NCBI RefSeq assembly: GCF_001428105.1
Contig: NZ_LMSJ01000034.1
Coordinates: 68,832 to 132,831, forward strand
DNA: 64,000 nt
Reading direction: 5' to 3'
Source: Paenibacillus sp. Soil766
GTDB taxonomy: Bacteria > Bacillota > Bacilli > Paenibacillales > NBRC-103111
Made by a program: the position numbers and the translations under genes. Of this stretch, positions 1-64,000 are shown piece after piece (position 1 is the stretch's first letter; each line of letters begins with the position of its first letter). The notes below the pieces were generated by a model, which was not told the origin of the DNA, did not search any database, and saw only the letters and a program-made list of their open reading frames with translations.

Positions 1-707
1 GCACAGCGATCGTGAATGTGATTCCGATTGCGAAGGAAGATCGTATCGTGAATGTGATCCCAGTAAAAGGATTCGACGATCCGACGAAGTCACTCGTATT
101 CGTGACTCGCAAAGGTCAAGTCAAACGTACTGAACTGAAAGAGTACATGACGAACCGCTCCAATGCGATCGTAGCGTGTAAGCTTGGCGAACAGGATGAA
201 GTGCTGCATGTTCATATGAGTGACAATACGAAGGAAATTCTTCTCGTCACGAAGCAAGGCATGAGCATTCGATTCCGTGAGGAAGAAGTAAACCCGATGG
301 GCCGCGCGGCCGCAGGTGTTCGCGGCATCCAGCTCAAGGAAGACGATGAAGTCGTGTCTGCTGAGTGGATCTATGGGGATGAAGGGGAAGTACTGGTGAT
401 CTCGGACCTCGGGTATGCGAAGCGATCTCTCGTTGTAGATTATCCAATTCAAGGTCGCGGCGGGAAGGGGATTATTACCTTCGAGTTCAAGGAAGGTAAG
501 CGTGTCAGACCTAACGGTTCAGCCTTAATCCGGACATTTATTGTGAAAATGGATTATTTAATTACTGCTGTAATGAGCAATGGTGAGAAACTGCGATTCT
601 CAACGGAAACAGCACCGTTAGAAGATCGCAAAGCCCAAGGCAAATTACTGATTCCGGTGACGAAAACAGAATCGATTGTTGAGATTTTGCGCTTTCCTCA
701 ATCGTAA
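1..707 (+). CDS. parC: DNA topoisomerase IV subunit A, C-terminal part (partial)
   Basis: The reading frame is open from the window edge (first full codon at base 3) and stops at 705-707, so only about the last 234 residues of the protein are present. It corresponds to the beta-pinwheel C-terminal domain of type IIA topoisomerase A subunits, which wraps DNA next to the breakage-reunion core. Repeated blade motifs such as VFVTRKGQVKRT, LLVTKQGMSIRF and RAAAGVRGIQL are visible. The RAAAGV blade and overall spacing resemble Gram-positive ParC. A QGRGGKG stretch resembles a degenerate GyrA box but sits late in the domain, unlike the position expected in GyrA. ParC is therefore preferred over GyrA; the missing N-terminal part would settle it. 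The stop overlaps the end of a convergent small gene by 10 bases. Confidence 0.75.
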   Translation, partial: TAIVNVIPIAKEDRIVNVIPVKGFDDPTKSLVFVTRKGQVKRTELKEYMTNRSNAIVACKLGEQDEVLHVHMSDNTKEILLVTKQGMSIRFREEEVNPMGRAAAGVRGIQLKEDDEVVSAEWIYGDEGEVLVISDLGYAKRSLVVDYPIQGRGGKGIITFEFKEGKRVRPNGSALIRTFIVKMDYLITAVMSNGEKLRFSTETAPLEDRKAQGKLLIPVTKTESIVEILRFPQS

Positions 708-865
708 CTAATCGTTGGAGGATCCAGTCTTTCAATTAATGCAAAAGCTAACTCTAATAAGACCCACAGAGGCATCGGTTCATCTAATCGATCCAGCCAT
801 TGTGGGTCTTTTAGCATGCCGGTTTCCAGCGCTTTTTTGCCAAGCTCCACTTTCCAAGCTTCCAA
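698..865 (-). CDS. Small hypothetical protein, 55 residues
   Basis: A short open frame on the minus strand starts at TTG (863-865), preceded by AAGGAG with 8 bases of spacing, and ends at TGA (698-700). The product begins MEAWKVELGKKALETG and is acidic-amphipathic, with a hydrophobic helix-like stretch (PLWVLLELAFALIERL). An in-frame GTG three codons upstream overlaps the ribosome binding site, so TTG is preferred. The end overlaps the last 10 bases of parC on the opposite strand. Good ribosome binding site placement and protein-like composition support a real gene, but I do not recognise the family and propose no function. Confidence 0.6.
   Translation of the reverse strand: MEAWKVELGKKALETGMLKDPQWLDRLDEPMPLWVLLELAFALIERLDPPTISYD
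759..810 (+). terminator. Long-loop hairpin downstream of parC
   Basis: AAGACCCACA (759-768) and TGTGGGTCTT (801-810) form a perfect 10-bp stem around a 32-base loop, followed by TTTTA-like sequence on the plus strand. It is a weak candidate terminator for parC and lies inside the small convergent gene, so the complementarity may also be chance coding sequence. Confidence 0.35.
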
Positions 866-1128
866 TCTAATCACTCCTTGAAAGTAAGTTAACAGCCTTG
901 CAGGTCAAGTTTCTCCGAAAGTAAAGGGACTCGTTGTTATTACAAGGATGCATGACACCTTAGATTAGTGTATGTAAGTAATGGGCAACTTGTTAAAAGA
1001 AGTCGATTCGCTTGTCATTCCGCGCAAGACCAGACAAACTTTGTGAAGGCTCGACAACAGGTATCAGCAAACCTCAGCAAGTCTATGAAACTCGCAATTT
1101 TTGTAAGAAAATATTAATGGCATTAATC
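866..1128. other. Intergenic region between divergent genes
   Basis: This is the non-coding stretch between the 55-residue gene on the minus strand and the MarR gene on the plus strand. Apart from the palindrome at 1113-1127 (listed separately) I see no RNA gene, riboswitch or open frame with a ribosome binding site in it. Confidence 0.5.
1113..1127. promoter_or_regulatory. Palindrome, possible MarR operator
   Basis: ATTAATGGCATTAAT is a perfect 7-1-7 inverted repeat immediately upstream of the -35 region of the MarR-family gene. MarR dimers bind palindromes of about this size and often autoregulate, so this is a plausible autoregulatory operator. AT-richness makes chance occurrence possible. 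Confidence 0.45.
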
Positions 1129-1157
1129 TTTCAAGTAGAGAAAAGGCATGCTATACT
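1129..1157 (+). promoter_or_regulatory. Putative sigma-A promoter of the MarR gene
   Basis: TTTCAA (1129-1134) and TATACT (1152-1157) are separated by 17 bases, which fits a vegetative promoter with a weak -35. The -10 ends about 30 bases before the start codon. Confidence 0.5.
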
Positions 1158-1185
1158 TGCTGTAAATAGGTGAAATGGAAGCGAG

Positions 1186-1599
1186 TTGATGAGGATGTAT
1201 TCCGATGAATTCGGAAAGTTATGGCTCAAATTATCGAAGGAATTGAAAGGTCATATGGAGGAAGGTTTAGCCCCTACGATTACAGAAGGACAGCTGAATG
1301 TACTTGAATTACTCCTAGTCCATGAACGTATGAAGCCTTCGGATTTGATCGAGTACTTATCTACGACACCTGCTGCCGTCACAACCTTATTAGACCGGAT
1401 GGAAAAAGCGGAGTTGATTACTCGCGTACGAGACGAGAAGGATCGCCGAATAGTCTGGATTCACGTCACGGATAAAGGAAAAGCGGAATGCGAGAGAGGT
1501 CGTGGAATCCGTGAAGAACTGTTGGATTCGTACCTGAATCGCGTTTCCGCTCATAATCAGAAATTGCTTATTTATTTATTGGGCAAAGTTGCAAATTAA
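1186..1599 (+). CDS. MarR family transcriptional regulator
   Basis: A 137-residue protein with a MarR-type winged helix. The recognition region reads LSTTPAAVTTLLDRMEKAELITRVRDEKDRRIVWIHVTDKG (given here only as the family signature: helix-turn-helix followed by the DxRR wing), at about residues 60-105. Such proteins are dimeric DNA-binding repressors or activators that often respond to phenolic ligands or oxidants. The annotated start is TTG at 1186; ATG at 1189 or 1195 is equally possible because the GGAAG ribosome binding site at about 1177 is weak. A palindrome and promoter lie directly upstream, suggesting autoregulation. The gene is followed by the convergent pseudouridine synthase gene, so its own targets cannot be read from an operon partner. 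Confidence 0.85.
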   Translation: MMRMYSDEFGKLWLKLSKELKGHMEEGLAPTITEGQLNVLELLLVHERMKPSDLIEYLSTTPAAVTTLLDRMEKAELITRVRDEKDRRIVWIHVTDKGKAECERGRGIREELLDSYLNRVSAHNQKLLIYLLGKVAN

Positions 1600-1627
1600 A
1601 ATGGGTTAGTGCACGATTCCCTCATAA

Positions 1628-2332
1628 CTAGGGAATAGTGAATTCGTTCCAAGGCCGCTGCACCGGTGGCAGCGACCGGAAGTGCATCTGCTCTTTGAGC
1701 ACAGGATGCTCAAAGGCAAGTGCTGTGGCCCACAGCGCGAGCTGTTGGCCTGGTTTGTTGACAGCGCTGCCGTAGCGCTGGTCCCCGTACAGCGTGCAGC
1801 CAATGGCAGCCAGCTGCACGCGGATCTGATGCGGCCGCCCGGTGTGCAGCTTGATCTGGATCAAGCTGAGCCCGTCTTGGCTGCCGAGCAGCTTATAGTC
1901 CAGCACCGCCTCCTTGGCGTCGGGCTGGACTGCCTTGACCACGCTGACGGTATTCGTCCGCGTATCCTTCCACAGCCAGTGGCGCAGCGTAGCGGCCGGC
2001 TGGGAGGGTTTACCATGCACGACAGCGACGTACGTCTTGTCGAGCTGCCTTGTTCGAACCGCGTCCGAAAGTCGGGACGCGGCTTTTGACGTTTTGGCGA
2101 AGACCATCACGCCGCCAACGGGACGATCCAAGCGATGGACAAGCCCGAGGTAGACATTACCAGGCTTGTTGTACCGCTCCTTGATGTCCGCCTTCAAGGC
2201 GTTCAACAAGTCGAGATCACGAGACTCATCTTCCTGCGTAGGCATGTTGACAGGCTTCTCAACCACGAGAATGTGGTTGTCCTCGAAGAGTATCGGTATT
2301 TGCGATGCACCGTAATCATCCTTGAATGCCAC
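1628..2332 (-). CDS. RluA/RluD family pseudouridine synthase
   Basis: A 234-residue enzyme converting uridine to pseudouridine in rRNA or tRNA. The family motif LVHRLDRPVGGVMVFA is present with the catalytic aspartate at about residue 69, and LHTGRPHQIRVQLA near residue 163 is the second conserved block. There is no N-terminal S4 domain, so this is a short RluA-type enzyme. It begins 3 bases after the stop of the upstream methyltransferase gene, and the two probably form a small RNA-modification operon. The coding sequence is visibly GC-rich over about 1640-2090 compared with neighbours. The exact RNA target cannot be read from sequence. Confidence 0.88.
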   Translation of the reverse strand: MAFKDDYGASQIPILFEDNHILVVEKPVNMPTQEDESRDLDLLNALKADIKERYNKPGNVYLGLVHRLDRPVGGVMVFAKTSKAASRLSDAVRTRQLDKTYVAVVHGKPSQPAATLRHWLWKDTRTNTVSVVKAVQPDAKEAVLDYKLLGSQDGLSLIQIKLHTGRPHQIRVQLAAIGCTLYGDQRYGSAVNKPGQQLALWATALAFEHPVLKEQMHFRSLPPVQRPWNEFTIP

Positions 2333-2335
2333 CTC

Positions 2336-3202
2336 TTACGCCTCCCAGCGTCCCAGAATACCGCAAGGGAGCATAAGGCCGGAGTGGGTGATCGGCAGGC
2401 CGATTTCACCACTGGAAATCGTTCCGCCATGCTTGTCTTTCATCGCCATGGTCAGAATGTTCTGAAGAACAGTTGCCGAGATGCCAGTCGTATAGGAATT
2501 GATTAACAGGAACAACGGATTGTCCGTCAAAATAGATTGGCAAGTCTGGATGAAAGGGAAGAGGTCATCTTCCAATTTCCAGGTTTCACCGTTAGGTCCA
2601 CGTCCGTAGGAAGGTGGATCCATAATGATCGCATCGTATTTACTGCCGCGGCGCTGTTCTCTCTGTACGAATTTGAAAACATCATCCGTAATGAAACGAA
2701 CGGGTCTGGAGCCCATTCCGCTTAGATGCAAATTCTCCTTCGCCCATTGAACGACCCCTTTAGAAGCATCCACATGGCACACTTCCGCACCAGCATGCGC
2801 ACAGGCAAGAGTTGCCCCGCCAGTGTAAGCGAAGAGGTTAAGCACTTTAATAGGGCGTCCAGCACCCTTAATCTTGTCCATCATCCATTTCCAATTGACC
2901 GCTTGCTCAGGAAAGAGACCCGTATGTTTAAAGCTAGTTGGCTTAATATAAAAGGTCAGCTTCTGATCATACGTAATTGTCCAACGCTCTGGGAGCTCTG
3001 CATGCTGCTGCCACTGGCCGCCGCCGCTGGAGCTGCGATGGTAATGCGCATCAGCTTGGCGCCAAGCTGGCGTTTCTTTTTGTAGAGGCCAAATAATTTG
3101 CGGGTCGGGTCTGCGAAGCACAATCGTACCCCAGCGTTCAAGCTTTTCGCCGCCGCCAGTATCGAGTAGTTCATAATCGACCCAATCTTTTGCATAAAAC
3201 AT
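2336..3202 (-). CDS. Class I SAM-dependent methyltransferase (RlmI/RlmK-like)
   Basis: About 288 residues. The SAM-binding motif LNLFAYTGGATLA (about residues 121-133), an acidic VDASKG motif, and motif IV DPPSYGRG (about 195-202) are typical of rRNA methyltransferases related to RlmI and the RlmK half of RlmKL. The PUA domain of RlmI is absent; the N-terminal 100 residues carry a family-specific FKHTGLFPEQ segment. The start is taken as the ATG at 3202 because AAGG lies 8-10 bases before it, whereas the ATG at 3214 directly abuts that ribosome binding site. It is the first gene of an operon with the pseudouridine synthase. The modified nucleotide is not known. Confidence 0.8.
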   Translation of the reverse strand: MFYAKDWVDYELLDTGGGEKLERWGTIVLRRPDPQIIWPLQKETPAWRQADAHYHRSSSGGGQWQQHAELPERWTITYDQKLTFYIKPTSFKHTGLFPEQAVNWKWMMDKIKGAGRPIKVLNLFAYTGGATLACAHAGAEVCHVDASKGVVQWAKENLHLSGMGSRPVRFITDDVFKFVQREQRRGSKYDAIIMDPPSYGRGPNGETWKLEDDLFPFIQTCQSILTDNPLFLLINSYTTGISATVLQNILTMAMKDKHGGTISSGEIGLPITHSGLMLPCGILGRWEA

Positions 3203-3256
3203 GTTGTAATCCATCCTTCAACTTGATTTCTCGACTAAACTCTCATTGTACACCAT

Positions 3257-4378
3257 TTATTGACCTAAATCGATCTTTTCAATCAAACCAGGCAGTTCTT
3301 TCTCGGCAAATTGTTGATATTGTGCTTGCTCAAGAGAAGCACGTAGTGCATCTTTCACCGCAGCAAGGGGTTTAACAGAGCGAGAATCAACTTTAATCAC
3401 ATGGTAGCCAAATTCGGTTTCAACAGGATCGCCAATCGTTCCAACCGTTTGTGAGATCGCTGCGTTTTTGAAGCCTTCAACCCATTGGCTCACATCGGCA
3501 TCAGCGTAAAGACCGCCAGCATCCTTTGAACCTGGATCATCAGAGTATTGCTTAGCAAGCGCTGCGAAGTCTCCGCCATTTTTGAGCTTTTGTTGTACAT
3601 CCTTGGCAAGAGTAAGAGCTTCTGCTTTCGTTCGAATATTTTTACCATCTTGGTCTGTAAGTCCGATCAAAATATGACGTACGGAAGCGATAGTATACGC
3701 ATCTTTATTCGCAGCTAGTGTTGCATCGTACTGTGCTTTTAATTGCGCGTCTGTAATACTAGATTTGACGAAGTTATTCGCAGTCATACTGCCAACAAGA
3801 TAATATTGAATGTCACTTTCAGTGGCATTCGCCGTTTGCAGGTCAGCTTTAAATTTATCCTCACCAAATTGTTGCTTCCACACAGCTAATTGTGCAGCAG
3901 CGCTTGTCTTCGCAGCAGCTTGATCAGCTTCTGAGGCACGGCTATATAGAATTCGATTGGTCACTAATTCCTTAAGAATACTTGTTTGGTAGTCCACATT
4001 ATCTTTGGAGGAAGCATGTGCACTATTGAACAAAGCTTTGAGGTTAAAGAACGCATCGAACTCTCCCTTTGTCACAGTACCACCTTTATAGTTTGCAACT
4101 ACTTGATTCGGATTACTTCCGACCCAGATTGTACTTGTCTCGTCATCCCACGTGACTTTCTTGCCAAGAGAGTCGCTCATAAAACGCAGAGGTACATAGG
4201 TATCACCTTCATAAATGAACCCTTTGCCGCCCGTTGGCGTTTTTTCTACGCCGTCAAACATATACGTCAGATTACGGAAAGCTACTTCGATTTGTGTGCC
4301 AGCTGCAAAAGCTACAGTTCCACTTAATACAGAACCAATGGTTAATCCTACGATAAGTCCTTTTACTTTGTCTTTCAT
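3257..4378 (-). CDS. Exported PrsA-like parvulin foldase with N-terminal stalk domain
   Basis: About 373 residues. The N-terminus (MKDKVKGLIVG, then a hydrophobic run and AFAAGT) is a signal peptide. A copper-amine-oxidase-N-like stalk domain follows at about residues 28-92, recognisable by GDTYVPLRFMSDSLGKKVTWDDETSTIWV. A SurA/PrsA-like helical region and a parvulin domain follow, the latter marked by SVRHILIG, KNGGDFAALAKQYSDDPGS, AGGLYADADV and EFGYHVIKV. It should catalyse peptidyl-prolyl isomerisation outside the cytoplasmic membrane and help exported proteins fold. There is no lipobox, unlike classical PrsA, so attachment may be through the stalk domain. The ATG at 4378 has AAAGGTGG upstream; a longer frame from 4414 lacks support. 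Confidence 0.85.
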   Translation of the reverse strand: MKDKVKGLIVGLTIGSVLSGTVAFAAGTQIEVAFRNLTYMFDGVEKTPTGGKGFIYEGDTYVPLRFMSDSLGKKVTWDDETSTIWVGSNPNQVVANYKGGTVTKGEFDAFFNLKALFNSAHASSKDNVDYQTSILKELVTNRILYSRASEADQAAAKTSAAAQLAVWKQQFGEDKFKADLQTANATESDIQYYLVGSMTANNFVKSSITDAQLKAQYDATLAANKDAYTIASVRHILIGLTDQDGKNIRTKAEALTLAKDVQQKLKNGGDFAALAKQYSDDPGSKDAGGLYADADVSQWVEGFKNAAISQTVGTIGDPVETEFGYHVIKVDSRSVKPLAAVKDALRASLEQAQYQQFAEKELPGLIEKIDLGQ

Positions 4379-4559
4379 TATGGGTGATCCACCTTTCGTA
4401 TCTTGTCCTACCAATAATTCACCAAAGGTTGAGATATTTCCTTTTTTTTATTCACATCGAATTGAAGGAATTCATTACCTGTTTGTTGTATTTGTAGAGA
4501 TAGAGACGTTTTGCAACTAGCATCTTAGAGTAAGGACATGTTGAAATAGGGGGGATAAT

Positions 4560-6566
4560 GTGGGAGCAAATGTTGGTATACCCAGCTCCGAGGATTTGTT
4601 TCTGCTTCATGAAGGATCCCTGTTCCACAGTTATCGTATCTTAGGGGCACATGTTAGCAATGAAAAAGGGCATGAAGGTGTTCGATTCGCCGTATGGGCA
4701 CCTCATGCAAGAAACGTGTATGTACTTGGAGATTTCAATGATTGGCAATCCGGCGAGCATCACATGGAAAAGATCAGTTCGTTAGGCCTCTGGATGATTT
4801 TTATACCAGAAGCGCGTGAAGGTGACTATTACAAGTTCGAAATTCATAGTCAGACGGGGCAGATTATGTTAAAAGCTGACCCATACGCCTTCTATTCTGA
4901 GTTAAGGCCCGGTACGGCATCGCGGGTTGTTGATTTGGGTGGGTATGACTGGCAGGATCAAGCATGGCAGCAGCAGAAGAAAGATGTACCAGCGTATAAC
5001 AAGCCGCTTTCTATTTATGAGGTGCATCTAGGCACTTGGCGTAAAAAGGACCGCCTAAGCGAAGAAATGTATACGTACGAACAATTAACGAGTGAATTAG
5101 TGGACTATGCCGTTGACATGGGGTATACGCATATTGAAGTTATGCCACTAGCAGAGCATCCCTTTGATCGATCTTGGGGCTATCAGGCAACTGGATACTT
5201 TTCTGTAACAAGTCGCCACGGTGCTCCTAAAGATTTCATGAGATTCGTAGATCGCTGTCATCAAAAGGGAATTGGGGTCATTATGGACTGGGTCCCAGGC
5301 CATTTCTGCAAGGACAGTCACGGACTCCGACAGTTTGATGGCAAACCCTTGTATGAATATGAAGACCCTCGCAAAGCAGAGAAGTTGGAGTGGGGAACAC
5401 TCACCTTCGATTTCGGCAGGCCGGAGGTTCAGAGCTTTTTAATCTCGAATGCCTTATTTTGGATGGATATGTATCATATGGATGGGATTAGGGTGGATGC
5501 TGTTGCTTCGATGCTGCATCTTAATTTCGGCAGATGGGATGAGGCGCCAATCCGAAATCAACACGGTGGCGAGGAGAATTTGGAGGCAATCGCGTTCATT
5601 CGCAAGCTGAATCAAGTTGTATTCTCCTATTATCCAGACGCTCTGATGATGGCGGAAGACTCGACGGATTGGCCGCTTGTTACGGCTCCTGTGCACGAAG
5701 GTGGACTTGGTTTTAACTACAAGTGGAATATGGGCTGGATGAACGATATGTTGAAGTATATGAAGCTGGATCCTATCCACCGAAGGTATAACCACAAGTT
5801 GATTACCTTCTCGTTCATGTATGCCTGGAGCGAAAATTATGTACTTCCTTTGTCACATGATGAGGTCGTGCATGGTAAGCGTTCACTGCTGCATAAGATG
5901 CCAGGAGACTATTGGCAGAAATTTGCTAATCTGCGTGTTTTATATGGCTATATGTCAGGGCATCCGGGGAAAAAGCTACTCTTCATGGGAAGTGAATTTG
6001 GTCAATTCGACGAATGGAAGGATCTCGAAGAGCTGGATTGGTTTCTATTAGACGGATATGAGAATCATGTGCAGATGCATCATTACGTGAAGTCACTCAA
6101 TCAGTTTTATTTGAAGGAACCAGCCCTTTGGCAGCTGGATCATGATCCAGAAGGCTTTGCATGGATTAATCCCCATGACGAGAGCCAAAGTGTTGTTACT
6201 TATATGCGAAAAGGGAAATCGCCGGAGGATGAACTTATTCTTGTGTGTAATTTCACACCCGTTGTTCATCCGGACTATCGGATCGGCGTTCCGAAATTAG
6301 GACTGTACGAGGTTGTTTTTAATAGCGACGCTGCAGAGTTTGGCGGTTCAGGTCAAGGCAATACACTGCCAATCACAAGTAAAGCTATTTCCATGCATGG
6401 TAGGCCCTACAGTTTATCGCTATGTATTCCGCCGCTTGCGGCTGTCTATATCAAGTGTGTGAGTGAATTCCAATCAGAGATTGATGAAGGTGAAGGGGGA
6501 AATCAAATATGCGCAGTAAAGAATGTGTTGCTATGCTCCTCGCTGGAGGAGAAGGGCGAAGATTAG
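4560..6566 (+). CDS. glgB: 1,4-alpha-glucan branching enzyme
   Basis: A 668-residue GH13 enzyme that introduces alpha-1,6 branches into glycogen. It has an N-terminal CBM48 domain ([23 protein letters not shown], family signature), a catalytic barrel with nucleophile Asp at about 313 ([11 protein letters not shown]), acid Glu at about 366 (MMAEDST) and [15 protein letters not shown], and a C-terminal beta domain. The start is GTG at 4560 with an AGGGGGG ribosome binding site 5 bases upstream; the ATG two bases earlier is in another frame. It is the first gene of glgBCDA. Its 3' end runs 58 bases into glgC in a different frame, giving an unusual C-terminal tail beyond the normal end near VYIK. 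Confidence 0.97.
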
Positions 6567-7657
6567 GCGTACTGACGAACAATTTAGCTAAGCCAGCTGT
6601 ACATTTTGGCGGCAAATATCGCATTATTGATTTTACACTCAGCAATTGTACGAATTCTGGGATTGATACCGTTGGTGTTCTCACACAATATCAGCCTCTC
6701 GTTCTTAATTCGTATATTGGCATTGGAAGCTCTTGGGATCTTGACCGCAAGTATGGCGGTGTAACCGTACTGCCACCGTTCATGGAGCAAAAAGGCGGAG
6801 ATTGGTACAAAGGTACTGCCAACGCGATTTATCGCAACATCGGCTTTATCGAGCAATATGATCCCGAATACGTCTTGGTCATCTCGGGTGACCATATTTA
6901 TAAAATGGATTACGATCTCATGCTTAACTATCACAAAGAGAAAAATGCGGACGCAACGATCGCCGTTATCGAAGTGAAATGGGAAGAAACAAGCCGCTTC
7001 GGCATCATGAGCGTAAATGAGAAGCAAGAGATTACGGAATTTGCTGAAAAGCCGAAGGAAGCAAACTCCAACTTGGCTTCTATGGGGATTTACATTTTTA
7101 ACTGGAAAGCTTTGAAATCGTATTTGCTTGAAGATGAGGCAAATCCGGAGTCCAGTAAGGATTTTGGGAAAGATATCATTCCGATGATGCTGAAGGATGA
7201 AGCGAGAATGTTTGCTTATCCGTTCCAAGGCTATTGGAAAGACGTCGGAACCATTGATAGCTTATGGGAAGCCAATATGGATCTTTTAGATGACAATAAT
7301 GAACTTAACTTAAATGATAAAGACTGGCGCGTATATTCACAGAATCCGTACCAACCTGCTCAATATGTAGCGCCTACGGCTAATATTAAAAGTTCTTTGG
7401 TTAATGAGGGCTGTGCGATTTTTGGAGATGTCGATCATTCTGTTCTCTTTTTCGGAGTTCAAGTGGGTGAAGGCAGCCATATTAAGGATTCCGTCATAAT
7501 GCCGAATGCCAAAATTGGTAATAATGTAACAATTATCAAAGCCATTATTGGTGAGAATACGGTTGTTGAAGATGGAGCAGTTGTCGATGGTAAAGGTGAA
7601 ATTGTGCTTATTGGCGGTAACGAACTGGTAACAGGCTACGCTAATCAGAAGGGATGA
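6509..7657 (+). CDS. glgC: Glucose-1-phosphate adenylyltransferase, catalytic subunit
   Basis: A 382-residue ADP-glucose pyrophosphorylase making the glucosyl donor for glycogen from ATP and glucose-1-phosphate. The N-terminal motif [15 protein letters not shown] binds nucleotide, and [23 protein letters not shown] and FAEKP are the substrate motifs. A left-handed beta-helix forms the C-terminal third ([18 protein letters not shown]). The ATG at 6509 follows AAGGGGGAAATCAAAT. It starts inside the 3' end of glgB, which suggests translational coupling, and is followed after 6 bases by glgD. Confidence 0.97.
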
Positions 7658-7663
7658 TGTCAG

Positions 7664-8773
7664 ATGAAACACGTGATGGGAGTCATTAATTTAGTCAATG
7701 AACCGGATGATTTGGAGGAACTGACTTACTTCCGCTGCCCGGCATCTGTGCCTTTCGGTGGTCGTTATCGGTTAATCGATTTTGCACTTTCCAATATGGT
7801 GAATTCCGGGATTGATAATGTGGCTGTTTTCACACAGCACAAATATCGTTCGCTCATGGATCATCTGGGATCTGGTAAAGAATGGGATTTGGATCGTAAG
7901 CGTGGCGGACTTTTCGTCCTACCTTCCGTACTGGATGAACCAACGGGGATATCGCGTGGGGATTTATATCAATTCTATAGCCATCGTGACTATTTCTATC
8001 GCGGTAAAGAAGAGTTCGTTATTATTTCTCGTAGTCACATGGTGTGCAATCTAGATCTACGCGATGCGGTACGATATCACGAAGATATGCAAGCGGATAT
8101 CACTGTCATTTATAAGCAAACCGATGAAGAGGTTCATGGGAAATTCCGCCGAATGGCTGTGAAAGACACAGGTCAAGTCACATTGATGGAAGATCATACT
8201 GGCCGCTTGCGTACGAACAATATCTCCATGGAAATGTATATCATGAGCAAGGCATTGCTCTTGGATATGGTGGAATCCTGTTTAGCGCAAGGCTATGATC
8301 ATTTGGTACGTGATGGCATTATGAAAAATATTGATAAGCTGAGTGTCTTTGGCTACAAGTTTGAAGGGCATTTGGGCATTGTGAATTCCATTCAAGGCTA
8401 CTACAAACACAGTATGCAGCTGCTGAATCCAGCGATTTGGCGTGAACTCTTCTTCCAGAAGAATCTTATTTATACGAAGGTTAAAGATGAACCGCCTGCG
8501 AAATATTTCGATTCCGCTGCAACCAAAAATGCGCTTATCGCAAACGGCTGCCAGATCGAAGGGAAAGTGGAGAACAGCATTCTGTTCCGTGGTGTGAAGA
8601 TTCGCAAGGGCGCCTACGTGAAAAACAGTATCATCCTGCAAAACTGCGAGATTGAGGAAAACGTGATTATTGAGAATGCGATTCTGGATAAGGACGTCTT
8701 CATTAGCCGCGGCCGCGTATTAACTGGCGACAATAAAGCACCATTCATTGCAGCGAAAACCAAAGTGATCTAA
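7664..8773 (+). CDS. glgD: Glucose-1-phosphate adenylyltransferase, GlgD-type subunit
   Basis: A 369-residue paralogue of GlgC. It retains the fold, for example FGGRYRLIDFALSNMVNSGIDNVAVF at the N-terminus (family signature) and a C-terminal beta-helix. It lacks the GGxGxRL nucleotide-binding loop: the N-terminus instead reads MGVINLVNEPDD. This is the usual pattern of GlgD, which in Firmicutes forms a hetero-oligomer with GlgC and raises its activity. The close spacing to glgC fits stoichiometric co-expression. Confidence 0.93.
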   Translation: MKHVMGVINLVNEPDDLEELTYFRCPASVPFGGRYRLIDFALSNMVNSGIDNVAVFTQHKYRSLMDHLGSGKEWDLDRKRGGLFVLPSVLDEPTGISRGDLYQFYSHRDYFYRGKEEFVIISRSHMVCNLDLRDAVRYHEDMQADITVIYKQTDEEVHGKFRRMAVKDTGQVTLMEDHTGRLRTNNISMEMYIMSKALLLDMVESCLAQGYDHLVRDGIMKNIDKLSVFGYKFEGHLGIVNSIQGYYKHSMQLLNPAIWRELFFQKNLIYTKVKDEPPAKYFDSAATKNALIANGCQIEGKVENSILFRGVKIRKGAYVKNSIILQNCEIEENVIIENAILDKDVFISRGRVLTGDNKAPFIAAKTKVI

Positions 8774-8825
8774 TCGCAAGTTCGTCAGTTAGATCAGGTT
8801 CTAGCAAAGTTGGAGGAGTGGCAAG

Positions 8826-10259
8826 ATGAAAATACTGTTCGCGGCTTCGGAGGCCGTTCCTTTTATAAAGACAGGTGGATTAGCGGATGTGATTGGCTCC
8901 TTACCAAAGGAACTGACGCGTCAGGGACTTGATGTGCGTGTTGTTCTGCCGAAATACGGTGATATTCCGGCTAAGTTTAGAGATCTGATGACACAAGTGA
9001 CGTCATTTGATGTGCAGTTGGGTTGGCGCAAGCAATATATCGGAATTGATATGTTGGTGCACGAAGGGGTTACCTTTTATTTCGTCGATAATGAGTTTTA
9101 TTACAAACGGACTGGTATTTATGGTTTTGGGGATGAGGCGGAGCGATTTGGTTTCTTCTGTCGTGGCGTCATTGAGGCCCTGCCGTACCTGGATTTCCAG
9201 CCTGATGTGATTCATTGCCACGACTGGCAAGCCGGTATGATACCTGTCTTGTTGAAGGCTCATTATCAGCATTTGCCATTCTTTAGTGAAATCAAGACGA
9301 TGACGACCGTCCATAATTTGAAATACCAAGGCGTATTTGGTCAACAGGTGTTCAAGGATTTGTTCGGTTTGTCGGATGACCACTTCTCAGGAACAGCGCT
9401 AGAGCTTCATGGTGGCGCTAGCTTCCTAAAGGGTGGACTGTTGTATTCGGATCAGATAACTACGGTTAGTCAGACGTACGCTGAAGAGATTCAAACACCG
9501 TATTACGGTGAATTCCTGGACAGCCTGTTGCGTCACCGAAAAGATCAATTAACGGGGATCGTGAACGGGATTGACTACGACGTCTTCGATCCTATGACGG
9601 ATAAGAATCTGGTTGTGAATTATCGTGATTCTTTACCGAAGAAGACGCAGAATAAACTGGCGCTGCAGGAGCGACTAGGACTTCCTGTGAATGGTGATAT
9701 CCCGATGATTGTACTGGTAACTCGACTTGTACAACAGAAGGGTCTAGATCTGATTCAGCACGTACTTCGTGAAATCCTAGCCTTGGACATACAGCTTGTT
9801 GTTCTTGGAACTGGCGAGCCTGTCTATGAGCAAATGTTTCGGAACGCTGCACTCACGCATCCGACCAAGGTATCGGCGCATATTTATTTTGATGAAGCGT
9901 TAGCACACCAGTTCTATGCTGCGTCCGATCTCTTCTTAATGCCGTCACAATTCGAGCCATGTGGCATTGGGCAGCTGATTGCGCTACGCTATCGTTCCGT
10001 GCCGATCGTTCGTGAAACAGGCGGTCTGAAGGATACGGTGCAGCCGTATAATGAGTTTACAGGGGAAGGCACAGGCTTCTCCTTCACGCATTATAACGCA
10101 CACGATATGCTTCACATTATCAGGCGAGCGGTTTTCTTTTATAAGAATGATCGAGACAGTTGGATGAAGATTCAGAACAATATGAAAAAAGGCGACTTTA
10201 GCTGGCGAAAATCTGCTCAGCAATATATCACCCTATACACAGAAATGACTTCTAAATAG
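8826..10259 (+). CDS. glgA: Glycogen synthase (ADP-glucose type)
   Basis: A 477-residue GT5 glycosyltransferase. It has the N-terminal KTGGLADVIGSLPKEL loop that binds ADP-glucose, DVIHCHDWQAG, TVHNLKYQG, and the C-terminal STGL-type region PSQFEPCGIGQLIALRYRSVPIVRETGGLKDTV (given as the family signature). It transfers glucose from ADP-glucose to the non-reducing end of glycogen. A GGAGGAG ribosome binding site precedes the ATG. It is the last gene of glgBCDA and is closed by a rho-independent terminator. Confidence 0.97.
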   Translation: MKILFAASEAVPFIKTGGLADVIGSLPKELTRQGLDVRVVLPKYGDIPAKFRDLMTQVTSFDVQLGWRKQYIGIDMLVHEGVTFYFVDNEFYYKRTGIYGFGDEAERFGFFCRGVIEALPYLDFQPDVIHCHDWQAGMIPVLLKAHYQHLPFFSEIKTMTTVHNLKYQGVFGQQVFKDLFGLSDDHFSGTALELHGGASFLKGGLLYSDQITTVSQTYAEEIQTPYYGEFLDSLLRHRKDQLTGIVNGIDYDVFDPMTDKNLVVNYRDSLPKKTQNKLALQERLGLPVNGDIPMIVLVTRLVQQKGLDLIQHVLREILALDIQLVVLGTGEPVYEQMFRNAALTHPTKVSAHIYFDEALAHQFYAASDLFLMPSQFEPCGIGQLIALRYRSVPIVRETGGLKDTVQPYNEFTGEGTGFSFTHYNAHDMLHIIRRAVFFYKNDRDSWMKIQNNMKKGDFSWRKSAQQYITLYTEMTSK

Positions 10260-10264
10260 CAAGA

Positions 10265-10300
10265 AAGCCTCTTAATTCGAAAGAATTAGGGGCTTTTTTT
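10265..10300 (+). terminator. Rho-independent terminator of glgBCDA
   Basis: AAGCCTCTTAATTC pairs with GAATTAGGGGCTT around a GAAA loop and is followed by seven T residues. Confidence 0.9.
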
Positions 10301-10320
10301 CGTTATTTAAGAAATTCAGG

Positions 10321-10326
10321 TATAAT
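10321..10326 (+). promoter_or_regulatory. Putative -10 box of the cls gene
   Basis: A perfect TATAAT lies 39 bases before the start codon, just after the glg terminator. No good -35 box is seen at 16-18 bases upstream, so the promoter assignment is tentative. Confidence 0.4.
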
Positions 10327-10364
10327 AGATGCAGTTCAATAAAGAGAGTTTGGAGTGGTAACCA

Positions 10365-11825
10365 ATGGGCGTGGATTGGATTTCTCATGTATTGACCGTG
10401 TTGTTCGTCGTAAATATTCTCTTGGCGCTCACTGTGGTGTTCTTAGAGCGGCGTAATGTGGCTGCTACATGGTCTTGGTTAATGGTGCTGCTATTTATTC
10501 CTATTTTAGGCTTTCTTTTGTATGTGATGTTGGGTCAAAACTTGAGCCGCCGAAAGCTGTATAAATGGAATAAACGCATGCTCGAACGCATGCAGACTGT
10601 GATTGGAGAACAGCGGCAGCAGTTGATGGAGGGAACGTTTCCCTATAACGATCCAATGGTTATGGATTATCGTTATTTAATTTATTTGAATGTAGCTACG
10701 AATGATTCATTCTTGTCACAGGATAACGACGTACATATTTTCACAGATGGGGTAGAGAAGTTTGATGATTTGATTAGCCGAATTGAGGCTGCCGAACACC
10801 ATATTCATATGCAATATTATATTGTGAAGAATGATACGTTGGGTCAGCGAATTCTGGAAGTGCTCACACGCAAAGCGAAGCAAGGCGTGACCGTTCGTTT
10901 TTTATATGATGATATCGGCTCACGTACGTTGAAGGATTCGTTTTTCAAGGACTTTCAACAGGCAGGTGGTCAAAAAGCGGCATTCTTTCCATCACGGATT
11001 CCTTTTCTTAATTATCGTGTTAACTATCGAAATCATCGCAAACTCGTGATTATTGACGGGCAGATCGGCTACATTGGCGGATTTAATATTGGCAATGAGT
11101 ACTTGGGCTTAAATCCGAAATTTGGTTATTGGCGGGATACACATCTTCGATTAACGGGCAGTGTCGTGCGAGCGTTGCAATCACGTTTCGTGCTGGATTG
11201 GAATCTCGCATCGGCAGATACATTAGAGGTAGATACAACGTATTTCCCGGAAATTTTGAAGAACGCCGGACAAGGTCAGGTGCCCATGCAAGTTGTCGCA
11301 AGTGGTCCGAATGAGACTTGGCCGCATTTTGTGTTTACGTTTCTTAAGCTGATTCATTTGGCCAAAAGCCGAATTTTGTTGCAAACACCTTATTTTATAC
11401 CTGAAGAAAGTATGTTGAATGCCTTACGAATTGCGGCGCTTTCGGGAATTGATGTAAGGATTATGATACCTGAGAAAGCTGATCATTTATTCGTGCATTG
11501 GGCTTCATTGTATTACGTGGGTGAGCTGCTGCGTGCAGGCGTGAAATGTTATTTGTATGATTACGGCTTTCTTCATGCCAAAACAATTATCGTAGACGGC
11601 AAAGTAGCCTCAGTCGGTACTGCGAATTTCGATATTCGCAGCTTAAGGCTTAATTTCGAGACGAATGCACTGATGTATCATGAGGAGACAGCAAGGAAGC
11701 TGGAAAACACTTTTTGGAAAGACATGGAGGGGTGTATGGAGTTGACGTTGGAGGAATATGAGAAACGGTCGCTGCGTATTCGATTCCTGGAGTCGATTTC
11801 AAAGTTAATCTCACCGATTTTATAA
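10365..11825 (+). CDS. cls: Cardiolipin synthase
   Basis: A 486-residue membrane enzyme of the phospholipase D superfamily that condenses two phosphatidylglycerol molecules into cardiolipin and glycerol. Two N-terminal membrane segments (VLTVLFVVNILLALTVVFL and WLMVLLFIPILGFLLYVMLG) precede two HKD motifs, NHRKLVIID (His at about 224) and LHAKTIIVDG (His at about 404). Length matches the bacterial ClsA family. It is a single-gene unit: its own promoter-like TATAAT lies after the glg terminator, and a strong terminator follows. Confidence 0.95.
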   Translation: MGVDWISHVLTVLFVVNILLALTVVFLERRNVAATWSWLMVLLFIPILGFLLYVMLGQNLSRRKLYKWNKRMLERMQTVIGEQRQQLMEGTFPYNDPMVMDYRYLIYLNVATNDSFLSQDNDVHIFTDGVEKFDDLISRIEAAEHHIHMQYYIVKNDTLGQRILEVLTRKAKQGVTVRFLYDDIGSRTLKDSFFKDFQQAGGQKAAFFPSRIPFLNYRVNYRNHRKLVIIDGQIGYIGGFNIGNEYLGLNPKFGYWRDTHLRLTGSVVRALQSRFVLDWNLASADTLEVDTTYFPEILKNAGQGQVPMQVVASGPNETWPHFVFTFLKLIHLAKSRILLQTPYFIPEESMLNALRIAALSGIDVRIMIPEKADHLFVHWASLYYVGELLRAGVKCYLYDYGFLHAKTIIVDGKVASVGTANFDIRSLRLNFETNALMYHEETARKLENTFWKDMEGCMELTLEEYEKRSLRIRFLESISKLISPIL

Positions 11826-11833
11826 GCATACAG

Positions 11834-11865
11834 AAAGGCCCATGCCATAAGCATGGGCCTTTTTT
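11834..11865. terminator. Bidirectional terminator between cls and the DUF4832 gene
   Basis: AAGGCCCATGC and GCATGGGCCTT form a perfect 11-bp stem with a short loop, flanked by A and T runs on either side. It can serve both convergent genes. Confidence 0.9.
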
Positions 11866-11895
11866 ACATGTGCGCAGCTTCGTTTACCGAAGCTA

Positions 11896-13296
11896 TTAAT
11901 TCAATACTTTAACCGTTCCGAGTGTATAGCGACCATCGTTTCGTCTTCCATCATTGGCAAATTCCACTTCGGGTTTACCCGTCTGCGGATTAAGTATAGC
12001 AGCATTGAGGGTGTAGTTACCTGACGGAAGGTTTGCCGGGATCGGCAACGTGTCAGATACCATGCTAGAGCCAGGAAGCCACTCACGTATATCCAACTTG
12101 GTTCGATTGCTTGAAACAATTTCACCTTTAGCATTGGTCAGTGATAGCTCTAATGGCCAACTAAAGTAAAAGGGAGCTACACCTCTATTGATAATGCTAA
12201 GTTTAACAAGTAGTGATTTACCAGCACGGATTTCCTTTTCGTGGGACTCCTTGGCGATTACAAACCGATATCCGATTGTCTTGAGAAATCGGTCAATATT
12301 CGGTTGAAGTCGACCGCCGAAAGGCTCAAGCGTAGGGGCACTCGGACCAAGCCAGCTTACATGTGTCAGCTTCGCTTGTAATAAGGTTTCCTCAATATGA
12401 GCGTCATTAAGATAATTGCCATCTGGCGTAAACTCGCCACCGCTGGGAGCTGATTTCCAAAAATCAGGCATTGCAGGCTGGTCATTCTGAGTTAACCAAG
12501 ATGTGTAGCCATTCGTAACCCATTTAAGGAAGCCGTCTATCGTTGACTTACGCGAGCCGAAAGCGTCATTAAATAACCCCAGATTATGGTTCAGTGCAAT
12601 GTCATGCGGTCTGCGCATCATCACTCGTTTGTGATCGAAGTACGTTAAATAATGTTGAACATAGAGATCAGTCACTGCTTCTTGAGGAAATGTGATTGGA
12701 TTCTTCCCTTCATTCATGGTATGCCACTCACCCCAGTGACCTATGCTGCCTAATTCGATAAAAGCGATGAAAGGATCGTCATTATAACGATTCCCTAACG
12801 CTTTGATCAGTCGTTCGTGATTGGCAAGTAGGACTGGGTTCGTATAGTCAGGGCTGAAGCCTTTCCCATAATCAAGATCATACCAATCGCCTTTTTCACC
12901 GATTTCTTTAAATAACCAGTCTGGAATATCTTTGTGATTCGTATCTCTCGGATAATCGAGTATGACTCTGAAAATGAGAGAGACACCCTTTGCTTTCCAC
13001 AAAGCAAATTGGAATTTTTTTTCGATTGCATCGAAGTCATACTTGCCCTTTTCTGGCTCGATGTCAGCCCAAGTCATATTGGCATAGGCTAGTCGAAAGG
13101 GTTGCTTCGCTTCGTTGTATTTGGCATCTATGACAAATCCCATAAAAGGATTGTTCAGAACGTGATCTGTTTCTAAGGGATAGTAAGAGATTCGGTTAAT
13201 AGCTTCTGTTGCGTGAAGCTGTCTATAACCTAATAAGCTTATTATTCCTATAAGAAGAGCCAATGTAATAAGGAAGAGACGTCGTGGCGTATTCAT
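11896..13296 (-). CDS. Secreted DUF4832 glycoside-hydrolase-like protein
   Basis: About 466 residues with an N-terminal membrane anchor or signal peptide (RRLFLITLALLIGIISLLGY). The segment NPFMGFVIDAKY, WADIEPEKGKYDF and the later GHWGEWH motif are typical of DUF4874/DUF4832 proteins, which have a TIM-barrel glycosidase-like N-terminal part. The last 110 residues form a beta-sandwich (LLVKLSIINRGVAPFYFSW). The ATG at 13296 has GGGGAGG upstream; the longer frame from 13353 does not. It is transcribed divergently from the pel operon with only 253 bases between starts, which suggests, but does not prove, that it acts on the Pel polysaccharide. No biochemical activity can be assigned from sequence. 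Confidence 0.75.
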   Translation of the reverse strand: MNTPRRLFLITLALLIGIISLLGYRQLHATEAINRISYYPLETDHVLNNPFMGFVIDAKYNEAKQPFRLAYANMTWADIEPEKGKYDFDAIEKKFQFALWKAKGVSLIFRVILDYPRDTNHKDIPDWLFKEIGEKGDWYDLDYGKGFSPDYTNPVLLANHERLIKALGNRYNDDPFIAFIELGSIGHWGEWHTMNEGKNPITFPQEAVTDLYVQHYLTYFDHKRVMMRRPHDIALNHNLGLFNDAFGSRKSTIDGFLKWVTNGYTSWLTQNDQPAMPDFWKSAPSGGEFTPDGNYLNDAHIEETLLQAKLTHVSWLGPSAPTLEPFGGRLQPNIDRFLKTIGYRFVIAKESHEKEIRAGKSLLVKLSIINRGVAPFYFSWPLELSLTNAKGEIVSSNRTKLDIREWLPGSSMVSDTLPIPANLPSGNYTLNAAILNPQTGKPEVEFANDGRRNDGRYTLGTVKVLN

Positions 13297-13394
13297 TATA
13301 GTTTCCTCCCCGCAGGATTCGTCTTTAAAATCGTAACAGACAAGGGATTGCATTACAATATGGAGTTTGTAAGAATTTGTAGAAAATCACTAAC

Positions 13395-13418
13395 TTAATA
13401 GTTCTAAAGAACTATTAA
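13395..13418. promoter_or_regulatory. Long palindrome in the pel/DUF4832 divergent region
   Basis: TTAATAGTTCT and AGAACTATTAA are perfect 11-base arms around two central bases. It lies about 58 bases upstream of the putative pel -10 box. The very short centre is typical of a dyad operator rather than a terminator. The binding protein is unknown. Confidence 0.6.
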
Positions 13419-13475
13419 ATGCTAAAGTCTTGTAAGATTTTACTATGAAATGGCGAAAAAATGTGCTATAAGTAC

Positions 13476-13481
13476 TATAAT
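13476..13481 (+). promoter_or_regulatory. Putative -10 box of the pel operon
   Basis: TATAAT lies 68 bases upstream of the pelD start. The -35 region is poor, so an activator may be needed or the site may be fortuitous. Confidence 0.4.
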
Positions 13482-13549
13482 GGTAGTTTTAAATCTGTTT
13501 CATGGTGTCGAATGGAAAAATAGACAAATCTATCCTGGAGGAAACCGGT

Positions 13550-15742
13550 ATGAAAGTGTTAATTACAGGAGGATATGGATTCATTGGGTCTTTTGTCGCG
13601 GAACGCTTTTATAAAGAAGGCTATGAAATATACATCATTGATAATTTATCAACTGGTAATAAGCAGAATATAGATTTTAATCATAAGAGTTATGTATTAG
13701 CTGTAGAGGATCGGAAGTGTGAGGAGATCTTTCGCAGCAACCGGTTCGATACTGTCGTTCATCTAGCGGCGCAAGTGAATGTAAAGATCTCAGTTGAAGA
13801 CCCCATATTAGATTCGAAATCAAATATTCTCGGACTTTCCAATATGTTAACTTTATCCCAAAAATACAACGTAAATAAGTTTATTTTTGCATCCTCGGCT
13901 GCTGTTTATGGAAACAATGATGAAATTCCCCTGCCTGAATCCGCTGATTGTGATCCAATTTCTCCTTATGGTATTAATAAATGGCTCGGTGAGACCTATT
14001 GCAAGAAATGGAAGGAACTATACGGATTGGATACACTTTGCTTCCGTTTTTCTAACGTTTACGGCCCAAGGCAAGGAAGTGTCGGTGAAGGTGGCGTTAT
14101 TTCCATATTCATGGAAAGAGTGATGAAGGGCAAAGAACTTGTTGTGTATGGCGATGGCGGCCAAAGCAGAGACTTCATTTTTGTAGAAGATGTGGCAGAT
14201 GCGATCTATCGCTCGTCTTATTCCACACTAAGTGGTGTCTATAATCTATCTACAAGTACGGAAAATTCAGTGAATGATTTAATTAGTGCGCTTCGAAGCA
14301 TGCATGGCCCGGTAACCATTGTGAACGCAGAACAACGTCAAAGTGATATTTATCGTTCCAAATTAGACAACAGTCGTATCTCATTTGATTTGGATTGGGT
14401 TCACAAATATACCTTTGAGCAAGGGATTGCCAAGACGTATGACTGGTTCCTACAACAGCATTACTTGCAAGAGCAAAAGAGAGTTAAACAATCGAAACCA
14501 CATCGATTTTCCAAACTAACTCCAATTATACGTACGATGATGCCGTTCGCTGAAAATGTATTTGTTTTTGGAATTACAGCATGGTTTAGTCTACAGCTCA
14601 AAGTCAGTTTATCTGATTTTATCGATATTAGAGTTATTTATATTATTTTGCTCGGCATTCTATATGGTAATCGACAATCCATGCTTGCTGTAGGGATGTC
14701 AACTGCACTATATATGTATGAGCAACTTAACAATGGTAGAGAATTAATCTCCTTATTCTATGATCCTGACTTTTTCTTTCATCTCGCTGTCTATTTGTTT
14801 ATTGGGTTAGTTGTTGGATATGCGGTTGAACGGAAAAACACGACACTTGAATCGAAGAAGCAAGAATTCGAAACGCTATCGGAGAAGCATGAATTCTTAA
14901 CTGAAGTATTTAAGGAGACTCGCCAGGTGAAGGAGGAGCTCCAGCAGCAAATCATGAATAACGGAGACAGTTTTGGAAAGATTTACTCGGTTATCAAAGA
15001 GCTGGAAAGTCTGGAGCCAGAGAAAATTTTTACTTCGACGGTTAGTGTTGTAGAATCCCTCATGAAATCACAAGCGGTGACGATCTACACGGTAAATAAA
15101 TACGGCAGTTACTTGCGTCTATTAGCAAAGTCGAACAGTACGCATTTTGAAGCGGGCAAATCGATAAAGGTGGAAGATTCGCCATATATCCAAACCCTGC
15201 TAGAAGAGAAAAAGCTCTTTGTTAACAAAAGCTTGCAGGGAGGCATTCCGTTACTTGCAGCCCCTGTTATTAATCAAGGCAAAGTGGTTGCTGTTATTTC
15301 TGTTTATTCAATGAAATTCGAAAACTTTACGTTGTATCACCAAAATCTATATAAAATTATGATTGATCTAATCTCTTCGTCTCTTTCAAGAGCACTTTCG
15401 TATGTGGAAGCGACATCTAATCAGAGATATATGGATGGAATGCCAGTTTTGAAACCTGAGGTCTTCGCGGATATACTAGCAAGTAAACAACTTGCCAATG
15501 TGAAGCACGGTGTCGAGTATATGTTGCTTACACCTGTCGATACGTTTGATTTTTCAGATGACATGCCGCAGAAGGTTTCCAAATTTTTACGGGAGACGGA
15601 TTATTTGGGTATGAGTAAAGAAGGTAAGTTAGTCGTGCTACTCTCTAATTCCAGTCAAGAGGAAGCCTCCTTCGTACTAAACCGTTTTGAGCAAAATGGC
15701 ATTTACATGCGCATGGTCGAAGAGGAGTTTAGCTATGCTTGA
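13550..15742 (+). CDS. pelD: UDP-sugar 4-epimerase fused to PelD-type c-di-GMP receptor
   Basis: A 730-residue fusion. Residues 1 to about 305 are an extended SDR epimerase: NAD motif GGYGFIGS, LAAQVNV, a catalytic YxxxK in SPYGINKWLGE, and the FSNVYGPRQ region. It probably makes a UDP-N-acetylgalactosamine-type donor. From about 330 there are several membrane helices, a coiled coil, a GAF domain (about 490-620) and a degenerate GGDEF domain. The latter keeps an RxxD I-site, RETD at 681-684, while the GGDEF position reads KEGKL, so it should bind c-di-GMP without making it, as PelD does. The ATG at 13550 has GGAGG 8 bases upstream. First gene of the pel operon; it overlaps pelE by 8 bases. 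Confidence 0.85.
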   Translation: MKVLITGGYGFIGSFVAERFYKEGYEIYIIDNLSTGNKQNIDFNHKSYVLAVEDRKCEEIFRSNRFDTVVHLAAQVNVKISVEDPILDSKSNILGLSNMLTLSQKYNVNKFIFASSAAVYGNNDEIPLPESADCDPISPYGINKWLGETYCKKWKELYGLDTLCFRFSNVYGPRQGSVGEGGVISIFMERVMKGKELVVYGDGGQSRDFIFVEDVADAIYRSSYSTLSGVYNLSTSTENSVNDLISALRSMHGPVTIVNAEQRQSDIYRSKLDNSRISFDLDWVHKYTFEQGIAKTYDWFLQQHYLQEQKRVKQSKPHRFSKLTPIIRTMMPFAENVFVFGITAWFSLQLKVSLSDFIDIRVIYIILLGILYGNRQSMLAVGMSTALYMYEQLNNGRELISLFYDPDFFFHLAVYLFIGLVVGYAVERKNTTLESKKQEFETLSEKHEFLTEVFKETRQVKEELQQQIMNNGDSFGKIYSVIKELESLEPEKIFTSTVSVVESLMKSQAVTIYTVNKYGSYLRLLAKSNSTHFEAGKSIKVEDSPYIQTLLEEKKLFVNKSLQGGIPLLAAPVINQGKVVAVISVYSMKFENFTLYHQNLYKIMIDLISSSLSRALSYVEATSNQRYMDGMPVLKPEVFADILASKQLANVKHGVEYMLLTPVDTFDFSDDMPQKVSKFLRETDYLGMSKEGKLVVLLSNSSQEEASFVLNRFEQNGIYMRMVEEEFSYA

Positions 15743-16664
15743 GTGGGTGATGCTACTTTACATGGCGCTGTGTACGGTCGTCATCGGATATCGGCATCGA
15801 CGTGACAAGAGAGAAGCTGTGGTACGGATCGTGCTTGTGGTTGGATTTCCTATTGTTGGATTTATGTTGCCAGCTTTTCGCACGGAGCGTTGGCACCAAC
15901 GTAGTGACTCTCGCCATGAAAGAGCGAGAAGCGAATTATTCGAAGATATTCTTGTCGAGAAAGCGACACTGACGAATATTGTAAGTAAATTGGAAACCGA
16001 AAAGGAAATGAACATTGTTCCCTTAGAGGAAGCGCTACTCGTCAATGATTTATCCACGAGACGCCGAGTTATGATCGATTTGTTGAAGCAAGACTCGTTG
16101 GATTACTTGGAAGTTCTGCAGATGGCTGTCAGCAACGAGGACACAGAAACATCGCATTATGCCGTCAGTGCGATCATGGAAGTGAAGCGCAAAATTGTTA
16201 TTAATTTACAAGAGTTGGCTGTGAAATTCGAGGAGAATAAGCGGGATGCACATGTGCTTCTTGCTTACTCTGAACTATTAAAGTCCTATATGCGCAGTGG
16301 ATTTCTTGATGAACGGACCAGAATTAAATATAGCTACACCTATTCGAATGTGTTGAAATTGTTGATCGAGGTTGCTCCAGAATCTGCGGAAGCTTATGCC
16401 GATAAGATTAAAACAGATCTTGATTTGGAGGAGTTTGCAGAAGCAGAAGAAACCGCGCAAATGTATCTAAAGCAATTTCCACTATACGAGGATGCTTATC
16501 TCAGTCTGATTAATGTTTACTATACGATGCGAGCGATCGACAAATTAAAGTTGACATTGATGCAATTAAGACAATCTCCCATCCGTTTATCGAATCAGGC
16601 ATTAACAGTCGTAAGGTTCTGGTCAGAGGAGAAGGTTGATGAAAAAAGTAGGTCTCAAACGTAA
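15735..16664 (+). CDS. pelE: PelE-like membrane/TPR protein
   Basis: 309 residues. Two short membrane helices at the N-terminus (WVMLLYMALCTVVIGY and IVLVVGFPIVGFMLPAF) are followed by a cytoplasmic all-helical region with TPR-like periodicity (for example AEETAQMYLKQFPLYEDAYLSLINVYYTM in family style). PelE is the scaffold that links PelD, PelF and PelG in the Pel synthase complex. The start is the ATG at 15735, which overlaps the end of pelD and has AGAGGAG 8 bases upstream; the longer upstream frame is not used. Identification rests mainly on position and architecture, because PelE is poorly conserved. Confidence 0.75.
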   Translation: MLEWVMLLYMALCTVVIGYRHRRDKREAVVRIVLVVGFPIVGFMLPAFRTERWHQRSDSRHERARSELFEDILVEKATLTNIVSKLETEKEMNIVPLEEALLVNDLSTRRRVMIDLLKQDSLDYLEVLQMAVSNEDTETSHYAVSAIMEVKRKIVINLQELAVKFEENKRDAHVLLAYSELLKSYMRSGFLDERTRIKYSYTYSNVLKLLIEVAPESAEAYADKIKTDLDLEEFAEAEETAQMYLKQFPLYEDAYLSLINVYYTMRAIDKLKLTLMQLRQSPIRLSNQALTVVRFWSEEKVDEKSRSQT

Positions 16665-18459
16665 TGTTTACATCATTCTAATTGGCATTTTATTATTGGC
16701 TGTTGCGGTACAAATTACCAATTCTCAATTTGTTCTGAAGTTCAACCGAAACAGTACGGAAAATGGCATTCTGAAAGGAATGAACGCTTCCGTTGTGCAG
16801 GTTCAGACTACTGGCAAGTCATATTGTGTTGTTTATGACAGTACAGACGAATTCAGTAATAAGCTAAAGACGCAAACAGAGTATGTATTGGGTTATTTGA
16901 AGAAGCCCCTTCAGGTATTCGATATCAGCACAACAACATTGCAGTTCAATGCATGCCAAGTTGTTATTTCGACGCTTGTTAACATGGCTATGCTAGGGAA
17001 TCTAGACGAACTAGCGCAGTATGTGAAGCAAGGTGGTTATGTATTTCAAGAAGCGACTCCTATGAAGGGAGATGCATTTTATCGGTTATATCGCAAATTA
17101 GGTATTGTGAATGCAGGTGAGGGACGTGAGGTACAAGGCATTCATCTAACCTCCAATGTTCTACTTGGAGAGAACAATTTAGTGATTGACGATCCCTTCA
17201 TTATTAATTCAGTCATGACAGTTGAGCTCGATCAGAAGAGTAGGGTTTTAGTGAAATCAGCAGGTGGCTTACCTATGCTGTGGGATTATACGTATGGAAA
17301 AGGCAAATTCATGGTATTTAACGGGACGATGCTGCAGGAGAAAATAAATCGTGGGCTTCTTGCAGGAGCACTTAGCATGCTGGAACCTATATTCGTTTAC
17401 CCGATTTTCAATTCCAAGATTATGTATATCGATGACTTTCCAGCTCCAATTGCCACTGAAGTAGATCCGATTATTTATGATGAGTATCAAAAAACGAGGC
17501 CTGCCTTTTTTAAAGATATTTGGTGGCCTGATATGCTTGCCGTGGCGAAGAAGAACAATATCAAATATACAGCGGTACTCATTGAATCTTATCAGAATAG
17601 GGTAGAGCCTCCATTTGATTCTCCGACAGATAAGGATTCGAAAGGGCTCATCACGTATGGAAGAGAAGTCTTGAAGAGTGGTGGTGAAATCGGCCTGCAT
17701 GGCTATAATCATCAAGCGTTTACGCAAAGTCAAGAAGTAGCGGATGCGTTTGAGTATACACCATGGGATTCGATAGAGAATATGATCGGTGCTACGAAGG
17801 AAGCTGTGGATTTCGCTCAAAAAGCGTTTCCTAGTTATTCGATGGTATCCTATGTTCCTCCATCAAATGTGCTTAGTGTAGAAGGAAGAGAAGCGTTGAA
17901 GAAGGGGTGGCCGACACTAGCGGTTATTGCTTCTTTATACCCGGAAGATGGAAGCAATCTTGCCTATGTTCAAGAATATCGCATTGCAGAAGATGGCATC
18001 GTAGAGATGCCGAGGGTTACTTCTGGCTATGTTTCAGGTAATTTTGATCGGTGGGTATCTGCGAATACAATCACAACACATGGTATTTTTTCCCATTTCA
18101 TTCATCCCGATGATGTCTACTCTGAGGATCGTAATCATGGTTTAACTTGGGATAAGATGTATAAAAGCTTCTCGGAGATGCTTGATCGTATTGAACGTAC
18201 TTATCCTTGGCTTAGGGCGATGACTTCATCGGAGGCTGCGCTAGATATGCAGCGAGAGCAAGCCAGTCAAGTAAACATACGAATAGAAGGAAAGGTGCTT
18301 TACGGTAGTATCGCACCTTTTCACAACCGTGCTTTCTTTATTGCTAGAATGGACCATAAAATTGGCAAACTTCATGGCTGTAAAGTTGAAAAAATAGATA
18401 CGAATACGTATTTAATCACGGCGAATAGTAGTGAATTTGAAATTGAATTGGGTGGATGA
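16639..18459 (+). CDS. pelA: PelA-type polysaccharide deacetylase (DUF2194)
   Basis: 606 residues with one N-terminal membrane anchor (VYIILIGILLLAVAVQI). The N-terminal half has a flavodoxin-like arrangement as in DUF2194 proteins, and the C-terminal half is a carbohydrate-esterase-4-like domain. The metal and catalytic motifs are present: YIDDFPAPI (Asp 265 and 266) and LHGYNHQ (His 354 and 358). It should deacetylate the N-acetylated Pel polymer outside the membrane. The glycosidase domain of Gram-negative PelA is absent, which matches Gram-positive pel clusters where only the deacetylase portion is kept. ATG at 16639 follows GAGGAGAAGG; overlaps pelE by 26 bases and pelF by 4. Confidence 0.85.
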   Translation: MKKVGLKRNVYIILIGILLLAVAVQITNSQFVLKFNRNSTENGILKGMNASVVQVQTTGKSYCVVYDSTDEFSNKLKTQTEYVLGYLKKPLQVFDISTTTLQFNACQVVISTLVNMAMLGNLDELAQYVKQGGYVFQEATPMKGDAFYRLYRKLGIVNAGEGREVQGIHLTSNVLLGENNLVIDDPFIINSVMTVELDQKSRVLVKSAGGLPMLWDYTYGKGKFMVFNGTMLQEKINRGLLAGALSMLEPIFVYPIFNSKIMYIDDFPAPIATEVDPIIYDEYQKTRPAFFKDIWWPDMLAVAKKNNIKYTAVLIESYQNRVEPPFDSPTDKDSKGLITYGREVLKSGGEIGLHGYNHQAFTQSQEVADAFEYTPWDSIENMIGATKEAVDFAQKAFPSYSMVSYVPPSNVLSVEGREALKKGWPTLAVIASLYPEDGSNLAYVQEYRIAEDGIVEMPRVTSGYVSGNFDRWVSANTITTHGIFSHFIHPDDVYSEDRNHGLTWDKMYKSFSEMLDRIERTYPWLRAMTSSEAALDMQREQASQVNIRIEGKVLYGSIAPFHNRAFFIARMDHKIGKLHGCKVEKIDTNTYLITANSSEFEIELGG

Positions 18460-19898
18460 AGAATATGCGCATTTGTATCATCGCCGAAGGCTCATATCCT
18501 TATGTGACCGGTGGGGTTTCCAGTTGGATTCATTCTTTGATAACCAATATTCCGGAGCATGAATTTGTCATATTCACAATCGGAGCTTTCGAGAAGCAGA
18601 GGGGGCAATTTAAATACAAATTGCCGTCTAATGTGGTCGAGGTAAAAGAAATATTTCTTGATGCTTACATGCGTGAATCGGGAGAATGGGGGCATCGGTT
18701 TCGATTAACAGCCAGTCAGCAAGTTTCGTTTCAAGCCTTGCTTGGAGGGATTGGCCAAGTGGAATGGGCAGATCTGTTTCATTTGCTGAGAACGAAGCAA
18801 TTTCGAGTAGCAGCGGATTTTCTAATGAGCAAAGATTACTTTGATTTGTTGGTTGCGTTGTGCAAGGAGAGGTATCCTCAAATTCCATTTACGGAAATGT
18901 TTTGGACAGTTCGTTCTATGGTCCTCCCTTTGTTCTTATCCATTCGTCATGAGATACCCAAGGCCGACATCTATCACAGTGTTTCCACAGGTTATGCGGG
19001 TGTGATTGGAGCTTTGGCTAAGTACCTATACAATAAACCATTCTTGGTAACGGAGCATGGGATTTATTCACGAGAACGAGAAGAAGAGATAATTAAAGCC
19101 GGCTGGGTGAAAGGGTATTTCAAAGATTTATGGATCGAGTATTTCTACCGTTTGTCTGAGTGTGCTTATGGCAGTGCTGACGAGGTTATTACCTTATTTA
19201 ATCGAAATCGAGAAATCGAAATTGAATTGGGCTGCAACCCAGATAAAATAAAAATTATTCCAAATGGTGTCAATCTTGCAGATTACGAAGAAGTGGTGCA
19301 GGAGAAGCGTCCAGATGATGCGATGATTCGCATTGGCGCAATCGTGCGTGTAGTTCCGATTAAAGATATCAAAACAATGATTCAGAGCTTCGCACTTGTG
19401 AAGAGGGAAGTGCCGAACACGGAGTTATATATCATGGGACCTTCCGAAGAAGATGAGGAATACCTTATCGAGTGCCAACAACTTGTCGATACATTGCAAG
19501 TGGAAGATGTCATTTTTACAGGTGAAGTGCGAATTAAAGAGTATTTAGGTCGCATGGATATGCTAGTGCTCTCTAGTGTAAGTGAAGGCATGCCATTGGC
19601 GATTCTAGAAGGAATGGCTAGCGGCAAGCCCTTTGTCGCCACGGATGTGGGAAGTTGTCGCGAGCTGCTCCATGGCAGGGAAGACGATATTGGACCGTGC
19701 GGGATAATCGTTCCCGTGATGCATTATGACCAGATGGCCACTGCGCTCATCAAGCTCTGCAAGAATAAAAAGCTGCGAGAAGAGATGGGGAGAAACGGAC
19801 TGGAGCGGGCTGGGAAACATTATACGAGGAAGCAATTTATTGAAGGGTATCGAAGTTTGTATAATTCGTATCAGGAGGTGACGACATGGCGGGGATAG
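18456..19898 (+). CDS. pelF: PelF glycosyltransferase (GT4)
   Basis: 480 residues, cytosolic. The N-terminus MRICIIAEGSYPYVTGGVSSW and the following DUF3492 region are characteristic of PelF. The C-terminal GT-B half has EVITLFNRN, IIPNGVNL, and the E-x7-E motif in SEGMPLAILEGMASGKP. It polymerises the Pel backbone, using UDP-activated N-acetylated hexosamine. The first ATG at 18456 overlaps the pelA stop; ATG at 18465 has a better spaced GGTGG and may be the true start. The 3' end overlaps pelG by 13 bases, which indicates tight coupling. Confidence 0.93.
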   Translation: MKNMRICIIAEGSYPYVTGGVSSWIHSLITNIPEHEFVIFTIGAFEKQRGQFKYKLPSNVVEVKEIFLDAYMRESGEWGHRFRLTASQQVSFQALLGGIGQVEWADLFHLLRTKQFRVAADFLMSKDYFDLLVALCKERYPQIPFTEMFWTVRSMVLPLFLSIRHEIPKADIYHSVSTGYAGVIGALAKYLYNKPFLVTEHGIYSREREEEIIKAGWVKGYFKDLWIEYFYRLSECAYGSADEVITLFNRNREIEIELGCNPDKIKIIPNGVNLADYEEVVQEKRPDDAMIRIGAIVRVVPIKDIKTMIQSFALVKREVPNTELYIMGPSEEDEEYLIECQQLVDTLQVEDVIFTGEVRIKEYLGRMDMLVLSSVSEGMPLAILEGMASGKPFVATDVGSCRELLHGREDDIGPCGIIVPVMHYDQMATALIKLCKNKKLREEMGRNGLERAGKHYTRKQFIEGYRSLYNSYQEVTTWRG

Positions 19899-22800
19899 GA
19901 TTCGAGCTGAGGCGATTATTCGGAGGTCAGGGGCTATTAAATAGCTTTAGAGCTTATGCCTATTCATCAATGACGACGGTGGGGCCGATGATCTTGTGCA
20001 TGAGTACGATTGTATTTATGCAGAGATTCATGATAGTCGCAGATTCACCATACTTGGAACGTCAGCTTTTTCTCGCAACAGTTGTGTACTGCTTTATTTT
20101 CTCTGTACTCATTACAGGTGGTTTATCCATGATCGTGACAAGGTTTATTTCGGATATGATTTATCTAAAAAAGTATGAGCATCTGCTCTCTTCCTACTAT
20201 GGAGCAATTACAGTGGCGCTGCCGATAGGCTCGCTTGTTGCTTGGCTTTTTTTACGCAAAGTGACGGCAGGATTCGGATATAAAGCTGCGGCTTATTTGT
20301 TCTTCACTGAACTCATTGTTATTTGGGTGCAATCGGTTCATTTATCAGCATTGAAAGATTACAAAAGAATTGTTCGTAATTTTTGTTACGGTATTGTCAT
20401 TGCGATAGCGGGTTCATGGCTGCTTTTGACTTATACACCGTATAAGAGTGCAGCAGCAGTTCTTACGATGATGGATATTGGGTTTATGATCATTATGCTG
20501 TTGACTGCGTACCATTTTGAACAAAAATTCCCGAGGAAATCCAGTAAAGTTTACTTCGATTTTTTTACATATTTCCGGAAATATCCGTCATTATTTTTCA
20601 TTGGTACATTTTTTTACTCAGGCGTATATGTACATAGCTTCGTCTATTGGTTCAGTCCCTACCAAGAACAAATTGGAGGGCGATTTCTAATTTCTCCGTT
20701 CTATGATCTACCAGTCTTTTACGCCTATCTCACGGTTATACCCACGCTAGTTACATTTGTTGTTTCGGTGGAGACGACCTTTTATGATAAATTCCGAGGT
20801 TACTACGATAGAATATTGAATGGGGGAACGTTGCAAGAGATTACACGTGCCAAATTGGACATGCAACGAACTTTGATGCAAGAAGTCAGTTTTATGATGG
20901 AGGTTCAGCTTCTATTTACTGTCGTGTCACTTGCATTGGGCATTAAGCTGCTGACAATGCTTGGCTTTACCAATTCACAGCTCTACATATTCAATATTCT
21001 TGTTCTCGGATATTTTGTGTTCATCATGTCCTTTATTATTATGCTCATCATGCTTTATTTTGACGATCGAAGAGGAGTTCTTGCTGTAAGCAGTTTGTTT
21101 GTTGTTTTGAATGGTGTATTCACATACTGGTCGATGAATGCAGAAAATCATGGTTTAGGTATCTTTCTAGCAGCTTTTGTTTCACTGCTTTGCGCATTAA
21201 CCCGCTTAATTATGTATGTTAGAAATATAGATTACTATACATTTTGTGCACAACCAATTTCGGTTACGGTTCAAAAGAAATTACCCTTTTGGCGTCGTGT
21301 TAGAGCCAAATTAACTGTGACTACACTATTGATTACAGCAGTCGTGTTCCTTACTGCTTGTACCGATGAACAGGTGAAGGAATCGAACTCAGAGGGACCA
21401 TCTACGCTCTCCAATTTAACTCCGATCACTTCCAATGATAAGTTGGTAGAAGATAAGCGGCTATACCAACAAGACAAGGATACATCTGTTGATGCCCTTT
21501 ACGTGACGATCCTGCCGGAAAAGCGAGGCAAAGAGAATCCACTCTCTTGGTATGCCCTGAACCGGATCAAGGACCGAATGAATGAGGGCGATCTCAAAGT
21601 TATTGTACAGGAAGGTGCGGCTGACGGAAGTGGACCTAAATCCGGTATGTTCGGATATGCGAGTACAGAAAGCAACGGGAAAATCAGCTTGCGAGGAAAT
21701 ACTTCACGTTATGCGTCTCAACGTTCTTATAAAATTCGTTTGGAAGACCAAGCTGGTTTATGGCATGATCAGCGGACACTAAATCTAAACAAACACATTT
21801 TTGACTCCTCAAGATTACGTAATAAGTTAAGTTTTGACATTTTTGAGACGATCCCTAATATTACTAGCCTCAGAACTCAATTCGTTCATTTGTACGTCAA
21901 GGACTTATCAGAGGAGAAAGAGTCGGGGAAAGCTTTCGCGGATTATGGATTGTTTACACACGTTGAGCAGCCCAATGAGAAGTTTCTGAAGAGCCATTGG
22001 CTGGATCCGAATGGACAACTATACAAGGCTGTCTTGTTTGAGTTTTTCGAATATCCTGAAGCTCTTAAGTCCAAGACCGACCCTACGTACAATAAAGCGG
22101 AATTTGAGAAGCATTTGGAGATAGACGGTTATGAGGATCATGATAAGCTTTTGAAGATGCTCAAAGATGTAAACAATATGTCGATCCCTATTGATGAGGT
22201 GTTCGACAAGCATTTTGATCTCGATAATTATTTAACGTTTCTTGCAGCAAACATTTTGATGGATAATTTGGATACGGAAGCTCACAACTTCTATTTGTAC
22301 TCACCATTGAATTCCAACAAGTGGTACTTCCTACCATGGGATTATGATGGCGGATGGGAGTGGGGGCTTCAAGGTAACGTAATAAATACGAATCCTTCTA
22401 GTAACGGAATTAGCACGTATTGGGGAAGTGTTCTTCCCAACCGGTTTTTCCGAAGTGAAAAAAATGTGCAATTGTTGAAGGATAAAATTGACGAGCTCTA
22501 TGCAATGATTAATAATGATTCAGTTGCCAAACGGTTGCAAGATTACCGGGGGGTAGTCGAACCATTTATTAATAAAGCTCCTGATAATAGCTTCCTGCCC
22601 ATTCAGTTAAACAAATTAGACGAGGAGTTCAAAAGGATTGCTGGTGTTCCGCTTCGTGCGTTAGAACGATTTAACAAAGATATAGAGAAACCCAAGCCGT
22701 TTTTTTTAAATGAATTAAGTCAGCTTAACGGAAAATATCGATTTGAGTGGGAACCATCGTTTGATCTGCAAGGGGATGATTTAACCTATGAGTGGACATT

Positions 22801-23005
22801 GGCTAGAGACCCTGCGTTTAAGGATATTGTGCAGCAACAGAAAACTTTGAAGAATACTAGTGTAGAATTAAATAGCCTTAAGCCTGGTGAATATTTCTGG
22901 AAAGTGACTGTTCAAGATGCGAAAGGGCACCAACAAATCGCGTTTGATTATTATGAGACAGACGATGTGCCCTACTACGGAGTCAAAGCTATTGAGGTGA
23001 AGTAA
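19886..23005 (+). CDS. pelG: PelG transporter fused to CotH-kinase-like domain
   Basis: 1039 residues, more than twice the usual PelG length. Residues 1 to about 465 are PelG: GIGFELRRLF at the start and about 12 membrane helices of the polysaccharide-exporter type. After a basic linker (FWRRVRAKL) comes another hydrophobic segment ending in LTAC at Cys 492, which looks exactly like a lipoprotein signal peptide in the middle of the chain. A CotH-type domain follows (about 520-890) with SYKIRL, DNLDTEAHNFYLY (Asp 793) and LPWDYDGGW (Asp 819 and 821), the metal and catalytic positions of CotH kinases. A fibronectin/Ig-like domain ends the protein. The topology would put CotH outside the membrane. 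AGGAGG precedes the ATG. The frame is continuous. Confidence 0.9.
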   Translation: MAGIGFELRRLFGGQGLLNSFRAYAYSSMTTVGPMILCMSTIVFMQRFMIVADSPYLERQLFLATVVYCFIFSVLITGGLSMIVTRFISDMIYLKKYEHLLSSYYGAITVALPIGSLVAWLFLRKVTAGFGYKAAAYLFFTELIVIWVQSVHLSALKDYKRIVRNFCYGIVIAIAGSWLLLTYTPYKSAAAVLTMMDIGFMIIMLLTAYHFEQKFPRKSSKVYFDFFTYFRKYPSLFFIGTFFYSGVYVHSFVYWFSPYQEQIGGRFLISPFYDLPVFYAYLTVIPTLVTFVVSVETTFYDKFRGYYDRILNGGTLQEITRAKLDMQRTLMQEVSFMMEVQLLFTVVSLALGIKLLTMLGFTNSQLYIFNILVLGYFVFIMSFIIMLIMLYFDDRRGVLAVSSLFVVLNGVFTYWSMNAENHGLGIFLAAFVSLLCALTRLIMYVRNIDYYTFCAQPISVTVQKKLPFWRRVRAKLTVTTLLITAVVFLTACTDEQVKESNSEGPSTLSNLTPITSNDKLVEDKRLYQQDKDTSVDALYVTILPEKRGKENPLSWYALNRIKDRMNEGDLKVIVQEGAADGSGPKSGMFGYASTESNGKISLRGNTSRYASQRSYKIRLEDQAGLWHDQRTLNLNKHIFDSSRLRNKLSFDIFETIPNITSLRTQFVHLYVKDLSEEKESGKAFADYGLFTHVEQPNEKFLKSHWLDPNGQLYKAVLFEFFEYPEALKSKTDPTYNKAEFEKHLEIDGYEDHDKLLKMLKDVNNMSIPIDEVFDKHFDLDNYLTFLAANILMDNLDTEAHNFYLYSPLNSNKWYFLPWDYDGGWEWGLQGNVINTNPSSNGISTYWGSVLPNRFFRSEKNVQLLKDKIDELYAMINNDSVAKRLQDYRGVVEPFINKAPDNSFLPIQLNKLDEEFKRIAGVPLRALERFNKDIEKPKPFFLNELSQLNGKYRFEWEPSFDLQGDDLTYEWTLARDPAFKDIVQQQKTLKNTSVELNSLKPGEYFWKVTVQDAKGHQQIAFDYYETDDVPYYGVKAIEVK

Positions 23006-23007
23006 AT

Positions 23008-23715
23008 ATGGAGTTTCTAGGAAAAAAACTGCGCCATGAACTGAAATACTATATTCACCCTTATGAATATGTTACCTTGCGACAGCGTCTTGGTGCCATG
23101 CTTCAACTAGATGGAAATTCGGATGACAAGGAAGGGTATGGGATTCGCAGCTTATACTTCGACGGTCCTCAGAATCATTCTCTTTATGATAAAGTGAACG
23201 GAATCTTCGGTCGGCAGAAATTCCGTATTCGCATTTATAATGGTGAAGACCGGACCATCAAGTTGGAGAGAAAAAGCAAGTACGGGGATTACGTGTGCAA
23301 AGAGGCCGTTCGGCTCAGCAGAGATGAATATGATCGACTTTTAACAGGGGATATTTCCTTCTTGTTAGAGCAGAATCATCTATTGTTAAAAGATTTCTAT
23401 AGGGCGTTGCAAGGTGGTTACCAACCGGCAGTTATTGTGGATTATATGCGAGAAGCCTATGTGTATGAATTAGGGGATGTTCGTATTACTTTCGATAAAA
23501 TGTTGTCGGCAGGTATTAATTCTCATGATGTATTCGATCCCAATCTGGCCCTGACGGAAGCTCTTGATTCAACGAAAACCATTATGGAGATTAAGTACAA
23601 TGACTTTCTCCCTGAAGCAATTCGACTCATTGTAAGGCCTGAATCACATAACCGTTCAAGTATTTCAAAGTATGTCATTTGCCGCGAGATTGGCTATCGG
23701 CATTTTAGACCATAA
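23008..23715 (+). CDS. VTC-domain (polyphosphate polymerase-like) protein
   Basis: 235 residues forming a triphosphate-tunnel fold related to the catalytic domain of yeast Vtc4. Basic and acidic tunnel residues are visible in RHELKYYI, IRSLYFD, KFRIRIYNG, IKLERKSKYGDYV, VDYMREAYV, IMEIKYNDFLPEAIR and the final SKYVICREIGY. Family members make polyphosphate from nucleotide or are suspected of handling phosphate-rich substrates. The gene begins 3 bases after pelG-CotH with GAGGTGA as ribosome binding site, so the two are surely co-transcribed. VTC, DUF4956 and CotH genes are known to co-occur in bacteria; a role in supplying or modifying the CotH substrate is inferred. Confidence 0.85.
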   Translation: MEFLGKKLRHELKYYIHPYEYVTLRQRLGAMLQLDGNSDDKEGYGIRSLYFDGPQNHSLYDKVNGIFGRQKFRIRIYNGEDRTIKLERKSKYGDYVCKEAVRLSRDEYDRLLTGDISFLLEQNHLLLKDFYRALQGGYQPAVIVDYMREAYVYELGDVRITFDKMLSAGINSHDVFDPNLALTEALDSTKTIMEIKYNDFLPEAIRLIVRPESHNRSSISKYVICREIGYRHFRP

Positions 23716-23741
23716 TCGTTCTAGGAGCAAGGGGAGACAAG

Positions 23742-24422
23742 ATGGGAGATTCGCTTAATTTTCAGGATGTCGTCAAGAAGAGCATCCTTCATTTGGAAGC
23801 ATTCCGCAATATTTCATACATCGATATACTCATGGGACTTGCTGTCTCATTCGGAATTGGTATGTTCATTTATTATATTTATCGGAAAACATTTCGCGGT
23901 GTCGTGTATAGTTATAACTACAATGTCACTTTTGTTCTGATGAGTATGATAACAACACTGATTATCATGACGATCAGCACGAATATCGTCCTTTCTCTCG
24001 GCATGGTCGGAGCTCTTAGCATTGTACGTTTCCGAACAGCGGTAAAAGATCCGCTAGATATCGTGTATATGTTCTGGGCAATTTCCGTTGGTATTGCGAC
24101 TGGGGCAAAGCTTTATCCTGTCTCATTGCTTGGTTCAGTCGCCATTGGGGCAGCTCTTTTGTTTTTGTCTAGGCGTAAAATAAGAGAACAGCCCTACCTA
24201 TTGATCATTCGTCATACAGACGAAGCTATAGGTGAGCTGCGTATAAGGTTAAGACAAATGAACTATAGTGTGAAATCGAAAACAGTCCGTAAAAATTTCA
24301 CGGAGTTGACTCTGGAGATGCGTCTACGTGATGATAATACGGCTTTCGTAAATGAGTTTTCTCGAATCGAAGGCGTCCAAGATGTATCCCTTATCAATTA
24401 TACAGGGGACTATGCACAATGA
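23742..24422 (+). CDS. DUF4956 membrane protein
   Basis: 226 residues. Four hydrophobic segments lie between about 25 and 145, with the conserved SLGMVGALSIVRFRTAVKDPLD signature (family block, about 85-106) that defines DUF4956. A soluble ferredoxin-like domain forms the C-terminus (YLLIIRHTDEAIGELRIRL region). Biochemical function is unknown; the family is a regular partner of VTC-type polyphosphate polymerases and CotH proteins, which is exactly the context here. It is the last gene of the pel operon and ends 10 bases before the end of a convergent gene with no hairpin between. Confidence 0.85.
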   Translation: MGDSLNFQDVVKKSILHLEAFRNISYIDILMGLAVSFGIGMFIYYIYRKTFRGVVYSYNYNVTFVLMSMITTLIIMTISTNIVLSLGMVGALSIVRFRTAVKDPLDIVYMFWAISVGIATGAKLYPVSLLGSVAIGAALLFLSRRKIREQPYLLIIRHTDEAIGELRIRLRQMNYSVKSKTVRKNFTELTLEMRLRDDNTAFVNEFSRIEGVQDVSLINYTGDYAQ

Positions 24423-24432
24423 CGGTGGAACA

Positions 24433-25422
24433 TCACTGCTTGCTAATAATTTGAATGGTGCGAGTTACATCCTCCCAAATAACGGATGCTCCCAATGCTT
24501 CTCCAACGAAGCGAAGTGGGACGAACGTGCTTTCTTGATAAAGGATCGGCGACGCATCAAGCTGAATGTTCTTACCATTCAATTGCGCGGTCTCGCTATG
24601 TAGCGTTAGCTTGACTGTCTGTTTGCCTTTCGTAGCGGTTACTGTCTGTGTCTCGGCATTCCAGTCAACTTGCGATTGTAAGGCTTCAAATATGGAACGA
24701 AGCGGAACGAAAGTGAAGCCATCTATAATCTGAGGTTCTTGTGTGAAAAAACGCTCTTTGCCATCAATGATGAGGCGAGGGGCGTTTGTTTTATTGTGGA
24801 TGCCGATAATACCAATATGAGGCGAAGTGCAGAACGCATCTCCAGCATATGTGACCATACAGGCAAACTGGGGGGCATCCGTTTGCAACTTCAACTTATA
24901 TCGCAAATTCCCATCTTGGTCCAGTGAATACCAACTACCACTATTATCATGAAAATAAATATGTTCAGCCGCATCAATTTGAAGTGTACTAGGACGAATT
25001 TCAGTGGATGCTGGAAGGGTGTAGGCCCAGATCGATTTTTGATCTTTGAAAAGGCTTAGACTGTTTGCAGTTACTTTCAAATTTGGTGGAATCTGCGTAG
25101 TAACGGGATCGGGTAGCTTGTGGTTTGGTTTAACGGGTACTCTCTCGCCGTTTGGGAGGATTGATTTCCACTGATTATTAGATTGATAATAAGCGGTACC
25201 GTCGTTTGTAACGAAAAGCTTTTGAGGGGCCGCATCATGCAATCGCCAAGGGATATCGAATCGATCCGCACCATATAAGATGGCACTTATAGGCTCCGCA
25301 TTTGGAGCGATTTGTGAGTGGAACTCCAATAATTCTATTTCTTGATCTTGAATTTCTGAAGAGGAATCAGCTCCTAATAGAATAAGAATAGATAGGAAGG
25401 TAAGTAAGGGGATCCAACGCAT
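24433..25422 (-). CDS. Exported protein with C-terminal copper-amine-oxidase-like stalk domain
   Basis: 329 residues. A signal peptide (RWIPLLTFLSILILLGADS) is followed by a region of short beta motifs such as AYYQSNNQWKSI and IYFHDNSGSWYSLDQDGNLRY that look like propeller blades. The last 120 residues are a stalk domain (FTFVPLRSIFEALQSQVDWNAETQTVTA and STFVPLRFVGEALGASVIWEDVTRTI, family signatures). Such domains are frequent in Paenibacillus envelope proteins and are thought to anchor or dimerise exported proteins. It converges on the end of the pel operon. No catalytic function is visible. Confidence 0.75.
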   Translation of the reverse strand: MRWIPLLTFLSILILLGADSSSEIQDQEIELLEFHSQIAPNAEPISAILYGADRFDIPWRLHDAAPQKLFVTNDGTAYYQSNNQWKSILPNGERVPVKPNHKLPDPVTTQIPPNLKVTANSLSLFKDQKSIWAYTLPASTEIRPSTLQIDAAEHIYFHDNSGSWYSLDQDGNLRYKLKLQTDAPQFACMVTYAGDAFCTSPHIGIIGIHNKTNAPRLIIDGKERFFTQEPQIIDGFTFVPLRSIFEALQSQVDWNAETQTVTATKGKQTVKLTLHSETAQLNGKNIQLDASPILYQESTFVPLRFVGEALGASVIWEDVTRTIQIISKQ

Positions 25423-25526
25423 ATGTTCATCCTTTCACTACTGGTAGTAACGTGCTTATATGTAAAGAACACTGTTACTAATCATAACAAGATTTCTAAT
25501 AGAATTAAATCATTATATAGCGCACA

Positions 25527-25563
25527 CAACAAAAAGCCGCTGGATGCCAGCGGCTTTTTGTTG
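25527..25563. terminator. Strong bidirectional hairpin terminator
   Basis: CAACAAAAAGCCGCTGG and CCAGCGGCTTTTTGTTG form a perfect 17-bp stem around ATG, with U-tracts for either direction. It ends the VOC-family gene on the minus strand. Confidence 0.92.
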
Positions 25564-25579
25564 AAATGAATGTGGGAAA

Positions 25580-26005
25580 TTAGAAAGTCTCACCACTATC
25601 AAGATTGAACTGCCATAGAATACCAAACTTGTCTTCTACTTGACCGTACAATTTGCTCCAGTCCGTCGCTTGAAGTTCCATACCGATTTTTCCGCCTTCT
25701 TTGAGCTTATGGAAAGCATTTTGGATCTCTTCAGCATTTGAGCTAACGTAAGAAAGACTGATGTTGTTACCTACAACGTATGGCATCCCGGGGAACACGT
25801 CGGAGAACATGAGCGGGCTTCCGTTAATATCCAGACGAGTATGCATAACACCATTTTTGGCTTCTTCAGGAAGCGGATAATCTGGGTGAGCTGGCATATC
25901 GCCAAATGTAATGATTTTTGGAGTGGGCAGATTAAATACTTCTGCATAGAAAGTCACAACTTCGCGAGTGTTTCCTTGGAAATTTAAATAAGCATTAATT
26001 GACAT
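25580..26005 (-). CDS. VOC superfamily protein, PhnB-like
   Basis: 141 residues with the two beta-alpha-beta-beta-beta modules of the glyoxalase/dioxygenase superfamily. AYLNFQGNTREVVTFYAEVF at the N-terminus, LMFSDVFPG and the final DKFGILWQFNL are typical of the PhnB/DUF1428-like group. No conclusive metal triad can be assigned. The ATG at 26005 has AGAGGAG 7 bases upstream, while the ATG at 26011 nearly abuts it. It lies downstream of, and parallel to, a MarR gene, but the 75-base gap makes an operon uncertain. Confidence 0.85.
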   Translation of the reverse strand: MSINAYLNFQGNTREVVTFYAEVFNLPTPKIITFGDMPAHPDYPLPEEAKNGVMHTRLDINGSPLMFSDVFPGMPYVVGNNISLSYVSSNAEEIQNAFHKLKEGGKIGMELQATDWSKLYGQVEDKFGILWQFNLDSGETF

Positions 26006-26080
26006 TACCATTCTCCTCTATTGTGAAATTGGGACAATCTCCTATATTCTACCACTGGTAATGTGGAAAATCCACCAGAC

Positions 26081-26566
26081 CTATAAGCTCAATAGCAAGG
26101 ACTGGAGTTGACTTCTTCCTTCAGTGGATAAAGATTGGAGAATCTGATCTGAGGCTTGGCTCATCGCGGCACGAGCTTTCGCAATCAGGGGAGGTGCTTC
26201 ATCCGTTAACTGGAGAAAGGTTGCTCGACGGTCGTCAGGATCTGGCGTGCGATAGATAAGGGCCTCTTGTTCAAGTGCATCAACGAACTGGGTGACTGTG
26301 CGAGCTTTAATGCCTAGTTTGGTCGCGAGATCTGACATCCGAATACGGCCTTCTTCTTCAATCACAATGAGGACACGTACGCGCGGTCCCGTTAAATAAG
26401 CAGGGATTCCTAAGAGAACTAATTGCTCTTCAAATTGAGTATGCAATCGATGGGTCGTACGTATCAATAGTTGTATAATGTCTCCAGCCGTTGGTGTAGA
26501 TAGAGATAGAGAGGAATCCATGGGCGGTTGTTGTTGACTAGGTGTGTTGCTTTGAGTTGGCTGCAT
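26081..26566 (-). CDS. MarR family regulator, divergent to a quinone-type oxidoreductase
   Basis: About 161 residues. A disordered Gln/Pro/Ser N-terminus precedes a winged helix with MSDLATKLGIKARTVTQFVDALEQEALIYRTPDPDDRRATFLQLTDE (family signature of MarR, DDRR wing). The ATG at 26566 follows GGAGG with a rather short 3-base gap; no alternative start has a ribosome binding site. The shared intergenic region with the oxidoreductase gene carries two TGAGTATAC-type operators, so this protein most likely represses both itself and the oxidoreductase until a ligand or electrophile is sensed. There are no cysteines visible in the protein, so thiol-based sensing is unlikely. Confidence 0.88.
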   Translation of the reverse strand: MQPTQSNTPSQQQPPMDSSLSLSTPTAGDIIQLLIRTTHRLHTQFEEQLVLLGIPAYLTGPRVRVLIVIEEEGRIRMSDLATKLGIKARTVTQFVDALEQEALIYRTPDPDDRRATFLQLTDEAPPLIAKARAAMSQASDQILQSLSTEGRSQLQSLLLSL

Positions 26567-26590
26567 AGTCCTCCTTGACAAATAGAAATA

Positions 26591-26632
26591 TACTGAGTAT
26601 ACTCAGTAATAAATAATTGCTGAGTATACACA
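26591..26632. promoter_or_regulatory. Double MarR operator
   Basis: TACTGAGTATACTCAGTA (26591-26608) is a perfect 18-base palindrome. A second imperfect copy, TGAGTATACACA, lies at 26621-26632, about three helical turns away. Both sit between the divergent MarR and oxidoreductase genes. Confidence 0.8.
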
Positions 26633-26679
26633 CTAAATATACCATACATGAGAAGAAAAGAGGAGGGGGATCTTCTAAG

Positions 26680-27630
26680 ATGAATGATCACATGGACAGT
26701 AGAGCTGCAAATGTAATGCGCGCTGTGCGTTATCATGCTTTTGGTGAGGCAGAGGTCCTGCAAGTAGAAAGCATTCCTATCCCGCTACCACAAGAAGGCG
26801 AAGTGCTTGTTCGTATACATGCCGCTGGAGTTCTCCCTGTGGATTGGAAAATACGCCGGGGATTGTTCCCGATGCCTGTTCAATTTCCACATATTCCGGG
26901 AACTGCGTTCGCAGGTGTCGTTGCGGCAATTGGATCAGGGGTGTCCACCTGGCAAATTGGAGATCCTGTATTCGGTCGCAGCACCAAAGGGACTTATGCA
27001 GAGTATACGACTGCAGCTGAAGATGCGATTGCCTGTAAACCAGCTTCGATATCCTATGAAGAAGCAGCTACCTTGTCAGGAGGAGCCACAACGGCGTGGC
27101 GTGCTATTGTATCAGAAGGCCAAGTTAAGCCGAACGAGCGCGTTCTTATTCATGGAGCCGCGGGAGGCGTTGGCATGTTCGCGGTGCAGTTCGCGAAATG
27201 GATCGGTGCAGAAGTCATCGGTACGGCAGGGCCGAAGAATGTGTCCTATGTAGCCTCTTTAGGGGCAGACCAGGTGATTGATTATACGTCTGAACGATTC
27301 GAAGAGATCGTAGAAGAGGTTGACTTCGTACTTGATACGGTTAGTGGGGATACACTCGCACGGACTTGGTCTGTTATGAAGCAGGGAGGCAGATTGGCTG
27401 CGATCGCGGGCCTACCGCCACTGGAGAAAGCGAAGCAGCACGGTATGACGTTGATTCGTCCGGGCATCGCTACGAATGAAGATTTGGAAGCTATTGCTGC
27501 GCTAATCGAAGAGGGCAAGCTAACGGTACACATTGAGCAAAGCTATGCGTTGGAAGATGTGCGTCAAGCACATGTGAAGAGCCAGTCAGGGCACGGACGA
27601 GGTCGAATTGTGCTGCGGTTGACCGAATAA
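26680..27630 (+). CDS. NADP-dependent quinone oxidoreductase, MDR superfamily
   Basis: About 316 residues. It has the GroES-like N-terminal fold (VLVRIHAAGVLPVDWKIRRG, FAGVVAAIGSGVSTW) and a Rossmann domain with the nucleotide loop HGAAGGVGMFAVQFAKW. The cysteine and glutamate ligands of zinc alcohol dehydrogenases are lacking, so it belongs to the zinc-free quinone oxidoreductase group that reduces quinones or enones. The start at 26680 (MNDHMDSRA) is about 10 bases from an AGGAGGGGG ribosome binding site. It is divergent from a MarR regulator and flanked by its operators, a common arrangement for electrophile or quinone detoxification genes. Confidence 0.9.
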   Translation: MNDHMDSRAANVMRAVRYHAFGEAEVLQVESIPIPLPQEGEVLVRIHAAGVLPVDWKIRRGLFPMPVQFPHIPGTAFAGVVAAIGSGVSTWQIGDPVFGRSTKGTYAEYTTAAEDAIACKPASISYEEAATLSGGATTAWRAIVSEGQVKPNERVLIHGAAGGVGMFAVQFAKWIGAEVIGTAGPKNVSYVASLGADQVIDYTSERFEEIVEEVDFVLDTVSGDTLARTWSVMKQGGRLAAIAGLPPLEKAKQHGMTLIRPGIATNEDLEAIAALIEEGKLTVHIEQSYALEDVRQAHVKSQSGHGRGRIVLRLTE

Positions 27631-27783
27631 TTAATTTGGCCAGGAAGCGTCATACTGTTATTTGATTTCTGCCTAACGCTTAAGAGTTATATGAGATTGC
27701 TATGCTTGGACTCACAATAATTGAGTCAATGTAGCAAGCGATGTATTTGTTAGCATGGAATAAAAGCGACTCCGACATACCAT

Positions 27784-27830
27784 CCTATGTGTAGCGGTTT
27801 AAATATTTGTGCCAGCATTTGACACATAGG
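27784..27830 (+). promoter_or_regulatory. Leader hairpin covering the speD ribosome binding site
   Basis: CCTATGTGT (27784-27792) is fully complementary to ACACATAGG (27822-27830), whose last bases are part of the AGGGGG ribosome binding site of speD (27828-27833). The 29-base loop is AU-rich. Folding would partly hide the site, so translational control of SpeD is possible. Confidence 0.45.
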
Positions 27831-27840
27831 GGGAACTTAC

Positions 27841-28653
27841 TTGAAATTAACTTCGGAGCAGATGATAACTCTGCATGGCTTTAATAATTTAACCAAATCA
27901 CTTAGTTTTAATATGTATGATATCTGCTTTACCAAAACAAGAGAAGAACGCGAAGCTTACATAGCTTATATTGACAAGCAATATAATGCGGATCGTTTGA
28001 CAGCTTTGTTGAACACAGTTGCCGACATTATTGGTGCACACGTCTTGAATGTCGCGAAGCAGGATTACGTTCCACAAGGAGCTAGCGTTACTATGCTGGT
28101 GTCTGAGGGCCCTATCGAACAGGAACCGAGTGAATCGTTCGAAGAGTCGCCAGGACCGTTGCCAGACGCGGTGGTTATGCATCTCAATACGAGCCACATC
28201 ACAGTCCATACGTATCCCGAGTATCACCCTGATGAAGGGATTAGCACCTTCAGGGCAGATATCGATGTCTCCACGTGTGGAGAAATATCGCCGCTAAAAG
28301 CGTTGAACTTTCTGATACGTTCATTTGATAACGATATCCTGACAATGGATTATAGAGTCAGAGGGTTCACACGTGATATCAGTGGGCATAAGCTATTCAT
28401 TGATCACGAGATCAGCTCTATACAAAATTATATCCCTGAGGAAATTCAAGATTTATATCAAATGATTGATGTGAACGTGTACCAGGAAAATATTTTCCAC
28501 ACGAAATGCAAACTTCGCGAATTTGATCTGAACAATTACTTGTTTGGCTACACGAAAGATACGCTAAACAAAGAAGAGCAGTTGGAAATCGAGAAAAGCG
28601 TCAAGTGGGAGATGGATGAGATCTTCTATGGGAAAAATATGATTTTTACTTGA
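27841..28653 (+). CDS. speD: S-adenosylmethionine decarboxylase proenzyme
   Basis: 270 residues, matching the long Escherichia coli-type SpeD rather than the short Bacillus-type SpeH. The self-cleavage site lies in [14 protein letters not shown]: cleavage before Ser 118 would create the pyruvoyl group. The enzyme makes decarboxylated SAM, the aminopropyl donor for spermidine. The start is TTG with AGGGGG 7 bases upstream. No spermidine synthase gene is adjacent. The leader contains a hairpin overlapping the ribosome binding site. Confidence 0.93.
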
Positions 28654-28669
28654 TGTGAATATTATAATG

Positions 28670-28710
28670 CAAAGAGCTTGTCGCGAATGGATGCGACAGG
28701 CTCTTTGTGC
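28670..28710. terminator. Bidirectional terminator after speD
   Basis: CAAAGAGCTTGTCGC pairs with GCGACAGGCTCTTTG with one G-U type mismatch around an 8-base loop. It lies between the convergent speD and serine hydrolase genes. Confidence 0.75.
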
Positions 28711-28812
28711 GTAGAATCAGGGTAAGTTTCCCGAATCCTGTCCCTCGAGTCCCGGATCCTAAGTCCCCTGAGCCGTCCCAATCTCCCAACCTGAGCACCA
28801 ACCTTTCCCCAG

Positions 28813-29757
28813 TTACTCCATAAGATAAGGTGCAATCGTATTACGGAACACTTGAAGGGGGATTTTACTCTTTTTGCGTTGATCATTGGTCAATACAACA
28901 ACACTTTCAATAGAAGGTAGGATATAAATGCATTGGCCACCGAACCCATACGCGTTAAAGTAATTTAACGGACGTCTAGATGATTCAAAATCGATGTTAT
29001 CTGGGTAAGTATCAGTCCACCAATGCCAACCATAGCTGCCGCGGCGAGGCGCCTCTACATGTATCGCAGGTTTCGTGGAAAGAGTGACAAGTTCCTGGGA
29101 AATAAGCTGTGTATTGCCCCATTTGCCTCGTTGAAGATAAAGCTGACCGAACTTGAGCATATCCATAGGGCGAAGTGACAATCCGAAGCCCCCTGTATGT
29201 ATACCTTGAGGGTCTTGTTCCCATGCATATGTTTCTATACCAAGTGGCTCGAATAGATGTATCTCAGCAAAGCGAGCAACGGACATCCCTGTTGCTTGGA
29301 CCAGTATCGCAGATAATAATTGCGAGCCCCCCGAATTATAAGTCATCCGTGTACCTGGCATATCGGATAAGGGTTGATCCAATACGAAATCTACCCAGTT
29401 CGGTGTTCTTGTCATGTGTGGAAATGAATTCTGTCCGCCAAATTCTGTCCAATTAAAGCCTGCTGTCATCGTTAATAAATGCAGCAGACTTATTTCACAC
29501 TTCTGTGATTCTTTATCATTCGCTAGCTGTGGGAAAAAAACGGACGCAGGTGTTTCAGGGGCTGGTAACAGGCCCTGATCCATGGCGATGCAGTAGATCG
29601 CAGAGAGGACGCTTTTGGTACAGGAATTGATTTTTGCAACAGTGTCCGCCAAATAAGGATCTCGGTAATGCTCATAAATCATTAGACCGCCTTGACTGAT
29701 GAGGCAGCTAACAAGATTAGCTGGTTCTAGTTTTTCTGCTAAATTTGAAAAATTCAT
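28813..29757 (-). CDS. Serine hydrolase, beta-lactamase class C superfamily
   Basis: About 314 residues. The SxxK nucleophile motif is SCTK at about residues 45-48 (NSCTKSVLSA). A YxN-like motif appears in MTYNSGGSQLL, and FGLSLRPMDMLKFGQLYL is a conserved later block. Family members are esterases, D-aminopeptidases or 6-aminohexanoate-type hydrolases; few are true beta-lactamases. No signal peptide is present, so it should be cytosolic. The ATG at 29757 has AAGAAGG 5 bases upstream; the longer frame from 29856 has none. It is a single gene, divergent from the second exopolysaccharide operon. Confidence 0.85.
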   Translation of the reverse strand: MNFSNLAEKLEPANLVSCLISQGGLMIYEHYRDPYLADTVAKINSCTKSVLSAIYCIAMDQGLLPAPETPASVFFPQLANDKESQKCEISLLHLLTMTAGFNWTEFGGQNSFPHMTRTPNWVDFVLDQPLSDMPGTRMTYNSGGSQLLSAILVQATGMSVARFAEIHLFEPLGIETYAWEQDPQGIHTGGFGLSLRPMDMLKFGQLYLQRGKWGNTQLISQELVTLSTKPAIHVEAPRRGSYGWHWWTDTYPDNIDFESSRRPLNYFNAYGFGGQCIYILPSIESVVVLTNDQRKKSKIPLQVFRNTIAPYLME

Positions 29758-29970
29758 GATAACCTTCTTTGATTTTCGACATTTTTCTTCATTCAGGGGG
29801 GATTTACCTTTTGAACGATTAGTTCCATGTGATAAACTACAACTAACTGAGTCCAACGAGAGCTAAATACACCTTAGATAAAGATTCCACCTCAGATGTA
29901 GTGTGTAGTCTTTTTATCATACCATTCGACGTTTTTTCTGGAAATGATGTGTTAGGAGCTGCTAGAATAC

Positions 29971-31101
29971 ATGAGAATTTTCAGGAATTTACTACTGATT
30001 AGCCTCGGGTTGATTGGTACCTATGTGATTTATTATCTGATTCATTTTATGCAAGGAGACACGTTAAGTTTGCAGCGGCAACCGAGCAGCCAGTATGGTC
30101 AGACCATGCAAGTAACGGAAAATCGTCACCAGTTAATTGGATTTATTAACGATAAGCTCACGAGCAGACATGGCGTATCGACGAATCTACAGGATACAGA
30201 TCAGAAGAGTGCAGCAGCGTCAGGCCATGAAGTTTTGAGTGAATCCGCGGGACTCTTGATGCGGTACTATGCGCTAACCGGACAGAAAGATAAGTTTGAT
30301 GAGCAGTGGCAGCAAGCTAAGCTAGTATTTGATACCCCTTATGGCTTCAGCTATCGTTACAGTCCTAAACAGAATAAACAATATCCAATGAATGCGATTG
30401 TAGATGATTTGCGTATCATTCGGGCACTTGATGAAGCTTCTCATGCTTTTGAATCAAAGAGCTATAGGATGGAAGCCGAAGGATACGGAAAGCGAGTTTA
30501 TCAATATAATGTTGTGAATGGGCAAATGCGAGACTTCTATGATCCAACTTACCAACTGACAAATTCATTCCTAACCTTGTGCTACATAGATGCTGCATCT
30601 TTGGAGCTTATACCGGTTTCTCGAAAAAAGAAGGCGACCCTTGAAGCTAGCATGCTCCAAATTGCCCAAGAAGGATACTTGTCAGATTCGTTTCCATTTT
30701 ACCAAACTCGCTATGATTTCAACAGCAAGAATTACCAATCGGAAGGCATTAACACTGTAGAATCCTTGCTGACTATTCTAAACCTAGCAGAAGTTAAACT
30801 AGCACAGCCAGCCAGCATTCAATATATCAAAGCTCAGGTGAAATCAGGAACGTTATACGGTCAATATGATCGGAATGGGAAACCATTGAATGAAGTAAGA
30901 TCAACAGCTATTTATGCCATATCGGCCATGATTGGATCGGTCATCAAGGATCAAGAGTTGTATGCAGATAGTATTCTCCAAATGAATGAATTTCAAAATC
31001 ATGATCCGCAGAGCCAGCTGAATGGCGGCTTCGGAGATGTCAATGCCGTGCAGGCTTATTCCTTCGACAATTTGATGGCACTGTTAGCCTACTCGTATTG
31101 A
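29971..31101 (+). CDS. ydaJ: YdaJ-like glycoside hydrolase family 8 protein
   Basis: 376 residues with an N-terminal membrane anchor (NLLLISLGLIGTYVIYYLI). The GH8 features are the likely acid Glu in LSESAGLLMRYYALTG and the Asp in MNAIVDDLRIIRAL, plus an alpha/alpha barrel helical pattern and the final NAVQAYSFDNLMALLAYSY. BcsZ and YdaJ proteins of this family cleave the polymer made by their own operon. It is the first gene of an operon resembling Bacillus subtilis ydaJKLMN. The start ATG has AGGAG 12 bases upstream, rather far. Confidence 0.8.
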   Translation: MRIFRNLLLISLGLIGTYVIYYLIHFMQGDTLSLQRQPSSQYGQTMQVTENRHQLIGFINDKLTSRHGVSTNLQDTDQKSAAASGHEVLSESAGLLMRYYALTGQKDKFDEQWQQAKLVFDTPYGFSYRYSPKQNKQYPMNAIVDDLRIIRALDEASHAFESKSYRMEAEGYGKRVYQYNVVNGQMRDFYDPTYQLTNSFLTLCYIDAASLELIPVSRKKKATLEASMLQIAQEGYLSDSFPFYQTRYDFNSKNYQSEGINTVESLLTILNLAEVKLAQPASIQYIKAQVKSGTLYGQYDRNGKPLNEVRSTAIYAISAMIGSVIKDQELYADSILQMNEFQNHDPQSQLNGGFGDVNAVQAYSFDNLMALLAYSY

Positions 31102-31121
31102 TCAGAAAGGAGTGCGATCCT

Positions 31122-32630
31122 ATGTGGAACCATCGGTATCTCCCAATGTTGTTGGGCAAAATGTCCCCAGCCGCTTTCGCTGCCATCATGGTTTTCCTGA
31201 TTACAGTGATCGCATTATTTACGCCTCCCTATATTGGGATGGCCGACAATGGAGATTATTTTCGAATTCTGTACAGTAACGGATTGTATTTCAATGATCC
31301 GAATTATACGAACCATTACCTCGGCTACTTCGTCAAAAATTATGGTGTGTATCAGTTTTATAATGAGAATGGTGCTACCTTATTTTCTTCACAATCTATG
31401 TTTATTAAAGCATCCCTTCTTATCAACCTACTCTTTCATGACTCTCAATTGTACGATATTCGTTTTCAAGCAGGGATGTACCTCGTTTTATATGTAGCTG
31501 CCATCTACTTATTAGTAGAGGCGCTTACTTGGAAAATGTCCAAGAAAAGAGGCTATCTCATTGCGCTTCTCAGCATTTTTATTTTAGGAGATACGGGATA
31601 TACGGCCTATTTTAATTCCTTTTATAGTGAGAGTATTGTGCTCATTATGACGATTTTCATGGTTGCCGCGGGCATATTGCTTTATCGGAAACGATATAAC
31701 GATTATTGGATGTTAGCGTTATTTGTTGTTAGTGCTATCTTTTTAACCATGAGTAAGCAGCAAAATGCTCCTGTAGGAATGATTATTGCAATTTTTGGCG
31801 TTTTCTTCATCTATATTCGTAAGACGAAGTCGTATCGCATCATTACGGCAAGTTTACTTATTGCAGTTCTTGGAGTAGGTGTTGGCAGCTATGTACTTAT
31901 TCCTCAAGGATTTGTGAATATCAATAAATACCATGCGATGACGCGCGGTGTGATCATGGGCTCAGTAGATCCTGAGAAGACACTTGAAAGCTTTGACATT
32001 GACAAACAATTTGCAGTTCTTGGTGAGACCCTATACTACGACCCCTACTCTGCAACAGCTGTGGATTCCGAGCTCATGCAGGAAAAGTTCTACAATAAAT
32101 ATAGTGTGGCGTCGATTCTCGGTTACTACTTCTTACATCCGGAACAAGCCGGTAAAATGCTCAATTTGGCTGCACAAGATGGATTTAGTATTAGGCCGCA
32201 TGCGCTTGGGAATTATGAGGCATCGACGGGTAAAGCATTTGGTTCTCAAACAATCTTTTTCTCAAGCTACAGTTTGTTGAAGGATTGGCTAGCTCCAAAA
32301 ACATTTGGATTTGTGGTCCTCTGGGCGCTCATTATCATGGGGCTATATATGCCGTCCTTTGTAAAAGCCATTAGACTTCGACAGCCTAGGAATGTGCTCA
32401 GGTTACCTTTAATTCTTATGATGATTGTGATCGGTCTATCTGGGATTTTCGTTTCCATTGTCGGGGCTGGGGATGCAGACCTTGCCAAGCATGAATTTTT
32501 ATTCACTTTAGTTTTCGATCTTGTTTCACTACTTACAATTTGTGATTTAATTGCCAAACGATTATGGATTCAAGAAGTTGAAGATATCACGGACAATAAG
32601 GCTATGCAAGGAGGTGTTCACCATGCATAA
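31122..32630 (+). CDS. Polytopic membrane protein, GT-C/WsfD-like
   Basis: About 502 residues with roughly 11-12 hydrophobic segments. An acidic first extracytoplasmic loop, GMADNGDYFRILY, is the layout of GT-C glycosyltransferases that use lipid-linked sugars. The overall pattern resembles proteins named WsfD in glycan clusters, though I hold that name only loosely. It may decorate the polymer or a lipid-linked intermediate. The start at 31122 has AAAGGAG 9 bases upstream; the extra eight codons from 31098 are not supported. It lies between ydaJ and ydaL, a position not occupied in the B. subtilis operon. Confidence 0.6.
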   Translation: MWNHRYLPMLLGKMSPAAFAAIMVFLITVIALFTPPYIGMADNGDYFRILYSNGLYFNDPNYTNHYLGYFVKNYGVYQFYNENGATLFSSQSMFIKASLLINLLFHDSQLYDIRFQAGMYLVLYVAAIYLLVEALTWKMSKKRGYLIALLSIFILGDTGYTAYFNSFYSESIVLIMTIFMVAAGILLYRKRYNDYWMLALFVVSAIFLTMSKQQNAPVGMIIAIFGVFFIYIRKTKSYRIITASLLIAVLGVGVGSYVLIPQGFVNINKYHAMTRGVIMGSVDPEKTLESFDIDKQFAVLGETLYYDPYSATAVDSELMQEKFYNKYSVASILGYYFLHPEQAGKMLNLAAQDGFSIRPHALGNYEASTGKAFGSQTIFFSSYSLLKDWLAPKTFGFVVLWALIIMGLYMPSFVKAIRLRQPRNVLRLPLILMMIVIGLSGIFVSIVGAGDADLAKHEFLFTLVFDLVSLLTICDLIAKRLWIQEVEDITDNKAMQGGVHHA

Positions 32631-34185
32631 GCAGCGATGGCAACGAACCATTTTCTTCCTATTATGTTGTCTGTTACTGATGGTTTGCTATCCGGTAACT
32701 ACTTCTGCTAATCAACCCGAGAAGACTTCTGTTCTCCTCGTTTATGATAGCTTAGCTAAAGGAACCGCTAAAGAGGGGAATGTCGAGGCTGTACAACGTT
32801 TACTGGCTTCTTTCAGCGTTCAAGTGACGGTGACATCTTATGACAGTTACGAAAAAGGAACGCTCCTCAAGTTCAGTAAAGTCATTTCAATGCGCAATTT
32901 AGCTGATATGAGTCCAACAATCGATTTTTTTAATCAGGATATGAATGAGTACGTAGGGGAATATATGCATATAGGGTATGGACTCCCTGCTACGATTCGA
33001 CAGGATATGGATTTGGAAATTGACATGTTAGATCAAGACAGCCTACACCTTGCAATTGGACAATTCTCCCAAAGCTCAATTACGGCCAGTAATATTGTCT
33101 ATATTACAAAATTTACGGGAACTTCCTTTGGTGAGATAACCTCAGAGAGGAAGAAGATAACTTCACCATATGGTGTTCTTCATGGTAAATATACCTATAT
33201 TCCCTACATGGTAAGTGGGAATTTAAGCGAGCAAGCAGCGGCCTATGTCCTTAAGGACTGGTTGGCTATTAAGACGATAAGCCATAATTATGTATTGTTG
33301 AATGAGATTTATCCCTTTTCAGATCTCAACATGCTCAGTGAGCTGGCAGATCGCTTATATGAAGGCGGGATTCCTTTTATCGTCAGTGTACAGCCTGTAC
33401 TTACTAATTTAGATTTCCCCGCAACACAGCGATATTTGGAAGCCATCAAACATATACAATCGCGAAACGGAAGTATTGTTGTGAATGCCCCCGTCGTAAA
33501 TTCAACAATTAGTCAGGACATTACGATATTAAAATCACAAATGAGCTCCTTTCTGAATGCTCTGTCTGCGTATGGAATCGTTCCCTTGGGAATTGGAACT
33601 GAGTTGTATTGGACATATGACCAACATTACATTGGAAATGGCTTATCTTTTTTTCAATCAGGCATTATTTTTCCGAATCAGCGATTGATGTATCGAGCAC
33701 AAACTTCCACATCAAGTGCGTTTACTTCGGCCATGTATACCATACAAGCAAAGGAAATTAGCAAGTATGCCGTGTCTTCTAAAATGATGGATCCCTTGCC
33801 GATGAACACTGCATTTGTTTATCCTTTTCCTGTAGATCGCAAAGGATTAGAAGCGACTATCGACACTATATTTTCAAGCTGGACAACCTTCGCGGATTAC
33901 AAGAGACAAGAGCATCGTGTAAGAACGGACACCAATGAAATGAGCTCGCAGAGCGGCCACCTGCAAATCAACGGTCAAGCTATCGCATTAAACAATAAAG
34001 TCGCTGAAATCGATTCTGATCATGCGTATGTGCAAGAAGTGAAGAAGAGCTTTACAACCTTATTCTCGGTGCAAAATAACATTTTCATTGTTCTTATTTT
34101 GACCACACTACTTATCTTTATGGTATTCCTCATTATTGGGTATCGCATGTATAAACGAAAATTCATGCAACAGGAGAGGCCATAA
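32623..34185 (+). CDS. ydaL: YdaL-like DUF2334 protein
   Basis: 520 residues: signal peptide (RTIFFLLCCLLLMVCYPVTTSA), a large extracytoplasmic domain, and a C-terminal membrane helix (FIVLILTTLLIFMVFLIIGYRMY). The DUF2334 core is seen in SVLLVYDSLA, LSELADRLYEGGIPFIVSVQPV and SSFLNALSAYGIVPLG. DUF2334 is related to polysaccharide deacetylases, but the usual Asp pair reads LLNEIYPF here and the His-bearing motif reads IVVNAPVVN, so the catalytic metal site seems lost. The ATG at 32623 overlaps the upstream stop and follows AAGGAGGTG. Perhaps a binding or structural subunit. Confidence 0.8.
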   Translation: MHKQRWQRTIFFLLCCLLLMVCYPVTTSANQPEKTSVLLVYDSLAKGTAKEGNVEAVQRLLASFSVQVTVTSYDSYEKGTLLKFSKVISMRNLADMSPTIDFFNQDMNEYVGEYMHIGYGLPATIRQDMDLEIDMLDQDSLHLAIGQFSQSSITASNIVYITKFTGTSFGEITSERKKITSPYGVLHGKYTYIPYMVSGNLSEQAAAYVLKDWLAIKTISHNYVLLNEIYPFSDLNMLSELADRLYEGGIPFIVSVQPVLTNLDFPATQRYLEAIKHIQSRNGSIVVNAPVVNSTISQDITILKSQMSSFLNALSAYGIVPLGIGTELYWTYDQHYIGNGLSFFQSGIIFPNQRLMYRAQTSTSSAFTSAMYTIQAKEISKYAVSSKMMDPLPMNTAFVYPFPVDRKGLEATIDTIFSSWTTFADYKRQEHRVRTDTNEMSSQSGHLQINGQAIALNNKVAEIDSDHAYVQEVKKSFTTLFSVQNNIFIVLILTTLLIFMVFLIIGYRMYKRKFMQQERP

Positions 34186-35435
34186 TGACAATTGCAGATA
34201 TTTTGATGCTAATTTCAGTCTTTTGCATATGGTCACTCCTCTTGGTTAATGTGGTGCTGATTGTTGCTGGGTACTTGTACTATATGCAAATTGAGAACAA
34301 ACCTGTTGCCCCGCTTGAAGGTGTACCGCCTTTTGTCACGATCATGGTGCCTGCACATAATGAGGGCAAAGTGATAACGAAGACCGTCGAGTCCTTACTT
34401 GCACTCTCATACCCCCATGATCGTTATGAAATAATCGTCATCAACGACAACTCCTCTGATAATAGCAGTGTTTTATTAGCGAACCTACAGTCGAAGTATC
34501 CAGAACGCAACCTGATCATTTTGAACACCGATAATGTGATAGGTGGGAAAGGAAAGTCCAATGCATTGAATTTGGGCTTTAAACAGAGCAAAGGTGAACT
34601 TATTGCTATTTATGATGCGGACAATACGCCTGAGAAAACGGCATTGACGTATCTAGTGTCCGAAATTACACATGATGCAACCTTAGGTGCTGTCATCGGG
34701 AAATTTCGAACACGCAATCGGGATGCTAGCCTCCTGACTCGCTTTATCAATGTCGAAACCTTATCGTTTCAATGGATGGCGCAAGCAGGCAGATGGAAAC
34801 TATTTAAGTTGTGTACAATTCCAGGAACGAACTTCATTGTTCGACGCTCGATTATTGAGCATATGGGAGGATGGGATGTAAAGGCAATTGCAGAGGATAC
34901 GGAAATTAGTTTTCGTATATATTTAATGGGATATAAGATTAAGTTTCAGCCGAAGTCGGTCACATGGGAGCAAGAACCACAAACAGTCAAGGTTTGGTTC
35001 AAGCAGCGAACGAGATGGGCGAAGGGGAATATTTATGTCATCGTCAAAAATTTACCGTTATTGTTCAAACGCTCAGCGCGTAATATCCATTTTGACATCT
35101 TGTATTACTTATCCATTTACGTCTTGTTGCTTTCCTCACTAGTGATGTCGGATCTACTTCTTATTCTTCATGCATTAGGTTATGTACGAACAACCATTGC
35201 AAGTTTTAGCTCCTTCTTATGGGGGCTGGCCATTATTTTATTCATTGTAGGTACATATATAACACTCGTTACAGAAAAAGGGGAAATGAAGTTATCTAAT
35301 GTTTGGATTATTATGCTCATGTATGTTTCTTACTGCCAGATGTGGATGGTAGTAGCGGCATATGGGATGTATACCTATTTGAAGGATTTGGTTTTCAAGC
35401 GAGAAGCCAAATGGTATAAAACCGAAAGGTATTAG
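34185..35435 (+). CDS. ydaM: YdaM-like processive family 2 glycosyltransferase
   Basis: 416 residues. One N-terminal and three C-terminal membrane segments flank a GT-A domain with all signature elements of cellulose-synthase-like enzymes: VINDNSSDN (Asp 88), the DAD metal motif in IYDADNTPE (144-146), AEDTE (catalytic Asp near 238) and QRTRW (274-278). It should polymerise and secrete a beta-linked polysaccharide. There is no C-terminal PilZ domain as found in BcsA, so c-di-GMP control must come from another protein, most likely the YdaK-like one. The start codon overlaps the ydaL stop (TAATG). Confidence 0.92.
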   Translation: MTIADILMLISVFCIWSLLLVNVVLIVAGYLYYMQIENKPVAPLEGVPPFVTIMVPAHNEGKVITKTVESLLALSYPHDRYEIIVINDNSSDNSSVLLANLQSKYPERNLIILNTDNVIGGKGKSNALNLGFKQSKGELIAIYDADNTPEKTALTYLVSEITHDATLGAVIGKFRTRNRDASLLTRFINVETLSFQWMAQAGRWKLFKLCTIPGTNFIVRRSIIEHMGGWDVKAIAEDTEISFRIYLMGYKIKFQPKSVTWEQEPQTVKVWFKQRTRWAKGNIYVIVKNLPLLFKRSARNIHFDILYYLSIYVLLLSSLVMSDLLLILHALGYVRTTIASFSSFLWGLAIILFIVGTYITLVTEKGEMKLSNVWIIMLMYVSYCQMWMVVAAYGMYTYLKDLVFKREAKWYKTERY

Positions 35436-35449
35436 ACAGGGGGCATGTT

Positions 35450-37540
35450 ATGAAGAAACGACGGCTGTTGATCGCGACCGCTTATCTTTTATCCCTGCTT
35501 ACTTCAGTAAGTTCCACGGCATGGGCTGAAGAGCTGTCGTCATCTGAGAATAAACAATACCAAACTAATTTTGCAGATACGTCGTTGCTTGGTGGTGTAA
35601 CCTATACGCAGCAGTATTTTCAAGTTGAGAACTATTGGAACGTCACAAGCGTTGAAGTTCATCTCGACTATGAGATTTCGGGCCTGATGCAGAATGACCG
35701 ATCGAGTGTAACGTTATCGATAAATGGAAAGCCATTTCATTCTTTTCGTCCAGTTATTCAAGAAACGAAACAACAACAGCTGACAGTCCTTGTACCCGTT
35801 TCGTATATCGTGAAAGGTGTTAATACGCTAACTGTTCAAGGAAATTTCGAAACAACCTCACAGCTTGCAGTAAATGCTTGTTTGCCGACGGATACGCGAG
35901 ATAATTGGTTGCAAATTGCTAAAACTTCACGTATTTCTGTGAACTACGCCAACACGCCAATTCAAAAAAATATCCGGGATTTTAATGAACATTTTATTGG
36001 CTTGGATACCATTAATGATGGACAGAATGCTATTGTAATTACAGAAGGTGAAAGCAACTTGGCCGTGCTTGAAGCGGCAACTTACGCGCTATCTGGATTT
36101 GCTAAGGTGAATCCTGTTTCGGAAAAGGGGATCCCGATCGTTACATACAGTGCAGATAATTTGAAATCGAAGCAGGCCATTATTCTTATCTCCGTCTATA
36201 ACGATCTACCTGAAGAAGTAAAGTCAACGATCCCATCTGATGATTTGGATAATAGGGCAATCATCAAACTAGTCACGTTTGCAGGAAAACCGACCTTGGT
36301 AGTCACTTCCATTGACACAGCCTTACTGGTGAAAGCGGCACGATTAATCGGAAATCAGTCATTGTTGACACAACTGGACACCGATACGAAAGTAGTCGAT
36401 CTAACCACAGAGGTAGAAACGCCAGCCGCGAGTGTTAGCCGAAATATGACTTTAACGGAGACGGGCGATAAGCTTGTCGGTGACCGTCATCGTGAGAGAG
36501 CTTATTTCATTTCACTGCCAGGAAACCGTTCGATCGCAGATGCGAGCAAGCTGAGCATTAAGTATCGTTACGCAAAAAATCTAGATTTCGATCGATCCAT
36601 GGTTACGATCTTAATCAATGATACTCCGATTGGCAGCAAGAAATTATCTACCGAGCTCGCAGACAATGATCATATTGATATTGCTATCCCGAAAACACTA
36701 AATATTAGTGGAAATTTCACTGTAAAAGTGGCTTTCGATTTGGAACTCAAAAATGCAGGCTGTATGGAGAATCAGGATCAAATGCCTTGGGCGTTTGTAG
36801 AAAAAGATTCAATGTTACAGCTAAATACCAAAGATAAAGCGGATATGCTTTTTAACAACTATCCTTATCCATTTCTGAGAGATGGCAGCTACAATCAATT
36901 GGCAGTCGTACTACCCAAAGAGCATGATACATACATCTATCAAACGATTACGAACATATTTAATTTATTAGGGCGTTACGCGCAAACCAATGCGGGGGAA
37001 GTCCTTTTTTATCAAGATAATGTCGCGGCCTCACAGCTTAAAAACCGCGAGGTCATCGCCATTGGCAGCTATCAGAATAACCAAGTGATCCGTACAAATA
37101 ACGACAAGTTATATTTTCAATATAATAAAAACGGCACAGGCTTCGTCTCCAATGAAAAAATGAGTATCGAAGCTAATTACGGGACTCGCATAGGCTCGCT
37201 GCAATTGATAGATTCGCCTTATGGGAGCGGCTTTGGGCTGCTTGCCGTGACAGGGAGCAGTTCGGAGTACGTTTATCTGGCTTCTAAACTTATCGGCTCG
37301 GAAGGTACGTTGTGGAAAGTGTTCGGTGATGGAGCCATAACGGACATCGACGGGCAAATTAATGCTTTTCGTTTTAAAAAAATAACGACGGCTGAGCCAT
37401 CAACTGTATTGACGGATGTCATGAATCGTAAAGATGTTCTGGGCTTCATGATTGCCGTTGTACTTGTTGCTTCCATGGTCATTCTCTCGTTTATCCTGCT
37501 AATTCGTAAATACCGGAAGAAGCGGAGGGATCGTCGGTGA
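35450..37540 (+). CDS. ydaN: YdaN-like BcsB-type membrane-anchored subunit
   Basis: 696 residues with a signal peptide (TAYLLSLLTSVSSTAWAEE), a large beta-rich extracytoplasmic region, and one C-terminal membrane helix (FMIAVVLVASMVILSFILLI) followed by a basic tail. It has two repeats of jelly-roll plus ferredoxin-like modules, seen in SVTLSINGKPFHSF and STVTILINDTPIGSKKL-like segments, as in BcsB. Such proteins guide the polymer away from the synthase and stabilise it in the membrane. It follows ydaM by 14 bases. Confidence 0.88.
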   Translation: MKKRRLLIATAYLLSLLTSVSSTAWAEELSSSENKQYQTNFADTSLLGGVTYTQQYFQVENYWNVTSVEVHLDYEISGLMQNDRSSVTLSINGKPFHSFRPVIQETKQQQLTVLVPVSYIVKGVNTLTVQGNFETTSQLAVNACLPTDTRDNWLQIAKTSRISVNYANTPIQKNIRDFNEHFIGLDTINDGQNAIVITEGESNLAVLEAATYALSGFAKVNPVSEKGIPIVTYSADNLKSKQAIILISVYNDLPEEVKSTIPSDDLDNRAIIKLVTFAGKPTLVVTSIDTALLVKAARLIGNQSLLTQLDTDTKVVDLTTEVETPAASVSRNMTLTETGDKLVGDRHRERAYFISLPGNRSIADASKLSIKYRYAKNLDFDRSMVTILINDTPIGSKKLSTELADNDHIDIAIPKTLNISGNFTVKVAFDLELKNAGCMENQDQMPWAFVEKDSMLQLNTKDKADMLFNNYPYPFLRDGSYNQLAVVLPKEHDTYIYQTITNIFNLLGRYAQTNAGEVLFYQDNVAASQLKNREVIAIGSYQNNQVIRTNNDKLYFQYNKNGTGFVSNEKMSIEANYGTRIGSLQLIDSPYGSGFGLLAVTGSSSEYVYLASKLIGSEGTLWKVFGDGAITDIDGQINAFRFKKITTAEPSTVLTDVMNRKDVLGFMIAVVLVASMVILSFILLIRKYRKKRRDRR

Positions 37541-38391
37541 GGCGTTTACAAAGCAATATGGTTTCCGATGGCGCTTTTATTTTGCTGATTATTGTTTGTT
37601 TCGTTTGCATTGTATTTACCGCGGGTAATCCGAATCTCTATATTCAGAATATCATTTTCTTGAACATTGCATTTTTAATCGCGATCGTGACTTACTTTAC
37701 AAACGTTACAACAGGATTGATTTTGAATATCCTTTTCATCTTCGGTTATGGTACATTCACGTTGTATCAAACGGTCATTGTCGGTGGAGTCGTTGGACCA
37801 CAGAACTATTTCTGGCTCATCATGACACCACTATTTACGATCTCAACGTGGCTGCTTACTTATGGGAATCAACAGCTTCAGCTGGAAAATGAACAATTGC
37901 AGAAAGCCAATAAATCTCTCGCAACTGTAGATGCCAAAACTAGTTTAAAGAATACCTTTTCGTTTCAATCCGATGCGACCACCTTCATGGCGCTGTCCGT
38001 TCGTTATCACATCCCGTTAACCATGCTAGTTTTCAGCGTTAAATACTGGGATGAAATTCGCCGTATTGTTGGTGAAGAGCAGTTGATAGAGGCTGTACTT
38101 GACCTTTCCCAAGTGAGTCAGACCAGCATCCGTACGAATGATTCACTCTATTTGCTCAATAAGGAAAATCCAATGTGGGGGATGTTGTTATTTACAGATC
38201 GAGCTGGCGCATCTATCGTGATTGATCGATTGAGAAGTAGCGTGGAAGAGCGAAACAGAGATGAGTACAGGGAGAAGTTTCGGGTCGAGCTAGTCTTGAA
38301 GATGGGGGCGATCGAGTATGATGCTAAGCTAGTTCCTAACCCGTTGGAGTTTATTACGCTGGCCAAGAAACAGTTGGAATTTGATGTTTAG
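37537..38391 (+). CDS. ydaK: YdaK-like degenerate GGDEF c-di-GMP receptor
   Basis: 284 residues: about four membrane helices (LLIIVCFVCIVFTA to FWLIMTPLFTISTWLL), a short coiled coil (QQLQLENEQLQKANKSL) and a C-terminal GGDEF fold. The signature motif is replaced (NKENPMW), so no diguanylate cyclase activity is expected, but the RxxD I-site is intact as RTND at 199-202. B. subtilis YdaK has the same design and acts as a c-di-GMP receptor for its operon. The GTG start overlaps the ydaN stop by 4 bases, showing tight coupling. This is the last gene before the terminator. Confidence 0.88.
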   Translation: MRRLQSNMVSDGAFILLIIVCFVCIVFTAGNPNLYIQNIIFLNIAFLIAIVTYFTNVTTGLILNILFIFGYGTFTLYQTVIVGGVVGPQNYFWLIMTPLFTISTWLLTYGNQQLQLENEQLQKANKSLATVDAKTSLKNTFSFQSDATTFMALSVRYHIPLTMLVFSVKYWDEIRRIVGEEQLIEAVLDLSQVSQTSIRTNDSLYLLNKENPMWGMLLFTDRAGASIVIDRLRSSVEERNRDEYREKFRVELVLKMGAIEYDAKLVPNPLEFITLAKKQLEFDV

Positions 38392-38395
38392 ATAT

Positions 38396-38436
38396 AAAGT
38401 GCAGATCTCAGTCATTGAGGGTCTGTACTTTTTTTT
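38396..38436 (+). terminator. Terminator of the yda-like operon
   Basis: AAAGTGCAGATCTCA pairs imperfectly with TTGAGGGTCTGTACTT and is followed by eight T residues. Confidence 0.75.
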
Positions 38437-38510
38437 GCAATGATTAACAAGTGAAATGGAAGCAAATACTACTTGTGAACAATTAGCATAATTGGAAGGG
38501 AGGCTATGAT

Positions 38511-39833
38511 TTGTCTATCGTGACCAGCCTTCAGCATCATTTTGAACAAGACAAGGATTATGTCTCTCGCCAAATCTTGTTTGGGTCTGATTCGATATCC
38601 ATTCTAGGATTAAGAACACTTATTAATTTTCCTCAATCCATTTCCATGGTGCGTGATCAGCTACACACGAATGATGGTGTTGAACACTCAGCACAAGTTA
38701 TGCTTCGAGGACTAGGTCATGATATTTCCAATATGAAACTGGAGGAAGTCATTTCCGAATTATTAGATGGGATGTTAATCGCCGTCCATGAGCCTTCCTG
38801 TACCTGTGTTTGCATCTTCCCGATTGCTCAGACCTTAACTAGGCAGGTATCAGTACCATTAACAGAAAATGTGGTTCGCGGAACAAGCAGTGCGTTTAAT
38901 GAGGATATTGAGATTAATATAGGTTTGCTTCGAAAACATATGAATACAAGCGAATTGCAAGTGCAGACGTATTCATTCGGTGATGTATCGAAAAATCAAT
39001 TGGTTCTAACCTATTTAAATACGCATATTCAGCCTACGCTTCTAGCTTCGATTACCCAAGCACTAGCAGCGAATGTACACAGGGATTTAAGCACGGTGCA
39101 AGAATTATCGGAAATATTTGGGTTTTCAAACTTTACTCTTGTTACTCGTTACAACACGACAGAGCTGCCGCAGAGTGCAGCACGTGCCATGAAAAATGGT
39201 AAAGCGGTAATTTTCATCGAACGATTTCCATTCGCTTTGATATTACCCAGTCTTATTTCAGATCTGTTTGTGATCGAAGATGATGCCAATCATCCGCAAG
39301 TGTTCGCCGCGGCGCTGAGATTCATTCGCATCGTGGGTGCTCTGATAACCCTGATAATCCCAGGCTTATATGTGGCCTTAGTTTCCGTGAACCCAGATGT
39401 GCTGCGGTTCGAGCTTGCACATTCAATTGCGAAAAGCCGCGTAGATGTTCCCTATCCAGCGATCGTAGAGACATTATTGTTATTGTTTGTTTTAGAATTG
39501 ATTTTGGAAGCCATCGTTCGTCTGCCTCCTAGTATTGGACCTACAGTTTCTATGGTAGGCGGGATTGTACTAGGGCAAGCAGTGGTAGAGGCGAAATTAG
39601 TAAGCAGTCTGCTTATCATTGTACTAGCGGCCACAACCATTTCCAGTGCGACAGTCGTCGGATATCAGAATGCGCTATCCATTCGCTTATTTAAATACGT
39701 ACTTTTAGTCCTATCTGCCATCTTTGGTGTGCTTGGTTTGTTATTCGGGATTGTTATTATCTGCTCCTATTTGGCAGGTGTCAAATCTCTTGACGTTCCT
39801 TATTTGCAATTGAACCATCCAGAAGGTGAATGA
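38511..39833 (+). CDS. Spore germination receptor A subunit (GerAA/GerKA family)
   Basis: 440 residues. A soluble N-terminal domain (residues 1 to about 235) precedes four to five membrane helices. GerA family signatures include VHEPSCTCVCIFPIAQTLTRQVSVP-like strands, TRYNTTELPQSAARAMKNGKAVIFIERFPFALILP, and PSIGPTVSMVGGIVLGQAVVEAKLVS. It is somewhat shorter than B. subtilis GerAA. The complex of A, B and C subunits in the spore inner membrane senses nutrient germinants. The start is TTG at 38511 with GGGAGG 7 bases upstream. First gene of a three-gene operon. Confidence 0.9.
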   Translation: MSIVTSLQHHFEQDKDYVSRQILFGSDSISILGLRTLINFPQSISMVRDQLHTNDGVEHSAQVMLRGLGHDISNMKLEEVISELLDGMLIAVHEPSCTCVCIFPIAQTLTRQVSVPLTENVVRGTSSAFNEDIEINIGLLRKHMNTSELQVQTYSFGDVSKNQLVLTYLNTHIQPTLLASITQALAANVHRDLSTVQELSEIFGFSNFTLVTRYNTTELPQSAARAMKNGKAVIFIERFPFALILPSLISDLFVIEDDANHPQVFAAALRFIRIVGALITLIIPGLYVALVSVNPDVLRFELAHSIAKSRVDVPYPAIVETLLLLFVLELILEAIVRLPPSIGPTVSMVGGIVLGQAVVEAKLVSSLLIIVLAATTISSATVVGYQNALSIRLFKYVLLVLSAIFGVLGLLFGIVIICSYLAGVKSLDVPYLQLNHPEGE

Positions 39834-39834
39834 G

Positions 39835-40923
39835 ATGCTTAAGAATTTTCAAGTTGCAGTCGTATATATCCTCACCCATCTGGGGTTGATCTTCTTCGTT
39901 TATCCAACGGACATCATAGCTAGTACACGGGAAGCACACTGGGCACCTGTCTTGGTAGGGTTCACGATCCATATTACTGTCATTTTTATTTATCTGAAGG
40001 GACTTGGCTATTATCGCAATCAAAATATTGTTCAAATTTTGATCAACAAGAATAAATTCCTTGCATGGCTGACATTATTCCCAGCTTTTCTATACTTGTC
40101 ACTCGTTATCGTAATTACAATAAGAGCGTATGCTGAAATCATTTCGATTGTCATTCTTGCCGATACACCGATTTGGATGTTAATGTGTTTATTGCTTGGG
40201 ATTCCTGTATTTATGATCATGCACGGAGGTATTAAAGCTCTATTGAGAACGGGGATTTTATTAGGTATCTTATTTCTACCTCCCATGCTTTTCGTCATGG
40301 TTTCCTCTTTTCAAAACATCGATTTTTACTATGCACTTCCACTGATCCCTAAGGATCCGACGAATCTATTCTCATTTCTAACCCACTTTTCCTATTATAA
40401 AAGTCTGTTTGCATTCGCAGGTGGCTTTTTATTTTTGGGTTTTATTCCTTCCTCTTTGACTTTTAAGCCCAAAACCATTTATATCAGCTTCATTGTGATC
40501 TTCCTATTTTTTCTTCTATCCGTCTATATTCCGATTCTGACATTAGGTGAAGAATCCGCACGACAGCTTGCGTTCCCCTTCATTTTTACAATTGATACGA
40601 TAGAAATAAACTGGCTCATGTTTGACCGAATTACAATATTTTTTTTATTGAGTCTAATTGCGTTTGTCATGCTTTTCATCGCACTTACCCTATGGCAAAT
40701 TGCCTGCTTAATAAGGTGTAGTGTACAAAAAATACCGAACCTGTATCTCTTGTCAGCTATTGCAATTGTCGTGTTTATCATTTGTTTATTTATACCGGAG
40801 TGGGAGGACGTTGAAAGGCTCTTGCAATGGAATTCGTTTCTTCGGTTATATGTTTGCCTTGTTATTCCTTCCATTATATTCATTGTAGGGTATCGACATC
40901 ACAGACAAGTCAGAGAAAGTTGA
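39835..40923 (+). CDS. Spore germination receptor B subunit (GerAB family)
   Basis: About 362 residues and ten predicted membrane helices, belonging to the amino acid/polyamine/organocation transporter-like spore permease family. Landmarks are VYPTDIIASTREAHW near the N-terminus, FAFAGGFLFLGFIPSSL in the middle and a short loop GEESARQLAFPFIFTIDTI. The B subunit forms the germinant binding site. The ATG at 39835 has AGAAGG 8 bases upstream and starts 2 bases after the gerA stop; a GTG at 39826 is less likely. Confidence 0.9.
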   Translation: MLKNFQVAVVYILTHLGLIFFVYPTDIIASTREAHWAPVLVGFTIHITVIFIYLKGLGYYRNQNIVQILINKNKFLAWLTLFPAFLYLSLVIVITIRAYAEIISIVILADTPIWMLMCLLLGIPVFMIMHGGIKALLRTGILLGILFLPPMLFVMVSSFQNIDFYYALPLIPKDPTNLFSFLTHFSYYKSLFAFAGGFLFLGFIPSSLTFKPKTIYISFIVIFLFFLLSVYIPILTLGEESARQLAFPFIFTIDTIEINWLMFDRITIFFLLSLIAFVMLFIALTLWQIACLIRCSVQKIPNLYLLSAIAIVVFIICLFIPEWEDVERLLQWNSFLRLYVCLVIPSIIFIVGYRHHRQVRES

Positions 40924-40924
40924 C

Positions 40925-41980
40925 GTGAATCATATGTTGAAATGGATCGTTCCAACACTATTGCTGTTCATTCTTAGCGGATGTTGGGACAACAAAGATA
41001 TTAATCATCGTTCCTTACCGATTGCTATGGGTGTTTCTTTCAATCAAGGCAGCTATTCCGTTTTTCTTGATATTCCAAAAGTAAGTAACCGAGATACCAT
41101 CCAAGTTGTATCGGAAAGTGGGGACAACATTAATGAAATCATAGACCACATAAGCATGAATATGGAAAGCGAAATCGACCTTCTCCATTTAAAAATCATT
41201 ATTGTCGACAAAGAGTTTGCCAAACACGGTCTAAATGATGGCGTTGCCAGCCTGATTCGTTCTAGGCATGTTTCTCCGAAAACATTATTCGTGATCTGTG
41301 ATGAATCACCCGAACGTTTCTTTCATAAAATGGATCAAAATTCTAGTGATGGGACTATGATTTATGATTTTTTTCAAAGAAATAGTGGGTTAAGTCCAGA
41401 GATTGCCTATACGCAAACGTGGAAAATTTTTCGGAGCATTCATTGCTTCACAAACGATGTTGTGATCCCCATTATCAAATCAGGAAAAACTACAGCGATT
41501 GAAAGCACAGGTTCGGCCATTATGAAGAATGGCAAAATGGTGGGGCGACTTACGAGTGAAGAAACCTTACTTATTAATGTGTTTAATGGGAAGCAGACGC
41601 AAGGTAAGATCGAAGTGACAGGCAAGGCAACGGTTCAAATTGTAAGTAATCATCTGACCTATAAAAGCTCGTTCGTAAATGACCAACCTCTGTTGAAAAG
41701 TAATCTGAAATTAAAGGTAATCTTATTGGATACACAAGGAAGTACAACATCAGCATCTATAAAAGATGAACTGAGTAAGCTGGTGATGGAACGATTTGAA
41801 ACATTATTTGAGAAAATTAAACTCGGTGGAGCAGATGTTCTTGGGGTAGGCCAATACTTCCGAGATGAATTGATGCGGTCCCAACTGGAAGAATGGCGCA
41901 TACAGTATTTCACAAAGTTGAAGATTGATTTGGAGGTTTCAACATCGATTCGCAATACGGGGAATTTGAAAGGTACTTAA
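40925..41980 (+). CDS. Spore germination receptor C subunit (GerAC lipoprotein)
   Basis: 351 residues. A lipoprotein signal peptide ends in the lipobox LSGC (WIVPTLLLFILSGCWDNKDIN). The following SLPIAMGVSF, STGSAIMKNGKMVGRLTSEETL and EWRIQYFTKLKIDLEV regions are characteristic of GerAC/GerKC. The lipoprotein sits on the outer face of the spore inner membrane. The start is GTG at 40925; ATG at 40934 is an alternative. Last gene of the operon; no clear terminator hairpin is seen before the convergent exporter gene. Confidence 0.9.
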   Translation: MNHMLKWIVPTLLLFILSGCWDNKDINHRSLPIAMGVSFNQGSYSVFLDIPKVSNRDTIQVVSESGDNINEIIDHISMNMESEIDLLHLKIIIVDKEFAKHGLNDGVASLIRSRHVSPKTLFVICDESPERFFHKMDQNSSDGTMIYDFFQRNSGLSPEIAYTQTWKIFRSIHCFTNDVVIPIIKSGKTTAIESTGSAIMKNGKMVGRLTSEETLLINVFNGKQTQGKIEVTGKATVQIVSNHLTYKSSFVNDQPLLKSNLKLKVILLDTQGSTTSASIKDELSKLVMERFETLFEKIKLGGADVLGVGQYFRDELMRSQLEEWRIQYFTKLKIDLEVSTSIRNTGNLKGT

Positions 41981-42095
41981 ACATCAATAGATTATCCAAA
42001 GAGACGTCGCCGTAATTGTAGCCGCATGCGTACAACACGATCGACATCTCGATGGAAATCGTTATTTAATTGTCTAGGAGCTGTACAAAGCGCCC

Positions 42096-45000
42096 TCACA
42101 CGGACTGCTGCTGAAGCAGGTAGTGATAGATGCCCTTCTGCTGGATAAGCTGCTCATGGGTGCCGCTTTCTAACACAGCACCTTGATCCAGTACGACAAT
42201 GAGATCTGCATGACGGATCGTACTCAGCCGATGTGCAATGATGAGCGTCGTCCGGCCTTTCAGCATCTGATTCATATTTTGCTGGATAATTCGTTCAGAT
42301 TCCGTATCGAGAGCGCTTGTCGCTTCATCAAATATGAGAATCCGTGGATTGTTGACGAGTGCTCGTGCAATGACAATTCGCTGACGCTGACCCCCAGACA
42401 ATCGGATACCACCTTCGCCAATGATCGTATCATAGCCTAGGGGCAAACTATTGATGAATTCGTGGGCACCAGCAAGCCGAGCTGCATGCTCTATTTCCTC
42501 TTGGGTCATGTTATCGCCACTCATGGCGATATTTTCTCTCACCGAGCCGCGAAAAACCATCGTTTCCTGCTGGACGACGCCCACCTGCCGACGAATGGAA
42601 GCGGCATGCACCTCACGTAGCGGATAACCGTCCACATAGATAACACCGCCAGACGGCTCCAGTAACTTCAGCAACAAATTGGCTATCGTCGATTTACCAG
42701 AGCCACTCCGTCCGACGAGCGCTACGGTTTGACCAGGTTTAAGCTCCAGATCGAGGTTTTGCAGGATCATATTCCCCCCGCGATAGTACTGAAACGTTAC
42801 TTTATCAAAACGGATGTGCCCTTGAATAGTTGGAAGCATTCGCATAGCGTCTGGATCTGGATGCTCAGGGGTCGATTCATATACATCGTTCAGCCGCTCC
42901 ATGGAAATACGCGCCTCCGATAGCTCTCCGCCACGTTGCGAGATCATTTCCACAGCGAACATAAAGGATGTGAACAGAACTGTAAAAGCAACGAGAGAAC
43001 CTACACTGAGTTGTCCCTCCATGACGAATTTGGAGCCGAAATAGAGTACTGCCACGTTGCTCAAGGAACGTAAGCCCGATGAGGCAGCTTTGGCGACTGC
43101 TTCAAGCCGGTTGCCTTCCAACCGCAGCGCAAGCAATCGGCTCAGCTTGTTCATTAACTTGCTGCGGATTGTACGCTCCATGGATAGCCCCTTGACGGTT
43201 GCGATCGCATGCACGGCCTCAACAATTTGCGTCTGGGATTCGCCTTCGGCATTGAGCTGCTTGCGAAGATTTCTGCGTATTTTGGGCAGCAGGTAAGCAT
43301 AGAGGCCGATATATAGAGGCAAGAGCGCGAACGAGAAGAGCGCTAAAGCTAGATGATAATAGGCCATCAATCCGCCATATACGAGCAGAGTCATCAAATC
43401 AAGCAGCAATTCGATAGCGTGGTCGGTCATTAAGCGGCGGATTTTTTCGTTTTCATAAACCCTTGTCAAGATATCTCCTGACGTTCGTTTCGTAAAATAG
43501 GAATAGGGAAGATGAAATAGCCGCCTATAAAAGCTTTCTAACATTGGGCGATCGATGGCATAGGCAAGCCGTCCGATCAGTATCTGGCGTATGGCGATGC
43601 TCAAGATATTACAGCAGATCAGTACAAGAAGCGCGAATATAATAGTATGGAGAAGCTGCCAATTAGCGGTGTTCAAAACCCGGTCAAAAATTAGCTGTGT
43701 GACGATTGGAAAAACAAGGGAAATCAACTCGATGACAACGGCGATGCCTAATGCTGAGTAGAGTATCTTCTTGGATGGGCGGATAAAATCCAGATAACGT
43801 GTCCACATTAACTCCTTGTCGTCCAATTCAGCAAGGGAATTTGAAGGCTGTATGATGACAACCAAACCAGTCCAATGCTTAGTAAAGGTATCAAACGATA
43901 ACGTATCGAGATACCCCATACCTGGGTCTGCTACAACGAGATTCTGTTTGCCGACCTCATAGACGACAATATAATGGTTGCCGTTCCAATGTGCAATGAA
44001 AGGAGTTGTCAGCTCTGATAAAAGGCTTCCTGTCGTTTTGAGGCCTTTGGCTGAAAAACCGAGCGACTCGAGTGTTTCAATAAGTCCTTGCATAGAGGTT
44101 CCTTCGGCTCCTATATTGCAACGCTCACGCATTCGATTAACGCTTGCGTTCATCCCATAATAACGGGCGATCATGGTTAAGCATGTCGGACCGCAATCCA
44201 TCTCGCTCTGCTGCATGAGCACAGGAAACTTGCGACGCCATTTCCAAGCTTTCCAAGGTTGACTGGATAGCACGGGGGATGGCAGCGATTGGCTCGCAGT
44301 GATCTCCATATCGGTGTAATTCAACTCTGGTTCATTCTCCTCGGGAGCCGCAACCATCTTCATCGTAGTGGATGAATAGTGAGAGGCAATTGAGCGGATC
44401 GAGTCCAGAATAACTGGGTATTCGCGGATCAGTTCATCGAAGTCCGTCTTTGATAGGCGGAAGGCGTTTACCGTTTCGGATGCCCGAATCGTTGCTTTGC
44501 GTGGTTCTCCTGTCAAAAGCGCCAATTCTCCAAAGAAATCTCCGGGATACAATCGGTTGACGATCACTGCTTCAGACCCTATTTCTACAAGTGCCGAGCC
44601 GCTTTTTAAAATATAAAAGGCGTCGCCGATCTCCCCTTGTCGAACGAGGCAGTCTCCGGCATTGAACAAACGGACTTCCAAGCTGTCGAGAAGCGAACGT
44701 AGTGCACCGTGATCGACATGGGTGAGTACCGTGTTGTTTTTTAGAAATGTACGGATAATATCGGATGCAATAAATTGCTTGAAGTAGTTGTCGATTGCTG
44801 GGTACTGAGCGACCATGTCTTTAAATTGGCGGCTGTCTAGACGCAGCACCTCTAATTGAGTGGACGCACGGATCGTAATCTGCGGGGCAGTCTCTCCATC
44901 CAGCAGACTGATTTCACCGAAATGCTCGCCAGGAAGGAGCAAACCGAGATTCGTTTCCTTGCCTGCGGTATTCAATCCAATTTTTCTAGCTTTGCCGGAT

Positions 45001-45173
45001 ACGATGATATAGAAGGAATCCGTGGAGCTTTCTCGGTCTACAATCGTTTGCCCCATTGTGTACGTTTCCGACTGCAGTTTATCGGCCAGCAATTGCTTTT
45101 CCTCGACGGTACATATATCGAACAGCGAAATATTCTGTAATTGTTGTATTCGGTTATTGATCACAAGCTTCAT
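42096..45173 (-). CDS. C39-peptidase ABC exporter with two cyclic-nucleotide-binding-like domains
   Basis: 1025 residues. Two CRP-like cNMP domains lie at about 15-130 and 145-265; the second has an intact phosphate-binding cassette (FGELALLTGEPRKATIRAS) while the first lacks its arginine (FGEISLLDGETAPQIT). A C39 bacteriocin-processing peptidase follows, with Cys 327 (QSEMDCGPTC), His 400 and Asp 416 (VADPGMGY). Then come a six-helix ABC membrane domain and an ATPase with [24 protein letters not shown] and FDEATSALD. It should cut GG-type leaders and export the peptide core. Its ATG overlaps the stop of the PpiC gene. A GG-leader precursor lies 0.9 kb away. Cyclic nucleotide gating is inferred from family knowledge. 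Confidence 0.92.
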   Translation of the reverse strand: MKLVINNRIQQLQNISLFDICTVEEKQLLADKLQSETYTMGQTIVDRESSTDSFYIIVSGKARKIGLNTAGKETNLGLLLPGEHFGEISLLDGETAPQITIRASTQLEVLRLDSRQFKDMVAQYPAIDNYFKQFIASDIIRTFLKNNTVLTHVDHGALRSLLDSLEVRLFNAGDCLVRQGEIGDAFYILKSGSALVEIGSEAVIVNRLYPGDFFGELALLTGEPRKATIRASETVNAFRLSKTDFDELIREYPVILDSIRSIASHYSSTTMKMVAAPEENEPELNYTDMEITASQSLPSPVLSSQPWKAWKWRRKFPVLMQQSEMDCGPTCLTMIARYYGMNASVNRMRERCNIGAEGTSMQGLIETLESLGFSAKGLKTTGSLLSELTTPFIAHWNGNHYIVVYEVGKQNLVVADPGMGYLDTLSFDTFTKHWTGLVVIIQPSNSLAELDDKELMWTRYLDFIRPSKKILYSALGIAVVIELISLVFPIVTQLIFDRVLNTANWQLLHTIIFALLVLICCNILSIAIRQILIGRLAYAIDRPMLESFYRRLFHLPYSYFTKRTSGDILTRVYENEKIRRLMTDHAIELLLDLMTLLVYGGLMAYYHLALALFSFALLPLYIGLYAYLLPKIRRNLRKQLNAEGESQTQIVEAVHAIATVKGLSMERTIRSKLMNKLSRLLALRLEGNRLEAVAKAASSGLRSLSNVAVLYFGSKFVMEGQLSVGSLVAFTVLFTSFMFAVEMISQRGGELSEARISMERLNDVYESTPEHPDPDAMRMLPTIQGHIRFDKVTFQYYRGGNMILQNLDLELKPGQTVALVGRSGSGKSTIANLLLKLLEPSGGVIYVDGYPLREVHAASIRRQVGVVQQETMVFRGSVRENIAMSGDNMTQEEIEHAARLAGAHEFINSLPLGYDTIIGEGGIRLSGGQRQRIVIARALVNNPRILIFDEATSALDTESERIIQQNMNQMLKGRTTLIIAHRLSTIRHADLIVVLDQGAVLESGTHEQLIQQKGIYHYLLQQQSV

Positions 45174-45946
45174 CCCTCACCTAAACGCCATATCTCTTCG
45201 TCTATCTCCAGCGACTGTTGGTAAGCCTCCAGTTTCTTTAGGAATAGCTGATCCCTAATGCTCGCTTGGATCGTCTCATCCAGTTGTGATGGATACAAGT
45301 CATCCACAAGAATAAGGTGGTACTTCCCTTTACGTTCAAAGGGACCAATTAATGAACCAACAGTTGTGTTAAATACTTCAGCTGCCTTTTCTGGTTCTAG
45401 ATCTGCTCGGCCTATCAGGCCGATGTACCCGCCTGCTTTGGCAGTGGTCGTATCTATTGAAAATTGCCGTGCCAGAGTGTGAAAATCGGCGCCTTCCTCC
45501 AAGCGAAACAGGAGCTCCTGAGAAGCTCCATATTCGTCTGTAACAATCGTAGAAATTTCAGCTCGTTCGTATTCGTGAGCCGTTTCAAGAAAGTGCCGTG
45601 TGATATCATCATCGGAGATAAGATGCTGGGCCAATGCTTCTTTGAGCACCTGCGGCTTCAGGAACGCGACGAGGTCATTCAGTGTCATGTCCTGCAGATT
45701 GAGCCATTCATTCGTATCAGCGATTGTAAATAATTCATTCGCTCGCCGAAACCGGATTAGTGCTTCCTGAAGATCAGCGGAATTGGCAGTGATCCCTAAG
45801 GTGTCAGCCCAATATTCGATAGAAAGGTCGTCCCTGCAGCAGCTTATCGCCGCCCAAGCAGGATCAATCCGCAGTCTTTGAAGCAGCTGTTTCAAATTCA
45901 TCGTTTTTTGGTTGATTCGTACTGTAATAAGATCTGTTGTAATCAA
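45170..45946 (-). CDS. PpiC-type peptidyl-prolyl isomerase of the peptide cluster
   Basis: 258 residues with no signal peptide, thus cytosolic. The N-terminal half contains ALIRFRRANELFTIADTNEWL, a helical segment I associate with isomerases encoded next to C39 exporters. The C-terminal half is a parvulin domain: AEISTIVTDE, LEEGADFHTLARQFSIDTTTAKAGGYIGLIGRADL, and RKGKYHLILVDDL. It would act on prolyl bonds, and the candidate precursor has three prolines in its 17-residue core. The start is TTG at 45946 with a poor ribosome binding site; an internal ATG at 45901 lacks one altogether. Translationally coupled to the exporter gene. Confidence 0.85.
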   Translation of the reverse strand: MITTDLITVRINQKTMNLKQLLQRLRIDPAWAAISCCRDDLSIEYWADTLGITANSADLQEALIRFRRANELFTIADTNEWLNLQDMTLNDLVAFLKPQVLKEALAQHLISDDDITRHFLETAHEYERAEISTIVTDEYGASQELLFRLEEGADFHTLARQFSIDTTTAKAGGYIGLIGRADLEPEKAAEVFNTTVGSLIGPFERKGKYHLILVDDLYPSQLDETIQASIRDQLFLKKLEAYQQSLEIDEEIWRLGEG

Positions 45947-45981
45947 ATTTCCATTCCCCGCATTCGTTCATTCCTGTAAGT

Positions 45982-45987
45982 ATTCTA
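45982..45987 (-). promoter_or_regulatory. Putative -10 box for the PpiC/exporter operon
   Basis: Read on the minus strand, TGCTAGAAT is an extended -10 element 36 bases before the PpiC start. The 11-bp tandem repeats lie about 40-60 bases upstream of it, a normal distance for an activator. Confidence 0.4.
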
Positions 45988-46026
45988 GCATGCAGTGTCG
46001 TTTTTTTGCGATTGCTTTATTTTAAT

Positions 46027-46048
46027 AAACTTAAACAAAACTTAAACA
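46027..46048. promoter_or_regulatory. Two perfect 11-bp tandem repeats, likely response-regulator site
   Basis: AAACTTAAACA occurs twice head to tail without a gap. OmpR/PhoB-type regulators bind direct repeats with 11-bp spacing, and TTAAACA resembles the PhoP/PhoB half site. The repeats lie between the precursor gene and the divergent PpiC/exporter operon, and the cluster encodes an OmpR-type regulator. Confidence 0.65.
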
Positions 46049-46091
46049 AGCTGTTATAGGCTTGATGCATGATGAAAAGGAGGAATTGCAT

Positions 46092-46250
46092 ATGGCTGAA
46101 AACAATGAGAAGCAGTTGAACGAAGCAAACATCGTAGAACTGACAGATTTATCACAGGAAATGTCCGAGCAGCAGTTGAAGGACGTAAAAGGTGGAGATT
46201 GGGTAGTCGGTACGAAGCCCAAAGTTGGTCCTAAGCCTACAAGAATATAA
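46092..46250 (+). CDS. GG-leader precursor peptide, putative secreted peptide
   Basis: 52 residues beginning MAENNEKQLNEAN. The leader ends LSQEMSEQQLKDVKGG, a clear double-glycine cleavage signal for C39 peptidases (cut after Gly 35). The predicted mature peptide is DWVVGTKPKVGPKPTRI: 17 residues, net positive, three Pro, two Gly, two Thr, no Cys or Ser. This rules out lanthionine, disulfide or thiazole crosslinks based on Cys. No modification enzyme is adjacent except the PpiC isomerase. The ATG at 46092 has AAAAGGAGG 8 bases upstream; the longer frame from 46062 starts before that site. A terminator follows at once, so it is a monocistronic unit. It could be a bacteriocin or a signalling peptide. 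Confidence 0.8.
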   Translation: MAENNEKQLNEANIVELTDLSQEMSEQQLKDVKGGDWVVGTKPKVGPKPTRI

Positions 46251-46255
46251 ACAGC

Positions 46256-46297
46256 AAAGAAACCCCTATCGTATCAGACGCTTGGGGTTTCTTTTTA
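46256..46297. terminator. Bidirectional terminator after the precursor gene
   Basis: AAAGAAACCCC and GGGGTTTCTTT form a perfect 11-bp stem around 17 bases, with T-runs for both directions. It separates the precursor gene from the convergent two-component operon. Confidence 0.85.
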
Positions 46298-46996
46298 TTA
46301 TAATGCGCCAAATTTATAGCCGAAACCGCGGATTGTCAAGATATAGGTAGGGTTCGCAGGATCCTTTTCGATTTTTTTTCGGAGATTGTGGATATGTACC
46401 ATAACGGTACGCTCGTGACTGTTCCCATTCAGGCTCCAAATTCGTTCATAGAGCTGACTAACGCTAAATACGAGCTTGGGATGTTCCAAGAGGTGCAGCA
46501 AAAGTTGAAGTTCTTTGGTCGCTAAGGAGGTAGGTTGGTTATTTACAAACACCTCTAGCCGTTTCTTGTGAATCTTGAGCCAGCTATCCTGCCAAACGTC
46601 GGCATTTCCGTCATTATTATTCTGCCTTCCCGAACGGTAACGGCGAAGACCTGCCTGTACACGCGCTACGAGCACTTCCGGCTCGAACGGTTTTGTTACA
46701 TAATCGTCTCCGCCTATGTCGAGTCCAGCTACAATATCTTGAGGCTCTTTTTTACTGGTGATAAAAATAATCGGAAGATCGGATTGACGACGAACCGTTT
46801 CCACAAGCTTAAGGCCATCCATACCGGGCAGCATAATGTCTGTAATCAGCAAATCGTAGGACGAACGTTGAAACAAGGTCAGGCCTTCTTCCGCATCCAA
46901 GGCGATGTCAATTCGGTATCCTTCCTGGCGCATGTAGATGGCGACAAGATCACAAATATCGGGATCGTCTTCAACTAGCAGAATGATTGTATCCAT
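46298..46996 (-). CDS. OmpR/PhoB-family response regulator
   Basis: 232 residues. The receiver domain has acidic pair VEDD at 8-11, phosphoacceptor Asp 53 (LLITDIMLPGMDG), and FITSKKEPQD and YVTKPFEPEV switch motifs. The C-terminal winged helix has LATKELQLLLHLLEHP and RTVMVHIHNLRKKIEKDP. The start at 46996 follows AAGGAGG; an upstream extension from 47101 is unsupported. It overlaps the kinase gene by 26 bases. The best candidate target is the tandem repeat at 46027-46048, because regulators of this type bind 11-bp direct repeats. Confidence 0.92.
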   Translation of the reverse strand: MDTIILLVEDDPDICDLVAIYMRQEGYRIDIALDAEEGLTLFQRSSYDLLITDIMLPGMDGLKLVETVRRQSDLPIIFITSKKEPQDIVAGLDIGGDDYVTKPFEPEVLVARVQAGLRRYRSGRQNNNDGNADVWQDSWLKIHKKRLEVFVNNQPTSLATKELQLLLHLLEHPKLVFSVSQLYERIWSLNGNSHERTVMVHIHNLRKKIEKDPANPTYILTIRGFGYKFGAL

Positions 46997-49118
46997 ATTC
47001 TCCTCCTTCAGCAAAATAGTTCGTATCGGCTCGATAATCTCTGATTTTGGCGGCAAGTATAATCGAGAAGTCGCTTCCCTCGCCAATTGTGCTGCGTACA
47101 TCGATCACCCCATGATGATGTGCGATAATTTCCGTGCAGATCGCTAGTCCTAGACCGCTTCCAGACCTCGACTGTCCATGTGCACGGTAATTTCGTTTAA
47201 AAATGTGAGGTAAATCGGACTCTGCTATGCCGATTCCATGATCGGTCACGTGGATGACGATGTAACCATCCTCCGAAGCTTCGTTGAATTGAAGTTCTGT
47301 CCATACTCGTATGTGGCCCTCCCCTGGGGTATATTTGATGGCGTTCGAAATCAGATTGGCAAATACACGCTCAAATCGAAAATGATCTAATACGACGATC
47401 AACTCCTTTGTAGGGGGGAGGAGTAAAGTCGGTTCTTCCCATATCAGTTCGATTCCTTGTGCGCTCGACTCGGCTGCGTATCTTTGACTTAATTGGCGAA
47501 GGAAAGGGAGGATCGGCACTTCAAACATTTGTAACTGAATTTCACCTGTTTGCAATTGGCTGAGTTCCACGACATTATCAATCAGCTTTTCTAGCATCAG
47601 ACTTCGCTCGTAGATACGGCCAGCATATTGCGGTGCGTCCGCTTCCGAAATCACGTTATTATTCATGGCTTTGGCAAAACCTTTAATGGCAGTAATCGGA
47701 GTTGACAAGTCATGGTAAACTTCCGAGAGCAGCGTGCTTCGCACATGCTCTATGCGGATGAGTTCCTGGTTACCCTGCTCCAGCTGTAAATTCAACGTTA
47801 GAAGAGTGGTGGTCCGCTCCTTGATTGTCTCCTCTTGCGAGGCAATAAGGCTATTTAATTCTGCCGCCAGACGCTCTGACTGATTGACCGCCCTTGTGAA
47901 ATGCAGCGATACATTCAGTAGTTGGGTTATCAGAAAAAACAGCAGCCCGAAAGAAACCGATCCGCCGAACGGCACAAAATCTGTATAGTACAAAATTTCG
48001 TGAATGACGGTGGCGAAAAAAACGAAAAAGCCGATCATATTTGCTCTGGATCCAATTCGATGGCGAATCGCAGCGCGAATATAGGTGTACATGACGTACA
48101 AGAATACGGGAAGCAAAAGCAAGATTACGTAAGGTACCATGAGCTGCGTATACCATTTGGCTGTCGTTACTATCACCAATGCCCCGAAGCCGGCTAAGGC
48201 GAACACAAATAAACGGAAGAGCCGTACATTTGCTTCTAGCGGGTACTGTTTATTCACAAATGCACCTATACTGAGAATGGTGACGATTTCCGATAGGTAC
48301 TCCAGCTTAACGCCCCATTCCCAGGACAAGGCAGGAAACAGAACATACGCGTAAGACGCTCCCAACAAAGATGACCTTGCACAGATCGCCAGACAGATGA
48401 GGCCAAACCACAATGCGGCATGTTCCTGTTTGCGTGAGAGATAGAGCATAACAGAGAATATTGCCATGACCAGCAAACAACCACTAACAACTCCCCAGAC
48501 CATGACTTGATTTCGGTGAAGCGAAGCTAACTCATCTGCTTCCCCTAGCTCGATGCTCTCCCAAATGCCCCCAGTCCGCTGCGAAAAATTGGAAACCTGT
48601 ATGACAATTTCGTTATTGCCTGATCGCGGTAAAAAGAAATACACCTTCGGATAGCTTCTTGGAACCATGCTCATGGTATCGGTGCCAACGGTACCGTTGC
48701 CGTTCATTAGCAAGCCATTGACCCACAATCGGTAAGCGGATGCTACATTATTGAAATATAGACCAAGGGGCTGAAGGGCGGCCTCGTCAGATAAAGTGAA
48801 TTTCATTCGATATGTTGCATATCCTTCATTCGATAATGCCTGTTCGTGAATCGCGTACGACTCCCACTGAGCAGGTATAGCAACAGTCGATGCCTCCCCT
48901 GGAGAGATAGAATCAAAATCGTCGGGATCGATGAGACGATTCCAATAAAACTCCCAAGGTCCGTCTAAAGAAATGACACCGTCTTTGTGAGGATGCCATT
49001 GCTGTAGATCCCTTTTCGATGATGCATCATTCGGTTCTATTACCGTCGTCCAAGCCATCTTTGGTGCGTAACTCCACATCAGCAGGCCGATTAGTAACCA
49101 AGCAGCAAATCTCATCAT
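46971..49118 (-). CDS. Sensor histidine kinase with 7TMR-DISM input domain
   Basis: About 715 residues. After a signal-like first helix, an extracytoplasmic jelly-roll domain (SLDGPWEFYWNRL, LYFNNVASAYRLWVNG) resembles the carbohydrate-binding 7TMR-DISM input module. Seven membrane helices follow, then a coiled coil, a HisKA domain with His 469 (SEVYHDLSTPITAIKGF) and an ATPase domain (NLISNAIKYT, DHGIGI, GSGLGLAI). It should sense an external ligand, possibly a sugar or the peptide itself, and phosphorylate the neighbouring regulator. The start is ATG at 49118 or 49115 behind GGGAG. Confidence 0.9.
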   Translation of the reverse strand: MMRFAAWLLIGLLMWSYAPKMAWTTVIEPNDASSKRDLQQWHPHKDGVISLDGPWEFYWNRLIDPDDFDSISPGEASTVAIPAQWESYAIHEQALSNEGYATYRMKFTLSDEAALQPLGLYFNNVASAYRLWVNGLLMNGNGTVGTDTMSMVPRSYPKVYFFLPRSGNNEIVIQVSNFSQRTGGIWESIELGEADELASLHRNQVMVWGVVSGCLLVMAIFSVMLYLSRKQEHAALWFGLICLAICARSSLLGASYAYVLFPALSWEWGVKLEYLSEIVTILSIGAFVNKQYPLEANVRLFRLFVFALAGFGALVIVTTAKWYTQLMVPYVILLLLPVFLYVMYTYIRAAIRHRIGSRANMIGFFVFFATVIHEILYYTDFVPFGGSVSFGLLFFLITQLLNVSLHFTRAVNQSERLAAELNSLIASQEETIKERTTTLLTLNLQLEQGNQELIRIEHVRSTLLSEVYHDLSTPITAIKGFAKAMNNNVISEADAPQYAGRIYERSLMLEKLIDNVVELSQLQTGEIQLQMFEVPILPFLRQLSQRYAAESSAQGIELIWEEPTLLLPPTKELIVVLDHFRFERVFANLISNAIKYTPGEGHIRVWTELQFNEASEDGYIVIHVTDHGIGIAESDLPHIFKRNYRAHGQSRSGSGLGLAICTEIIAHHHGVIDVRSTIGEGSDFSIILAAKIRDYRADTNYFAEGGEYGYNHSAS

Positions 49119-49310
49119 CCAACTCCCAACACCTGCATTTTGGACGATGCATACGCCCAAATTATTCTATTCAACTCTCCTAGGAGATAGGTCTTAAGTC
49201 ACAGCTGCTATCGCATTAAGAGTCTATAAAGTGTATTATCTGAAAAAAATTGTCGAATATCAAGAGGGAAATCGATATACTAATTAGAATACAAATGAAG
49301 GATATCCCAC
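49119..49310. other. Intergenic region upstream of the kinase gene
   Basis: No coding sequence is supported. A short CTCCTAGGAG palindrome lies near 49173. No clear promoter pair was found for either direction. Confidence 0.4.
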
Positions 49311-49658
49311 ATGACAAACCAAGCACAAGATAAACGAAATGACGATGAAGAAAGTAAATGTTATTTGAGCTTAGGAAACTATTACAGGAATGCGGGTATT
49401 CGCGATAAAGGAATTTATTATTATACGAAAAACTACGAATTGAGTCTGGGTAAAGAGAATATAGAACTGGAAAGCAGAACTTAACTATCCAATGGGACTT
49501 GGACGAGCGTTGTCCAAGATAAAACGGAGATAGATCGCAGTGAAGCTGAGGCTAAGCTCAACAACATGAATTTGAGTCATAAAACCGAACAGGCTGAAAA
49601 AGAAGCACAATTTATGCAAAAGAAAAATAAAGGGCTCGCGTCGGCTTTACCAAACTAA
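49311..49658 (+). pseudogene. TPR-protein remnant, frame broken
   Basis: An ATG at 49311 with AAGGAT upstream opens a 57-codon frame whose end (YLSLGNYYRNAG...YTKNYELSLG) looks like one TPR unit. It stops at TAA (49482-49484). The TPR pattern seems to continue in the +2 frame (NYPMGLGRALSKIKRR), suggesting a frameshift. The original frame after the stop stays open to 49658 with another charged segment (DRSEAEAKLNNMNLSHKTEQ). This pattern fits a decaying gene rather than a functional small protein, but a functional 57-residue peptide cannot be ruled out. Confidence 0.5.
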
Positions 49659-49876
49659 GTGCTACGCTTTCACCTGAGAAGCTTATTCAATTTCTGAATC
49701 GAATTTTCCTTAGCTTCGACCAGTTGATCATCCGTCATAACGTCGAGAAAATTAAGACCATCGAGGCTTTTGGAATAGCTGTGAGGGAGAATAAACGGAT
49801 GTTTGCGTGAATCATTTATATTTTGAGTGAAAGTGACATGTAAACAATGATCACATGATAAATTGAGGGGGCAATT

Positions 49877-50104
49877 ATGCATCCGGTTAGTCCAGATGAT
49901 CCAGCTGCAAGATATGCGATTTATAAGGTTTATGGCGGTGAGTGCTTTTATCTGAATCGCCCATTGGACAAAAATTTTTATAAAGAGCAATCACTTGAAA
50001 AAAACATAGATTTTCACTTGCGTCTCGTTGCAGAACGATCTGATGAAAACCTTGTTCATTTTAATCAAAATGATAACAAAGTAAGGATTATTTGGGATAT
50101 ATGA
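49877..50104 (+). CDS. Small HNH-like fragment, 75 residues
   Basis: The ATG at 49877 has TGAGGGGGC upstream. The first half, DDPAARYAIYKVYGGECFYLNRPLD, resembles the start of HNH endonucleases, where CFYCxxPL is usual. Here the second zinc-binding Cys is Leu and the HNH core is missing, so it is either a truncated, inactive remnant or an unrelated small protein. The remaining residues (NIDFHLRLVAERSDENLVHF) are not recognised. It sits among other eroded fragments. Confidence 0.45.
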   Translation: MHPVSPDDPAARYAIYKVYGGECFYLNRPLDKNFYKEQSLEKNIDFHLRLVAERSDENLVHFNQNDNKVRIIWDI

Positions 50105-50421
50105 CATTTTGAAAGTAACCCGGAACTTATTCGGAAGAATGGGTATTGGGATGCGATTACATCGCTATCTTTCTCGAATAGATATACATACTATTGTTAC
50201 TTATTTAGAACCTGTGAAGGAGAAGATAGAAATTCAAATGCTTTTTGATAGATGGGTTTCTGAGTAGCATATTACCACTTTTGTTTGGTTTTATGGAAGA
50301 GACTACCAACTTTACAAACAACGAAATATGTAACTCTTTATGTACACAAACATCCTTATCTAAAAAGGTGACTTTGGGAGAAATCGAAAAACTAACAGCT
50401 GAGAGGGTCTGTAAAACTCAT
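50105..50421. other. Region of unrecognised short open frames
   Basis: Several short frames are open here, such as one from 50152 with a protein-like composition (HTIVTYLEPVKEKIEIQMLF) and one from 50245. None has a convincing ribosome binding site or recognisable motif. Together with the two preceding remnants this looks like a graveyard of decayed genes. Confidence 0.4.
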
Positions 50422-50450
50422 AACCCATGTCCATCAGACATGGGTTTTTC
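50422..50450 (+). terminator. Rho-independent terminator upstream of yyaL
   Basis: AACCCATGTC and GACATGGGTT form a 10-bp stem around CATCA, followed by a T-rich tract. Confidence 0.85.
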
Positions 50451-50517
50451 TTTATGTTGTAAGGTATGTTAAGCTAAATATATCGATAAAAATACCCTGG
50501 AAAAGGAGGTGATGCCC

Positions 50518-52647
50518 TTGATAACTTCACACAAACCCAATAGATTAGCAAAGGAAAAGTCACCTTACTTGCTGCAACACGCACATAACCCAATCGACTG
50601 GTTCCCATGGTCAGAGGAAGCTTTTGAAAAAGCGAAGCAGGAGAATAAGCCTGTGTTCCTATCTATCGGGTATAGTACTTGTCATTGGTGCCACGTCATG
50701 GCACACGAATCGTTCGAAGACCAAATCATAGCTAATATGTTAAATAAAGATTTCATTTCTATTAAAGTAGATCGGGAAGAGCGCCCCGATATCGATCATA
50801 TCTACATGGCGGTGTGTCAGGCAATGACTGGACAAGGCGGCTGGCCGCTTACGGTGTTCCTCACACCTGAGAAGAAGCCATTTTTTGCAGGGACATATTT
50901 CCCGCGCAACCGCAAGTATAATCGAGCAGGTTTGGTTGAGATCATTGCTCAGCTTGCAGCAAAATGGAGGGAAGACCCTGAGCGAATACGCGAGCTTGGT
51001 GATCAAGTGACTGTTGAAACGACTCAAAGGTTGCTCGAGAATCAAACTGGCGGCACGTTGACAGCAGAAACACTAAATGAGGCATTTCGCTTATATACGT
51101 CCAATTTCGATCCCGAAAATGGTGGATTTGGTACGTTTCCGAAATTTCAGACCCCACATAATTTGTCATTCCTGCTCAAATATTATAAGAAAACGGGGAA
51201 TGAGCTGGCGTTAGAAATGGTTGAAAAAACGCTGGACACTATGCACCGTGGGGGCATTTATGATCACGTTGGGTTCGGATTCGCTAGATATTCTGTTGAT
51301 GCCGAGTGGTTAGTGCCTCATTTTGAGAAGATGTTGTATGATAACGCTCTTATGGTGATGACGTTTGTTGAGGCGTATCAGGTGACTGGGAAAGATCAAT
51401 ACGCCGAGGTTGCTGAGCAAATTATTACGTATGTTCTACGTGATATGACGGATGAAGGCGGCGCTTTCTATTCCGCGGAAGATGCCGATTCGGAAGGCGA
51501 GGAAGGTAAGTTCTATGTCTGGACGATGGACGAAGTTGAGGACGTGCTAGGCATTGACGAGGGAGATCTGTATAGCGAGATCTATGGTTTGACGGAGTCG
51601 GGGAATTATGAGGGGAAAAATATCCCGAATCTACTCGACACGACGCTGGCGTCTGTGGCAAAGCGGAAGCAAATCCCGCTGGATGAGCTGAAGCAGCGGT
51701 TGGAGGTTGCCCGCGTCAAGCTGTTCGCGCATCGCGAACAACGAATTCGTCCGGGCAAGGACGATAAAATTCTGACCGCGTGGAACGGTCTGATGATCGC
51801 TGCGCTCTCCAAGGCGGCACGTGCCTTGGACAAGCCGGAATACGCGTCTGCCGCGACGAAGGCCGCGAACTTCATTCTTCGCGAGCTGCGCCGCGAAGAC
51901 GGTCGCTTGCTCGCTCGCTATCGCGATGGCGAAGCGGCGTTCCTGGGCTACGTGGACGACTACGCGTTCCTCGTATGGGGACTAATCGAGCTGTACGAGA
52001 CCACGTTCGAGCTGCGCTTTCTACGTGAGGCGGTCCAGCTGAACGCAGAGATGCTTCGTCTCTTCGGAGACGAAGAGCGGGGAGGGCTCTTCTTCTACGG
52101 CAGCGATGCCGAGCAGCTGCTCACCCGTCCCAAAGAGATCTACGACGGCGCGATGCCGTCGGGGAATGGAGCAGCCGCGCTCAACATGCTGCGGCTGTCC
52201 AGGCTGACCTACGACGCGAAGCTGTCGCAGGCAGCGGAAGAACAGCTCCAGGCGTTCGCTGGTGCTGTCAGCAAGTACCCGCCGGGCCACGCGCTAACGC
52301 TGGCCGCACTTGATTTCGCTTATGGCGCAGCCAGCGAAATCGTGATCGCCGGCGACCCGGCGAAGCCCGAGACGCAGCACATGCTGCGCGTCGTGCAGCG
52401 GCAGTATCTGCCGAATGCGCTGCTGGTGCTTCATCCGCCTGGCGCGGCAGGCGAAGAGGTGCGCCAGCTGATTCCGCTAGTTCAAGATAAGCTCCCGCTT
52501 GGTGGCCGAGCTACAGCGTATGTCTGCGAGAACTTTGCCTGCCAAGCACCGACACAAGATGTGGAGGAGCTTGAAAATCTCTCTTGTCTCGAAAAGTTCT
52601 CTTCACTCAAAAATCTCCCCACAGAAAATCTCTTCTCCAATAACTGA
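50518..52647 (+). CDS. yyaL: YyaL-type thioredoxin-domain protein (DUF255)
   Basis: About 709 residues. An N-terminal thioredoxin-like domain with the [20 protein letters not shown] motif (CHWC redox pair at about residues 54-57) is fused to an alpha/alpha-barrel region resembling N-acylglucosamine epimerases ([46 protein letters not shown]). Homologues occur from bacteria to mammals (SPATA20), but the reaction is not established. The AAAGGAGG ribosome binding site at 50502-50509 makes TTG 50518 the likely start (8-base gap) rather than the overlapping GTG or ATG. The last third of the gene is visibly GC-richer than the first. Its stop codon overlaps a Fur-box-like palindrome. Confidence 0.9.
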
Positions 52648-52659
52648 TAATAATTATCA
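52645..52659. promoter_or_regulatory. Perfect 7-1-7 Fur-box-like palindrome
   Basis: TGATAATAATTATCA matches the Bacillus Fur consensus (TGATAATnATTATCA) exactly and starts on the yyaL stop codon. A TACAAT -10-like element lies at 52668-52673, but the next plus-strand feature is a terminator, so its target is unclear. Confidence 0.5.
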
Positions 52660-52689
52660 TTATTGGTTACAATAGTAGTAGAAACATAA

Positions 52690-52713
52690 AAAAGAGGCCC
52701 GAAGGCCTCTTTT
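52690..52713. terminator. Bidirectional terminator between yyaL and the DUF1540 gene
   Basis: AAAAGAGGCC and GGCCTCTTTT form a perfect 10-bp stem around a CGAA tetraloop with U-tracts in both directions. Confidence 0.92.
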
Positions 52714-52754
52714 CAAGCTCTCTTTTCAAAATCTTGCGTCATCTCACCGATGAA

Positions 52755-52913
52755 CTAAACCTTGGATTCAAATGTTTTACAATCTGTTTCTTCCGAATTG
52801 CGCGCTTGATCACTACCGTGGTGGCTCACGATCGAAATCGAGCTAGCTTTGCATTTGTTTTCATTAGCCCAGTATTTGCAGGAATTTACTTCACACATTA
52901 CGTCTTTTGCCAT
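52755..52913 (-). CDS. DUF1540 family small cysteine-containing protein
   Basis: 52 residues: MAKDVMCEVNSCKYWANENK, then CKAS and a C-terminal EETDCKTFES. The four cysteines (7, 12, 21, 45) and the pattern C-x4-C-x8-C followed by a distant C are typical of DUF1540, a small, probably metal-binding family common in spore-forming Firmicutes. GGGGAGGTG lies 8-10 bases before the ATG. It is divergent from another small Cys-rich protein. Function is unknown. Confidence 0.85.
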   Translation of the reverse strand: MAKDVMCEVNSCKYWANENKCKASSISIVSHHGSDQARNSEETDCKTFESKV

Positions 52914-53057
52914 GTCTCTCTCACCTCCCCTACCTCATAGGGTGGGCGAAAGGGACCTCTTTTTATACATAGCGCTAAAAATAACTTGTGTACACGAAAA
53001 ACGGGAGTACGAATATACTTGAAGTAGCGCATCAACGAACTTCAAGGGGATGAAGAG

Positions 53058-53276
53058 ATGGCGGAGAAGAATGAGCAGCAAACCTGTGTCAGATGCAAAT
53101 ACGTTGCCGTGAAGGAAGATAGATACTGCATACGTTGCGGGGCGCCGCTCAAGAACAAATGCACCAAGGAGAAATCCCTTATGCACAAAGGGTGTTATAA
53201 AGTTAATAAGGCAGATGCCAAGTTCTGCGCGGATTGCGGTACGGAAACGACGTTCAGCCAGTTGGGTCTCATCTAA
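53058..53276 (+). CDS. Small double zinc-ribbon protein
   Basis: 72 residues with CxxC pairs at 10/13, 24/27 and 57/60 and single cysteines at 35 and 46. The first four form a zinc ribbon (CVRCKYV...YCIRCGAPL) and the last pair with 35 and 46 could form a second (FCADCGTET). Zinc ribbons like these bind nucleic acids or protein partners. AAGGGGATGAAGAG precedes the ATG, and a terminator follows. No specific role can be inferred. Confidence 0.8.
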   Translation: MAEKNEQQTCVRCKYVAVKEDRYCIRCGAPLKNKCTKEKSLMHKGCYKVNKADAKFCADCGTETTFSQLGLI

Positions 53277-53298
53277 ACAGAGTAGGGGCTTATTCAAT

Positions 53299-53343
53299 AA
53301 AAAACCTGAGACAAGGACGAAGTCCTCAACTCAGGTTTTTTTA
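53299..53343. terminator. Bidirectional terminator after the zinc-ribbon gene
   Basis: AAAAAACCTGAG and CTCAGGTTTTTT form the outer stem and GGAC/GTCC an inner stem, with A and T runs outside. Confidence 0.9.
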
Positions 53344-53350
53344 TTTACTC

Positions 53351-53395
53351 ACCGAGCAGTTTTTATCTTCTCACCAAACAGTTTTTTATCTTCTC
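53351..53395. repeat. Short tandem repeat, two 22-23 bp units
   Basis: ACCGAGCAGTTTTTATCTTCTC-like units occur twice in a row (53351-53372 and 53373-53395) with a few differences, with partial copies at either end. They lie between a terminator and the end of the GH18 gene. No function is evident. Confidence 0.6.
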
Positions 53396-53432
53396 ACTAA
53401 TTTGGCTTTTCTCGCTCAATTTGTCTGCGTAT

Positions 53433-55355
53433 CTACTTCTTCTGCAACACAGCCTGCCATAAATCCGGTGTATCATAACCTAAACGCCAAGCCGCGACAC
53501 CAGCGATATCATACTTCTTAGCGATGTCCATACGAGCAGAGACGGTAGCTTGGTTCTCCACCCAGAATACGTAAGTGAAGCCATTCTCTTTGTACTCGAC
53601 CCGATACTGTCCGAATTCGTTGTCCCACGTTTGCGTGGTCGATTTGGAAGCCATAAGCGCAGGAATATCTTTCATGAGAACGGTACGGTTCCCGACTAGT
53701 GCACCCTTGGCATCTAACTGCCATTCGCGTACATAATACGGGATGCCTAGAATGATTTTATCTCGTGGGATACCGTAGGATAAGAACTCTTGAACTCCGC
53801 CATCGGCCCAGGGAATGCCAGCGACCGATCCAGGTGAGGTGCTTCCTTTCCAATACTGATCGTAGGCCATGATCACCATGTAATCGACAATGCCACCAAG
53901 CTTCTCATGATCAAAAGCAGATAGATGATTCCATTTAACACTGCCGCGCGGCAAATCAATGGAAATGACTAAGTTTTTGGCATGTGCGGCGGTTGTCAAT
54001 TTTGCAATAAACGCTGTAAATGCATTGCGATCAGAACCTGCTAAGCTTTCGAAGTCAACATTGATCCCTGGAACCCCCAGTTGCACGGAACGGTTAACCA
54101 AAGACGTAATAAACTTGTCTTGCGCAGCGCTGTTTGCCAGAAATTGCGTAGTTAAGGTAGAACTAAATTGATTGCTAACTAATGGATATACCGTATATCC
54201 GTTTCTTTGTAACCATTTGACCGTATCAGCATTCGACGTATCCTTAAGGTTACCTGTGTTATCTGCCAACTCGAAATAAGAAGGAGAATCGACGTCAAGT
54301 CCAATCGTATTAGATACATGAGCTTTAATAACCTCTGCGCCAGAACTGCCGTTCCAGCCCCAGACTTGTAGTTTCTTGAAATTATCCCAGAGTGTACGAT
54401 GCTCGAGCGTTTGAATCGATGCATTACTATACAGTTTCCCGTAGGATAAGGCTTCTGGTAAAGTTCTGAACTCACCAATTAGATTGGAGCTCTGATACAC
54501 TTGATAAGACGCATAATTGTTCCAAATCTTACGGCCTTCCCGGTAAATAGCGCTATGTCCCCATAGCTTTGCATAACTTATGGCTTCATCTATAGATGTG
54601 AATTCCTGCAGCAAAGTGTCATTTTGAAATACTTTATATTGTTTAAGGTTGCTGTAAACGGTTTGTTTGGAAAGGATATTGACGACCGTGGAGTTCCCCC
54701 AGTTGAGCGCCTCTTGAATCGCATCTTCTAAGGAAGCAAATCCCCAACTTGGCGCTGAAAATGTACCTTGAAATACCTTGTATACCACGCTGCCTGAACG
54801 ATTAGCCTCTTTATTGGCTTGGGAGATGTTATCCCAGACCCATCCATTCGAGTTCAAATCGATAATATGTGCATTTCCCCACTTTTTGGCTTCCGCAATG
54901 GCGTCAGTGAGACTCGTAAACTTCCACGCATCAAGTGTAATTTCATTCTGATAGAGTTGATAACGCGCATAATTGTTCCACACCCAGCCTGTAGACTGCA
55001 AATCCCGCACACTCGCGTTCGTCCATTTCTTGGCTTCGGCGATGGCCTCATTCAATGTGGCGAATTGCCACTCCGGCAAGGTAATATCTTGTTGAAATAC
55101 CTGATAACGCGGGAGATTACTCCAAACCCAAGTGCGTGTGCCGATTTCTTCTACGTGGCTGTTCGAAAACCATCTGGCATACGCTTCTGCCTGTGCATAT
55201 GTTGCAAATTCCATGAGCACCTGATTGTACTGGTAGACGCGGTATTTCGTCGTTTTGTCTATACTGGATGGACTGTTGCTTGCTGCAAGAACAGTTGAAG
55301 GTACCGTCATCGAGAGAAGTAATGTACCGCTGAGTATCCATTTTCCTATTTTCAT
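53433..55355 (-). CDS. Secreted GH18-family protein with six N-terminal repeats
   Basis: 640 residues. A signal peptide (WILSGTLLLSMTVPSTVLAAS) is followed by six repeats of about 45-48 residues (about 35-330), each with a YxVYQ strand, an A.A..YA..W helix and a final VWxNY/L. A GH18 barrel fills the C-terminal half: GINVDFESLAGSDRNAF carries the catalytic Glu, although the first Asp of DxxDxDxE is replaced. YMVIMAYDQYW and AAWRLGYDTPDLW are further hallmarks of the YaaH/SleL-like group acting on peptidoglycan or cortex. AAAGAGGCGGA precedes the ATG. The repeats may bind wall polymers. Confidence 0.88.
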   Translation of the reverse strand: MKIGKWILSGTLLLSMTVPSTVLAASNSPSSIDKTTKYRVYQYNQVLMEFATYAQAEAYARWFSNSHVEEIGTRTWVWSNLPRYQVFQQDITLPEWQFATLNEAIAEAKKWTNASVRDLQSTGWVWNNYARYQLYQNEITLDAWKFTSLTDAIAEAKKWGNAHIIDLNSNGWVWDNISQANKEANRSGSVVYKVFQGTFSAPSWGFASLEDAIQEALNWGNSTVVNILSKQTVYSNLKQYKVFQNDTLLQEFTSIDEAISYAKLWGHSAIYREGRKIWNNYASYQVYQSSNLIGEFRTLPEALSYGKLYSNASIQTLEHRTLWDNFKKLQVWGWNGSSGAEVIKAHVSNTIGLDVDSPSYFELADNTGNLKDTSNADTVKWLQRNGYTVYPLVSNQFSSTLTTQFLANSAAQDKFITSLVNRSVQLGVPGINVDFESLAGSDRNAFTAFIAKLTTAAHAKNLVISIDLPRGSVKWNHLSAFDHEKLGGIVDYMVIMAYDQYWKGSTSPGSVAGIPWADGGVQEFLSYGIPRDKIILGIPYYVREWQLDAKGALVGNRTVLMKDIPALMASKSTTQTWDNEFGQYRVEYKENGFTYVFWVENQATVSARMDIAKKYDIAGVAAWRLGYDTPDLWQAVLQKK

Positions 55356-55532
55356 TCATTCCGCCTCTTTCTAGTAAGCTACTCTATTGGACGCTTGAAC
55401 TAGTAGATTGGTTGCGCTATCTGATAGATGGAAGTTCATGGGTGATCGCGCGAAATTGGACGATGACCTGAGTTTTTAGTAACATGAGAGATATTGGTTT
55501 ACCGTGATGAACTTAAGGTGAGGGGAATACAA

Positions 55533-56066
55533 ATGATGCAATATCCAGAGGCATACACCGATTATTTATGTTATTTTCACGGAGCGCGGGATTATTTCGA
55601 ATGTCATGAAGTTATGGAAGAGTATTGGAAAGAACATCCCAAGGATCCTGCCAGATTAACGTATGTTGGGCTTATCCAAATAGCGGTGGGGATGTATCAT
55701 AGCCGTAGAGGGAATTATGCAGGTGCTGTGAAAATGCTGAAAAGTGCAGCAAATAACCTCCTAGCGGAGGATGTTCGCGCTTTGGGGCTTGACGATGTGG
55801 AACTGCAAGCAAGAATTGCACAGGCTTGGCAGGCGATCGGAAACGAAAACTATCTCTTTGAAGATATGAATTTGCCTATTTCTGATCCAGAGCTGTTGCA
55901 TTTATGTTTGGAATTATGTCAGCTTAAAGGGTGGGGCTGGCAAACGCCAAGCCCGATGTCCGATGATATGATCATTCATAAGCACACACGAAGAGATCGG
56001 TCAGAAGTCATTGAAGAGCGAGCGAGACAACAAGTTATTCGAAAGGAATTAGGTGATAACCGATGA
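55533..56066 (+). CDS. DUF309 family protein
   Basis: About 177 residues. The core FHGARDYFECHEVMEEYWKE, followed by GLIQIAVGMYHSRRGNYAGAVKMLKSA, defines the DUF309 helical fold, which has a conserved His/Glu set but no established activity. The ATG at 55533 has AAGGTGAGGGG upstream, whereas the earlier start at 55494 has none. It overlaps the following response regulator gene by 4 bases, so it is probably the first gene of that operon. Confidence 0.85.
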   Translation: MMQYPEAYTDYLCYFHGARDYFECHEVMEEYWKEHPKDPARLTYVGLIQIAVGMYHSRRGNYAGAVKMLKSAANNLLAEDVRALGLDDVELQARIAQAWQAIGNENYLFEDMNLPISDPELLHLCLELCQLKGWGWQTPSPMSDDMIIHKHTRRDRSEVIEERARQQVIRKELGDNR

Positions 56067-56791
56067 ATACAGAAGGTAAAATTCTGGTTGTTGAAGATGA
56101 ACCCAATATTTCTGAGGTTGTTAAGTTATATTTGGAGCACGCGAATTATGAAGCGATACAATTGTTTCGCGGCGGCAACGTGCTGAAATCCATCATAAGC
56201 GAGAGACCTAGCTTGGTGCTGCTCGACATTATGCTTCCGGACATTTCAGGTTACGAGTTGTGTGAGCAAATTCGCAAAATGGATGCTCCTTTTCATCATA
56301 CACCGATCATTTTCTTAACTGCGAAAGGGGAGTCCCTGGACAAGCTGAGAGGTTTTAATTTGGGTGTAGACGATTATTTAGTGAAGCCGTTTGACCCGAA
56401 TGAGCTCATTGCGCGCATTAAGGCTGTACTACGGAGAACTATGCAACTTCCTGCTGATATGTCTGGGCCGCAAAACTCACCTCGTAAATGGTTGGAAATG
56501 GGCAATATTATGATTGACTTAGAGCAGTATCGTGTAACGGTTGGCGGGAATCGTATTGAATTAACTCCGAAGGAGATTGAACTTTTATTTTTCTTGATGA
56601 GTAACCCAGGTCGCGTGTTTACACGTGAAGATTTACTTGGGTATGTGTGGAATTTTGATTTCACAGGGGGAACACGTACTGTGGATGCTCATGTGAAAAA
56701 CCTAAGGAAGAAATTAGGCCAGCATGAGACTTGGAATATTCAAACCCTTTGGGGGATCGGGTACTCGTTTGAGGTTGTTCAGCATGTTTAA
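56063..56791 (+). CDS. OmpR/PhoB-family response regulator
   Basis: 242 residues. The receiver domain has VVEDEPN and the phosphoacceptor Asp 55 (LVLLDIMLPDISGYEL), plus IFLTAKGESLDKLRGF and DDYLVKPFDPNEL. The winged helix has IELTPKEIELLFFLMSNPGRVFTREDLLGYVW. It overlaps DUF309 upstream and the histidine kinase downstream (8 bases), which marks a co-translated two-component pair. The nearby lipoprotein and efflux genes are plausible targets. Confidence 0.93.
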   Translation: MNTEGKILVVEDEPNISEVVKLYLEHANYEAIQLFRGGNVLKSIISERPSLVLLDIMLPDISGYELCEQIRKMDAPFHHTPIIFLTAKGESLDKLRGFNLGVDDYLVKPFDPNELIARIKAVLRRTMQLPADMSGPQNSPRKWLEMGNIMIDLEQYRVTVGGNRIELTPKEIELLFFLMSNPGRVFTREDLLGYVWNFDFTGGTRTVDAHVKNLRKKLGQHETWNIQTLWGIGYSFEVVQHV

Positions 56792-58259
56792 ACGTTGGAT
56801 CATGGGGAAATATAACAGCTTATATATTAAAATTTTCCTCTCCTTTCTAGCGACCTGCGTGCTGTTTTTTATTGGGCTTTTCGTTTTTTGGAATTCTTAT
56901 TTTACGGATCTTTTTTACAAGGATAAGATTGAGCTTCTTGAAAAAAGAAATACGGAAATTATCCGATTATTGGATTCGGTTCAGGATGGCACGATTTCTA
57001 CACGTGAGCTGAAATATACCGTTAGGATTTTAGCCAGAAGTATTAACGGGCAAGTCTGGCTGGTTGATGAGAAAGGCAATATTGCTAACGGTTCATCGGA
57101 TAGCGAAGGAAGAGCGATTCCGAAGCAGATGGACGCATTGTATATTGATGGCTTGCATGGCCATACAGGGCATAGCATGATAAATCTAGAAACGTCGGAT
57201 GGGAAGCGCAATTTATTTGCGTACTACGCACCTTATCAATTGAACGAACAACCGATGGTCATCATTCTTCATTTCCCTTCAGAAGATATTCGAGAGGTCA
57301 TATCTGCTGTACGTCTCAATCTTTGGTTACCTTTGCTGTTCTCTTTAATCGCAGTTGGCATCATTCTGTTCGTTGTGTCCCGTAAACTCGCAGGGCCGTT
57401 GCAACAAATGAATCGTGCGGCTTTAGAATTGGCTCATGGAGATTTCAAGACACGTGTACCAGTCAATTCACAAGATGAAGTTGGGCAACTGGCAAGAAGC
57501 TTTAACTTTATGGTGGAGAAATTGGAGGAATGGGAGGAGACGAGGCAAGAGTTTCTGGCTAACGTCTCTCATGAACTCAGATCACCATTGACCTCTTTAC
57601 GTGGTTTCATTGTTGCCATGAATGATCATATTATCCCGCAAGAGAGGTACCCGCATTATTTACATATTTGTGATCAAGAGGTACAGCGTTTACAACGACT
57701 TGTAACAGATCTTCTGGACCTTGCTCAGATTCAAAATGGGGTGGATGTATTTCGCTTACGCCCTGTTGACATCATCGAATTAGTAGAGGATTCACTCGAG
57801 CTATTGAAGCCTGCTTTGGTGGAGAAGAACATTTCTTTACAACTGATTTTACCTGATGAGAATGCAGATGGTTGTTTCGTGCAGTTAGATCCGGATCGAT
57901 TTGCGCAAATCATTCGTAATTTAATGTATAATTCGTTGAAATTCACCCCAGAGGGGGGGACTTTAACTGTCGGCTTAGAAGAGCAGGAGAAAGAAGTTCG
58001 CTTGTATATTAGAGATACAGGGACAGGGATGACGGAAACCGAATTATCAAGAATTTGGGATCGATTCTATAAGGCCGATGAAGCTAGAACGTCCAGTTCG
58101 GAAGCTATTTCGGGAACAGGTTTGGGACTTACCATTGTGAAACATCTTGTCACAGGGATGAGAGGCTCTATAAGTGCTCGCTCCCGTATTGGCAAAGGAA
58201 CGGAGTTCTGTATCGTTTTTCCTCGAAACTCCAAAATGTTCACAAATTCGTCACAATAG
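56784..58259 (+). CDS. Sensor histidine kinase with HAMP domain
   Basis: 491 residues. Two membrane helices (IFLSFLATCVLFFIGLFVFW and PLLFSLIAVGIILFVVS) frame an extracytoplasmic sensor of about 150 residues. A HAMP domain (AALELAHGDFKTRVPVNSQDEVGQLARSFN), a HisKA domain with His 263 (FLANVSHELRSPLTSLRG) and an ATPase domain (NLMYNSLKFTPEGG, DTGTGM, GTGLGLTI) follow. The ATG at 56784 overlaps the regulator gene and follows GAGG. It ends with a hairpin terminator 26 bases later. Confidence 0.92.
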   Translation: MFKRWIMGKYNSLYIKIFLSFLATCVLFFIGLFVFWNSYFTDLFYKDKIELLEKRNTEIIRLLDSVQDGTISTRELKYTVRILARSINGQVWLVDEKGNIANGSSDSEGRAIPKQMDALYIDGLHGHTGHSMINLETSDGKRNLFAYYAPYQLNEQPMVIILHFPSEDIREVISAVRLNLWLPLLFSLIAVGIILFVVSRKLAGPLQQMNRAALELAHGDFKTRVPVNSQDEVGQLARSFNFMVEKLEEWEETRQEFLANVSHELRSPLTSLRGFIVAMNDHIIPQERYPHYLHICDQEVQRLQRLVTDLLDLAQIQNGVDVFRLRPVDIIELVEDSLELLKPALVEKNISLQLILPDENADGCFVQLDPDRFAQIIRNLMYNSLKFTPEGGTLTVGLEEQEKEVRLYIRDTGTGMTETELSRIWDRFYKADEARTSSSEAISGTGLGLTIVKHLVTGMRGSISARSRIGKGTEFCIVFPRNSKMFTNSSQ

Positions 58260-58284
58260 TATCATACTTTATACACATTTTTCG

Positions 58285-58316
58285 CCTATCCTTTTGCTGA
58301 TGGATAGGTTTTTTTT
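58285..58316 (+). terminator. Terminator after the second two-component pair
   Basis: CCTATCC and GGATAGG pair around 10 bases and are followed by eight T residues, directly upstream of the lipoprotein gene. Confidence 0.75.
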
Positions 58317-58326
58317 GTGGGGGTGT

Positions 58327-58941
58327 ATGTTGGTGAGCAGTAGTACACGCAATAGCTTGTTGTGTGTGATTCTCACATCCTTCTTGTTAGTCGGTTGTAC
58401 CGTAGAGGGTACTGGACAAGCTAGCTCCTCTGTTGTGAACCCGACTATGCCTGCTTCCGGTCAAGCCTCGCAAGAGCTCCCTACGGCTGAAGATGTACAG
58501 AATGTAACAGAACAGCGACTAGTTATGCTATTCCAAGGGTTAATCGTAATGGATCAACAACCTTTATTAGCATTGACTGCCGAGCAATCTCGATCCATTT
58601 TGCCCATCGTTCGCAAAAGTGAAGAAGAAGGCAGCATTGACGAATCCGAACGAAAAGCAGTCATCCAAGTGTTAACGAATGAGCAGAAAGCTTATCTGGA
58701 TGAACAATCGAAGCAATTGAAGCAGCGTATCGCAGAACGAGTGAAGACTCACAAGGACGCTTTATCAGCTGCTGAGAGGGAACGATTTGTAAACGCTTTC
58801 GAAAAGAGGAGGAAGTCAGAGCAAGGGGTTGAAGCTGGTGTGACAGAGCATATAAACAATGCAGCACCATCTGTGGAAACACGAGGATTGGGGACTAGTG
58901 TTGAACAGCAATTAATCGATTTGCTGGTCTCGAAATTGTAA
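58327..58941 (+). CDS. Lipoprotein of unknown function
   Basis: About 204 residues. The lipobox LVGC (LCVILTSFLLVGCTVEG) marks a membrane-attached lipoprotein. A Ser/Pro-rich linker is followed by a highly charged helical region with LTAEQSRSILPIVRKSEEEG and LTNEQKAYLDEQSKQLKQRI, vaguely like Spy/CpxP chaperone-type helices. ATG 58327, TTG 58330 and GTG 58333 are all possible starts behind GGGGG. It lies between a two-component pair and an efflux system and may belong to either. Confidence 0.7.
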   Translation: MLVSSSTRNSLLCVILTSFLLVGCTVEGTGQASSSVVNPTMPASGQASQELPTAEDVQNVTEQRLVMLFQGLIVMDQQPLLALTAEQSRSILPIVRKSEEEGSIDESERKAVIQVLTNEQKAYLDEQSKQLKQRIAERVKTHKDALSAAERERFVNAFEKRRKSEQGVEAGVTEHINNAAPSVETRGLGTSVEQQLIDLLVSKL

Positions 58942-58996
58942 GGCCGAGTACACAAGCGTGAGAATAGTGGAACATTGCTAAGGGGGAAGTAACAGA

Positions 58997-60739
58997 ATGA
59001 AATTTTTTCGCAGCAAATGGTTCATCGTAATTGTCGCAATCATCGTTTGTGCAGGTGGTACCTATGCCTATTTGGCGAAAGGGAAGAAAACCAAATCTGC
59101 AGAGACGAAAGAAGTTACGGTTGATGTCAAAAAGGGGAATATCCGCTCTTCTGTTTCGGGAACAGCTCAATTTGAGCCTAAAGATACACAGACAATTTCC
59201 TCAACGGAAAATGCGAGTATCAAATCGATTAACCTGACACGTAATCAATCGGTTAAAGCGGGAGATGTTCTCATTGAGTTGACAAGCTCAAACTTGGAAA
59301 ACGATCTGCAAGATGCCAAAGTAACTTATGAGCAACTAGAGAAGGATTTGAACACGAAGCAACAACAAAAAGGAATAACAGGTGCTAGTGCGCCAATTAG
59401 CGGGAAGTTAACGTATGCCAATATTGATGTTGGCGCTACGATTAATAAATCAACGAAAATCGCTACGATTGGCGATGCAAGTACGTTAACAGTAACCCTG
59501 CCATTTTTTGTTGAGGATGCTGGACAATTACATAAAGGTGATACGATCGACATAACGGTTGACGGCTTCATGATCACCAAAACGGGCACGATTGCGGCCA
59601 TTTCTAAAGATCCAAGATCGGATGGTAAGGGTGGTAAGCTTTTCGATATTGATATACATATTGAGAATGACAATTCCATGGATGCAGGAATGAATGCAAT
59701 GGGATCTGCAACTATTGGCGGACGCGCAGTGGATTCCCAAGGGAAAGCTGCTCTTCAGTACATACAAGTAGCTACAGTACTTGCAGGAACGTCCGGCAGT
59801 ATTTCCACATTGCCTTTCAAAACAGGTGTAATTGTGCATCAAGGCGATCTCCTTGCATCCTTCGTGAATGACACATTAGATGATGATATACTTACGGCGC
59901 AAGCCGCACTAGAGCGTCAGAAATTAAAAGTGGATGCTGCGCAAGATCGCGTAACGGCACTGAAAATTCTAGCTCCTTTCGATGGTGTATTCTCAACAGA
60001 TTTCGTGAATAAAAAAGTGGATATTCTTAGCAACTTCCGACCAGGAACAAGAGTTTCAAGCGGTACACAGTTTGGTACGGTGGCAAGCTTTGCCAAAATG
60101 CAACTTCCCGTCCAAGTGGATGAGCTAGACTTACCTAATATTAAAGTAGGAATGAAAGCTGAAATTAAAGTTGACTCCTTCCCAGGACGCAATTTCCCAG
60201 CAGAAGTGACACAAGTTTCGACGGTTGGTACAACAACAAACGGTGTAACTTTCTATGATGTTATCCTAGCTACAGAGAATAAAGATAACCTATTGAAATA
60301 CGGGATGACGGCAACTGGCGAAATTTTGATTCAGGATAAGAAAGATGCGCTCTATATCCCGCCAGAAGCGCTTCAACTACAACGCGGTAAACGTGTGGTT
60401 ACCGTGAAGAAAGCGGATGGAACAACAGAGCCAGAACATGAAGTGAAAATTGGTATTCGTTCGACAACGCAAATTGAGATCACGGATGGTCTTAAAGAAG
60501 GCGATAAAGTTGTAGTGCCTCAAGCTGTAAGAAGACAGCAAAATTTAAGCCAAGATGAGATTAATCGTTTAAGACAGCAATTCCAGCAAGGCGGCGGTGC
60601 CGGCGGAGCAGGCGGCTTTGGCGGTGGTGGAGCTGGTGGCTTTGGGCAAGGTGGAGCAGGCGGAGCAGGTGGTAATGCCGGAGGCGGTGCTGCACAGCGT
60701 ACTCAAGTTGGCGGTAATGCTGGTGGCGGTAACAGATAA
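58997..60739 (+). CDS. Efflux adaptor protein, MacA/YknX-like, with Gly-rich tail
   Basis: 580 residues. One N-terminal membrane helix (WFIVIVAIIVCAGGTYAYLA) is followed by biotinyl-lipoyl halves and coiled-coil hairpin (VRSSVSGTAQFEP-like, LQDAKVTYEQLEKDLNTKQQ) and beta-barrel segments (VQVDELDLPNIKVGMKAEIKVDSFPG). The membrane-fusion protein couples a MacB-like ABC transporter to extracytoplasmic substrates. The last 55 residues are almost pure Gly/Ala/Asn/Gln (GGAGGAGGFGGGGAGG style), an unusual disordered tail. AAGGGGGAAG precedes the ATG. The next two genes encode the ATPase and permease. Confidence 0.9.
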   Translation: MKFFRSKWFIVIVAIIVCAGGTYAYLAKGKKTKSAETKEVTVDVKKGNIRSSVSGTAQFEPKDTQTISSTENASIKSINLTRNQSVKAGDVLIELTSSNLENDLQDAKVTYEQLEKDLNTKQQQKGITGASAPISGKLTYANIDVGATINKSTKIATIGDASTLTVTLPFFVEDAGQLHKGDTIDITVDGFMITKTGTIAAISKDPRSDGKGGKLFDIDIHIENDNSMDAGMNAMGSATIGGRAVDSQGKAALQYIQVATVLAGTSGSISTLPFKTGVIVHQGDLLASFVNDTLDDDILTAQAALERQKLKVDAAQDRVTALKILAPFDGVFSTDFVNKKVDILSNFRPGTRVSSGTQFGTVASFAKMQLPVQVDELDLPNIKVGMKAEIKVDSFPGRNFPAEVTQVSTVGTTTNGVTFYDVILATENKDNLLKYGMTATGEILIQDKKDALYIPPEALQLQRGKRVVTVKKADGTTEPEHEVKIGIRSTTQIEITDGLKEGDKVVVPQAVRRQQNLSQDEINRLRQQFQQGGGAGGAGGFGGGGAGGFGQGGAGGAGGNAGGGAAQRTQVGGNAGGGNR

Positions 60740-60766
60740 TGCTGCCCTGAAAGGAGCAATTGCGGG

Positions 60767-61486
60767 ATGAATATCATTGAGTTAAAAGATATTACGAAAA
60801 CCTATAGGCGCGGCGAGGAAGATCTTCCCATTCTCCGCAATATATCGTTATCTGTCGCCGAGGGTGATTTTGTTGCCATTATCGGACCGAGTGGATCCGG
60901 CAAATCAACCTTAATGAATACAATCGGGTTGTTGGATGTACCAACATCAGGCAGCTACACACTGGACGGTGTTGTAACAGAGCGTATGAGTGATAATGAA
61001 CTAGCTGAGCTGAGAAATCAGAAGATCGGCTTCATCTTTCAGCAATTTAATCTGCTTCCGCGATTAACTGCCATGGAAAACGTAGAGTTACCGATGATCT
61101 ATGCTGGTATTTCGAAGAAAGAGCGCAAAGAACGTGCGAATGCGATGTTGAAAATGCTCGGGATGGGCGAACGCGGTCATCATCGGCCAAGTGAGCTGTC
61201 CGGGGGACAGCAGCAGCGTGTAGCCATTGCGCGTGCATTGGCGATCTCGCCATCGCTGATTTTGGCCGATGAGCCGACGGGGGCTTTGGACTCACGAACG
61301 GGTGAGGAAGTACTGGAACTTATCCTTCAGCTCAATGCACAGGGCAATACCATCGTTCTCATTACGCATGATCATCATATCGCTGATAATGCGAAACGTG
61401 TCGTTGCACTTCGTGACGGAATTATCGTGGATGATTATCGGAATGACACGAAGAAGGCTCTGTTGCAGCAAGAGGTGAGTGTATGA
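60767..61486 (+). CDS. ABC transporter ATPase, MacB/YknY-like
   Basis: 239 residues. Walker [16 protein letters not shown]-loop [12 protein letters not shown], signature [16 protein letters not shown], Walker [14 protein letters not shown] and the H-loop VLITHDHH are all intact. It is of the LolD/MacB group, which drives type VII mechanotransmission transporters. It overlaps the permease gene by 4 bases and follows the adaptor by 27 bases, forming one operon. Confidence 0.95.
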
Positions 61487-62661
61487 AGGTAAGTGAACTG
61501 ATCCGGATGTCGCTTCGGACGATCATTTCGAGTCCGTTGCGCACCTTTCTGACCATGCTCGGCGTAATCATTGGTGTAAGCTCGGTTGTTACACTCGTTT
61601 CTATCGGTCAAGGAACTTCGGAAGCTATTGCGAAGCAATACGAGAACATGGGAACGAATTTGCTCGTAGTTACGGCGACGGGGAACGGGCGAGCTACTCA
61701 GCTGAGCTATCAAGATTTGATGAATTTCGAGAATTTTCCGGAATTTAAATCGATTGCTCCAACGATGTCGAAGAATGGCTCTAACGTCAAATATGATCGG
61801 ACGCAAGAAAAATATAACGTCCTTGGAACGAATGACCGCTATTTCGACATCATTAAAGCATCCATTGACAAAGGTCGAAATTTGTCGCCGACAGACCTTG
61901 AGTTTCGTTCGAATGTCGCTATTCTGGGCAGTGAAGTCACGAAGAAATTTTTTGGAACACTAAATCCAGTTGGCGAAAACATTAATATTGATGGTGTTGT
62001 ATTTAACGTAATCGGTACGCTCAAGGAAAAAGGATCCAACATCGGTGGAGCTTCTGTAGATAGCTCAGTTATCGTGCCTTTAGAGTCTGCTAGACGTCAG
62101 TTTAAGCTGGGTCAAATTCGTACTACGTATGTCGAAGCACCTACGAAGGACGATATTTATACAGCGCAAGAGACGATGAAGCAGTACCTGACGTACAAGT
62201 TTAAGAGTGATACTGGTTTTGTTTTAACGAATCAAGACGAACTGTTGAAAGCACGGACGGAAGCAACGAATACACTTACGAATCAATTAGTGGCAGTTGC
62301 CTTGATTTCCTTGCTCGTCGGTGGTATCGGTATCATGAATATTATGCTAGTTACGGTAAGTGAACGAACACGTGAAATTGGAATTCGCAAATCAATTGGT
62401 GCGAAGCGTCGCAATATTTTGATGCAATTCCTGGTGGAAGCCGTTGTGATCAGTGGAATGGGAGGATTAATCGGACTTCTTCTCGGGATTGGATTCTCGT
62501 ATGCCTTGCCTTATTTTAGTCCGAAGCAAGCGACCAGCCTTTCCTTTGATGTAGGCCTTTATTCCTTCTTATTCTCTGTCTTAGTCGGAGTGGTTTTCGG
62601 TTTATATCCAGCAAACAAAGCATCTAAGCTGCGTCCAATTGACGCATTGCGTTCTGACTAA
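61483..62661 (+). CDS. ABC transporter permease, MacB/YknZ-like
   Basis: 392 residues. The first membrane helix (RTFLTMLGVIIGVSSVVTLV), a periplasmic-core-type domain (about 45-270), and three C-terminal helices (LVAVALISLLVGGIGIMNIMLV; GLIGLLLGIGFSYAL; FLFSVLVGVVFGLYPANKAS) give the MacB/FtsX topology. It likely exports peptides or antimicrobials from the membrane together with the adaptor and ATPase. It ends 24 bases before an exported protein gene with its own AAGGAGG site, which may be in the same operon. Confidence 0.93.
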   Translation: MKVSELIRMSLRTIISSPLRTFLTMLGVIIGVSSVVTLVSIGQGTSEAIAKQYENMGTNLLVVTATGNGRATQLSYQDLMNFENFPEFKSIAPTMSKNGSNVKYDRTQEKYNVLGTNDRYFDIIKASIDKGRNLSPTDLEFRSNVAILGSEVTKKFFGTLNPVGENINIDGVVFNVIGTLKEKGSNIGGASVDSSVIVPLESARRQFKLGQIRTTYVEAPTKDDIYTAQETMKQYLTYKFKSDTGFVLTNQDELLKARTEATNTLTNQLVAVALISLLVGGIGIMNIMLVTVSERTREIGIRKSIGAKRRNILMQFLVEAVVISGMGGLIGLLLGIGFSYALPYFSPKQATSLSFDVGLYSFLFSVLVGVVFGLYPANKASKLRPIDALRSD

Positions 62662-62685
62662 ATTTAACTACAAGGAGGACTCCCA

Positions 62686-64000
62686 GTGATCCAACAACGT
62701 AAGATGAAACGACTGCTCAGCCGTTCAGCTTTATTGCTAACCGCTGCAAGCTTCTTAACACTTCCTCTGGCAACCTCAGCTTTCGCTGGTAAGGAAGGTG
62801 TATTTCTCAGTGATTCCGTCTATTTTACTTTAGATAAAGTATCGCTATCGGTTGGAGCCGAGGATGGTTCACTTCGCTTCTCGTTGGGCTTGAACAATCA
62901 TAGTAACGCTATCGTCGATTTCAATAATTATGGTGTAAAAGTCATTGATGCAAATGGCATTACCTATACAGCGAAGCTAAATGAGAAGGTTGTAGCAAGA
63001 GTGAAGGCGGGCGAGACGGGGACGTTTAAATTTACGTCAGAAATCCCGAACAATCTGACGCCTTCCGATTTGAAAGTGGATATTTTCCAATGGAACACGA
63101 ACTCCTTATCAGAGATCGGTGCGCTTTCTGTCGAATCCGCCATGGTCGAAGCCGGTCAAACACTGGAGCAACAAGCTGTCATTAATTTAAAAGAGATCGA
63201 TACAGCATTAGCTGAAGAGGTCTTAGTAACTGCGAAACTCGGAAATAGCTATAAAGTCTACAAAGACGGCGCATGGATGGTATACACAGATCTCACATTG
63301 GCGAATGAAAGCAGCTCCAGCGTCAAGCTGCCAGAAGGTCTAGAACTCAATTTCCAAGATAGTAAGGGATTGACCTATAGTGCACAATTCGTTGGAAATG
63401 TCGGGTCCTTGCTTCCTGAGCAGCCTGTGACAGTGAAACTACAAGCTGCTGTACCAGCTTCCCTAGATGCGAATAAATTGTCCTTGTTATTCTCGCCTAA
63501 GGGCAAAGTGAAAACAACGGTATTAGGCACATTAAACACTGCGAAAACCTTCGCTGTAGGCCGGATTGGCGCCAAAGCGGCATATCCGAATATCGAAGCG
63601 AATGACGATTTGAATGGTCTTGTCATATCAACTTCATGGGCATCCGCCGTTCAACAATCAGATGGATTGCATGTACAAGCGAATGTGACTTTGACGAACG
63701 AAGGTGAAGGAATCATCACAATTCCTAACTTAACTGCAGAGTTCCAGGCGAACCGTGGCAATGTGGGTGTGACATCAAGTGACAATGCGGTACGTACTTC
63801 TTATTTATCACCTAATGAGTCGACAACCTTCCGTTTCCAAGGGGTCGTTCCTGCGTCACTAAGCGCAGAAGCCTTGCAGCTAGTTGTACTTGAGAAGCAA
63901 GCAGCAGCTGCTTCCACAACAACGCAAACAGGTACAGGGGGTACTGGCAACACCGGTAATACGGATACTACGAAACAAGTGTCAGCACTGCCAGTCGCCA
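62686..64000 (+). CDS. Exported protein downstream of the efflux operon (partial)
   Basis: The frame opens at GTG 62686 with AAGGAGG 7 bases upstream and remains open to the window end, so at least 438 residues are encoded and the 3' end is missing. A signal peptide (LLSRSALLLTAASFLTLPLATSAFAGK) is followed by repeated beta-sandwich-like units such as SLGLNNHSNAIVDFNNYGVKVID, YTDLTLANESSSSVKLPEGLELNF and HVQANVTLTNEGEGIITIPNL, resembling cohesin- or DUF4352-like modules. A Gly/Thr/Asn-rich linker begins near 63910. I do not recognise the full family. Location suggests a function tied to the efflux set. Confidence 0.75.
   Translation, partial: MIQQRKMKRLLSRSALLLTAASFLTLPLATSAFAGKEGVFLSDSVYFTLDKVSLSVGAEDGSLRFSLGLNNHSNAIVDFNNYGVKVIDANGITYTAKLNEKVVARVKAGETGTFKFTSEIPNNLTPSDLKVDIFQWNTNSLSEIGALSVESAMVEAGQTLEQQAVINLKEIDTALAEEVLVTAKLGNSYKVYKDGAWMVYTDLTLANESSSSVKLPEGLELNFQDSKGLTYSAQFVGNVGSLLPEQPVTVKLQAAVPASLDANKLSLLFSPKGKVKTTVLGTLNTAKTFAVGRIGAKAAYPNIEANDDLNGLVISTSWASAVQQSDGLHVQANVTLTNEGEGIITIPNLTAEFQANRGNVGVTSSDNAVRTSYLSPNESTTFRFQGVVPASLSAEALQLVVLEKQAAAASTTTQTGTGGTGNTGNTDTTKQVSALPVA

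Follow-up and report, generated by a model that had tools for sequence, protein, structure and literature searches.

A pelG-cotH gene fusion with a conserved internal lipobox: a predicted precursor of a Pel exporter and a surface lipoprotein

In the window, a stretch of 64,000 nucleotides from Paenibacillus sp. Soil766, the exporter gene pelG is joined to a cotH gene in one open frame (19886..23005, plus strand, 1039 aa), and the junction holds a lipobox that is invariant in 50 fusions amid freely evolving surroundings, a pattern that favours continued lipidation and cutting. We interpret the product as a two-protein precursor, in which one chain would be cut at the internal lipobox to give a 12-helix PelG and a lipid-anchored CotH outside the cell; from the comparisons set out below, we put the probability of this reading at about three in four. 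The initial annotation had left it undecided whether the junction segment acts as a thirteenth membrane helix or is still processed: The same pattern of conservation speaks for processing and makes a permanent tether less likely.

The features of the fusion gene all lie on the plus strand. The PelG part (residues 1–457, 19886..21256) matches Pfam PF16933 over residues 1–453 and covers the whole profile (1–452 of 452, E 1.6e-133, 446 bits). Its AF2 model contains 12 confident transporter helices, most of them near pLDDT 90, in a MOP-superfamily fold for which Foldseek returned MATE, WzxE and MurJ. The loops between the helices hold 26 lysines and arginines on the inside versus 6 on the outside, and the positive-inside rule accordingly predicts an N-in/C-in topology. 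With PelG in this orientation, a basic-hydrophobic segment can insert with its lipobox outside, like that of any lipoprotein. The segment that follows comprises a basic, presumably cytoplasmic n-region of hypervariable sequence and variable length (residues 458–467, 21257..21286), whose basic stretch extends past 467 as far as K475, a hydrophobic h-region or would-be thirteenth helix (468–488, 21287..21349) and the lipobox L489-T490-A491-C492 (21350..21361), with predicted Lgt lipidation at Cys492 and a predicted LspA cut between 491 and 492. A disordered linker succeeds it (493–522, 21362..21451), in which most columns are saturated except L520 and E522. In the AF2 model, helix 468–488 directly before LTAC is of low confidence and not packed on the transporter, and pLDDT lies below 50 in the segments 450–467, 469–479 and 487–516. 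The C-terminal part is modeled confidently with a CotH fold: Its kinase-fold domain (600–902, 21683..22591; PF08757, E 6e-57) matches B. cereus CotH (5JD9/5JDA) both at the sequence level and in Foldseek, with a TM-score of 0.80 by target length. A PKD/FN3-like β-sandwich near the C-terminus (962–1018, 22769..22939) is indicated by strands in the model and by weak matches (PF22352 below threshold, E 2.4e-4; PKD of KIAA0319L, E 1.1e-5).

The fusion is real and long-standing in its group. A continuous frame from PelG into CotH with LTAC retained at the junction had been proposed from the window alone, and both statements stand: The 1039 codons contain no internal stop, and full-length homologues occur in dozens of species. 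Full-length, stop-free fusions are present in 10 of 104 family genomes and in 31 of 395 order genomes; one further order genome (G324) is fused too but was matched only over residues 224–1038. The search for such fusions in other genomes that had been advised thus proved fruitful, and it additionally yielded over 30 named loci from Paenibacillus, Cohnella, Brevibacillus, Rummeliibacillus, Psychrobacillus, Sporosarcina, Ureibacillus and Bacillus. All these fusions share roughly 50–82% identity with the window protein. These named loci place the fusion in Caryophanaceae (Planococcaceae) and Bacillaceae, outside the order. An assembly or frameshift artefact is ruled out because the full-length frame recurs in dozens of independent genomes, and the stop or frameshift at the junction that would have spoken against the initial annotation is consequently absent. 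A wide spread across the phylum is likewise ruled out, as a phylum-wide sample of 398 genomes held no fusion other than that in the window's genome itself; G123, also sampled, is split. In L063 (Paenibacillus cisolokensis), the pel cluster lies in several frames (PelD, PelG, CotH), probably as a result of draft-assembly frameshifts.

The junction was analyzed in an alignment of 50 non-redundant fusions that share less than 95% identity with each other (lowest pairwise value 46%). Between P457 and D523, Cys492 is the sole fully invariant column (50/50). Position −1 is alanine in 36, glycine in 12 and serine in 2 sequences, leucine occupies position −3 in 46 of the 50, and a basic residue at 475 is kept equally often (46/50). 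When the tree is built with the junction left out, parsimony assigns no change to Cys492, four to position −3 and nine to position −1, all of the latter within A/G/S, whereas the other junction columns are saturated with a mean of 24.6 changes. A PROSITE-style, PS51257-like lipobox core matches at Cys492 in all 50 proteins and elsewhere in two of them, and the stricter G+LPP core with its N-terminal anchor left off matches 46. A chance lipobox-like string is ruled out by 50/50 conservation within a saturated region; at the level of sequence, the lipobox of the fusions is demonstrably under selection. The features of a lipoprotein signal are present, namely cysteine at +1, a small residue at −1 and hydrophobic and basic regions upstream, but the signal sits at residues ~458–492 and not at the N-terminus of the primary product.

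A free lipoprotein CotH could also arise by separate translation from an internal start before the signal peptide, with the fused chain as a minor product. Some members do carry ATG, GTG or TTG codons in the n-region, but many lack any start codon there, only one of the 50 combines a start with a Shine-Dalgarno-like motif of at least 4 bases (AAGG not counted), and the frame remains fused in every member of the clade, which makes this route highly improbable. With 49 of 50 lacking a start plus clear Shine-Dalgarno motif, an internal translation start is ruled out for nearly all members, and therefore the signal peptide exists only within the long chain.

More weight has to be given to a chain that stays whole, with a true thirteenth helix, Cys492 lipidated or not, and the kinase domain held covalently to the exporter. 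The continuous frame and the predicted topology permit this arrangement, and lipidation without cutting would still conserve the cysteine. However, a plain helix anchors CotH without requiring either the cysteine or a small residue at −1, yet each is kept in 50 of 50 fusions, so that the retention of both is best explained by Lgt lipidation and LspA cutting; the strict requirement at −1 argues for cutting and not for lipidation alone. Against an uncut tether stand also the saturated sequence of the helix, its lack of packing in the AF2 model and a tandem free lipoprotein CotH of the same clade in G308, which suggests that the domain works untethered. Taken together, we regard the tether as unlikely.

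Cleavage of the precursor would proceed as follows: The ribosome makes a single chain, and its PelG part would enter the membrane as an exporter of 12 helices whose C-terminus faces inside. The segment 458–492 would then insert, acting as an internal signal peptide of type II, and take the C-terminal half across the membrane, Lgt would add a diacylglyceryl group to Cys492, and LspA would cleave between Ala491 and Cys492. The predicted products are PelG, which would retain the former signal peptide as a loose thirteenth helix, and, on the outer face, a CotH protein of 548 residues held by its lipid anchor. PelG and CotH would thereby be supplied 1:1 at the same spot, where the surface CotH would assist Pel production. 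Lipidation, cleavage, surface location and the reason for the fusion are what we infer; if the chain is cut, kinase and exporter do not stay joined for good, and co-synthesis is what links them.

The established substrates of Lgt and LspA carry their signal peptides at the N-terminus. The window's genome encodes one Lgt and two LspA-family proteins, and the junction shares with their known lipoprotein substrates the charged n-region, the hydrophobic h-region, the lipobox L-[ST]-[AG]-C and a flexible linker after the cysteine; unlike in those substrates, the signal is internal, behind 12 transmembrane helices. That the Lgt/LspA pathway serves here as an internal processing protease, separating a multi-spanning exporter from a surface kinase-fold lipoprotein and thereby fixing their 1:1 supply and co-location, appears probable to us, slightly less so than the precursor itself. 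Viral polyproteins cut by host signal peptidase offer an analogy, since there, too, internal signal peptides are the points at which one chain is divided while it inserts into the membrane; the present case differs in being bacterial, in the predicted use of the type II (lipoprotein) signal peptidase and in yielding two cellular proteins. In the literature covered by our search, which includes few subscription journals, no protein with several membrane spans is described as having an internal lipobox. If the two-protein reading is true, the lipoprotein machinery is able to turn the product of one gene into both a transporter and a surface enzyme, and the fusion would be a clean, testable cellular bacterial polyprotein. 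The usual search for lipoprotein signals is confined to protein N-termini; in that case, standard N-terminal signal-peptide predictors would overlook any lipoprotein that forms the C-terminal half of a membrane protein.

The fusion has, as judged from two gene trees, a single origin, because both domain trees unite the fused genes in one clade: All 50 fused sequences group together in the CotH tree (support 99) and the fused PelG sequences do so in the PelG tree, beside the split ones (support 100). Both are quick trees whose support is SH-aLRT only; repeated independent fusions are ruled out by the one clade in each. The sole free CotH within the fused clade is the tandem duplicate beside the G308 fusion, with a lipobox of its own. 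At this locus (L119, G308:C60:132683-137660), the free gene directly follows the fusion, is its sister in the tree and represents a duplicate of the fusion's CotH half that has a separate start and the lipobox LASC. The fusions of Rummeliibacillus, Sporosarcina, Psychrobacillus and Ureibacillus (L051–L053, L056, L057, L059) nest inside Paenibacillaceae sequences, which suggests horizontal transfer.

Eleven order genomes carry pelG and cotH separately, side by side. The split relatives have a canonical lipoprotein CotH directly after pelG, which agrees with the earlier idea that a lipoprotein cotH gene had fused to pelG. Nearly all split Pel-locus relatives checked show the lipobox at the N-terminus of the separate CotH (VSGC, LTAC, FAGC, LAGC, MAGC or VAGC); the exception is the distant G785/L120, whose CotH, like that of the distant G076/L072, lacks a lipobox and has a plain hydrophobic membrane anchor, so that the CotH group as a whole does not depend on lipidation. 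In G123, a TAG stop closes pelG, and the leader of cotH comes next in the same frame, an arrangement that illustrates how the fusion could have arisen. The selected internal lipobox also points to a place on the outer face, as a lipoprotein, for the CotH accessory of Pel clusters in this large group of Bacillota. In a split sister group (L110, L114, L115, L116; genomes G123, G215, G227, G150), each Pel operon has two tandem CotH lipoprotein genes, which form two well separated clades. Three split clusters hold an extra gene between cotH and VTC (coding-strand coordinates L068 11136-12746, L069 13391-15010, L071 12594-13997); it encodes ~470–540 aa with an N-terminal membrane segment and is absent from the fused clusters.

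Both the fold and the catalytic aspartate pair of the CotH kinase family are found in the CotH half. D796 (22271-22273), N801, D819 (22340-22342) and D821 (22346-22348) are invariant in 49 of 49 sequences, and D796 and D819 correspond to D228 and D251 of B. subtilis CotH by alignment and by an equal spacing of 23 residues. Replacement of either D228 or D251 inactivates the B. subtilis kinase (PMC7821199), and an active CotH enzyme is therefore plausible from these invariant equivalents. The initial annotation had singled out D819 and D821 for mutation: D819 holds as the equivalent of D251, and the second aspartate with mutational support is D796, which it had not named. The window protein thus shares fold and both aspartate positions with the spore-coat kinases, but these sit in the mother cell and spore coat, whereas the CotH of the window is predicted to be exported and membrane-anchored, carries the additional C-terminal β-sandwich and has a putative activity. 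In S. intermedius, the separate-gene CotH is described as an extracytoplasmic accessory factor, and deletion of the cotH-like SIR_1594 lowered Pel and aggregation and abolished neither (PMC12345266).

For the function of the exported domain, phosphorylation of the polymer or its carrier, as suggested by the initial annotation, is a hypothesis. To our knowledge, ATP is not expected outside the cell. This general consideration, together with a fold alignment that shows only ~20% identity to B. cereus CotH, is compatible with a pseudokinase or a structural factor that helps to assemble the exporter and has no enzymatic role. We consider such a factor possible but doubtful, because the four residues invariant in 49/49 are unlike a decayed active site. 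The same lack of ATP motivates a different proposal, in which VTC and DUF4956 would make polyphosphate and pass it outward and the surface CotH would use it instead of ATP to attach phosphate to Pel, its lipid or a matrix protein. CotH, VTC and DUF4956 co-occur in Pel loci, whether fused or split, and in four loci that lack the Pel set, and the basic residues of the VTC fold are conserved; the window's genome, however, contains another VTC-DUF4956 pair but no CotH apart from the Pel-locus one, so that this additional pair does not need CotH. Moreover, the available text of PMC12345266 does not list deletion of the S. intermedius VTC homologue among those changing aggregation or Pel level, and we rate the polyphosphate donor as rather improbable, below the pseudokinase. 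Both readings are compatible with processing; our ratings of them concern function and do not compete with the precursor.

The fusion gene sits in a pel operon in which PelG is accompanied by PelD, PelE, a PelA-type deacetylase and PelF. On the plus strand, PelD with an N-terminal SDR/epimerase domain and GAF (13502..15742; GGYGFIG and YGINK motifs kept) is followed by a PelE-like protein (15735..16664), assigned by position and conservation in all complete loci and with weak TPR-type Pfam matches only; its longest frame starts at a TTG (15687-16664), and the ATG at 15735 is the likelier start. Next come a DUF2194/DUF2334 protein (16636..18459), likely the PelA-type deacetylase (PelADA) by domain match and by a gene order as in PMC7112168, and the glycosyltransferase PelF (18456..19898; NF038011, E 6.4e-120), whose gene overlaps the start of pelG by 13 nt. 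CotH, a VTC (polyphosphate-polymerase-like) protein (23008..23715; PF09359, E 4.1e-36) and a DUF4956 membrane protein (23742..24422; PF16316) are contiguous with pelDEADAFG. The VTC protein matched Vtc4 structures, with conserved tunnel-fold basic residues. DUF4956 has a mean column identity of 73%, a near-invariant LGMVGALSIVRFRTAxKDP motif and a C-terminal domain that appears MgtC/ACT-like (AF2 and Foldseek, weak matches only). VTC and DUF4956 lie immediately downstream in every fused locus read far enough except G308, where the second CotH intervenes, and the PelD-to-PelF set lies upstream in those fused loci read upstream. A divergent DUF4832 gene (11896..13353, minus strand; PF16116), in the same place in many fused loci, is likely a glycoside hydrolase accessory; DUF4832 is a known pel-cluster accessory (PMC7112168).

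In streptococci and clostridia, CotH, the polyphosphate polymerase, DUF4956 and DUF4832 are separate accessory genes (Whitfield et al. 2020, PMC7112168). The published Gram-positive pelDEADAFG cluster (PMC7112168; S. intermedius, PMC12345266) thus resembles the window in gene set, order and SDR-containing PelD, with CotH directly after the pel genes and then VTC and DUF4956; cotH is separate there and fused to pelG here, and the SDR motifs of the window look intact. The main texts of both papers, in their available form, do not mention a pelG-cotH fusion or an internal lipobox, nor does that of PMC7112168 mention Paenibacillus: The separate-gene cluster is already published, and within the literature covered we found no report of the fusion or of its conserved internal lipobox. 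The fusion locus is a natural system for asking what CotH, VTC and DUF4956 do for a biofilm polysaccharide.

The SDR domain of the window PelD, with its intact motifs, resembles the Brevibacillus type described as possibly active, and SDR-PelD is a second case, beside pelG-cotH, of an enzyme joined to a Pel membrane component within this operon. Further along the window (29971-32630), two adjoining frames (376 aa and a 510-aa membrane protein) have zero Pfam matches, and a frame with a weak DUF2334 match (32551-34185) lies downstream of both. Elsewhere in the window's genome, which has no CotH besides the Pel-locus copy, the second VTC gene overlaps, at L075 (G000:C25:31704-32384), another DUF4956-like gene with a related GAFSIIRFRSAPGDPKD motif. 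PMC12345266 states that the CotH-VTC-DUF4956 trio is not found outside the Pel locus; the trios without a canonical Pel set in G527 (L121), G129 and G124 (L117 and L118) and G076 (L072) do not fit this statement. These Pel-less trios adjoin other transport or envelope-type genes.
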